Source: Candidatus Limicola stercorigallinarum (GTDB lineage: Bacteria > Actinomycetota > Coriobacteriia > Coriobacteriales > Coriobacteriaceae). Taken from it: a stretch of DNA of 33,864 bases. The notes beneath the pieces are model-generated. The model had not been told where the DNA came from, ran no database searches, and saw only the letters and a list, made by a program, of their open reading frames with translations. This document shows positions 1-33,864 of the stretch, piece after piece (the first letter of the stretch is position 1; the number at the start of each line of letters is the position of its first letter). Where the stretch lies: NCBI GenBank assembly GCA_018711625.1, contig DVID01000031.1, forward strand, positions 1-33,864, in the 5' to 3' direction. The position numbers and the translations under genes were made by a program.

Positions 1-189
1 CAGCACGTGGCAGTCAATCACGCCCAAATCAAGCGCCTTCTGCTTTTTGTACTCCAAGCCATGAATCTCCTGGCCCACGTTGCCCAGCACGCAAATAACA
101 TCCAGGTTCTTCTCTTGCTGGAGCCATTTAATGCAAACAGACGTATCAAGGCCACCGGAATATGCGAGTACTACTTTTTCCTTGCTCAT
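1..189 (-). CDS. argG: Argininosuccinate synthase, N-terminal part (cut by window edge)
   Basis: The reverse strand encodes the first 63 residues of argininosuccinate synthase, which joins citrulline and aspartate using ATP in arginine biosynthesis. The start reads MSKEKVVLAYSGGLDTSVC; the AYSGGLDTS stretch is the ATP-pyrophosphatase P-loop of this family. The ATG at 189 is preceded by an AAAGGAA ribosome binding site at good spacing. The rest of the gene lies beyond position 1. The upstream 585 bases hold no convincing gene but several small hairpins, described separately. Identity is confident from the signature alone; completeness cannot be judged. Confidence 0.93.
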   Translation of the reverse strand, partial: MSKEKVVLAYSGGLDTSVCIKWLQQEKNLDVICVLGNVGQEIHGLEYKKQKALDLGVIDCHVL

Positions 190-774
190 GGGAGTTCCTT
201 TCGGGATGGGTTGTGCAATCTGGAGATGGAACCGGATGAGCTCGCCTGGCAGTGCCTGCGCTGCGCATACGCTTAGATATCGAGTTGTTCGTAATTGAGC
301 CCCTCTGGTCGCACACGTGACCGCGACCCATTATGAGGGAGGAACACCCGACGCACCTATCGACGAACTCTGCTGAGGGGCAAACCCTCATGCAAACAGA
401 GACGACAGGTTATCGTCGTCGGGAGATAGCACGCTGGCGTCGGATAGCAACCGTGGCGGCGTTCTGGCCGGAAAGGATGGCGGTCATCGCCATGCTCTGA
501 TATGTGGCCACGCCCTGAATCACGGAATGCCTCCCTTCAATGCCACTCGTACAATACCTCATCCGTGAACGGTTCTGTACACCCGGCAAACGGATGTCCC
601 GCTTCACGTTGCACGCTATCTTACGCTAAAGCACCGGCCGGGGGTTCGAGATTTTAAATATTTCTTGCCTGTTACAGAACGTGCGCCGCACAACAGCGTA
701 CGGCGCACGTCTCAAGGTATACAAGTTTGCAGATTTCAGCTATTGCGGCGCATGCAATCTGGTGCGGGCGCGCG
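190..774. other. Long intergenic region upstream of argG with clustered hairpins
   Basis: No credible gene is seen in these 585 bases; the short open frames lack ribosome binding sites and family resemblance. On the argG (minus) strand three small perfect stem-loops follow one another: GACGAC/GTCGTC (arms 401-406 and 415-420), TGAGGG/CCCTCA (374-379 and 385-390) and GGTCGC/GCGACC (307-312 and 323-328). They would lie in the argG leader if transcription starts upstream of about 420. I could not recognise a T-box motif or an ArgR box. A longer hairpin at 679-710 belongs to the end of the HAD gene. Confidence 0.5.
679..710 (-). terminator. Hairpin downstream of the HAD phosphatase gene
   Basis: The arms ACGTGCGCCG (679-688) and CGGCGCACGT (701-710) are perfectly complementary over 10 bases with a 12-base loop. 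It lies 65 bases beyond the stop codon of the minus-strand HAD gene. The uridine tract that should follow is weak, so it may act as a terminator or only as a 3' end stabiliser. Confidence 0.55.
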
Positions 775-1623
775 TTAAATATGGACGCCGTGCGTAGCCA
801 GCACGGCATCGATAACCTGTGCCACGCCGCGTTCGTTGTTGGAGGGCGCCATGAAACGGGCATGCGCATGCATGTGCTCCTCAGCGTTGGCCACCACATA
901 GCTATGGCCCACCGCCTCAAGCATCTGAATATCGTTATAGGTGTCGCCAAAGGCCATAGCATCGTCAAGCGTGATACCCAGATAGTCACACACGTGCGCA
1001 AGACCCTGACCCTTGTCCACGTGCTTATTCATAATATCAATCCACTGCTTGCCGGCGTTGGTAACCGTAAAGCGATCGCTCCATGCATCACGGTAGGTGC
1101 TCGCATAGATCTCCTCGCCATCGCTTTCGGGGAAAAACACCGTGTACTTGTTGACGTCCGCCGTGAGGTTATCAAACGAGTCGAGGTACGTGATGCGCTT
1201 ATAGAACGTGCGCAGCACGCTGTCCCAGTCCTCATAGCGCTTGAGCACGTAGCACGAATCGATACCGCACACCGTGGCAAAACCGCGCCCGTCGGCAGCG
1301 GTGAAGTCGATGAGGTCATGGTAGGTGGGCACGTCGATAAGGTCCTTGAACACAAGCTCATCTTTGCAGTAGACCGCGGCACCGTTATCGGAGAGCATTG
1401 CCATGTGCTCAGATACCTCGGCAAACATCTCGCGCAGGGTGTAGCTCGGACGGCCGCTCGCAGCGCAGAAGAGCACTCCCACCGAGTCAAGCGCCTTGAT
1501 GCGCTCAAACATCTGCGGCGGCATGCTGCCGTCGTCGGCGAGCAGAGTAAGGTCCATGTCGCTCGCAATAAGCTTCACGCGGTCGAGGGCGGTATCGTCA
1601 TGCATGGTGAGCAGTGCAGTCAT
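775..1623 (-). CDS. HAD superfamily hydrolase, Cof/YidA type
   Basis: This 283-residue protein has the haloacid dehalogenase motifs in order: DMDLT near residues 22-26 (nucleophile Asp22 and acid/base Asp24), AASGR (motif II), and GDTYNDIQML near the C-terminus (motif IV, metal-binding aspartates). The long cap region between motifs II and IV fits the Cof-type IIB subfamily, cytosolic phosphatases of sugar phosphates, nucleotides or flavin derivatives; the substrate cannot be read from sequence. The frame is open six codons further upstream to 1641, but GGAGGA at 1634-1639 sits about 10 bases before the ATG at 1623, which I prefer. It stands alone downstream of the polA terminator. Confidence 0.85.
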   Translation of the reverse strand: MTALLTMHDDTALDRVKLIASDMDLTLLADDGSMPPQMFERIKALDSVGVLFCAASGRPSYTLREMFAEVSEHMAMLSDNGAAVYCKDELVFKDLIDVPTYHDLIDFTAADGRGFATVCGIDSCYVLKRYEDWDSVLRTFYKRITYLDSFDNLTADVNKYTVFFPESDGEEIYASTYRDAWSDRFTVTNAGKQWIDIMNKHVDKGQGLAHVCDYLGITLDDAMAFGDTYNDIQMLEAVGHSYVVANAEEHMHAHARFMAPSNNERGVAQVIDAVLATHGVHI

Positions 1624-1669
1624 GGGGCGCCAATCCTCCATCTATAAGCATCGTGCAGTATCTACGCAA

Positions 1670-1699
1670 AAACGCGGCCGAGTCTCCTCGACCGCGTTT
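1670..1699 (-). terminator. Rho-independent terminator of polA
   Basis: On the minus strand the arms 1687-1699 and 1670-1682 form a 13-base-pair stem with one G-U pair and a 4-base loop, followed directly by five uridines. It lies about 120 bases after the polA stop codon and ahead of the HAD gene. Confidence 0.8.
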
Positions 1700-1702
1700 G
1701 AG

Positions 1703-1708
1703 ATTATA
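1703..1708 (-). promoter_or_regulatory. Candidate -10 element (TATAAT) for the HAD gene
   Basis: The minus strand reads GGTATAATCTC here, a perfect -10 hexamer 80 bases ahead of the HAD start. No good -35 box is seen at 16-18 bases. Transcription from it would start near 1696, inside the first arm of the polA terminator, so the new transcript would lack part of that arm and could escape the terminator. Confidence 0.4.
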
Positions 1709-1821
1709 CCGACGCACTGCAAAACATGCAGGCGCAAGACCAGCCGCTCACAGCAACTTTACGCAGCGCTTACGCGGCACATGGCAACGCGCTAGATGCC
1801 CGCCGCAAACGCGTGAGTCCC

Positions 1822-4581
1822 CTACTTTGCGTCCGCCCAGGTCTCGCCCACCGAAACATCTGCGATAAGCGGCACCGAGAGCGTAACCACGCCCTCCATG
1901 GTCTCCCGCACCATGCTGGAAAGGCGCTCCACCTCGTCCACGGGGCACTCAAAGTCGAGCTCGTCGTGCACCTGCAGGATCATGCGAGCGCGGAAGCCCT
2001 CGTCGCGCAGACGCTGCGCCACGCGCACCATGGCAATCTTGATGATGTCGGCCGCCGTTCCCTGCATGGGATGGTTCATGGCCGTACGCTCGCCAAACGA
2101 GCGTTGGACGGGGTTGCGCATCTTGAGCTCAGGGATGGGACGGCGGCGTCCATAGAGCGTCTCGGCAAAGCCGGTGCGCTTGGCATCGGCCACCGTCTGG
2201 TCGAGGTAGCGCCGCACGCCGGGATACGCCTCAAAGTACCGATCGATCATCTCGCGCGCCTCGCCCAGCGGGATGTCGAGCGATTGCGAGAGGCCATAGG
2301 CCTGCTGGCCGTACACAATGCCAAAGTTCACGGCCTTGGCGCGGCTACGAAGGGCGGGCGTCACCTCAGACACGGGCACGCCAAACACGCGCGCCGCTGT
2401 CTCGGCATGGAAGTCCTCGCCCTCGTTGAACGCCGCCACCAGGTGCTCGTCGGCGGAGAGGTGTGCCAGCAAGCGCAGCTCAATCTGGGAGTAGTCCACC
2501 GCCACGAACACGGTGTTGTCGGGGCAGCTGAACGCCGTCTTCACCGTATGCCCCAGCTCAGAGCGGGTGGGGATGTTCTGCAGGTTGGGGCTGGACGACG
2601 AGAGACGCCCCGTGGCCGTGATGGTTTGATTGAAGGTGGTGTGCACACGGCCGTCGTTGGCGCGCATGTTGCCCAGCGTGTCGAGGTAGGTGGACTTAAT
2701 CTTGGTCTTCTCGCGATACTCCAAGATCAGGCGCACCACCTCGTGATCCTTCGCAAGCTCCTCGAGCACCTTGGCGTTGGTGGAGTAATAACCGCGATGC
2801 GTTTTCTTGAGGCCCTTCGTAGGAAGGCCCATCACGTCAAAGAGAACATGGCTGAGCTGCATGGGGCTCGAGATGTTGAAGGAGTCGTCGCCCGCAAGCG
2901 TGCGAATGCGGCCTTCCAGCTCTTCAATCTGAGCACCCAGGGCATCGCCCAGCTCAGCGAGACGCGCAGGGTCCACATACATGCCCGTGCGCTCCATGGC
3001 GGCAAGCACCGGCACCAGCGGCATCTCGATGCGCTCAAAAATCTCAGCGCTTCCCTCGGCCGCAAGGGCATCGGCAAGCGGCTTGACCGCAGCACGGGCC
3101 ACGGCAGCTGCCCGCGCGGCCGGAGCCGGGGCATCTGCCGCGGCACCGTCCTCCCCCGCCATAGGAGGCAGGCTCGCCTTGAGGTAGGTATCGGCCACAT
3201 AGGCGTCATCGAAGGTGGAGCGCACCGAATCGAGCAAATACGCGGCCACCACGGTGTCAAAGAGATGCGCGGGATCCACATCGAGCGGGTCGAGCAGCTG
3301 GAAGCACGAGGAGTCCGACGGCGCAAGCTCGTGCAAGAGCAGCTTGATATCGGGCGAGGCCACCTGGCCTGCGCTTAAGAGGTGCAGCAACACGCCCGCG
3401 ATCATGCCGTGCGTGAAATCGTACCCTTCTGCCTGCGCGGTGCTACCCGCATCCTGCGGCTCCTCAAAGGCAAGCACGGCCTCGCTCGTTGCCACCCAAA
3501 GGGTATGCGTCAGGCCAAAGAGCGCGCCGGCCTCCTTGTCATCATCGATAGTGACACCCAGCCACTCGCTCGCTCCCAGCGCTCGCTCCAGCTCGGCCAG
3601 GGCCTTGGCCAGAGCGTCCGGCGCATCAGCACGCGCACGCAGCACGGGCGGAAGCTCAAACGCACTCGGGCCCGCCTCAACGCCCGCCGTTCCATCAATG
3701 AGCGCCAAGAAGCGGTTCTGCATGGACATGATGCCCAGGGCACCCAGCGCCTGCGAAACCGCCTGCGCGTCAAACGAGGGGAACTGCACCGCGTTCACAT
3801 CCAGCTCAACGGGCGCGTTGGTTTGAATGGTCGCCACACGGCGCGACACCAGCGCGTCGTCAATATGCGCACGCAGGTTCTCGCCCATCTTGCCTTTGAT
3901 CTCGTCCGCATGCGCAATAACCTCGTCCAGCGAGCCGTACTGCGCAATGAGCGCGCTCGCCTTCTTGGGGCCAATGCCCGGAACGCCCGGGATGTTATCC
4001 GACGAGTCACCTTTAAGACCGTAGAAATCGGGCACCAGCTGAGGCGTGATGCCGTGATAAAGATCCTCCACCGTCTCGGGCGTCATCACCTGTACGTCGG
4101 AGAGACCCTTTTTGGTGCCCACGATCTTCACGTGGTCGGTGGTGAGCTGATACATATCGCGGTCACCGGTAATGAGAAGCATGTCGCAACCGGCTGCTTC
4201 GCCCTGGCGCGCTAGGGTACCCAGAATGTCGTCACCCTCCCAGCCTTCGGCCTCCATGATGGGCACCGAAAGCGTTTGCAAGAGCTCTTTGATCATGGGG
4301 AACTGCTGACGCAGGTCGGGGTCCATCGGCGGGCGCTGCGCCTTGTACTGCGGAAGCATCTCCATGCGCACGCGCGGGCGACCCTTGTCAAACGCTACCG
4401 CAACGCCATCGGGATGGAAGGCGTCGAGCATCTTGAGGAACATGTTGAGGAAGCCGAAGACCGCGTTGGTGGGACGGCCATCGGGCGCGTTCATGGTGGG
4501 CGGAACCGCATGGAAGGCTCGATGCATGAGCGAGTTGCCATCGACGACGGCAATGGTGGTACGGGCAGGGGTATCGGGCAT
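1822..4581 (-). CDS. polA: DNA polymerase I
   Basis: The 919-residue product is a full-length DNA polymerase I, which fills gaps and removes RNA primers in replication and repair. The N-terminal 5' nuclease domain starts with AVVDGNSLMHRAF (metal ligand Asp14) and contains GLKGDSSDNIPGVPGIGPK. The middle 3'-5' exonuclease region lacks the usual DxE metal motif (LGVTIDDDK stands in that place), so proofreading is probably lost. The polymerase domain carries motif A (DYSQIELR, Asp696), the O-helix (RSRAKAVNFGIVYG) and motif C (VHDE, Asp873). The frame opens three codons earlier, but the purine-rich AAGAGAGG is correctly spaced only for the ATG at 4581. A terminator follows at 1670-1699. Confidence 0.97.
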   Translation of the reverse strand: MPDTPARTTIAVVDGNSLMHRAFHAVPPTMNAPDGRPTNAVFGFLNMFLKMLDAFHPDGVAVAFDKGRPRVRMEMLPQYKAQRPPMDPDLRQQFPMIKELLQTLSVPIMEAEGWEGDDILGTLARQGEAAGCDMLLITGDRDMYQLTTDHVKIVGTKKGLSDVQVMTPETVEDLYHGITPQLVPDFYGLKGDSSDNIPGVPGIGPKKASALIAQYGSLDEVIAHADEIKGKMGENLRAHIDDALVSRRVATIQTNAPVELDVNAVQFPSFDAQAVSQALGALGIMSMQNRFLALIDGTAGVEAGPSAFELPPVLRARADAPDALAKALAELERALGASEWLGVTIDDDKEAGALFGLTHTLWVATSEAVLAFEEPQDAGSTAQAEGYDFTHGMIAGVLLHLLSAGQVASPDIKLLLHELAPSDSSCFQLLDPLDVDPAHLFDTVVAAYLLDSVRSTFDDAYVADTYLKASLPPMAGEDGAAADAPAPAARAAAVARAAVKPLADALAAEGSAEIFERIEMPLVPVLAAMERTGMYVDPARLAELGDALGAQIEELEGRIRTLAGDDSFNISSPMQLSHVLFDVMGLPTKGLKKTHRGYYSTNAKVLEELAKDHEVVRLILEYREKTKIKSTYLDTLGNMRANDGRVHTTFNQTITATGRLSSSSPNLQNIPTRSELGHTVKTAFSCPDNTVFVAVDYSQIELRLLAHLSADEHLVAAFNEGEDFHAETAARVFGVPVSEVTPALRSRAKAVNFGIVYGQQAYGLSQSLDIPLGEAREMIDRYFEAYPGVRRYLDQTVADAKRTGFAETLYGRRRPIPELKMRNPVQRSFGERTAMNHPMQGTAADIIKIAMVRVAQRLRDEGFRARMILQVHDELDFECPVDEVERLSSMVRETMEGVVTLSVPLIADVSVGETWADAK

Positions 4582-4710
4582 GAGGGCCATCCTCTCTTGA
4601 GTTTGCTGTTCTCAGTCTACCCCATCGTTCGGACGGAGCCACGCGACACGACAGCATGAGCAAGAGCCGGAGCACAAGGTGCCTTGATGCCCGGCCTACC
4701 ATACGCCGAC

Positions 4711-4746
4711 AAAAAACGCCCCCTGCGCGTGAGCACAAGGGGCGTT
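4711..4746 (-). terminator. Rho-independent terminator of pepD
   Basis: On the minus strand the arms 4739-4746 (AACGCCCC) and 4715-4722 (GGGGCGTT) form a stem that continues into six uridines. It is 22 bases after the pepD stop codon and separates pepD from polA. Confidence 0.85.
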
Positions 4747-4767
4747 GAGATACGTATGCGCGAAGCG

Positions 4768-6225
4768 CTATGCGGCAAGACGAGCCAGAGCATCCACGAG
4801 CAGACGGTAGAACCGCTCGACCGAACCAAGGTCTACATGCTCGTCGGGCGTGTGGACGTCCGAGAGCGTGGGACCCACGGCGATAGCGTCGAGGCCCGGA
4901 AGCGCCTCGGCAAACAGGCCGCATTCAAGGCCTGCGTGGATGGACTCAATCTTGAGCTCCGTACCAAAGAGCTCGCGATAGCTTGCCTGGAACACCTCGC
5001 GCACATGCGAATGCTCAACGTAGCTCCAGCCGGGATACTCGTTGTCAAACGACGCGGTAAAGCCGAAGGCATCGGCCAGCGTCTGGATGCGTGCCTTGAC
5101 GTCCTCCTGCAGCGAGGCGATGGAAGAACGCGGCGAAAGCAGGAACGTGACCTCGTTCTCGCGCGTGATTACCACACCAATATTGGAGGAAACCTCCACC
5201 GAGCCATCGGTCGCCACGTTGCGGCGCATCACGCCATTGGGCGCCAAGCGCAGGGCACTCACAAAGGCACGCGCGTCGGTATCGGCCATAGCGTCAACCT
5301 CTTGGCCCTCCGCCACCTCGACCGCGCAGGCAAAACCAGGGTCAAAGACCTCAAGCTCGGCTGACACCTCATCAATAACGCCCTGCGCTACTTCAGCCGC
5401 AGCCTGGGCCTCCTCCGCGGATGCGTAGGCCACGACCGCCGTGGACTCGCGCGTGATGGCGTTGTCCTTCGTGCCGCCGTCCAGGCTCACCAGATGCGGC
5501 GCACCCGTGCGCATGAGACGCTCAACAATGCGCGCCATGATGAGGTCGGCGTTGCCGCGCTCGCGGTCGATGTCAGACCCGGAGTGGCCGCCCGCAAGAC
5601 CCGAGATGGTAAGGGCGAGCGTGGAGCCCTGCATGTGCTCGCGCGTGATGGGACGTGTGAGCGTAGCGACTACACCGCCTGCGCACGAAACGGTGGCGAC
5701 GCCCTCCTCCTCGGAGTCGAGGTTGATCATGATACGCGCGCTGATCTGGGACTTGTCGAGCGTCTCCGCGCCCACCAGACCCGTTTCCTCGTCGGTGGTG
5801 AACACGCACTCAAGCGGCGGATGCACAAGCGTGTCGTCATCGAGAACCGTCATCATAAACGCCACAGCCACGCCGTTATCGGCGCCAAGCGTGGTGCCAT
5901 TGGCCGTAAGCACGCCATCCGTGACCACAAGCTCAATGCCGTCGCGCTCAAAATCGTGCTCCACACCGGCAAGCTTGTCGCACACCATATCCAGGTGACC
6001 CTGCATCATGACCGGCTCGGCGTTCTCTGCCCCAGCGGAGCCGCCCTTCTTGATGATGACGTTGTAGACGCTGTCTTGATACACCTCAAGGCCACGATCC
6101 TTGGCGAAGGCAACCAGGTAATCGCTGATGCCCTTTTCGTTGCCCGACCCGCGGGGAATCGCGCTAATCTCTTCAAAGAAGTGGAAGAAGCGCTCAGGCT
6201 CGTATCCAACAATCTTGTACTCCAT
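4768..6225 (-). CDS. pepD: Cytosolic beta-alanyl/aminoacyl-histidine dipeptidase, M20 family
   Basis: This 485-residue protein has the same length as the classical PepD non-specific dipeptidases. It shows the co-catalytic metal site expected of clan MH: GHLDMV (His77, Asp79), GADNGV (Asp116), TTDEETG (Glu146/Glu147), NLDSEEEG (Asp170) and VHTPDEH (His458). The GGHSGSDI segment is also typical. It has no signal peptide and would hydrolyse Xaa-His and other dipeptides in the cytosol, using divalent metals. The ATG at 6225 is the first in frame, preceded by GGGAGGTCTTC. It is a single-gene unit with its own terminator and is divergent from the surface-protein gene. Confidence 0.93.
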   Translation of the reverse strand: MEYKIVGYEPERFFHFFEEISAIPRGSGNEKGISDYLVAFAKDRGLEVYQDSVYNVIIKKGGSAGAENAEPVMMQGHLDMVCDKLAGVEHDFERDGIELVVTDGVLTANGTTLGADNGVAVAFMMTVLDDDTLVHPPLECVFTTDEETGLVGAETLDKSQISARIMINLDSEEEGVATVSCAGGVVATLTRPITREHMQGSTLALTISGLAGGHSGSDIDRERGNADLIMARIVERLMRTGAPHLVSLDGGTKDNAITRESTAVVAYASAEEAQAAAEVAQGVIDEVSAELEVFDPGFACAVEVAEGQEVDAMADTDARAFVSALRLAPNGVMRRNVATDGSVEVSSNIGVVITRENEVTFLLSPRSSIASLQEDVKARIQTLADAFGFTASFDNEYPGWSYVEHSHVREVFQASYRELFGTELKIESIHAGLECGLFAEALPGLDAIAVGPTLSDVHTPDEHVDLGSVERFYRLLVDALARLAA

Positions 6226-6612
6226 GAAGACCTCCCTGGTCGTTCTTGTATGCCGTGCATTGCACCGAAGGGAGCAGATGCGCGCCCTTCACCTGTTTAT
6301 GTTCATCTTGCCAGAAGATGGCGCCTGCGCCTAAGAGGCAGCCGCAAACGGCGGCAGAGGCCCGGGGAGACGGCATCATCTATGCATGATGGCACCAATT
6401 CTATACAAATAGTTCACACGAGTGAGTGACAGCCGCATTCATCGTTCACAGACGCGCGCCACAAGGATCACATCATGCTGTTTTCTTTTCGCATTGGTTT
6501 CTTAAGAAAGCGCAGTTGAAGGCATAAGTTTATGCGTATCGGGTAAGCGAGATATATTGCTATCTATCGGGCGGGACGACGTTTAACGCCGCCCGTCCAG
6601 AATCGAGCTCTC
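6226..6612. other. Divergent intergenic region between pepD and the surface-protein gene
   Basis: These 387 bases contain no credible gene. They hold several small dyads: CATCTT/AAGATG (6304-6320), GAAGGG/CCCTTC (6267-6290), the near-palindrome GCATAAGTTTATGC at 6522-6535, and CGGGCGG/CCGCCCG (6568-6595) just ahead of the plus-strand start codon. The palindrome is a candidate operator and the last hairpin would lie in the 5' untranslated leader of the surface-protein gene. No well-spaced -35/-10 pair was identified for either direction. Confidence 0.4.
6568..6595 (+). promoter_or_regulatory. Leader hairpin before the surface-protein gene
   Basis: Arms CGGGCGG (6568-6574) and CCGCCCG (6589-6595) form a 7-base-pair GC stem 17 bases ahead of the ATG at 6613, a gene with only a weak Shine-Dalgarno sequence. 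It could influence translation initiation or mRNA stability; this is inference. Confidence 0.35.
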
Positions 6613-9600
6613 ATGAAGCCTCGCACTCCTCTCCACCGCCTTGTACACCTGTTTGCCATTTTCGCCCTGGGGCTCTGCGTGCTAGCGACCCCGCTACTGG
6701 CCATGGGGGCACCCACCTCCGCAGAAGACACGCCTACCGAAAATGACACGATAACGGGCGTGAAGCGAGTCGCCGATCCGGAAACCTCGGCCGCCTGGAA
6801 AGACGCTCTCAGCATTAGCGCAGATGGGCTCGCCTACAGCACCTCCGATGCCGGCCAGGTGTGGGTGGACGCCTCGGTCTATGCCAACGCGACTGCCGCT
6901 CAAGAGGCGGGCATCTCGAAGGATGCCCTTACCTCTGTTGGCAAGGACAACTTCTTAGCAAGCATATCCGCCATCGCCTCGGTGGCCGCTATCCACGAGC
7001 AAGACAGCACGCCAAACGACGTGGTATTTGTGGTGAGCCTGAATAGCGTCCTCGCCTCAATGAGGTATGCCGGCCTTCCCTATGCTTCCTACCTTGTCTC
7101 TGCGCTCAATAACGCAATCGGCCGCTTGATGGACAGCAACACGGGCAATGGCTCCTCCCCCACGCGCGTGGCCGTGGTGGGCTACAACTATAACGTGACC
7201 GTGCTTATGCCGCTTGACACGTACACGCCCAATGCGGACGGAAAGTATCTGACGTATGACTCTGGCAAGAAAACAATAACTGTATCCGCTAAAGCGCAAG
7301 GTGATACTACAGCCCAGAACAGCGCACTGGGCAGTGGCTCTTACCTGCAAAAAGCGATTTCCGTTGCTGGGAATCAGCTAACGAACAATGGAGACAGCAC
7401 CAGCGGACGGACGCCCGTGATGGTTGTTATGGGTGTGGAGAATCCGCCGACGGCAAACACCAAAATCACCAATCCGCCCGCATACGATACGCCCGAGGAG
7501 AGCTTCCTGGGACCCGAGAGCGGAAAGAGCGGCTACGGAACCGACGCCATGTTCGCAACGCTTCTCACCATGCGCCACGTGCATCAACAGGTGGACGAAG
7601 CCTACGATGCGGGCGATTCGGGGAATGCGCTTACCCTCTACACCACCGGCATCGACACCACCGATGCCGTTGCCTACCTGCTTGAGACGTCGGAAGGCCA
7701 GGAGGAGCACGAGCTCTTCGACAAGGTGGACGGAAAGCAAGTAAACCTGACTGAAAACCTTACTGAAGCGGCGGATGCCTATGCTAAGGCGGCCAATAGT
7801 GACAAAAAAGAAGTAACTCTCGAGCTTTATGGCTCGGGACCAGGAGGAGCCCTTGTAGAGGACCAGGTCACGTTCCCGGTAGAACCCGATCTGCTCGACC
7901 AGGATAACCCCAGTAGCCTGAGCTGTGTGGACCACTACTTCGCCGCCCACAGCGCCGCAGCCATAGACTGGGCCTACACCTCGGCGATTGACGATACGCT
8001 TGCCGTGCATTACATCTCACCCGTAGACACCGAGGACGCGCTCAACGGCGGCACACGCGTTGAGGCAACAAGCGAAATCGGCCCCGGCATGGAGGTGGCG
8101 GACGTAAAGGGCGTCCAGTACGGCAACAACATGCTCACCGGCTCCCTCGCTGCCCAGGCAATCGCGATGAGCGTCGAGGACCCGTTCAACTTTGAGGCAA
8201 CACATGAGTTCGACTACATCATCCGCAGTATCAACGACCGCTATGACTTGGGAATGAATGCTTACTATCTGCTGGGTGCCGCGGTGGCTGCGGGGCAGAT
8301 CACCTATGACAACGAAACGAGTCAATACTCCAACCGGGCAGCGTGGTATGTAGACACTGACGGCAAGATGGTGCAGGGTGAGAACGGCCTGCCGTTCCGC
8401 CTCGCCGGACAGGATGAGATCAATGCCGCGGTGAACAGAACAGAGGGCACCGATGAAGCGACGCGAACAAAACTCGATGCGGCAAAATCAGCGGGCGCAA
8501 CGAGCATCTGCGAGACGTACTTCTACATTGGCAACCTGCCCAATTTCTACACAGGCGGAGATATCGCTCTCTACGACTTCTACATCTCCGTCACAACCAG
8601 CCTGAACGACGGCACACAGACCGTCAGCGCATCGATTCCCTCAGATGCCATCCCTGCGTTGCGCGTTGATGTAACTACACATGGAGGCAACAACGCCACA
8701 GCCGCGCTGGACGATGTTGACAGCCTGAACCCCATCCGCCTTGTATTTGAGGTGGCGCCGCGTCAGAACGTGAAAGAGCTAGCTGAAGAGGCCTCAAATG
8801 CCATAGGCACCGACGCAGCACTCACCCAATCGGATGTTGCAGAAAGGCTCGGATCCGCAGCCATAGCCGGAGCCTCGGGCAAACTCATTGTGCCCGCGCT
8901 CGCCGTCAACGCAGATGGCACAACTGTTCAGGCCCAGACCGTTGTTGAGGGAACCGCTGCACCGGCGGGCAGCGTCTACATGGTTGAGAAGGACACGCCG
9001 CTCTACGCACTCTCTCCCTCGGCATCAGTCGAAGAGGGAGCCATGCCGGCCGCGAGCGACCTCCAGCCGCTCAAGACCCCTCCCACACCAGGCGAAACGT
9101 ACTACTACCTTGTCGACACGTATGAGGCAGAATTCTCCAATCTCGAAGGCATAGTTGAAGCAACGCCCTCCAAAGCGGTACGCGCATACGTTGCCACGTC
9201 GAGTGATTCGGATGCGTGGGCGACCAACGACGAAGGCGTCTACGAACTCGCTGCTGGCACGTCCACCCTGCCCCTTGGCCAAGAAGTTACCCTGGTTACC
9301 AAGACCGAAAACCCAACCGACACCGCACCTTACGTACGCACACTGAGCGGTACCATGGGCAACAACGAGCTTACGCTCAGTGCCCGTCTAGGCAACAATG
9401 GCGCCATTGTGTTCGAGACACCCGAGCCCGAACCAGAGCCCGAGCCGGAGCCAGATCCTGAGCCAGATCCTGAGCCCGGTGGCGACGAAGGCGGCACAAC
9501 AGATCCGGACAATCCGGGAGGAACAACGGACCCCGACAATCCTGGCACGTCAACCGATCCCGATAACCCAGACGACCCTGGCACTTCAACCGACCCCGAC

Positions 9601-9891
9601 AGCCCCGATAACCCGGACGAACCGGATAACCCTGGCGACGAGCCGGGAACCGACCCCGACAATCCGGGCGGCACGCCCGGCTCGGATTCCGATAATCCCG
9701 AAACACCAGGGGAAACTCCGGGCAGCACACCCTCGCCCGATAGGCCCTCTGACACAGACAACGCGACCACGAACAACAATACGCTCGCAAACACGGCGGA
9801 TATGAGTGGTAGTGGCCTTGTTGCTCCCCTCCTCGTCATCGGGATTACAATTCTTGCTGCCGGCATTGGCCTCGCCATCCGGAGGAAGTAG
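6613..9891 (+). CDS. Secreted cell-wall-anchored surface protein with degenerate vWA-like domain and Pro/Glu/Asp stalk
   Basis: The 1092-residue product begins with a signal peptide (basic MKPRTPLHR, hydrophobic 10-30, likely cleavage after ATPLLA-MGA). Residues 136-350 resemble a von Willebrand A fold: hydrophobic strands DVVFVVSLNS, RVAVVGYNYNVTVL, RTPVMVVMGVENPP and ALTLYTTGI follow the vWA pattern, but the metal site (DxSxS and the later TD) is replaced by SLNS and GVE. A 500-residue region of unrecognised type follows. Residues 937-1047 are a low-complexity stalk of PEPEPE, DPDNPG and TSTDPDNP repeats. The C-terminus has LANTA, a hydrophobic segment and RRK, consistent with a non-canonical sortase signal. 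Probably an adhesin; ligand unknown. The start has only a weak ribosome binding site. The next gene follows 29 bases later. Confidence 0.75.
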   Translation: MKPRTPLHRLVHLFAIFALGLCVLATPLLAMGAPTSAEDTPTENDTITGVKRVADPETSAAWKDALSISADGLAYSTSDAGQVWVDASVYANATAAQEAGISKDALTSVGKDNFLASISAIASVAAIHEQDSTPNDVVFVVSLNSVLASMRYAGLPYASYLVSALNNAIGRLMDSNTGNGSSPTRVAVVGYNYNVTVLMPLDTYTPNADGKYLTYDSGKKTITVSAKAQGDTTAQNSALGSGSYLQKAISVAGNQLTNNGDSTSGRTPVMVVMGVENPPTANTKITNPPAYDTPEESFLGPESGKSGYGTDAMFATLLTMRHVHQQVDEAYDAGDSGNALTLYTTGIDTTDAVAYLLETSEGQEEHELFDKVDGKQVNLTENLTEAADAYAKAANSDKKEVTLELYGSGPGGALVEDQVTFPVEPDLLDQDNPSSLSCVDHYFAAHSAAAIDWAYTSAIDDTLAVHYISPVDTEDALNGGTRVEATSEIGPGMEVADVKGVQYGNNMLTGSLAAQAIAMSVEDPFNFEATHEFDYIIRSINDRYDLGMNAYYLLGAAVAAGQITYDNETSQYSNRAAWYVDTDGKMVQGENGLPFRLAGQDEINAAVNRTEGTDEATRTKLDAAKSAGATSICETYFYIGNLPNFYTGGDIALYDFYISVTTSLNDGTQTVSASIPSDAIPALRVDVTTHGGNNATAALDDVDSLNPIRLVFEVAPRQNVKELAEEASNAIGTDAALTQSDVAERLGSAAIAGASGKLIVPALAVNADGTTVQAQTVVEGTAAPAGSVYMVEKDTPLYALSPSASVEEGAMPAASDLQPLKTPPTPGETYYYLVDTYEAEFSNLEGIVEATPSKAVRAYVATSSDSDAWATNDEGVYELAAGTSTLPLGQEVTLVTKTENPTDTAPYVRTLSGTMGNNELTLSARLGNNGAIVFETPEPEPEPEPEPDPEPDPEPGGDEGGTTDPDNPGGTTDPDNPGTSTDPDNPDDPGTSTDPDSPDNPDEPDNPGDEPGTDPDNPGGTPGSDSDNPETPGETPGSTPSPDRPSDTDNATTNNNTLANTADMSGSGLVAPLLVIGITILAAGIGLAIRRK
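9421..9753 (+). repeat. Low-complexity stalk-coding repeat (PE/PD and TDPDNPG units)
   Basis: The DNA encodes alternating Pro-Glu and Pro-Asp dipeptides and then about eight variants of a DPDNPG(GT/TST) unit. Codons vary between units, so it is conserved at protein rather than DNA level. Such stalks carry wall-anchored adhesin heads through the peptidoglycan, and their length is prone to change by slippage. Confidence 0.8.
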
Positions 9892-9920
9892 CGCCCGCAC
9901 AGCAGCAGGAGGAATATATT

Positions 9921-10583
9921 GTGATCGACGCCGTGATCTTTGACATGGACGGCACCTTGGTGGATTCAGAGCGCCTGGGCTTTACCGGCTGGCGCGAGGC
10001 CGGCAAGCGCCTGGGCACCACCATCCCCGACGACATTATGCGCAGCTTCATCGGCCACAACGCTGCCGAGGTAGTTGCCATGTGCACCGATTACCTGGGA
10101 GATGCCGACCTTGCCCAGCGCATCTTCGACCTGCACTGGGACATCCGGCGCGAGCGCACCACCACGGACCTCACCCTGCTCCCCGGCGTACACGAGGCGC
10201 TCAGCGCGCTCAAAGCGGCTGGTATGCGCCTTGCGGTATGCACGTCGTCCAACCGGCCCATTACCGAAAGCAACCTCTCACGCTTTGGCATCCTGGACGC
10301 TTTTGAGTCCATCACCTGCGGTGACGAGGTGGAGCGCGGCAAACCCAACCCGCAGATCTACGCCATCGCGGCGCAAAAGCTGGGGGTCAGCCCAGATGTG
10401 TGCGCTGTGGTGGAGGACTCGCCCAACGGCGTACGCGCGGGCTACGCCGCCGGAATGACCGTGTTCATGGTGCCCAACGTGATTGAACCCACGCAGGAGA
10501 TGGTTGAGAAAACCGCGCGAATCCTGGGGACCTTGCACGAACTGCCTGCCGCCATCGCCGAGGTCGCCGGAGCGCAGGGCTAG
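9921..10583 (+). CDS. HAD phosphatase/phosphoglucomutase of the beta-PGM (PgmB-like) subfamily
   Basis: The 220-residue product shows all subfamily I HAD motifs: FDMDGTLVDSE (Asp8 nucleophile, Asp10 acid/base), CTSSN (motif II), the KPNPQIY lysine motif and VVEDSPNGVRAG (motif IV). The small helical cap between motifs I and II fits beta-phosphoglucomutase and related sugar-phosphate phosphatases such as those acting on 2-deoxyglucose-6-phosphate. The start is GTG at 9921, with AGGAGGAA about 8 bases ahead. It lies 29 bases after the surface-protein gene with no terminator between, so they may share a transcript, though a functional link is not evident. A strong GC hairpin follows the stop. 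Confidence 0.85.
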   Translation: MIDAVIFDMDGTLVDSERLGFTGWREAGKRLGTTIPDDIMRSFIGHNAAEVVAMCTDYLGDADLAQRIFDLHWDIRRERTTTDLTLLPGVHEALSALKAAGMRLAVCTSSNRPITESNLSRFGILDAFESITCGDEVERGKPNPQIYAIAAQKLGVSPDVCAVVEDSPNGVRAGYAAGMTVFMVPNVIEPTQEMVEKTARILGTLHELPAAIAEVAGAQG

Positions 10584-10586
10584 GCG

Positions 10587-10612
10587 GCGGGGCGGGCAGG
10601 TGCCCGCCCCGC
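10587..10612. terminator. GC-rich hairpin between convergent genes
   Basis: Arms GCGGGGCGGG (10587-10596) and CCCGCCCCGC (10603-10612) are perfectly complementary with a 6-base loop, located between the stop codons of the plus-strand HAD gene and the minus-strand AIM24 gene. Neither side has a clear uridine run, so it may be a bidirectional but atypical terminator. Confidence 0.55.
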
Positions 10613-10620
10613 GCTCTGTG

Positions 10621-11427
10621 TTAAGCGTCGGTAGGGTCAGGAGCGTAGGTGTTGTAGCTCGTTGCCGCCTGCATGGGCGCAAGCAGAACGCGACCCGTGC
10701 CACGGTAAACGTTCACCAGGCCCTCGCCGCTCACCGCAGAGCCAATGAGCGACTTGCCGGAGCGTTCCACCGTGAAGTCGAGCGTGGATGACCAAGCCAG
10801 CGCGTAGTTGCCGTCAATCTTGAGCACGTCATTCTGCAAATCGATGATGACAATCTCCTGTTTGGGACAGGGAGACTCAAGCGCCACGTCACCGTTACCA
10901 TCGAGGCGCAAATTGAAGAGGCCTTCGTTGCCGGCAACTGCTGAAGACAGGTTGGAACGGCGCTGCAGATTTTGCTGAAGGGTTCCATCACTTGCCAAGA
11001 ACAGGCCGTCGTTAAGCACAATCGAACCGCCCCACGCCGCGGTATTGAGCAGCAGAATGTGCTGCCAAGTAGGCTCGCACACGACCATGCCCGAGCCCGT
11101 ATATTCCGGCTTGATGATAGAGTCCTGGCTTACCGCCCCTTTGAACATCTTGCCCATGAAGTCGCCCACGCCCTTGACTCCCGTGGATGCCTGAACGTCG
11201 CCCACCGTCCACTGCATAGCGCCCGCCTGGAGGATAGCGCCAATGGTGCCGTCGAGGTTTATCAGAAGCTGGCGACGGCGCACATTCATCTCGGACGAGA
11301 AGTAGGCCACCTCGGCGGACCATGGCATTACCGAGAGGTCACGCTGCCACTCAATCACCCGGAACTGCCCCTGCTCTTCCAAAACTTGGACGTCATCGTT
11401 GTTTTCAAAGTTGCTGACACGGTACAT
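10621..11427 (-). CDS. AIM24 family protein
   Basis: The 268-residue protein matches the AIM24 (formerly DUF124, TIGR00266-like) family in length and pattern: a beta-rich fold with repeated glycine/hydrophobic strands such as GTIGAILQAGAMQW, GDFMGKMFKG, GEGLVNVYRGTGRVLLAP. The family is widespread in bacteria and yeast mitochondria but has no established biochemical role. No signal peptide or membrane segment is seen. The frame is open to 11469, but GAGGGAG sits 5-6 bases before the ATG at 11427, so I chose that start. It is transcribed alone and convergent with the HAD gene. Confidence 0.8.
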   Translation of the reverse strand: MYRVSNFENNDDVQVLEEQGQFRVIEWQRDLSVMPWSAEVAYFSSEMNVRRRQLLINLDGTIGAILQAGAMQWTVGDVQASTGVKGVGDFMGKMFKGAVSQDSIIKPEYTGSGMVVCEPTWQHILLLNTAAWGGSIVLNDGLFLASDGTLQQNLQRRSNLSSAVAGNEGLFNLRLDGNGDVALESPCPKQEIVIIDLQNDVLKIDGNYALAWSSTLDFTVERSGKSLIGSAVSGEGLVNVYRGTGRVLLAPMQAATSYNTYAPDPTDA

Positions 11428-11717
11428 ACGAACTCCCTCGATCGCATCGTCGGCAGGCGGGATCCACATGGGCAGATGCAGCTAGAACGATATGCCTTTA
11501 TTTGTTTTCCTTCCTCCGCAGACGCTCCCGTGCATCCGTTGCATCAACATATCCGAGTCGGGCCCCTAAACGATTGGCCCATCGGTCAACTCAATTGTTT
11601 TCTCGGTGAGAATGCTGGGGCGGCCGCCGTGCTGACAAAAAGATCCCGTGAACGCAAGCAGATGGGGAGTTTCGCATTGGTAGAATCGATGGGGTGCACA
11701 CGATACGAGGGGGAATC
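11428..11717. promoter_or_regulatory. Divergent promoter region with extended -10 at 11678-11686
   Basis: This 290-base gap separates the divergent AIM24 and C_GCAxxG genes and holds no gene. On the plus strand TGG-TAGAAT at 11678-11686 has the extended -10 form. A start near 11693 would leave a leader of about 25 bases before the downstream gene. No matching -35 box is evident. Confidence 0.4.
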
Positions 11718-12170
11718 ATGCGCGAAAGCGTCAACATTTCTGCAGTGGCAGCAGCAGCTCGGGAGAACAACCAGCCCGGGCCGAATCATATGAACTGTGG
11801 CGAATCGGTTATCAAGGCACTCTACGACGCCTTCAAGCCCGACCTGCCGCCCAGCATTGTGTCTGTTGGAGCCGGCATGGGTGCAGGCGTTGGCGGCTCG
11901 GGGTGCATCTGCGGCGCGCTCGCCGGGGCGGTGGCATTCCTGGGGCTCATGGCGGGCACCAAAGAGCGCACGAAACCGCTTGCGGCGGAGCTCCACGACA
12001 CGTTCTGCAAGGAAACGGGGCATCGCACCCCGTGCTGCCGCGTGCTCACCCGCGGAATGGAGTGGCACAGCCCCGAGCGTGTTGCCCAATGCCAAGACAA
12101 CTGCGCCATCGCCGCCAGCGCAGCAGCAAGCATCCTCTGCCGCGAGTTTGGCATCCAAGCGGTGGGGTAG
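11718..12170 (+). CDS. C_GCAxxG_C_C family (redox-type, cysteine-rich) protein
   Basis: The 150-residue product contains the cysteine pattern that defines the C_GCAxxG_C_C family: Cys27 (MNCGES), the glycine-rich GAGMGAGVGGSGCICGALAG with Cys63 and Cys65, then Cys97, Cys106-Cys107, Cys125, Cys129 and Cys141. The family is common in anaerobes and is thought to be a redox-active or metal-binding module; no reaction is established. The frame starts earlier at 11694, but GAGGGGGAA immediately precedes the ATG at 11718. It is the last gene of ordinary base composition before the AT-richer island. Confidence 0.8.
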   Translation: MRESVNISAVAAAARENNQPGPNHMNCGESVIKALYDAFKPDLPPSIVSVGAGMGAGVGGSGCICGALAGAVAFLGLMAGTKERTKPLAAELHDTFCKETGHRTPCCRVLTRGMEWHSPERVAQCQDNCAIAASAAASILCREFGIQAVG

Positions 12171-12456
12171 CGATAAGACAGTTAATAGCCCCGCTCATGA
12201 TTGAGCTGCTCGAGGTTGGAGTTCGCGGAATAAGTCGTAACGCGCACCGCACCTCGACTCATTGCTGAACGCAGGCTTCTGCGATGTCTATAAAGCTGTA
12301 TCGCCAGATTGCATCACTGGGATCAAACGGAGACGCGAACGACCTAATATACATCCGAACGCCACCGCATTGCCCATCATGAGCTCGATCAGATTATTAT
12401 GCGCACGTAAATCCCCGAAATATCGCGACGCCCTGCCCGATGAATAATTGCTCGCA
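12171..12456. other. Gene-free junction at the left edge of the AT-richer island
   Basis: About 286 bases without a supported gene; a 62-codon minus-strand frame here has no family resemblance. Base composition shifts from GC-rich to AT-richer within it, which suggests the left boundary of acquired DNA. No tRNA remnant, attachment-site repeat or clear terminator was seen. Confidence 0.35.
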
Positions 12457-12780
12457 TTATCCGAAACAAACGACACCAGTTGTCAACTCATCCCACTTTA
12501 ACTTGAGACATTCCGAATGCTCAACCACCCACTTCGACGCCTTTGCACGCTTCTTCGCGGGCAGATTACCAGCTATCACCTTTCCAGAGGGAATCTCAAG
12601 CACAATCTCTTTATCCTGATAGCGAGCGTGAAGGTGGGGCGTATTGTGTCCCTTTTCTGCAGTGTGGATGATAAACTCGATTCCACTGCTTTTACCCACA
12701 CGCGCGCGTTGAAACACGTAATCAAAAATGTCTATCCAATCGCTAAGTCCAGGCTTTTCCTGCAAATACCATTGTTCCAC
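12457..12780 (-). CDS. DUF4160 domain protein
   Basis: This 107-residue protein carries the DUF4160 core: a HNTPHLHARY segment followed by KEIVLEIPSGKVIAGNLPAKK and a helical WVVEHSECLKLKWDEL, matching the family pattern of HNPPHFHA followed by a short beta-hairpin and helix. DUF4160 proteins are small, often sit in toxin-antitoxin-like pairs with DUF2442 proteins or in mobile regions, and have no proven function. No DUF2442 partner is seen here. The start is GTG at 12780, with GGAGAG about 7 bases upstream. It is divergent from the restriction-modification operon. Confidence 0.65.
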   Translation of the reverse strand: MEQWYLQEKPGLSDWIDIFDYVFQRARVGKSSGIEFIIHTAEKGHNTPHLHARYQDKEIVLEIPSGKVIAGNLPAKKRAKASKWVVEHSECLKLKWDELTTGVVCFG

Positions 12781-12984
12781 CTTCCGTCTCTCCTTCCATG
12801 TACTCAGCCTCGCAACCCCACCAGGTCATAAAAGACTTATGGGATTCGATTCTAACGTCGCTATCTAAATCCACGAAAGCTGTCGATAAGCGACGTCTCT
12901 GTCAGACCTGTCCTAAAAAATGAATTCGTGCCTTTAAAAAATTACAAACTAAATATTGACTCCTTTTGCCAAGGAGAGTACAAC

Positions 12985-13026
12985 ATGATCAACGTTCAAT
13001 ATGTGGTTTTAAGAAGGCACATATGA
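12985..13026 (+). CDS. 13-codon leader peptide coupled to the half-S gene
   Basis: A strong ribosome binding site (AAGGAG at 12971-12976) precedes ATG at 12985 and a short frame encoding MINVQYVVLRRHI. Its stop codon TGA overlaps the ATG of the next gene in an ATGA arrangement at 13023-13026. This looks like translational coupling of the first restriction-modification gene to a leader peptide. It may alternatively be a chance frame, since the half-S gene also has its own weaker AAGAAGG site. Confidence 0.4.
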   Translation: MINVQYVVLRRHI

Positions 13027-13601
13027 TTAGCATCAAAAGCCTCGCATCGTTCGAAACTGGCACTGCTCAATTCCGCATCAGAGAAGACACGGGTGCAGAT
13101 TCGAAAACCTACTCGTTCTACACCCAAGCCGATCTCGATGATGATCTGAAGCAGATGCCCACCTCCCAAACTACGCGGAAATGCATGCGGACATCCGATT
13201 CCGTTGTCACGGTCGCAACCGGCGATGTGCTATTTAGCCTCGTGTCCGGGAGTGCCGCAATAGTTCAGGCAGAACGCAGCGGCCTCCTCATCACGCAAAA
13301 CTATGTGGTAATCAAGCCCTCGAATAATATTGACCCCCGCTTCCTTGTTTACCTCCTTAATGAAAACCCTGAGATAAGGAAGCAGCTGCGCATAGGACAA
13401 CAGGGGTCGGCAACTATGAAATACACACTCAAGCAGCTAACTTCTCTACAAGCTCCTCCAATCCCAGACTTTCGAAGACAAGCGCTTATTGGGGAAACCT
13501 ATTTAAATCAACTCAGACTCACAGCACTAAGAAACCATGCTTCTGAATTAGAAACCATGCTCGTATTTGACATGCTCAAGGAGGCAAACCACCATGAATG
13601 A
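13023..13601 (+). CDS. Single-domain (half) type I specificity subunit-like protein
   Basis: The 192-residue product resembles one target-recognition domain plus one helical spacer of a type I S subunit: VVTVATGDVLFSLVSGSAAIVQ, NYVVIKPSNNIDPRFLVYLL and QLTSLQAPPIPDFRRQALIGETYL follow the family pattern of GDVL..., Y.... and L...IP.P...Q..I. It lacks the WEQRKLG and LITLHQ border repeats found in the other S genes of this locus, so it does not take part in the same shuffling. Its last eight bases overlap the start of hsdR (ATGAATGA), which implies coupled translation. Half-S proteins can dimerise to replace a full S subunit; whether this one binds DNA or serves as an accessory is unknown. Confidence 0.6.
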   Translation: MISIKSLASFETGTAQFRIREDTGADSKTYSFYTQADLDDDLKQMPTSQTTRKCMRTSDSVVTVATGDVLFSLVSGSAAIVQAERSGLLITQNYVVIKPSNNIDPRFLVYLLNENPEIRKQLRIGQQGSATMKYTLKQLTSLQAPPIPDFRRQALIGETYLNQLRLTALRNHASELETMLVFDMLKEANHHE

Positions 13602-16600
13602 AGCGACGTTTGAGACAGAGCTTATCCAGTTTCTATGCAGCGGAACCATCTCCCAAACAAACGGCGAATGGGGCGTAGTTCGCGAGAACCCAGTTGACTA
13701 CGTCACAAAAACAAAGCTCTGGTCGTATGAACCGCATATCAAAACCACCGAGCAACTCTGGGGCAACTTCAAAACAATTCTGGAGCGCCACAACCAGAAG
13801 GCGCTTGACCATCCCCTCAGCAGCGTCGAATTCGCTCAAGTGAAGCGCGTGATATCTGATCTTCAGACGCCCTACCAGGCCGGTCAATTTCTCTATGGCC
13901 TCAATGGAGTCTCGCAAATTGAAGTCGACCTAGACGATGGACGCCATGTTTTTCTCACCGTCTTTGACCAGAGCCAAATTGGAGCTGGAGACACAATTTA
14001 CCAGGTAGTAAACCAAATCGAGCGTCCGGCAAAAATCCCTGGTAAACAAAATCGACGGTTTGACACAACGCTTCTCATCAATGGCTTGCCTATCATCCAA
14101 ATCGAGGAAAAGCGCGATACGCATGACGTTGATGAAGCACTCGAGCAGATGCATCAATACATTGACGAGAATCAATACCAGGACATATTTTCGACCCTTC
14201 AAATCCTTGTTGCCATAACACCAAACAACGTTAAGTACATGGCAAACACCACATCACGGGCATTCAATAAAGACTTCGCATTTCATTGGCAACGCAAGAG
14301 CGACAACAACGTTGTGCGCAACTGGAAAGAGTTTGCCGATTCGATGCTCTCTATTCCCATGGCACACCAGATGGCTACCAACTACATGATTCTGGACGGG
14401 ACAAAAAACAAGCAATGCCTTAAAGTGATGCGTCCCTACCAGGTTTATGCAACTCAAAAAGCGATTGAGGAAATTAGGAAAACGGATTTTGACCTTGGAA
14501 CCAACAAGATTGGTTATATCTGGCATACAACCGGTTCGGGAAAAACCATCACCAGCTTTAAGACCGCTTGGCTCGCAAGCCGCATGCCAGGTGTAGACAA
14601 GGTCGTATTCCTAGTAGATCGAATCGCCCTTACCAAACAAACGCTAGAGAACTATCGAGCCTATGACCCGGATGCATCTGACGATGCACTCGGAACCATT
14701 CGGAACACCGACAATACGGGAGACTTGAGCCGCAAGCTCAAATCAAAAGACAACAGCATCATCGTGACCTCAGTGCAGAAGCTTGAACGACTCGTGAAGC
14801 GTAAATCGTTCACAGCACCCGAAAAGAACATCGTCTTCATTGTTGATGAGGCACATCGCTCAACGGGAGGCGAAGCCTTCCAGGCAATTCAAAAGGCGTT
14901 TAAGCGCGCCGCGTGGCTTGGTTATACCGGTACGCCTATGTTTGACGAAACGACTACAGGACTTCGCACAGAAGACATCTTTGGCAAGCTTTTGCATGCC
15001 TACACTATTCGCGAAGCCATCGCGGACCGCAATGTCCTCGGTTTCCAAGTAGATTTTGAAACAACAATTCCCGAGAAGGCAATGAGGGAGGAGTATCTCC
15101 CCCGCTTCTATCGCGAACGACATCCAGACTGGTCTGAGGAACAGATTTCATACAAGATTGCCCATCTCACCCAAGATGATATGGACGATGCCATTGAGCC
15201 AAGTTTCTACGATGAAAACCCCGATCACGTAAAAGAGGTAGTAAGGGACATCTTCGACAATTGGCGCAACAGGTCTGCAGACGGCAAATACAACGCCATT
15301 CTTACTACGCATGTAGGTGGAGGCAGAGCCTCCACGCCTATGGCAATGATGTATTTCAAGGAATTCCAGGAAGTAAACGCCGAGCATCGCGCTGAAGGCA
15401 AGCCAACACTAAAGGTGGCAGTCACATTTAGCCAAAACACTTCCAATAACGAGAGCATGCTTGAAACCAATCGTGGACTTTATGAGGCTATAACCACATA
15501 CAATGCGGAATTTGGCACTTCTTGGGGCATGGATGATGTCTCGGCATACACGCAGGATGTCATGTCTCGACTGAATAAAACTGCAGACGATGGCGTTTTC
15601 CTCGATCTGGTAATTGTCGTTGATCAACTCCTTACCGGATTCGATGCACCCGAGCTCAATACGCTATATGTCGACCGAACACTTAAGGGCGCCAGCCTAA
15701 TCCAGGCGTATTCACGCACTAACCGCATTGCAGACATGCAAGAGAAGCCATGGGGTCACGTAGTCAACTATCGTTGGCCAGCCCAAAACGAGAGGCTCAT
15801 GAATCGCGCATTGGCAATATATGCCAATAAAAACTCTGCCAACCTGTCCGACGATGAGCGCGGAAAGCAGAACGTGCTCGACGGTATCACCGCCCCACAG
15901 TTTGAAGAAATATTCCAGCAGGTGCAAGAAAAAGTCTCGAAGCTCGATGACCTAACCCAAGGTTTTACGCAGCTACCGCCCTCAGAAAAGCAAAAAGACT
16001 ATATGCTCAATTTGCTGCGCGAGTACAACTCGGGCATGGCAAAACTCAAGCAGTTCAAACCAGAGAATGTCGATGGGAAGAAAGTGGGATTCGATTATGA
16101 AACCCCCGAAGAGCTCGTGCGAGCACTTGGCATGGAGCCAGAACAAGAGGTGATGTTGACCACCGTGCTGGCGAATGAGCTTAAACAGCATATTGCCAAG
16201 GTCAAACAAGTCCCAGTCTATGAAATAGAGCTGCGAATGACGCATGTCAAAGAAATCAAGATTGACTATGACTACCTAACCGAACTTATAGAAACTCTCC
16301 TGAACGCCGTTCATGAAGGCAAAATCGATAAGGTCGAAGAGACCAGAACCAAAATCGAACAATTCGCAAACGGACTTGATGACCGCGTATATGCCGGAAG
16401 AATCATCAAGGCAGCAGGTGCAATTGTACGAGGCGATTATCCTTCTCAGGGATCAGACATTACCTATCCCGTAAAGCTCAACGACCAGGGCGATGGCGAG
16501 AAGATTATTAGAGATGCCAGCAATGCGAGCATAGATCGCACGCTGCTCGATTTCCGTCTTAAGTGGGGTATTACGGATATAGTCAAAAGTGCTGATTTGC

Positions 16601-16800
16601 GCGAGCTATTCAGCAGGCACCGGTTTGGGCAACGCGACCTCGATGATTCTGGAGCAATTTCGAACATTATTTCTGAGGCCTCGGCTGCATACAAAACGAT
16701 GTCACAGGACGAAGCTGTACGCGCATTGTCTCGCATCAAATATCGCAATGGTCTCCGCGATGCCATGTACGACATGGCTGACAGCCTCACAGATCACTAA
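13594..16800 (+). CDS. hsdR: Type I restriction endonuclease R subunit (HsdR)
   Basis: The 1068-residue protein is a full-length type I restriction motor-nuclease (EcoR124-like size). The N-terminal PD-ExK nuclease is visible as FDTTLLINGLPIIQIEEK (Asp157, Glu171, Lys173), followed by the QYQ region. Superfamily 2 translocase motifs follow: Walker A HTTGSGKT (Lys317), VDEAH (418-421), GYTGTP, and the motif VI stretch GASLIQAYSRTNR. It cleaves DNA lacking the methylation pattern after ATP-driven translocation, in complex with two HsdM and one HsdS. The ATG at 13594 has AAGGAGG about 10 bases ahead; the longer frame from 13567 lacks a site. hsdS follows nine bases later. Confidence 0.95.
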   Translation: MNEATFETELIQFLCSGTISQTNGEWGVVRENPVDYVTKTKLWSYEPHIKTTEQLWGNFKTILERHNQKALDHPLSSVEFAQVKRVISDLQTPYQAGQFLYGLNGVSQIEVDLDDGRHVFLTVFDQSQIGAGDTIYQVVNQIERPAKIPGKQNRRFDTTLLINGLPIIQIEEKRDTHDVDEALEQMHQYIDENQYQDIFSTLQILVAITPNNVKYMANTTSRAFNKDFAFHWQRKSDNNVVRNWKEFADSMLSIPMAHQMATNYMILDGTKNKQCLKVMRPYQVYATQKAIEEIRKTDFDLGTNKIGYIWHTTGSGKTITSFKTAWLASRMPGVDKVVFLVDRIALTKQTLENYRAYDPDASDDALGTIRNTDNTGDLSRKLKSKDNSIIVTSVQKLERLVKRKSFTAPEKNIVFIVDEAHRSTGGEAFQAIQKAFKRAAWLGYTGTPMFDETTTGLRTEDIFGKLLHAYTIREAIADRNVLGFQVDFETTIPEKAMREEYLPRFYRERHPDWSEEQISYKIAHLTQDDMDDAIEPSFYDENPDHVKEVVRDIFDNWRNRSADGKYNAILTTHVGGGRASTPMAMMYFKEFQEVNAEHRAEGKPTLKVAVTFSQNTSNNESMLETNRGLYEAITTYNAEFGTSWGMDDVSAYTQDVMSRLNKTADDGVFLDLVIVVDQLLTGFDAPELNTLYVDRTLKGASLIQAYSRTNRIADMQEKPWGHVVNYRWPAQNERLMNRALAIYANKNSANLSDDERGKQNVLDGITAPQFEEIFQQVQEKVSKLDDLTQGFTQLPPSEKQKDYMLNLLREYNSGMAKLKQFKPENVDGKKVGFDYETPEELVRALGMEPEQEVMLTTVLANELKQHIAKVKQVPVYEIELRMTHVKEIKIDYDYLTELIETLLNAVHEGKIDKVEETRTKIEQFANGLDDRVYAGRIIKAAGAIVRGDYPSQGSDITYPVKLNDQGDGEKIIRDASNASIDRTLLDFRLKWGITDIVKSADLRELFSRHRFGQRDLDDSGAISNIISEASAAYKTMSQDEAVRALSRIKYRNGLRDAMYDMADSLTDH

Positions 16801-16809
16801 GGAGTCAAT

Positions 16810-18018
16810 ATGGGCAAGCCTAAACAGAATGTTCCTAAACTCCGCTTTCCCGGTTTCACTGACCCTTGGGAACAGCGTAAGCTGGGGGAGGTTGCCACTG
16901 TTGTCCGAGGCGAGCGCTTTACGGCGAGCGATTACGTTTCCGAGGATGGTATTCCCTGCATTCACTACGGAGAAATATATACCTCCTACGGTTCGGTAGC
17001 GACCTCGACCATCTCACAGGTGCGGAAGGAGTTGAGGCCAACCCTTCGCTTCGCAGAACCTGGAGACATCATTGTGGCGGGCACGAGTGAGAATGTCGAG
17101 GACGTTTGCAAGGCGGTCGTTTGGCTGGGAAACACGCAGGTAGCGTATCACGACGACAGTTTTGCTGTCTCCTTCAGCGGTGATCCCGTCTTCTTGGCGA
17201 GCTACTTCCAGACAGGGGAGTTCTTTTCGCGCAAAACCTCAGCTGCGCATGGGGTGAAGGTTATGAGGGTGAGCCGCGAAGCTTTGATGAGCATCGTGAT
17301 TCCAACCCCATCTCTCCCTGAGCAGTACCTCATCGGCGCCTTCTTCCGGGACTTCGACGACCTCATCACCCTTCACCAGCGTGAGCTCGACAACGTCAAG
17401 CTGCTGAAAAAGTCACTCCTCCAAAAGATGTTCCCGAGAGACGGTGCCGACGTCCCGGAGCTCCGCTTCCCCGGTTTCACTGACCCTTGGGAACAGCGTA
17501 AGCTGGGGGATGTGGTGAATCGTGCAAGCAGTGCTTGCGATGATGCCCACCTTCCCAGAGTCGAATATGAAGACATCAACTCTGACGAAGGCACGCTAAA
17601 CAAGCCTATTAAGAAGCTCGGACACAGCAAAAAAGGAATTATGTTTTCACCTGGTGATACCCTTTATGGGAAGTTACGCCCTTATCTTCACAACTGGCTG
17701 AAACCGCACTTCAAAGGTGTTGCTGTTGGGGATTTTTGGGTGCTGAAACCAAAGGAGATTGACTCAGACTTCCTCTACCGAATAGTACAAAGCGATGCGT
17801 TCGACAAATTGGCGAATGTATCTGCAGGTTCAAAAATGCCACGCGCCGACTGGAGTCTCATTAGCAGTTCATATTTCTCAATGCCCCATAAAGCTACCGA
17901 GCAGCGCCTCATCGGCTCCTTCTTCCGGGACGTCGACGACCTCATCACCCTTCACCAGCGTGAGCTTGATCATGTCAAATTGCTGAAAAAAGCGCTTCTC
18001 CAACAGATGTTTGTCTAG
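16810..18018 (+). CDS. hsdS: Type I restriction-modification specificity subunit (HsdS), active copy
   Basis: The 402-residue protein has the standard two-half layout. Each half starts with LRFPGFTDPWEQRKLG, continues with a distinct target-recognition domain (about residues 25-170 and 240-360), and ends with a spacer helix containing DDLITLHQRELD followed by LLKK.LLQ.M. The two halves share near-identical DNA at their borders (repeats A1/A2 and B1/B2), unlike the divergent recognition domains between. It sets the DNA sequence bound by the methylase and nuclease. GGAGTCAAT before ATG 16810 overlaps the hsdR stop region. hsdM follows at once. The same border repeats recur in two silent cassettes downstream, one of them inverted, so this gene is likely rearranged by the nearby recombinase. 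Confidence 0.93.
   Translation: MGKPKQNVPKLRFPGFTDPWEQRKLGEVATVVRGERFTASDYVSEDGIPCIHYGEIYTSYGSVATSTISQVRKELRPTLRFAEPGDIIVAGTSENVEDVCKAVVWLGNTQVAYHDDSFAVSFSGDPVFLASYFQTGEFFSRKTSAAHGVKVMRVSREALMSIVIPTPSLPEQYLIGAFFRDFDDLITLHQRELDNVKLLKKSLLQKMFPRDGADVPELRFPGFTDPWEQRKLGDVVNRASSACDDAHLPRVEYEDINSDEGTLNKPIKKLGHSKKGIMFSPGDTLYGKLRPYLHNWLKPHFKGVAVGDFWVLKPKEIDSDFLYRIVQSDAFDKLANVSAGSKMPRADWSLISSSYFSMPHKATEQRLIGSFFRDVDDLITLHQRELDHVKLLKKALLQQMFV
16840..16890 (+). repeat. Repeat A1 (first WEQRKLG border in hsdS)
   Basis: This copy and A2 at 17461-17510 match at 49 of 50 bases by eye. The core CTTGGGAACAGCGTAAGCT (16865-16883 here) recurs inverted in the minus-strand silent cassette and direct in the plus-strand one. 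Such identity at DNA level, flanked by unrelated recognition domains, marks a recombination border. Confidence 0.85.
17329..17392 (+). repeat. Repeat B1 (spacer border after first recognition domain)
   Basis: This segment encodes LIGAFFRDFDDLITLHQRELD and closely matches B2, B3 and B4, with perfect identity through CTCATCACCCTTCACCAG. It lies between the first recognition domain and the second A repeat. Confidence 0.8.
17461..17510 (+). repeat. Repeat A2 (second WEQRKLG border in hsdS)
   Basis: The second copy of repeat A, with its core at 17486-17504. It is in inverted orientation to A3 at 20196-20214, so recombination would exchange the second recognition domain and invert everything between, including hsdM. 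Confidence 0.85.
17897..17958 (+). repeat. Repeat B2, inverted partner of B3 across hsdM
   Basis: These 62 bases match the reverse complement of 19712-19773 at 61 positions by eye. They encode EQRLIGSFFRDVDDLITLHQ near the HsdS C-terminus. Together with B3 they bracket the S-subunit tail, hsdM and its terminator. Confidence 0.88.
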
Positions 18019-18034
18019 AAAGGAATGTCTCCTC

Positions 18035-19627
18035 ATGAATAACTTGCAGACTATTTCATCAAAACTGTGGGCGATGGCCAATGAACTCCGCGGCAACATG
18101 GACGCCTCTGAATACAAGAACTATATTCTTGCCTTCATGTTCTACCGCTACCTCTCTGAGCATCAGGAAAACTACCTCGTAACCAACAATGTTCTTGATA
18201 TTGAGGAAGGCCAGTCGGTAAACCAAGCCTATCTTGAGCAGGCAGCTGGAAGCGACTTGGCAGACTACCTTGAAGACATCTCTTCAAGCTTGGGATATGC
18301 CATTGCACCTCAGGATACTTGGCATTCCCTTATTGAAAAGATTGAAAACAGCAACATCATCCCGAGCGATTATCAAACCATGTTTGATAACTTCAACAAT
18401 AATGCCTCACTTAACAAGGAGGCAGCCCAAGATTTTCGCGGCGTATTTAACGACGTGAACCTCGGTGATTCACGACTTGGTTCGACAACTAATGAACGCG
18501 CCAAGTCCTTGAATCGCATTGTCAAGCTTGTCGATAGCATCGACTACAAAGGTGAAAACGGCGAGGATATCCTAGGCGCAATCTACGAGTACCTTATCGG
18601 CCAATTTGCTGCGTCAGCAGGAAAGAAAGGCGGAGAGTTCTACACCCCACACGAGGTAAGCGAGATTCTATCTAGGATCGTCACCCTTGGAAGAACCAAA
18701 TCGGACGAGTTCTTCACCGTCTACGACCCAACCATGGGTTCTGGATCGCTGCTACTAACCGTTGGCCAGAATTTGCCTGAGGGGCAACCAATAAAGTACT
18801 ACGGCCAGGAGCTAAACACGACCACCTATAACTTGGCGCGCATGAACCTCATGATGCACGGCGTCTCGTTCAACAACATGTACCTATCCAACGCAGACAC
18901 ATTGGGCTCAGATTGGCCTAACGGCCTTGATGCCAAGGGCATCGATGATCCCAATTGCTCGTTTGATGCCGTTGTGGCCAATCCCCCCTACTCAGCCCAT
19001 TGGGACAACAACGAAACAAGGCTCAAAGACCAGCGCTTCAAAGACTACGGCGGTAAACTTGCTCCGCGGACAAAGGCGGACTATGCGTTTGTTCTGCATA
19101 GCCTTTATCATCTTGGCAACGAGGGAACGATGGCAATCGTCCTTCCCCACGGCGTACTGTTCCGCGGAGCCGCCGAAGGAATTATCCGTAAGAACATCAT
19201 CGACAAAAACTATCTTGATGCCGTCATCGGCCTCCCTGCTAATATCTTTTATGGCACCGGCATCCCAACTGTTGTCCTCATCTTCAAGAAGAACCGCACT
19301 ACAAAGGACATCCTGTTCATTGATGCTTCTCAGGAATTCGAAAAGGCTAAAAACCAGAACCGCCTCACCGAAGATCACATCTGCAAAATCGTGGAAACCT
19401 ATCAGAAGCGCGAAGACGTGGAGAAATATGCCCATGTAGCGGGCATTGATGAGATTCGCGAAAACGACTACAACCTCAACATTCCTCGCTATGTTGATAC
19501 CTTTGAGCAGGAAGAAGAGATTGATATCAACGATGTTCTTCGCCTGCTGGAGCAGGACAAGCGAGAGATAGCCGAGCTTGAGTCCAAGATCTCATCAACC
19601 CTTAATGAGCTTGGCGTAAAACTGTAA
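18035..19627 (+). CDS. hsdM: Type I DNA adenine methyltransferase M subunit (HsdM)
   Basis: The 530-residue product is a complete N6-adenine methyltransferase subunit. It has the N-terminal helical domain (LWAMANELRGNMDASEYKNY), the GGEFYTPHEVSEIL segment, the S-adenosylmethionine motif DPTMGSGSLL from residue 231, and the catalytic NPPY at 316-319. It methylates the sites defined by HsdS and is also needed for restriction. The frame opens at a TTG at 18011, but AAAGGA is about 10 bases before the ATG at 18035. It lies downstream of hsdS, and a perfect terminator follows. Uncommonly, it sits between inverted hsdS repeats and could itself be flipped. Confidence 0.95.
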   Translation: MNNLQTISSKLWAMANELRGNMDASEYKNYILAFMFYRYLSEHQENYLVTNNVLDIEEGQSVNQAYLEQAAGSDLADYLEDISSSLGYAIAPQDTWHSLIEKIENSNIIPSDYQTMFDNFNNNASLNKEAAQDFRGVFNDVNLGDSRLGSTTNERAKSLNRIVKLVDSIDYKGENGEDILGAIYEYLIGQFAASAGKKGGEFYTPHEVSEILSRIVTLGRTKSDEFFTVYDPTMGSGSLLLTVGQNLPEGQPIKYYGQELNTTTYNLARMNLMMHGVSFNNMYLSNADTLGSDWPNGLDAKGIDDPNCSFDAVVANPPYSAHWDNNETRLKDQRFKDYGGKLAPRTKADYAFVLHSLYHLGNEGTMAIVLPHGVLFRGAAEGIIRKNIIDKNYLDAVIGLPANIFYGTGIPTVVLIFKKNRTTKDILFIDASQEFEKAKNQNRLTEDHICKIVETYQKREDVEKYAHVAGIDEIRENDYNLNIPRYVDTFEQEEEIDINDVLRLLEQDKREIAELESKISSTLNELGVKL

Positions 19628-20239
19628 ACACGCGCCGAACCATTGATGAGCAGTGTATTGGGGCACCTGGGAGACTCTGATCCCAGGTGCCCCGCTCTTT
19701 TCTCCCTTACACTGGTGAAGGGTGATGAGGTCGTCGACGTCCCGGAAGAAGGTGCCGATGAGGCGCTGCTCGGCAAGAGACGGAATTTGGATTTTCATGC
19801 CAGAAAGCACTGGTCCGGATATCTCGAGGAATGTTGAACCGGATGCATGTACCTCTGCCCATCTTTTGATTGACGGTGTTATCGAGTAGATGAAGTACAC
19901 GTCTTCGTTGTCGTGAACTACCAGTGACTGAAAACCTTGGTTTGTGCATGCTGACCTGCGCAGAATTGAGGCTGATCCAATTCCTGCACGGCTAGTAAAG
20001 AGAATGGTTTTATCCGCTGGAAGCATGGTTGCCGAACAAGCTTTGTAGCCGGCTTCCGTAATTTTTCGAACGCTTGAGTAAGCGTAGATCCCGGTACCGA
20101 TTTCGGCAGGCGTAAACCAGTCGATGTTTCCATTCCAGTAGGCTGGGTTGCTTGTTTTGGGAGTTCCGCCGCCGATTATATTGGCCACTTCTCCAAGCTT
20201 ACGCTGTTCCCAAGAATTATCTGCGCTGCACGAGCGGTG
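19595..20239 (-). CDS. Silent, inverted hsdS specificity cassette (half S subunit, no start codon)
   Basis: Read on the minus strand, this frame opens after a stop at 20240-20242 and runs through WEQRKLGEVANIIGGGTPKT, a complete recognition domain (PAYWNGNIDWFTPAEIG to LEISGPVLSGMKIQIPSL) and AEQRLIGTFFRDVDDLITLHQ. Homology to HsdS ends there; the remaining residues are only the hsdM terminator and the hsdM 3' end read backwards. IGGGTPKTSNPAYWNG is a well-known recognition-domain start. No ATG or ribosome binding site precedes WEQRKLG (a GTG at 20188 is the only late option), and no promoter is evident. It is best read as a storage cassette able to replace a half of hsdS by inversion. Confidence 0.8.
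   Translation of the reverse strand, partial: HRSCSADNSWEQRKLGEVANIIGGGTPKTSNPAYWNGNIDWFTPAEIGTGIYAYSSVRKITEAGYKACSATMLPADKTILFTSRAGIGSASILRRSACTNQGFQSLVVHDNEDVYFIYSITPSIKRWAEVHASGSTFLEISGPVLSGMKIQIPSLAEQRLIGTFFRDVDDLITLHQCKGEKSGAPGIRVSQVPQYTAHQWFGACLQFYAKLIKG
19660..19693 (+). terminator. Rho-independent terminator after hsdM
   Basis: Arms GGGGCACCTGGGA (19660-19672) and TCCCAGGTGCCCC (19681-19693) form a perfect 13-base-pair stem with an 8-base loop, followed by GCTCTTTT. It ends the hsdR-hsdS-hsdM transcript. It lies between hsdM and repeat B3, and so inside the segment predicted to invert. Confidence 0.9.
19712..19773 (-). repeat. Repeat B3 (inverted copy in silent cassette)
   Basis: The reverse complement matches B2 at 61 of 62 bases by eye. 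Homology to hsdS stops exactly at CTTCACCAG, beyond which the sequence becomes the hsdM terminator region. This sharp end suggests a recombination junction. Confidence 0.88.
20196..20214 (-). repeat. Repeat A3 core (inverted)
   Basis: The reverse complement is the 19-base core CTTGGGAACAGCGTAAGCT shared with A1, A2 and A4. A3 and A4 face away from each other across a 58-base spacer. Confidence 0.85.
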
Positions 20240-20272
20240 CTAAATAGAAACACCTCAGCCTTTGCGCTAGAG
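20215..20272. other. Spacer between the two back-to-back silent cassettes
   Basis: This 58-base spacer contains overlapping stop signals in both directions: TAG at 20245-20247 on plus and at 20242-20240 on minus. Each lies exactly 30 bases before the TGG codon of its WEQRKLG border and in the same frame. Neither cassette can therefore be translated from upstream, and no start codon is in frame. Confidence 0.7.
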
Positions 20273-20823
20273 CTTGGGAACAGCGTAAGCTGGGGGACTA
20301 CTTGTCTCTGTCAACGCAAAAGAACGCAAGCCTGGAATTCGGAGTCAGCGATGTTCTCTCGGTCTCTTGGGCTGAGGGCATCGTCAACCAGATCGAGTTT
20401 CAGGGGAGGAGCTATGCGGGCGCGGACCTGTCGGGCTACGACGTCGTGGAAAGGGGCGACGTAGTCTATACCAAGTCGCCGCTTAGGGACGAGCCATACG
20501 GGATCGTAAAAACAAATCGCGGCAGCTCAGGAATCGTCTCCCAACTCTATGCCGTGTATCACCCACTGCCTAACGCCGACTCGGGGTTCGTGGAGCATTA
20601 CTTCGGGCTTGCCGACCGGTTGAACAGGTACTTCAAGCCGTTGGTGAACAAGGGCGCTAAGAACACCATGAACATAAGTGATGCCGGGACCCTCCAGGGA
20701 ATGGTGTCTTTCCCTTCCCTCTCCGAGCAGCGCGCGATAGGCGCGTTCTTCTCACGGCTGGACGAGCTCATCACCCTTCACCAGCGTGAGCTTGCAACCT
20801 CTCGTCAGCGATCGCCCCGATAG
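20248..20823 (+). CDS. Silent hsdS specificity cassette (half S subunit, plus strand)
   Basis: The open frame after the TAG at 20245 reads AWEQRKLGDYLSLSTQKN, then a recognition domain (DVLSVSWAEGIVNQIEFQG through MNISDAGTLQGMVSFPSL) and SEQRAIGAFFSRLDELITLHQRELATSRQRSPR. It is a full recognition domain with both border repeats but no proper start codon (the only candidates are rare-type codons such as TTG at 20302 inside the domain) and an abnormal short C-terminus. It is in the same orientation as hsdS, so it would need first to be reoriented by inversion at B3/B4 before entering hsdS by inversion. The recombinase gene follows 107 bases later. Confidence 0.78.
   Translation, partial: KHLSLCARAWEQRKLGDYLSLSTQKNASLEFGVSDVLSVSWAEGIVNQIEFQGRSYAGADLSGYDVVERGDVVYTKSPLRDEPYGIVKTNRGSSGIVSQLYAVYHPLPNADSGFVEHYFGLADRLNRYFKPLVNKGAKNTMNISDAGTLQGMVSFPSLSEQRAIGAFFSRLDELITLHQRELATSRQRSPR
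20273..20297 (+). repeat. Repeat A4 (plus-strand cassette)
   Basis: Twenty-five bases beginning with the 19-base A core and continuing with GGGGGA are identical to A1 and A2. Homology with A1/A2 ends abruptly on the upstream side. Confidence 0.85.
20764..20794 (+). repeat. Repeat B4 (plus-strand cassette)
   Basis: These 31 bases are identical to the LITLHQREL-coding part of B2 over most of their length and are inverted relative to B3 at 19712. The upstream part of the B repeat is more diverged in this copy. Confidence 0.75.
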
Positions 20824-20930
20824 TCCAATGAGTCCTCAAATACAGCTCCTCACTCTCTGAAAGCGGGCATGCTGTTAGCACTTGCCTTTGTCAGTGCAAC
20901 CGGCTTAATCCGTGAAAGGAGACCAACAAA

Positions 20931-21857
20931 TTGTTCAACGAAATACATCGCACTGATCCGTTTTGCGATTATTACAGACAGTGGATTACCATCTACAAGG
21001 AGGGAGCCGTTCGAAAAGTTACCCTAAAGAAGTACCTTCTCACTCTTTCCTGGCTGCAAAAGTTGATTCCAGACCTTGCGATAAGTGAAATGGACAGGAT
21101 GGCATATCAAAAACTCTTGAATGCCTATGCAGAACACCATGAACGTCAAACAGTTATGGATTTCCATCATCAGCTAAAAGGGGCGATTCTCGATGCCGTT
21201 GACGAAGGACTGATTGACCGAGATCCAACCCGAAAAGCAATCGTAAAAGGCAAGACACCGAGAAAAAAGAAAAAGAAATACCTCAACCAGTTTGAACTGC
21301 ACGAACTTTTGAGTGGTCTTGATTTACAACCTCAGATCAATTGGGATTGGATGATTCTCCTTATTGCTAAGACGGGGCTGCGCTTTTCTGAAGCATTGGC
21401 CATTACGCCAAGAGATTTTGATTTCTCTCGACAGGTGCTGTCTATCAGCAAAACGTGGGACTACAAAGAAGGAACGGGCTTTCTTCCCACAAAGAATAGG
21501 TCATCAGTAAGAAAAGTAGCTATTGATTGGCAGCTTATTGTCCAGTTCTCAACGCTAGTAAAGGAGCTACCCGAAGATAGCCCCATTTTTGTTCATGGTC
21601 GTGTCTACAATTCAACAGTAAATAACCTGCTAGCACGACGCTGTGCTCAGGTAGGAATACCAACAATATCCGTACATGGCCTTAGACACACTCATGCATC
21701 CCTTCTCCTTTTTGCAGGAGTATCTATAGCCAGTGTGGCAAGACGCCTCGGCCATTCAAGCATGAACACCACTCAGAAAACGTACCTTCACATCATTCAA
21801 GAGCTTGAAAACAAAGACGTCGACCTTGTTATGAGGTCATTATCTGGACTCACATAG
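20931..21857 (+). CDS. Tyrosine recombinase, probable hsdS invertase
   Basis: The 308-residue protein is a phage-integrase-family tyrosine recombinase. The N-terminal SAM-like core-binding domain (about 10-95) precedes a catalytic domain with Arg151 (TGLRFSEA), Lys188, His249-x-x-Arg252 (HGLRH), His275 (GHSS) and Tyr285 (TYLHI). All six catalytic residues are present, so it should be active. The start is TTG at 20931, with AAAGGAG 9 bases ahead. Its place directly after two silent hsdS cassettes matches known phase-variable type I systems, where a co-located recombinase inverts hsdS segments. It could alternatively be the integrase that inserted the island, but no attachment repeats were seen. 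Confidence 0.88.
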   Translation: MFNEIHRTDPFCDYYRQWITIYKEGAVRKVTLKKYLLTLSWLQKLIPDLAISEMDRMAYQKLLNAYAEHHERQTVMDFHHQLKGAILDAVDEGLIDRDPTRKAIVKGKTPRKKKKKYLNQFELHELLSGLDLQPQINWDWMILLIAKTGLRFSEALAITPRDFDFSRQVLSISKTWDYKEGTGFLPTKNRSSVRKVAIDWQLIVQFSTLVKELPEDSPIFVHGRVYNSTVNNLLARRCAQVGIPTISVHGLRHTHASLLLFAGVSIASVARRLGHSSMNTTQKTYLHIIQELENKDVDLVMRSLSGLT

Positions 21858-21935
21858 TGCTCACGTAGCAATAGCTTTTTTGGTTGCGCTGACAGGGGCT
21901 TTTACTCTCGCACCAACAATGCAAAGAAATCGAAG

Positions 21936-22577
21936 TTATCCGATACTTCGCCAGTCTTGCCTAGTCACAATTAAATGGTCTAAAACCCTAATTCCGAGCA
22001 GTTCACCAGCAGATTTGAGCTTCTTCGTAACCTGCTCATCCTCAAACGACGGCTCAGCACTTCCACTAGGATGATTGTGAGCTAGAATAATCGATGCAGC
22101 GCGATCCTCTATGGCTTTGGCAAATATCTCTCGTGGGTGAACAAGACTTTCGGTGAGTGTTCCCTGGAAAATGATGGCGTTGTCAATGAGTCGATTGGCC
22201 CCGTCAAGCGTAAGTACAACGAAACACTCTTGTCTCTTGTTCTTCAAATACCCCAGCTGGTGAATTGCATCTTCTGGACTAGTGATCACGGGACGATCAG
22301 AAGGCATGAGATAGCGACGGCCAAGCTCAAATAGGGCGACAATCTCGCTCGTCTTTGCGGGGCCCATACCAGATATGCTAGCAACCTCTTGGTAGGTAAT
22401 CTTGTCACCGTGGAGCTTAAGCAACTTAAGCAGTCGCTTTGCTATCCGTTCAGCAGAAGCTTGTTGGTTTCCGCTTCCAATCAGAATACAAAGTAGTTCT
22501 AAATCAGTGAGGTTTTCAGCACCAAATTGCTTCAGTTTCTCCCTCGGCATCAAGTCGGCCATGGCCACCTCACCCAT
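21936..22577 (-). CDS. radC: RadC family JAB/MPN-domain protein
   Basis: The 213-residue protein has an N-terminal helix-hairpin-helix region (YQEVASISGMGPAKTSEI, residues 62-79) and a C-terminal metalloprotease-like JAB1/MPN domain with the JAMM ligands His167, His169 and Asp180 in HNHPSGSAEPSFED. RadC proteins were once linked to DNA repair, but their function is unproven; they often lie in mobile and defence regions. Two starts are possible, ATG at 22577 (GGAG 4 bases upstream) and ATG at 22562 (GGTGAGGTGG upstream); I kept the longer one. It is convergent with the recombinase gene and has the AT-richer composition of the island. Confidence 0.9.
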   Translation of the reverse strand: MGEVAMADLMPREKLKQFGAENLTDLELLCILIGSGNQQASAERIAKRLLKLLKLHGDKITYQEVASISGMGPAKTSEIVALFELGRRYLMPSDRPVITSPEDAIHQLGYLKNKRQECFVVLTLDGANRLIDNAIIFQGTLTESLVHPREIFAKAIEDRAASIILAHNHPSGSAEPSFEDEQVTKKLKSAGELLGIRVLDHLIVTRQDWRSIG

Positions 22578-22630
22578 CTTCTCCGCCAGAATAAGAACAA
22601 GCTACAACACGTAATGCTGCAACTTCGTTC

Positions 22631-23281
22631 CTAGTTGCCCTCCATGCGGCTACGCCTTTCAGTCAACCTCTCCCCTTCGTAGACAAAATGGAGCGGTCCC
22701 TGGACAGCGCCCTTTCTTCCAAGCAACTGTGCCGCTAGCGCCGACAAAGATGTTGTCACGCCCTCGTACTCAACTCGCCTATCGTCAACGATAGTAGCTA
22801 TCTTTGTTGGATCTCCGACAAAAGCCACCTTATCGCCAGGACGAAGCCCAATCATCGAGAATCTCAACGGAGGTTTACGCGAGGCCTCCCGGGTTTCCTC
22901 TGCTTCTCGCTCTTCTTCCAGTTGTTCTCCCGTGGGAGTTACACGATGCAATCTATCGCTTGTTCCTGAAATGCGAGCAATGGCCTCAAGAATGGCATAG
23001 GCGTCCTCCGGAGTCATTTCAAAGAACTCCTTTGTGCGCCTTTGTCCATTAAACGTCTCAATGGTTCGAAGGTCCGGATTTAGCTGGTCAATGAGCTCAT
23101 GAAGCGCCTTGTCTGTTAGCTTGTGACCAACCTCGTATATAGCATAAGCGCGAAACGCATACGGCAAAGCCTCGGATCGATTAAGCTCACGAAGGCGACG
23201 CTGAAGATCGCTCGCATACCCTATCTTGACGTACTGCGGGAAGCTCGGATTGGTGAGAATGTAGATAACACCTTTAGCCAT
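22631..23281 (-). CDS. GIY-YIG (T5orf172-type) nuclease-like protein with C-terminal RAMA/DUF4357-like domain
   Basis: The 216-residue protein starts with the GIY-YIG fold: VIYILTN (Tyr7), YVKIGYA (Tyr17, Gly21), RRLREL (Arg29) and a candidate catalytic Glu62. The KEFFEMTPEDA stretch is typical of the T5orf172/Mug113 subgroup. A charged linker (about 115-140) leads to a C-terminal domain, PGDKVAFVGDPTKIATIVDD...VEYEGVTTSLSALAAQLLG, that resembles RAMA or DUF4357 modules found fused to methylases and restriction proteins. Catalysis is plausible but unproven. The ATG at 23281 is the natural start. It ends 53 bases before radC and is in the same direction, so they may be cotranscribed. Confidence 0.75.
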   Translation of the reverse strand: MAKGVIYILTNPSFPQYVKIGYASDLQRRLRELNRSEALPYAFRAYAIYEVGHKLTDKALHELIDQLNPDLRTIETFNGQRRTKEFFEMTPEDAYAILEAIARISGTSDRLHRVTPTGEQLEEEREAEETREASRKPPLRFSMIGLRPGDKVAFVGDPTKIATIVDDRRVEYEGVTTSLSALAAQLLGRKGAVQGPLHFVYEGERLTERRSRMEGN

Positions 23282-23467
23282 AGCGTCATGCCTCCGCCGA
23301 AGTTAAATAGATCGATAGGCCAGTACTCATATTGTTGGTAGCGCACGTAGCATCGTCAAGATGCTGCATGTCACTGGCTATTCCTGACCTCCTGAATGGA
23401 TACGGGTAACCAACGGAAAACCTCATCACTGAAGAAGAAACGCCACCTCGCAGCTTCGACCTCTCCC

Positions 23468-25117
23468 CTACAGCACCACGTCCCCCTCGTAGATGCTCTT
23501 GCCGGTGATGTCATCCGTAATGGCAAAGTTGCTCTTGACCATGGTGTACCAGCCCAGCGTGGCGATGTGGTCGGGGTGGTCTTCGTACACATGAGCGCGG
23601 ATGATCTCGTCCGTCTCTTCGTAGGCAATCACGCTGCCATCAGGCACCAAGCCGTGGCGCCAAAGTTCCTGGTAGATGTAGTTTTGATAGTCAATATCGC
23701 CCGACGACCCCGCATCGCTTGCAGCCTGCCCGGCAGAGCCATCGGCCACGTTACCCGTAGCGCCCGCAGCGCCGGCAGCGCCCGTCCCCGCAGCATCCGC
23801 AGACCCTGCCTGCGCGCCGCCGCCATCCAGCACATTCACCGACACCAGGTGGTACCCAAACGCGCTCTCATCGTCACGCACAGCAAGCACGCGGTAGCGG
23901 TAGGCGGCAGAATCGGAAAGGCCGTCGGAATAATGCACCGTCACCTCGCATGAGACCATCTGACCAAATGACGCCCACGCCGAGCTCTCAATCGTGCGCA
24001 TAAATGGCCCCGAAGCAGCCATAACAATCCAGCCGGTACCGTCGCGCACCACCGCGTTGTCACCAATGTAGCTCAGGTCATCCGGGCACGAGCCATAGAA
24101 CGAGCGCAGAATCGTACGTACCGTATCCATGGGCACAAAGTACGAGCCTCCCATATCTGGAATCTCGTAGCTCAAGTTGTACGAGGTGTCCGTGCAGCTC
24201 AGGTTCTCGCGCTCAAAGAAAACCTCCGGGTACACGATGTCAAAGACAAGCGAGGTATCGAGCGTGGGGTTCGAACCCGGCGTCACCATAAGCTCGCCCG
24301 CTGGCGCAGAATCGGTAGCGAGAGGCGTCACCGCCACCGTATAAATGAGCGCCATGTCCTCGATGGCCGTTTTCGCGGCAGCGTCGTCAAACGCAGCACC
24401 CACAATGCTTGTACCGCCATCAAGCCGCACGTCGGTAAGGCCGGTGCAGCCCGAAAGGTCAACCTGGCCAATCTGGTTGCCCGTGCAGTGCAACAGATAG
24501 AGGTCGTCCGTGTCGGGCAGTTCAAGCTCACTTACCTGGCTGTTCTCGCATACCACCTGCTCCAAAGAGGTGTTATGCGAAAGATCGAGCTCCGCGATGG
24601 AGTTATTCGAACACACAAGCGTGGCCAGGTTCCCAAAGCAATCGATGCCCGTAAGGTCGGAGATGCCCAGGCCAGCCAGACCATCATCTACCCCCGGCGT
24701 GCCAAGCGCCGTCACGGCGTCGGCCTCCTCGCGCGAGAGGCTGCCATTGGCATCGGTGTCTACGTTCTCGGCCAGATAGGTGCGAAATGCCTCGTCGGGC
24801 ACGTCGTCATCAAGCACCAGAACAGCCTCACTAGACGCTCCCGCCGAGCCATCGTCCGCGGCGGGCGCAAAGGGGCCGATCTTCAAGAACCACATGCCGC
24901 CAACAGCAAGCACCAAAAGGAAGAAGAGCGAAGCGACATCGAACGAGGAGGCGCTCTCCCCTGCCTTCTTCTGAGGGGCGCTCGCGCCGCCCGCAGCCGA
25001 CGACCCGCCCACAGCCGGCGACCCGCCCGACCCCGTACGGCCCTCCAGCCGCGTTCCGCACGATTTGCAATACGTATCGCTGCTCGACACCCTAGTGCCG
25101 CATTTTGGACACTTCAT
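23468..25117 (-). CDS. Zinc-ribbon membrane protein with leucine-rich repeats
   Basis: The 549-residue product begins with a double-CxxC zinc ribbon (Cys3, Cys6, Cys17, Cys20), a Gly/Ser/Ala-rich linker, and one membrane helix (about 61-80). The large C-terminal part should be outside the cell. It has a DTDANGSLSREEA segment (residues 120-132) resembling the calcium-binding start of EF-hand/dockerin modules, then several leucine-rich repeats (about 150-230: LATLVCSNNSIAELDLSHNTSL and similar), a beta-rich middle, and a Gly/Ala-rich low-complexity spacer before the last 80 residues. Function is unknown; the form suggests a sensor or surface-binding protein. GGGGGTAGCC before ATG 25117 favours this start over 25129. 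Confidence 0.7.
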   Translation of the reverse strand: MKCPKCGTRVSSSDTYCKSCGTRLEGRTGSGGSPAVGGSSAAGGASAPQKKAGESASSFDVASLFFLLVLAVGGMWFLKIGPFAPAADDGSAGASSEAVLVLDDDVPDEAFRTYLAENVDTDANGSLSREEADAVTALGTPGVDDGLAGLGISDLTGIDCFGNLATLVCSNNSIAELDLSHNTSLEQVVCENSQVSELELPDTDDLYLLHCTGNQIGQVDLSGCTGLTDVRLDGGTSIVGAAFDDAAAKTAIEDMALIYTVAVTPLATDSAPAGELMVTPGSNPTLDTSLVFDIVYPEVFFERENLSCTDTSYNLSYEIPDMGGSYFVPMDTVRTILRSFYGSCPDDLSYIGDNAVVRDGTGWIVMAASGPFMRTIESSAWASFGQMVSCEVTVHYSDGLSDSAAYRYRVLAVRDDESAFGYHLVSVNVLDGGGAQAGSADAAGTGAAGAAGATGNVADGSAGQAASDAGSSGDIDYQNYIYQELWRHGLVPDGSVIAYEETDEIIRAHVYEDHPDHIATLGWYTMVKSNFAITDDITGKSIYEGDVVL

Positions 25118-25147
25118 GGCTACCCCCATCGACGGACGTGTACTTTA

Positions 25148-25183
25148 GTATAGCCCTCAGGTCACGCGCCGCACCTCCCTCGC
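25148..25183. repeat. 36-base direct repeat, copy 1
   Basis: This 36-base sequence, starting GTATAGCCCTCAGGTCACGC, recurs exactly at 25214-25249, giving a 66-base period. It lies between the divergent zinc-ribbon and M18 peptidase genes. It contains a TATAGC that could serve as a -10 box. It may be a promoter-region duplication. Confidence 0.85.
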
Positions 25184-25213
25184 ACGGCGGCACATCGGTC
25201 GTGCTTGAGCCGT

Positions 25214-25249
25214 GTATAGCCCTCAGGTCACGCGCCGCACCTCCCTCGC
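25214..25249. repeat. 36-base direct repeat, copy 2
   Basis: Identical to copy 1 over 36 bases and located 60 bases upstream of the M18 peptidase start codon. The sequences following the two copies differ immediately. Confidence 0.85.
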
Positions 25250-25309
25250 CCACACTATCGTGCTACCATGGCGGTTGACCTATCACCTAACCGAACAGGA
25301 GGCATCCCC

Positions 25310-26710
25310 ATGGAGCGTCCGAGCGCCTGGAAGGCATACGACGAGGCCGCTGTCGCCGAGCTTGAGCAGCTGTGCGGCGACTACCGCGCCTTTATCTCTG
25401 AGAACAAAACCGAGCGCGAGTGCGTTGTCTCAAGCGTGAAGCTTGCCGAGGCCGCTGGTTACACCAACCTCGACACCGCCATCGCCGAGGGCCGTGCCCT
25501 CAAGGCCGGCGACAAGGTGTACGCCGTCAGCCACAACAAGACCCTCATGCTCGTCAACCTGGGCGAGCAGCCGCTTGAGCAGGGCATGAACATCCTGGGC
25601 GCGCACATCGACAGCCCGCGCCTGGACCTCAAGCAGAACCCCCTCTACGAGGCGGGCGACATGGCCTACCTCGACACCCATTACTACGGCGGCGTGAAGG
25701 CCTACCACTGGGTTGCTACCCCGCTCGCGCTCCACGGTGTGGTGTGCAAGAAGGACGGCACCACGGTTGAGGTCCGCGTGGGCGAAGACGCCTCCGACCC
25801 TGTGTTCTGCATCTCCGACCTGCTCATCCATCTGGCGAGCGACCAGATGAAGAAGCCCGCCGCCGAGGCTGTTGATCACGAGAACCTCGATGTGATCGTG
25901 GCCGGCCGCCCCGTGGTGATTGAGGGCGACGACGATAAGGACGCCCCCAAGGAGCCCGTGAAGCAGATGTTCCTCGACATCCTGAGCGAGCGCTACGGCA
26001 TTGACGAGGAGGACTTCCTCTCCGCTGAGCTTGAGGTGGTCCCTGCGGGTGCCGCGCGTGAAATGGGCTTTGACCGCTCGATGATTCTGGGCTATGGCCA
26101 GGACGACCGCGTCTGCGCTTACACCTCGCTTGCCGCCCAGCTTGCGGTGGAGCATGTGGAGCGCACGGCCGTGACGCTCCTCGTGGACAAGGAGGAGATT
26201 GGCTCTGTGGGTGCCTCGGGCATGACGAGCCGTTTCTTTGAGAATACCATTGCCGAGATCATGGAGCTCGCGGGCGAGGGCGGCGCACTCAAGCTGCGCC
26301 GCGCGCTTGCTAACTCGCGCATGCTTTCGAGCGATGTTTCGGCTGGCTTCGATAACCTCTACGCCGACCGCTTTGAGAAGAAGAACGCCGCCATCATGGG
26401 CCATGGTCTGTGCTTCAACAAGTACACGGGCGCCCGCGGCAAGAGCGGCTCCAACGACGCCGACGCCGAGTACCTGGCACTGGTGCGCGACATCATGGAC
26501 GAGGCCGGCGTTGCGTTCCAGACCTGCGAGCTTGGCCGCATTGGCGCAGGTGGCGGCGGCACCATTGCCTACATCCTCGCCGAATACGGTATGGACGTGA
26601 TTGACTCCGGCGTAGCCGTGCTTTCCATGCACTCGCTGTGGGAGGTCACCAACAAGGCCGACGTCTACGAGGCGTACAAGGGCTACAAGGCCTTCATCGA
26701 GCGCGCCTAA
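25310..26710 (+). CDS. M18 family aminopeptidase (aspartyl aminopeptidase-like)
   Basis: The 466-residue protein fits the M18 metallo-aminopeptidase family, which removes N-terminal (often acidic) residues from peptides in large dodecameric complexes. Metal-site motifs are visible: GAHIDSPRLDLK (His99, Asp101), VDKEEIGSVGASGM (catalytic glutamates), LSSDVSAGFDNLY, and the C-terminal GVAVLSMHSLWEV histidine. No signal peptide is present. The frame opens at 25268, but AGGAGG lies 7 bases before the ATG at 25310, which is the natural start. It is a single-gene unit closed by a bidirectional terminator shared with the sugar operon. Codon use is strongly GC-biased, as for a well-expressed housekeeping gene. 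Confidence 0.93.
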   Translation: MERPSAWKAYDEAAVAELEQLCGDYRAFISENKTERECVVSSVKLAEAAGYTNLDTAIAEGRALKAGDKVYAVSHNKTLMLVNLGEQPLEQGMNILGAHIDSPRLDLKQNPLYEAGDMAYLDTHYYGGVKAYHWVATPLALHGVVCKKDGTTVEVRVGEDASDPVFCISDLLIHLASDQMKKPAAEAVDHENLDVIVAGRPVVIEGDDDKDAPKEPVKQMFLDILSERYGIDEEDFLSAELEVVPAGAAREMGFDRSMILGYGQDDRVCAYTSLAAQLAVEHVERTAVTLLVDKEEIGSVGASGMTSRFFENTIAEIMELAGEGGALKLRRALANSRMLSSDVSAGFDNLYADRFEKKNAAIMGHGLCFNKYTGARGKSGSNDADAEYLALVRDIMDEAGVAFQTCELGRIGAGGGGTIAYILAEYGMDVIDSGVAVLSMHSLWEVTNKADVYEAYKGYKAFIERA

Positions 26711-26738
26711 ACACGAAAGCATCATCCTCCGGCAAAAC

Positions 26739-26766
26739 CAGCGGGGCCCCAATCGGGGCCCCGCTG
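26739..26766. terminator. Bidirectional terminator between the M18 gene and the sugar operon
   Basis: Arms CAGCGGGGCCCC (26739-26750) and GGGGCCCCGCTG (26755-26766) form a perfect 12-base-pair stem with a 4-base loop. On the minus strand it runs into GGTTTTGCC. It serves the convergent M18 gene and the ATPase gene. Confidence 0.85.
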
Positions 26767-26888
26767 TTGCGTGGTGTGCGCACTTTCCTGCGTGACGGAG
26801 AAAGCGCGCGGGAGACACCGTGGTTCTGGATACGCCATCCTGGCCTCAGGGCGGGGCAGCCATACGCCGCCCCGCTATCAGCCTGCTA

Positions 26889-28073
<1,185 letters not shown>

Positions 28074-28078
28074 GGTAA

Positions 28079-29593
28079 TCAATCCCTTTCTTTTGCGGAG
28101 CCGCCCTGGGCGGGAAGACGTCGGTACAGTTCCAGTTGCCGATGCAAGCGTTGAGCCAGATCAGCGCTATCAAAGCCGGCGCGAGCCCGCCAGCACCAAT
28201 TGCCACCAAGCGTTGAGGGCGTGTTCATGCGTGCCTCGCTGCCCAAACCCAGCAGGTCTTGCATCTGCACCACCGCAAGATCGGCGGCGCTTGCCCAGAT
28301 GGCACGCATCATGCCCCATCCTTCGCCCTCGGCGGGGTCGAGGTGCAGATACTCCCGTGCCAGTGCCACGTCGCCCGCCGGGCCCGATGCGAGCCAGCCC
28401 AGAGCGGTGTCGTTATCGTGGGTGCCCACATAGGCAACGCTGTTCTTGGGGTAGGCGTAGGGCAGGTAGGCCTCGTCACCGCCGTCGCGACTGTCGAACG
28501 CAAACTGCAGCACTTTCATGCCAGGGAAGCCGCTTGCGGCGAGCATCTCGTGCACCGAAGGCGTGAGGAATCCCAGATCTTCCGCCACAATGTCGCAGGC
28601 ACCCAGGCGCTCACGCAGCAGCTCAAAGAAGCGGATGCCCGGCCCCTCGCGCCATCGGCCGCCTTCTGCCGTGCTGGCACCCGCGGGAATGGCATAGTAC
28701 GACTCAAATCCCCGGAAGTGATCGATGCGGATGATGTCAAACAGCCGCAGCTGGTACGCAATGCGCCCAAACCACCAGCTATACCCGTCGGCCGCCATAT
28801 AGTCCCACCTAAAGAGCGGGTTTCCCCACAGCTGGCCTGTGGCCGAGAAACCGTCGGGCGGACAACCCGCCACCTCGGTGGGCCGCAAGTTCTCGTCGAG
28901 CTGAAACTGCTCGGGGTGCGACCACGCGTCGGCGCTGTCCTCTGCCACATAGATGGGCAGGTCGCCCATGATCTTCACGCCCGCCTCGCGCGCATATACA
29001 TGCAGGCGCTCCCACTGCAGGAAAAAGAGGCACTGCACGCCTTTCCAGAAGCGGATGGTGTCGGCAGCGCTCGCGCGCACCGCATCAAGCGCGTCTGCCT
29101 TGCGCAGTCGCAGCTCGTCTGGCCACTCATGGAAGGCCCGACCGCCCTCAAGATCCTTGATGGTCATGAAGAGCGCGTAATCGTCAAGCCAAGACGCCTC
29201 GTCATCACAGAAGCGCGCAAACGCCTCGGCATGCTCGGCACAAAGCCGCTCGACGGCCCGTACAAGCACAGTGTAGCGGCTTGCATAAAGCGCGCCGTAA
29301 TCAACCTGCTCGGCGTTATCGCCCCAGAACAACCCCTCGTATTCCGTCGGTTCGAGCAGGCCCTCGGCCGCCAAATCGTCGAAATCAATAAGGTAGGGGT
29401 TTCCCGCGTAAGCAGAAAACGACTGGTAGGGTGAGTCTCCGTAGCTCGTGGGCCCAATGGGCAGCATCTGCCACACCGAGACACCCGAAGCCTTGAGGAA
29501 ATCAATGAAGGAGCGGGCAGCCGCACCCATGGTGCCCACGCCGTAGGGGCTGGGCAGCGAGGTGATGGGCATGAGGACTCCAGCCTCGCGCAT
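28079..29593 (-). CDS. malQ: 4-alpha-glucanotransferase (amylomaltase)
   Basis: The 504-residue protein is a GH77 amylomaltase, which transfers glucan units between maltodextrins and releases glucose in the cytosol. It starts with the typical MPITSLPSPYGVGTMG, then GDSPYQSFSAYAGNPYLID, and carries the catalytic residues Asp291 (IRIDHFRGFESYY, nucleophile), Glu338 (VAEDLGF, acid/base) and Asp393 (GTHDND). The frame is open up to a GTG at 29617 that overlaps the lacI stop, but GGAG is 7 bases before the ATG at 29593, and family members start at this point. Its place between a regulator and the ATPase of the sugar importer indicates the operon handles maltodextrins or similar alpha-glucans. Confidence 0.95.
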   Translation of the reverse strand: MREAGVLMPITSLPSPYGVGTMGAAARSFIDFLKASGVSVWQMLPIGPTSYGDSPYQSFSAYAGNPYLIDFDDLAAEGLLEPTEYEGLFWGDNAEQVDYGALYASRYTVLVRAVERLCAEHAEAFARFCDDEASWLDDYALFMTIKDLEGGRAFHEWPDELRLRKADALDAVRASAADTIRFWKGVQCLFFLQWERLHVYAREAGVKIMGDLPIYVAEDSADAWSHPEQFQLDENLRPTEVAGCPPDGFSATGQLWGNPLFRWDYMAADGYSWWFGRIAYQLRLFDIIRIDHFRGFESYYAIPAGASTAEGGRWREGPGIRFFELLRERLGACDIVAEDLGFLTPSVHEMLAASGFPGMKVLQFAFDSRDGGDEAYLPYAYPKNSVAYVGTHDNDTALGWLASGPAGDVALAREYLHLDPAEGEGWGMMRAIWASAADLAVVQMQDLLGLGSEARMNTPSTLGGNWCWRARAGFDSADLAQRLHRQLELYRRLPAQGGSAKERD

Positions 29594-29613
29594 AGCTTTG
29601 CTCCAATCTCTTC

Positions 29614-30633
29614 TCACGCGTGAACAGGCGGCCTGTCTACGCTCTCCCGACGATACAGCTTGAAGGGGACCACCTCGTGCATCGCCTCAAGCTCAGGATG
29701 CTCAACACGCTCCAGAAGCAGTTCCACACCGCGCCGCGCAAAGAGGTCGGCATCCTGCCGAATGGTGGTGAGGCGCGGTACGTTGAACTGGCCCGAGTCC
29801 ACACCGTCAAAGCCCGCCACTGACATGTCCCCCGGAACGGAGAGGCCCGCATCGGCGAGCGCCCGGATAACACCGAGGGCGATAACATCGCCCAGGGCAA
29901 AAATTGCCGTCACCCCACGCGAGCGCATGAGGAGGTGCACCGTTGCGTCGTAGCCCTCTGCCATCGAGAAGCGGCACGGCTCATAGTCGAGCTCCTCGTC
30001 GAAGTCGATGCCGCGCCGCCTAAGCTCTGCCAAGGCGCCCTCCAGGCGCAACGTGCCCACCTGGCTCACTCCGCGGTTGCCGCCTATGATGGCAATACGC
30101 GTATGACCCTGGTCTACCAGCTCGCCGATAATCGTCGCCGCAGCGTCGGCATCATCGGTAGTAAGGCTCGAAAGGTTCGCGAACCCAAGCCCCTGGGCCG
30201 AGTTGCTCACCAGGATGCTCGGCACCGTTATCTCGCCAAACCCCTCAGCAAAGTACGACGGGTTGCCGCCCAAAAAGATCAACCCCTTACGGCGCCGGAT
30301 GCGGCAATAGGCGGCAGCCCGCTGGACTTCGTTTTCGTCCTCGTCCATATAGACCACGTGAATCTCTTCGCCCATCTCAAGCAAAAGTGTCTGCATGCGC
30401 TCCAAGATGTCGGCAAACAGAAGGTTGTGTGCACCTTTTACAAAGGCGGCGATGGAGGTCTTGGTCTGCATCTTGAGATAACGGGCATTGCTGTTGGGCT
30501 CATAGCCACAGTCACGGATGACAGCAAGGATGCGCTCGCGTGCGCGGTCGCTCACATTGGGGTGCTCGTTCAACACCCGCGAGACAGTTCCCACGCTATA
30601 ACCCGATAGTGCTGCGATATCCCTGATGTCCAT
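29614..30633 (-). CDS. LacI family transcriptional regulator
   Basis: The 339-residue protein has the N-terminal LacI helix-turn-helix and hinge region (DIRDIAALSGYSVGTVSRVLNEHPNVSD, followed by GYEPNSNARYLKMQ) and a periplasmic-binding-like sugar-sensing domain with IGGNRGVSQVGTLRLEG and VAGFDGVDSGQFNVPRLTT. It lies inside the operon, 6 bases after the second permease gene and just ahead of malQ, so it should be made together with the transporter. It is the likely ligand of the paired operators at 33797-33827, giving autoregulated control by a maltodextrin-derived inducer; this is inference. The start is ATG at 30633 with AAGGGA upstream. Confidence 0.92.
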   Translation of the reverse strand: MDIRDIAALSGYSVGTVSRVLNEHPNVSDRARERILAVIRDCGYEPNSNARYLKMQTKTSIAAFVKGAHNLLFADILERMQTLLLEMGEEIHVVYMDEDENEVQRAAAYCRIRRRKGLIFLGGNPSYFAEGFGEITVPSILVSNSAQGLGFANLSSLTTDDADAAATIIGELVDQGHTRIAIIGGNRGVSQVGTLRLEGALAELRRRGIDFDEELDYEPCRFSMAEGYDATVHLLMRSRGVTAIFALGDVIALGVIRALADAGLSVPGDMSVAGFDGVDSGQFNVPRLTTIRQDADLFARRGVELLLERVEHPELEAMHEVVPFKLYRRESVDRPPVHA

Positions 30634-30639
30634 GGGTCG

Positions 30640-31476
30640 TTATCCCTTCACCGCTCCCGCAGCAACACCTTTGATGATGTACTTTTGGCATGCCAGGTAG
30701 AAGATGACCACAGGAATAACGGCCATGATGAGGGCAGCCATGATAGCGCCCATGTCCACGCGGCCGTACGAGCCTTTCATAAACTGAATCACGATGGAGA
30801 TGGTCTTGTACTCATTGGTGTCGAGCACCAAATAGGGCAGCAGGAAGTCGTTCCAGATCCACATGGCCTCAAGAATACCCACCGAGATATAGGTGGGCTT
30901 CATGATGGGAACCACCACCGAGAAGAAGGCGCGCAGCGGCGAGCAACCATCGATGAGGGCGGCCTCCTCAATCTCAACCGGGATGGTCTTCACAAAGCCG
31001 CAGAACATAAACACGGCAAGTCCCGCGCCAAAGCCCAGGTAGATGATGATAATGCCCCACGGGGTATCGAGCCCCAGGCGGTCGGCCACCAGCGAGAGCG
31101 TGAACATGACCATCTGGAACGGCACAACCATCGAGACGGCGCAGAGCAAATACATTCCCTTGGTGAAGCCATTGGTAACGCGCGTGATGAACCATGCGCA
31201 CATGGAGCAGCACAACAGGATTACAAAGACCGACCCCACGGTGATGAAAACGGTCCAGCCCACGGAGTCCAAGAAACCGTAGCGGTCGATAGCCGAGAGG
31301 TAGTTCTCAAGGCCAACAAACGTGTCGGCATCCGGCAACTCAAAGGGCAAGAGGCTAATGAACGTACGGCTCTTGAACGAATTGAAGAGCACCACAATAA
31401 CCGGCAGAATCCATGCAAAGCAGATGAGGGCAAGCAAGCCCGTACCGGCGCCGCGAATGAGCTTCTTCTTCCCCAT
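30640..31476 (-). CDS. Sugar ABC transporter permease, MalG-like
   Basis: The 278-residue membrane protein has about six hydrophobic helices and the EAA loop (EAALIDGCSPLRAFFSVVVPIMKP) by which MalG-type permeases dock to the ATPase. The short N-terminal helix followed by NSFKSR is typical of the second permease of CUT1 importers. Its ATG overlaps the last base of the preceding permease stop (TAATG at 31474-31478), so translation is coupled. The pair forms the membrane channel for the operon's sugar importer. Confidence 0.93.
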   Translation of the reverse strand: MGKKKLIRGAGTGLLALICFAWILPVIVVLFNSFKSRTFISLLPFELPDADTFVGLENYLSAIDRYGFLDSVGWTVFITVGSVFVILLCCSMCAWFITRVTNGFTKGMYLLCAVSMVVPFQMVMFTLSLVADRLGLDTPWGIIIIYLGFGAGLAVFMFCGFVKTIPVEIEEAALIDGCSPLRAFFSVVVPIMKPTYISVGILEAMWIWNDFLLPYLVLDTNEYKTISIVIQFMKGSYGRVDMGAIMAALIMAVIPVVIFYLACQKYIIKGVAAGAVKG

Positions 31477-32318
31477 TACTGTTGCACCTCCCGCGAGCGC
31501 GTGACCTTAAGCTGAATGAGGCCGATGGCCACAACAACAATGCAGAAGATAACTGCCTTCGCCTGGCCTACGCCTTCCCAGCCTGTGCGGCCATAGAACG
31601 TGTTGTAGATGTTGAGCGCCAAGAGCTCCGAGAGCTTCGACGGCTCGCCCGCGGTAAGCGAGAGGTTCTGGTCAAAGAGCTTGAAGCCGTTGGTGATGGA
31701 AAGAAACATGCAGATGGTGATCGAGGACATCATCATGGGAATGGTGACACCGGTGAGCTTCTGCCACCAGTTGGCACCATCAATCTCTGCTGCCTCGAGA
31801 ACATCGTCGGGAATGGACTGGAAGCCAGCGATGTAGATGATCATCATGTAGCCAATCTGCTGCCAGGCTACCAAAATCACCAATCCCGCAAAGCCATACC
31901 ACTCATTGAGGCCAATAGCCTGGTTCCACTGCTGCAGAATGCCGTTGAAAATCAGCTGCCAGATGTAGCCAAGCACAATGCCGCCGATAAGATTGGGCAT
32001 AAAGAACACCGTGCGGAAGAAGTTGGTACCGCGCAGGCGCTGGGTGAGCGCAAACGCCAAAAGAAACGCCACGACGTTGATCACCACGAGCGAGGCCACC
32101 GCAAAGAGTGCGGTGAACCAGAACGCATGCTGGAAGATGGTGTCCTCAAACGCGCGAATATAGTTGGTAAATCCTACGAACGTGGCATCGGTGACTGTGG
32201 TGAAGTCGCAAAGCGAGAGCCAAAGGCCCAGCGCGAACGGAACAATGAACCCGATGATGAACGCCAGAAGCGTGGGAACAATAAAGACCGGCCAGTAACG
32301 CTTGATCGCTTTCTCCAT
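31476..32318 (-). CDS. Sugar ABC transporter permease, MalF-like
   Basis: This 280-residue membrane protein has six predicted helices and the EAA loop (EAAEIDGANWWQKLTGVTIPMM), typical of the first permease of CUT1 sugar importers. It starts at ATG 32318 behind a strong AAAAAGGAGG. A hairpin-forming gap of 98 bases separates it from the binding-protein gene upstream. It lacks the extra periplasmic domain of the enterobacterial MalF and so has the usual Gram-positive form. Confidence 0.93.
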   Translation of the reverse strand: MEKAIKRYWPVFIVPTLLAFIIGFIVPFALGLWLSLCDFTTVTDATFVGFTNYIRAFEDTIFQHAFWFTALFAVASLVVINVVAFLLAFALTQRLRGTNFFRTVFFMPNLIGGIVLGYIWQLIFNGILQQWNQAIGLNEWYGFAGLVILVAWQQIGYMMIIYIAGFQSIPDDVLEAAEIDGANWWQKLTGVTIPMMMSSITICMFLSITNGFKLFDQNLSLTAGEPSKLSELLALNIYNTFYGRTGWEGVGQAKAVIFCIVVVAIGLIQLKVTRSREVQQ

Positions 32319-32342
32319 ACGACTACCTCCTTTTTATATGAG

Positions 32343-32377
32343 AGGCGGCGGGCAGGCATGCCGCCCACTCGCCGCCT
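32343..32377 (-). promoter_or_regulatory. Intercistronic stem-loop between binding-protein and permease genes
   Basis: Outer arms AGGCGGC (32343-32349) and GCCGCCT (32371-32377) enclose a second stem GGGC/GCCC (32350-32353 and 32363-32366). No uridine run follows. Such structures after binding-protein genes commonly protect the upstream mRNA and lower expression of the permeases; this role is inferred. Confidence 0.55.
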
Positions 32378-32416
32378 GGAGGAGAACGTGTTAAACGCGC
32401 AAGTCTGGTCGCGGCG

Positions 32417-33766
32417 TTACTTGGCGGCAGCCGCCTCGGAGGCCCAGCCGTCAACAAACGCGGTCACAACGGCGTCCCAGTTGGCATCGGTCTGATCAGC
32501 CGCATAGGTGGTCAGCGCGGATCCCACGCCGTTCTTCCACTCTTCGGAAGGCATGGTGGAGAAGCACCACTTAACAGGCGTCTTGTCGGCGTTGATCTCG
32601 TCGGCAAGCTTGTTCAGAACGTTCTCGGAAGGCTGGTTGTCCTTGAACGGAATCACGAAGCCCATGCCGGGGTCGCCGGAAGGCATAGCGCCGTCGGCGC
32701 CGCACATAGCCGTGGTGCCGGTATCGGACGTGACGCACCAGTTGATGAAGTCGAGCGTTGCCTTGATGTCGTCCTCGGAAGCGTTCTTGTTCACGCACCA
32801 ATAGTTCTCGGAACCGGTGCAGATGCCCTGCTGCTCCTCGCCGTCAGCGCCAATGTAGATGGGCAGGAGACCGAGGTTGTCGTCGCCCACCTCGGAGACG
32901 TTCGCGTACTCCCAGGTGCCGTTCTGATAGAACACGCACTGGCCGGTAACAAACTCAGCCGTGGCGTCGTCAGCGGTCTTGGTGGAAAGGAGGCCGGGGT
33001 CGCAGGTGGCGTTGTTGATGTAGAGGTCCCAAATCTGACGATACTGCGGCAGGTAGGTACCCTTGATGGCATCGGTGGTGTCAATGTCATCGGCCACATA
33101 CTCGTAGTAGATGGGCAGGTTGGCCAGGTGGGTCTTGAAGCGCCAGTCGGAGCTGGAGTCCATGCCGGCTGAACCAAAGGCGGAGAAGCCCAGCTCGTCC
33201 TTGCGAGCGGTGATATCCTCGGCGACCTTCTTCAGGCTCTCGAAATCCGTGATGTCCTCGGCGGTGTAGCCGGCATCCTCAAGCAGCTTCTTGTTGTAGA
33301 TGATGCCATAGGACTCAATAACGTACGCGATGCCCTTGACCTTGCCGTCGTCACCCTTGAGCGCGTAATCGTCCTTGGTGAGCTCACCCATGATGTCGGT
33401 GTCATCGAGGTCGTAGCAGTAGTCCTTCCACGAGGCCAGACCAACAGGTCCATTCACCTGGAAGAGCGTAGGCGCCTCGGATTTTGCCATCTCAGACTTG
33501 AGCGTGGTCTCGTACTGGCCGGAGGCAGCCGTCTTCACCGTAACCGGAACGCCCGTCTCCTCGGTATACAGCTCGGCGAGCTCCTGCCACTGCGCATCCT
33601 GCTCGGGCTTGAAGTTGAGGTAGTAAACCTGGCCCTTGGCCTCGTCGCCGCCGGTCGAAGAGCCGGCTCCGCCCGAGTTGCCGCCGCTGCATCCAGCCAA
33701 GCCAGCAACACCGGCCACCATAGTCGCTCCGAGTCCCGCGGTCACAAACTGGCGCCTATCCAACAT
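32417..33766 (-). CDS. Sugar-binding lipoprotein of ABC importer (MalE-like)
   Basis: The 449-residue protein is a family 1 extracellular solute-binding lipoprotein. The N-terminus MLDRRQFVTAGLGATMVAGV leads to the lipobox LAGC (Cys26), followed by a Gly/Ser linker. The twin arginine in DRRQFV suggests possible Tat export. The mature part shows the binding-protein pattern VYYLNFKPEQDAQWQELAELY and IAYVIESYGIIYNKKLLEDAG. It captures the sugar outside the membrane and passes it to the two permeases. It is the first gene of the operon, with AAGGAGGAG before ATG 33766 and two LacI-type operators upstream. The precise sugar is inferred from malQ only. Confidence 0.92.
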   Translation of the reverse strand: MLDRRQFVTAGLGATMVAGVAGLAGCSGGNSGGAGSSTGGDEAKGQVYYLNFKPEQDAQWQELAELYTEETGVPVTVKTAASGQYETTLKSEMAKSEAPTLFQVNGPVGLASWKDYCYDLDDTDIMGELTKDDYALKGDDGKVKGIAYVIESYGIIYNKKLLEDAGYTAEDITDFESLKKVAEDITARKDELGFSAFGSAGMDSSSDWRFKTHLANLPIYYEYVADDIDTTDAIKGTYLPQYRQIWDLYINNATCDPGLLSTKTADDATAEFVTGQCVFYQNGTWEYANVSEVGDDNLGLLPIYIGADGEEQQGICTGSENYWCVNKNASEDDIKATLDFINWCVTSDTGTTAMCGADGAMPSGDPGMGFVIPFKDNQPSENVLNKLADEINADKTPVKWCFSTMPSEEWKNGVGSALTTYAADQTDANWDAVVTAFVDGWASEAAAAK

Positions 33767-33796
33767 GGTACTCCTCCTTAATCGGAACCGTTGGAT

Positions 33797-33827
33797 TGGA
33801 AACGTTTTCGCTTTGTAAACGTTTCCA
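33797..33827 (-). promoter_or_regulatory. Two adjacent LacI-type operators upstream of the sugar operon
   Basis: Two near-palindromes lie 17 bases apart centre to centre: TGGAAAC|GTTTTCG (33797-33810) and TGTAAAC|GTTTCCA (33814-33827). Both have the central CG and flanking AAAC/GTTT typical of LacI/GalR-family operators. They lie just downstream of a TATAAC -10 hexamer and so would block promoter clearance. Confidence 0.75.
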
Positions 33828-33840
33828 TCTCTTTGATTGT

Positions 33841-33846
33841 GTTATA
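33841..33846 (-). promoter_or_regulatory. Candidate -10 box of the sugar operon promoter
   Basis: The minus strand reads GGTATAACAC, a good -10 hexamer. Its -35 box would lie at or beyond the right edge of the window and cannot be judged. The predicted start site near 33834 is just ahead of the two operators. Confidence 0.5.
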
Positions 33847-33864
33847 CCACCTTGCATGAGCTGG

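Follow-up and report, generated by a model that had tools for sequence, protein, structure and literature searches.

C proteins of type II restriction-modification (RM) systems are small, operon-leading autoregulators of the helix-turn-helix type that act on operators located at the promoter, which help activate transcription at low protein levels. The same logic of an operon-leading autoregulator is proposed here for a half-size specificity protein (hereinafter half-S) which, however, is a single-recognition-domain (TRD) protein derived from HsdS, the specificity subunit of type I systems. As proposed for the half-S, RptR is encoded by a small autoregulator gene upstream of type I operons, forms a homodimer and binds a palindromic site; it differs in that the homodimer is helical and the site is the 6-bp palindrome TAGCTA, and the accessible text of the report describes no relation to HsdS (PMC12255303).

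Single-TRD S proteins, namely those of the "type 1 1/2" methyltransferases M.AhdI, M.PshAI and M.BsaBI and of EcoR124I-NT, the EcoDXXI deletions and NgoAV, dimerize and, together with HsdM, read interrupted palindromes (PMC3874165, PMC2877798, PMC3320862), e.g., GAAN7TTC for EcoR124I-NT and TCAN8TGA for an EcoDXXI deletion; M.AhdI is a natural "type 1 1/2" methyltransferase with the composition 2M+2S (PMC2877798, PMC3874165). In these enzymes, the single-TRD protein is the sole or a truncated S subunit, whereas the half-S coexists with a full S, and its apparent sites are concentrated at its own promoter.

The staphylococcal hsdS_short, published in 2023 by Schiffer et al., who proposed a methylation-support role, belongs to the same family as the half-S: two entries listed in that report recur here, the Staphylococcus aureus plasmid CP076840 as a member of our profiles A1 and A3, and CP013716 as locus L075 (PMC10030836). 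The staphylococcal members in A1 and A3 show 27-28% identity to the half-S described below. The hsdS_short protein (191 aa) is fixed, separate from the long S, and encoded by the first gene of an hsdSMS unit with its own promoter (PMC10030836). In Escherichia coli, with expression from a foreign promoter, one system dropped from 93-94% methylation to 32-49% (of narrower motifs) when hsdS_short was left out, and the second system dropped from 97-98% to no methylation at all; hsdM mRNA without hsdS_short was 0.36-1.23-fold, plasmid-borne hsdS_short was toxic, and complementation failed (PMC10030836). These data, which cover mRNA and methylation, point to a role of hsdS_short in the enzyme itself, and may reflect either a second, structural role or reduced HsdM translation. 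The methylome table, in the accessible part of that report, includes no extra half-S motif (PMC10030836), but a 10-bp half-S site would probably be too rare to be called in such a table. For one staphylococcal type I system, a further accessible source notes the presence of two specificity subunits and considers phase variation (PMC13417997).

The staphylococcal gene is already known, and what appears to be new here is the reach of the family, the operators, the pairing with an HsdM homolog that lacks the NPPY motif, and the regulatory interpretation. The accessible text on hsdS_short describes neither operators nor regulation (PMC10030836), whereas here the family is extended to other phyla, to BREX loci and to paired operators. 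A search of the literature, with subscription journals mostly missing and preprints outside its scope, found no description of any of these, be it the wider family, a half-S regulator, these operators or the NPPY-less partner.

The half-S gene, its product and its neighborhood

The half-S of the locus analyzed here (Table 1; the window is the entire 33,864-nucleotide stretch of DNA under analysis) is a 192-aa protein and, in a search of the window's own 1.96-Mb assembly, the sole match at E ≤ 1. The coordinates of the two open reading frames (ORFs) bear out the 8-base overlap of its 3' end with hsdR that was noted in the initial annotation. The PADLOC models for type I specificity subunits (Specificity_I) match the protein with an E-value of 1.6e-10, whereas a comparison with Pfam yields no match of any kind. 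In phmmer searches of the PDB, single half-S proteins retrieve chance matches only, and a profile was required: a 21-member half-S profile identifies the HsdS crystal structures 5ybb (7.8e-13), 3okg and 1yf2, with E-values in the range of 8e-13 to 7e-11. The AlphaFold2 model (11 sequences, mean pLDDT 90.1, pTM 0.83) consists of one TRD followed by one 41-residue helix (residues 150-190) and superposes on halves of the PacII, EcoKI and EcoR124I S subunits with Z-scores of 10.0-14.2; its best fold matches are TRDs of HsdS proteins and of methyltransferases. Homology to HsdS thus extends over the TRD and the dimerization helix, with one copy of each in the chain and not the two TRDs of a full S subunit, in agreement with the single recognition domain already assigned to this protein.

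Another stand-alone protein of about 190 residues, Esub1 (PDB entries 8vsq and 8vsr), aligns along its entire length with the half-S model (Z 13.6-14.0, TM 0.63-0.68). Esub1 shows no match to the half-S sequence profile even at an E-value of 10, and no paper on it was found in literature searches. It was co-crystallized with "Prx", which may be the phage protein paratox; if so, a phage may target half-S-like proteins.

No border repeat is common to the half-S and the hsdS region: the longest common word, on either strand, is 11 bases, compared to a mean of 10.8 for shuffled sequences. With no border repeats in common with hsdS or the cassettes, a truncated or shuffling hsdS fragment, or a broken hsdS, is ruled out, and the characterization of this gene as a fixed, non-shuffling half-S that opens the RM operon is upheld. 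Across the 15 loci in which all four genes are recognized, mean pairwise identity is 44% for the half-S, 68% for HsdR, 74% for HsdM and 34% for the full S. In the same loci, identity of the half-S tracks that of HsdR (Spearman coefficient 0.63) better than that of the full S (0.27), although the correlation between HsdR and HsdM is tighter (0.87). The half-S is a real gene of a distinct, fixed family. Like hsdS_short, the half-S of the window is a fixed half-size S homolog encoded beside a full type I system.

Table 1. Features of the half-S locus, with positions in the window
Feature	Position	Strand	Basis or comment
O1, predicted upstream operator, GTGCC-TTTAAAAA-ATTAC, 5-8-5 bipartite near-palindrome	12928..12945	.	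Matrix rank 1
Predicted -35 box TTGACT, 10 bp after O1	12956..12961	+	Best promoter of the 130 nt upstream; spacing as in relatives
Predicted -10 box TACAAC, 17-bp spacer	12979..12984	+	Best promoter prediction
Leader frame MINVQYVVLRRHI, 13 residues	12985..13026	+	Judged a chance frame; contains O2
O2, predicted downstream operator, GTGGT-TTTAAGAA-GGCAC, overlaps the half-S Shine-Dalgarno sequence	13003..13020	.	Position, relatives
half-S, single-TRD HsdS-like protein with C-terminal dimerization-type helix	13023..13601	+	Proposed DNA-binding autoregulator
hsdR, type I restriction subunit	13594..16800	+	Pfam HSDR_N, SWI2_SNF2, EcoR124_C; TIGR00348 above cut-off
hsdS, full two-TRD specificity subunit, variable	16810..18018	+	Two Methylase_S stretches
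hsdM, intact NPPY and DPTMGSG	18035..19627	+	N6_Mtase, E 1.5e-110; motifs
hsdS fragment, inverted	19595..20188	-	S match; cassette region, inverted, has a 39-base word in common with hsdS
hsdS fragment	20302..20823	+	S match; cassette region, direct, has a 28-base word in common with hsdS
Tyrosine recombinase of the S-shuffling module	20931..21857	+	Phage_integrase, E 7e-19

The hsdM of the window is likely to be the partner of the half-S as well as of hsdS. Homologs of the tyrosine recombinase were found in several half-S loci and not in others, i.e., this gene is dispensable for the unit of half-S and operators. The restriction island is bordered by radC (Pfam RadC; 21936-22577 of the window, minus strand). 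In genome G485, radC directly precedes hsdR (positions 2173-2802 of locus L159, minus strand), and a radC-like C-terminal coding sequence was recognized by eye upstream of the half-S in several loci of the order, so that radC may be an integration hotspot for this restriction system. Just upstream of the half-S promoter lies a small ORF (window 12457-12780, minus strand) whose score against the DhiT toxin family (NCBIfam NF048015), 56 bits, stays below the cut-off of 100.

Members of the half-S family are encoded in Coriobacteriales, Lactobacillales, Pasteurellaceae and Bacillales. In the order of the window, 9 of 297 genomes contain a member at E ≤ 4.8e-54, and the next scores, from 3e-10 on, belong to other HsdS-like frames. 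At E ≤ 1e-20, the half-S occurs in 19 of 345 genomes from the Granulicatella order, in 14 of 121 genomes from the Histophilus family (one of the 14 Pasteurellaceae copies, that of G1464, carries an in-frame stop), and in 1 of 344 genomes of the order of a Lachnospiraceae metagenome-assembled genome (MAG), namely, the MAG itself; additional members reside on plasmids of Staphylococcus, Ligilactobacillus, Halobacillus, Sutcliffiella and Leuconostoc. Of the relatives identified, the closest with a name is Enorma phocaeensis An718, a member of the same genus as the window. Used as a single-protein query against genome and viral contigs, the half-S of the window identified no relative, and none was found in phages with the E. 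phocaeensis half-S as the query. A match in genome G002 (24% identity) was rejected as a half-S: it is a fused methyltransferase-specificity protein.

For comparison of gene neighborhoods, 53 loci were reduced to a non-redundant set of 41 at 75% half-S identity (the 12 merged loci are L009, L037, L075, L118, L119, L134, L135, L137 and L141-L144; L145-L147 were used for the partner-motif and site scans only). In 40 of the 41, the half-S directly precedes hsdR (25 loci; the hsdR of L040 was read in two pieces and those of L130 and L114 only in part), hsdM (12), an NPPY-less HsdM homolog (2), or an S fragment followed by hsdR (1). None of these genes comes next in the remaining locus, on a Leuconostoc plasmid. 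When hsdR is taken as the starting point, 10 of 337 genomes encode an hsdR of the window's subfamily (E ≤ 1e-130), and 9 of the 10 possess an intact half-S directly upstream; in the tenth, G485 (a short contig in an 82%-complete genome), radC precedes hsdR and there is no half-S. Loss or frameshift of the half-S in most relatives with an intact hsdR, which had been named as an outcome that would count against the gene, is thus mostly not what is found. Twelve hsdR loci that belong to the family at a greater distance (37-43% identity) lack a clear half-S member upstream; the weak profile match upstream in one of these (L021; 22.9 bits, E 7e-9) is in the range of other HsdS-like frames. The terms "orphan" and "unusual" that were initially applied here do not hold, given that these systems regularly include the half-S, whose staphylococcal version was published in 2023 (PMC10030836).

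Two loci depart from the common organization. The Leuconostoc plasmid is conjugative and carries a lone half-S (L005, 8983-9585) beside cytosine and adenine methyltransferase genes, with no hsd match nearby and no operator found; this half-S is perhaps a decoy or a regulator that acts on a host type I system. Locus L124 encodes, within 2162 nucleotides from the half-S start, a half-S and an intact HsdM, and no full hsdS or hsdR match was found in the 13.5 kb downstream.

Bipartite palindromes at the half-S promoter

Paired palindromes that flank the half-S promoter, with the consensus GTAAT-N8-ATTAC, are the decisive clue to the proposed role of the half-S; in the window, they lie largely outside the segment 12985-13601 covered by the initial annotation. 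The palindromes were first seen by eye in the upstream regions of 23 loci and tested afterwards. The exact sequence is present within 130 nt upstream of the half-S in 20 of the 41 loci and in none of 296 control upstream regions (the mean for shuffled sequences is 0.02), and two exact sites are present in 8 of 41 loci vs 0 of 296 controls. With one mismatch allowed, the counts are 26 of 41 vs 2 of 296, and with two mismatches, 33 of 41 vs 26 of 296. The control regions come from ORFs of at least 250 aa on either strand of the same loci, so that not all are true promoters, and composition is covered by the shuffles. Among the 21 non-redundant loci that were fetched after the motif had first been noticed, 8 contain an exact site, and clustering at 50% identity leaves 9 of 22 with an exact site. 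Outside these upstream regions, the scan of 56 loci gives three exact sites; exact copies lie inside the downstream operons of two related loci, at +3258 (L118) and +3244 (L147) after the half-S start. The 12 control hsdR loci without the half-S family have no exact site; one contains a site with one mismatch and two contain an unrelated 5-8-5 palindrome.

The spacer is fixed: among spacers of 0 to 19 nucleotides, exact matches number 28 at N8, one at N15 and none at any other length. A loose spacer test with 6-mer arms and one mismatch was uninformative and was redone with exact arms, in which case even spacers other than 6 and 8 were also raised over controls, an effect put down to AT-rich upstream regions and self-complementary arms. 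The half-sites vary with the half-S clade, while the 5-8-5 geometry is kept: GTAGT is found in staphylococci, GTTAT in one group of Pasteurellaceae, and GAAAT in three divergent loci of the Granulicatella order (L129-L131). A half-site matrix, trained on the same loci, detects at least one site in 36 of 41 loci and at least two in 27, compared to 1.1 and 0 for shuffles. It finds no site in L005 and L129-L132; in L005 and L132, no site was found otherwise either. In 26 of the 27 two-site loci, the two sites are separated by 62-78 bp, and in the remaining one by 88 bp. From the end of the upstream site (O1) to the -35 box, the distance is 8-13 bp in 28 of 34 loci (82% vs 15% with the downstream sequence shuffled; the O1 of L008 was set by hand in this count). 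The distance of the downstream site (O2) from the -10 box is variable. Predicted operators at the promoter of the half-S itself are the arrangement of an autoregulated restriction operon.

When Coriobacteriales loci are left out of the training of the matrix, O1 ranks first of 33,847 18-mers in the window, at 13.3 bits vs 9.3 for the runner-up. It aligns with GTAAT-N8-GGCAC in E. phocaeensis and Collinsella An268. The form GTGCC-N8-ATTAC has five matches in the window's genome vs two in the control; therefore, O1 is not unique genome-wide, and this count does not single it out. By itself, O2 is weak (rank 10 of 33,847) and rests mainly on its position, where the two closest relatives have GTAAT-N8-GGCAC.

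The 13-residue leader, which the initial annotation had coupled to the half-S, does not share in this conservation. The frame and its ATGA overlap with the half-S start are indeed there, but of the 41 loci only the window has a leader-type frame (a short frame with an ATG and a Shine-Dalgarno (SD)-like sequence that ends within 25 bases of the half-S start), and 12 contain any such short frame. Lack of conservation of the leader, which was to be checked as an adverse outcome, is thus what is observed. The leader ATG directly follows the predicted -10 box, its SD (12971-12976) lies inside the promoter spacer, and the half-S has its own SD-like sequence, AGAAGG, at 13012-13017, so that little weight can be given to the much stronger ribosome-binding site that was ascribed to the leader. 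The leader is probably not transcribed, and it is best read as a chance frame that runs across promoter and operator and would not be part of the system.

NPPY-less HsdM homologs paired with the half-S in Ligilactobacillus

In plasmids of Ligilactobacillus salivarius, an HsdM homolog of 462-471 aa is encoded directly 3' of the half-S, and two further partners of this kind (463 and 473 aa) come from one other Ligilactobacillus genome. The N6_Mtase profile matches the two partners tested with E-values of 5e-72 and 2e-69. Nevertheless, all seven partners examined (five from L. salivarius plasmids and two from the one genome) lack NPPY: motif IV reads DMPL in four and DPPM, a milder change, in three (the partners in L076, L118 and L147), and the SAM motif is altered in all seven. 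By comparison, 32 of the 33 HsdM-type proteins of the non-redundant loci retain NPPY. From these substitutions, the partner is probably inactive, i.e., a dead HsdM, and a half-S acting as a regulator together with it would be a natural counterpart of a nuclease-dead Cas protein used as a repressor. The only exception among the 33 is a second HsdM-like protein in L115, encoded beside a normal HsdM by an ORF that starts 8191 nucleotides after the half-S start; SDIQF replaces NPPY in its motif IV, and it is possibly another dead HsdM.

The pair of half-S and NPPY-less HsdM precedes a type I system, BREX, or an MmeI-like methyltransferase with a helicase. Strains AR809 and SS-258 of L. salivarius share the left flank, an integrase and the pair, which are followed by different defense genes; this region would be a defense-swapping slot behind one control module. 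In a comparison of L076 (9001-10948) with L147 (9001-10951), BREX is found in one locus and the MmeI-like methyltransferase with the helicase in the other. Given that the partner of the half-S is not expected to methylate and that the pair is located before unrelated defense systems, a control module fits these observations much better than a specificity subunit.

Proposed role of the half-S and alternatives

Taken together, these observations suggest that the half-S is an HsdS half-subunit turned transcription factor for its own operon, whose dimers, probably with HsdM, bind O1 and O2; we put the probability of this reading at roughly 0.78. Because two matching sites flank the promoter, the half-S most likely switches its own defense genes rather than choosing new cutting targets. 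Two copies of the half-S would pair via the C-terminal helix and would probably be held on two HsdM subunits, as in the type 1 1/2 methyltransferases, and the dimer would read the symmetric bipartite site, GTAAT-N8-ATTAC or a clade-specific variant. HsdM is the likely co-binder given that, according to a figure legend for EcoKI, neither S nor M binds DNA alone (PMC3874165). Known type I enzymes methylate at intervals of 6-9 bp (Table 1 of PMC3874165); at corresponding symmetric positions, with spacings of 6 or 8 bp, the operator matrix shows T or C instead of A on the strand that would receive the methyl group. If the same geometry applies here, the complex would bind its site and leave it unmodified. 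The O2 site, between the -10 box and the half-S ribosome site, would become occupied once half-S and HsdM accumulate, and the complex bound there would be placed to block the start of transcription or translation; the most likely outcome would be a block of whole-operon transcription, i.e., negative feedback. At its fixed distance upstream of the -35 box, and hence in fixed phase with it, O1 could contact RNA polymerase and may help activation at low levels. The fixed position of O1 fits activation as well as repression; net negative feedback is our first choice, with activation at low level possible. Such feedback would hold restriction at a safe level and tie the output of hsdR to the supply of HsdM while hsdS shuffles.

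Of the roles guessed in the initial annotation, the paired promoter sites favor a regulator of restriction, and an alternative specificity subunit is disfavored, given that the half-S is conserved and the full S variable (44% vs 34%) and that the apparent sites are concentrated at the half-S promoter. The latter role, in which half-S homodimers with HsdM (and HsdR) would constitute a second modification/restriction enzyme of palindromic specificity, is suggested by the architecture, which is the same as that of the homodimers of M.AhdI, NgoAV and EcoR124I-NT, and by the intact HsdM of type I loci, but we consider it improbable: the apparent 10-bp site is too rare for a modification target (GTAAT-N8-RTTAC does not occur in the 1.96-Mb genome), the matrix has T or C and not A at spacings of 6 or 8 bp, within the 6-9 bp of the known methyl intervals listed in the accessible source (Table 1 of PMC3874165), and NPPY is missing from the partner in Ligilactobacillus. 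In type I loci, HsdM is nevertheless catalytically intact by its motifs, so that half-S and HsdM may methylate some site there. The proposal of Schiffer et al., that the protein is a structural or assembly subunit which stabilizes HsdM-HsdS binding for proper methylation, is a less likely but tenable explanation. It draws on the E. coli methylomes with and without hsdS_short (PMC10030836) and on the near-constant presence of the half-S in the operon; however, the loss of methylation in the hsdMS constructs could stem from weaker hsdM translation, and an assembly role leaves unexplained the paired promoter sites, the half-S with an NPPY-less HsdM before BREX or an MmeI-like system, and L124, a locus of half-S and HsdM whose fetched region yields no match to S or R. 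A structural role could also be true together with the regulatory one.

The palindromes themselves could be interpreted without binding by the half-S. If O1 and O2 were crossover sites of a recombinase, the promoter between them would invert, causing phase variation, and the half-S would be incidental. The sites do flank the promoter, several loci encode a homolog of the window's tyrosine recombinase, two resolvase-type genes lie just upstream in the Halobacillus locus L007, and the core spacers are exact inverted copies in L007 and L114 and identical in L006 and L125. Still, the core spacers match in only these 4 of the 27 two-site loci, and L007, L074, L121, L122 and L128 have both sites with no homolog of this recombinase, the type that was searched for, in the fetched regions, which makes inversion of the promoter the least credible of the explanations considered here. 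It is also quite unlikely, albeit somewhat less so, that another, unlinked regulator binds the palindromes and the half-S does not. Sites of ordinary dimeric repressors have rather similar arms and spacing, but the palindromes accompany the half-S in Actinomycetota, Bacillota and Gammaproteobacteria as well as at type I, BREX and MmeI-like operons, the half-site changes with the half-S clade, and, among the genes looked for, the half-S alone is common to these loci.

The autoregulatory reading might extend beyond this operon. We consider it somewhat more probable than the contrary that these proteins are an unrecognized class of bacterial transcription factors built from type I parts, in which a fixed half-HsdS, together with HsdM or a dedicated dead HsdM, controls type I, BREX and MmeI-like operons through bipartite operators of the type I style. 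The sites are short and exact, and therefore the idea is directly testable. Proteolysis and assembly have been the main explanations both for the survival of a new host that receives a type I system and for the control of restriction during hsdS shuffling. If real, a half-S autoregulator with mapped operators would account for these directly at the level of transcription in a widespread group of systems, would offer an explanation for the puzzling staphylococcal hsdS_short, and would show how an enzyme of DNA modification can turn into a transcription factor.
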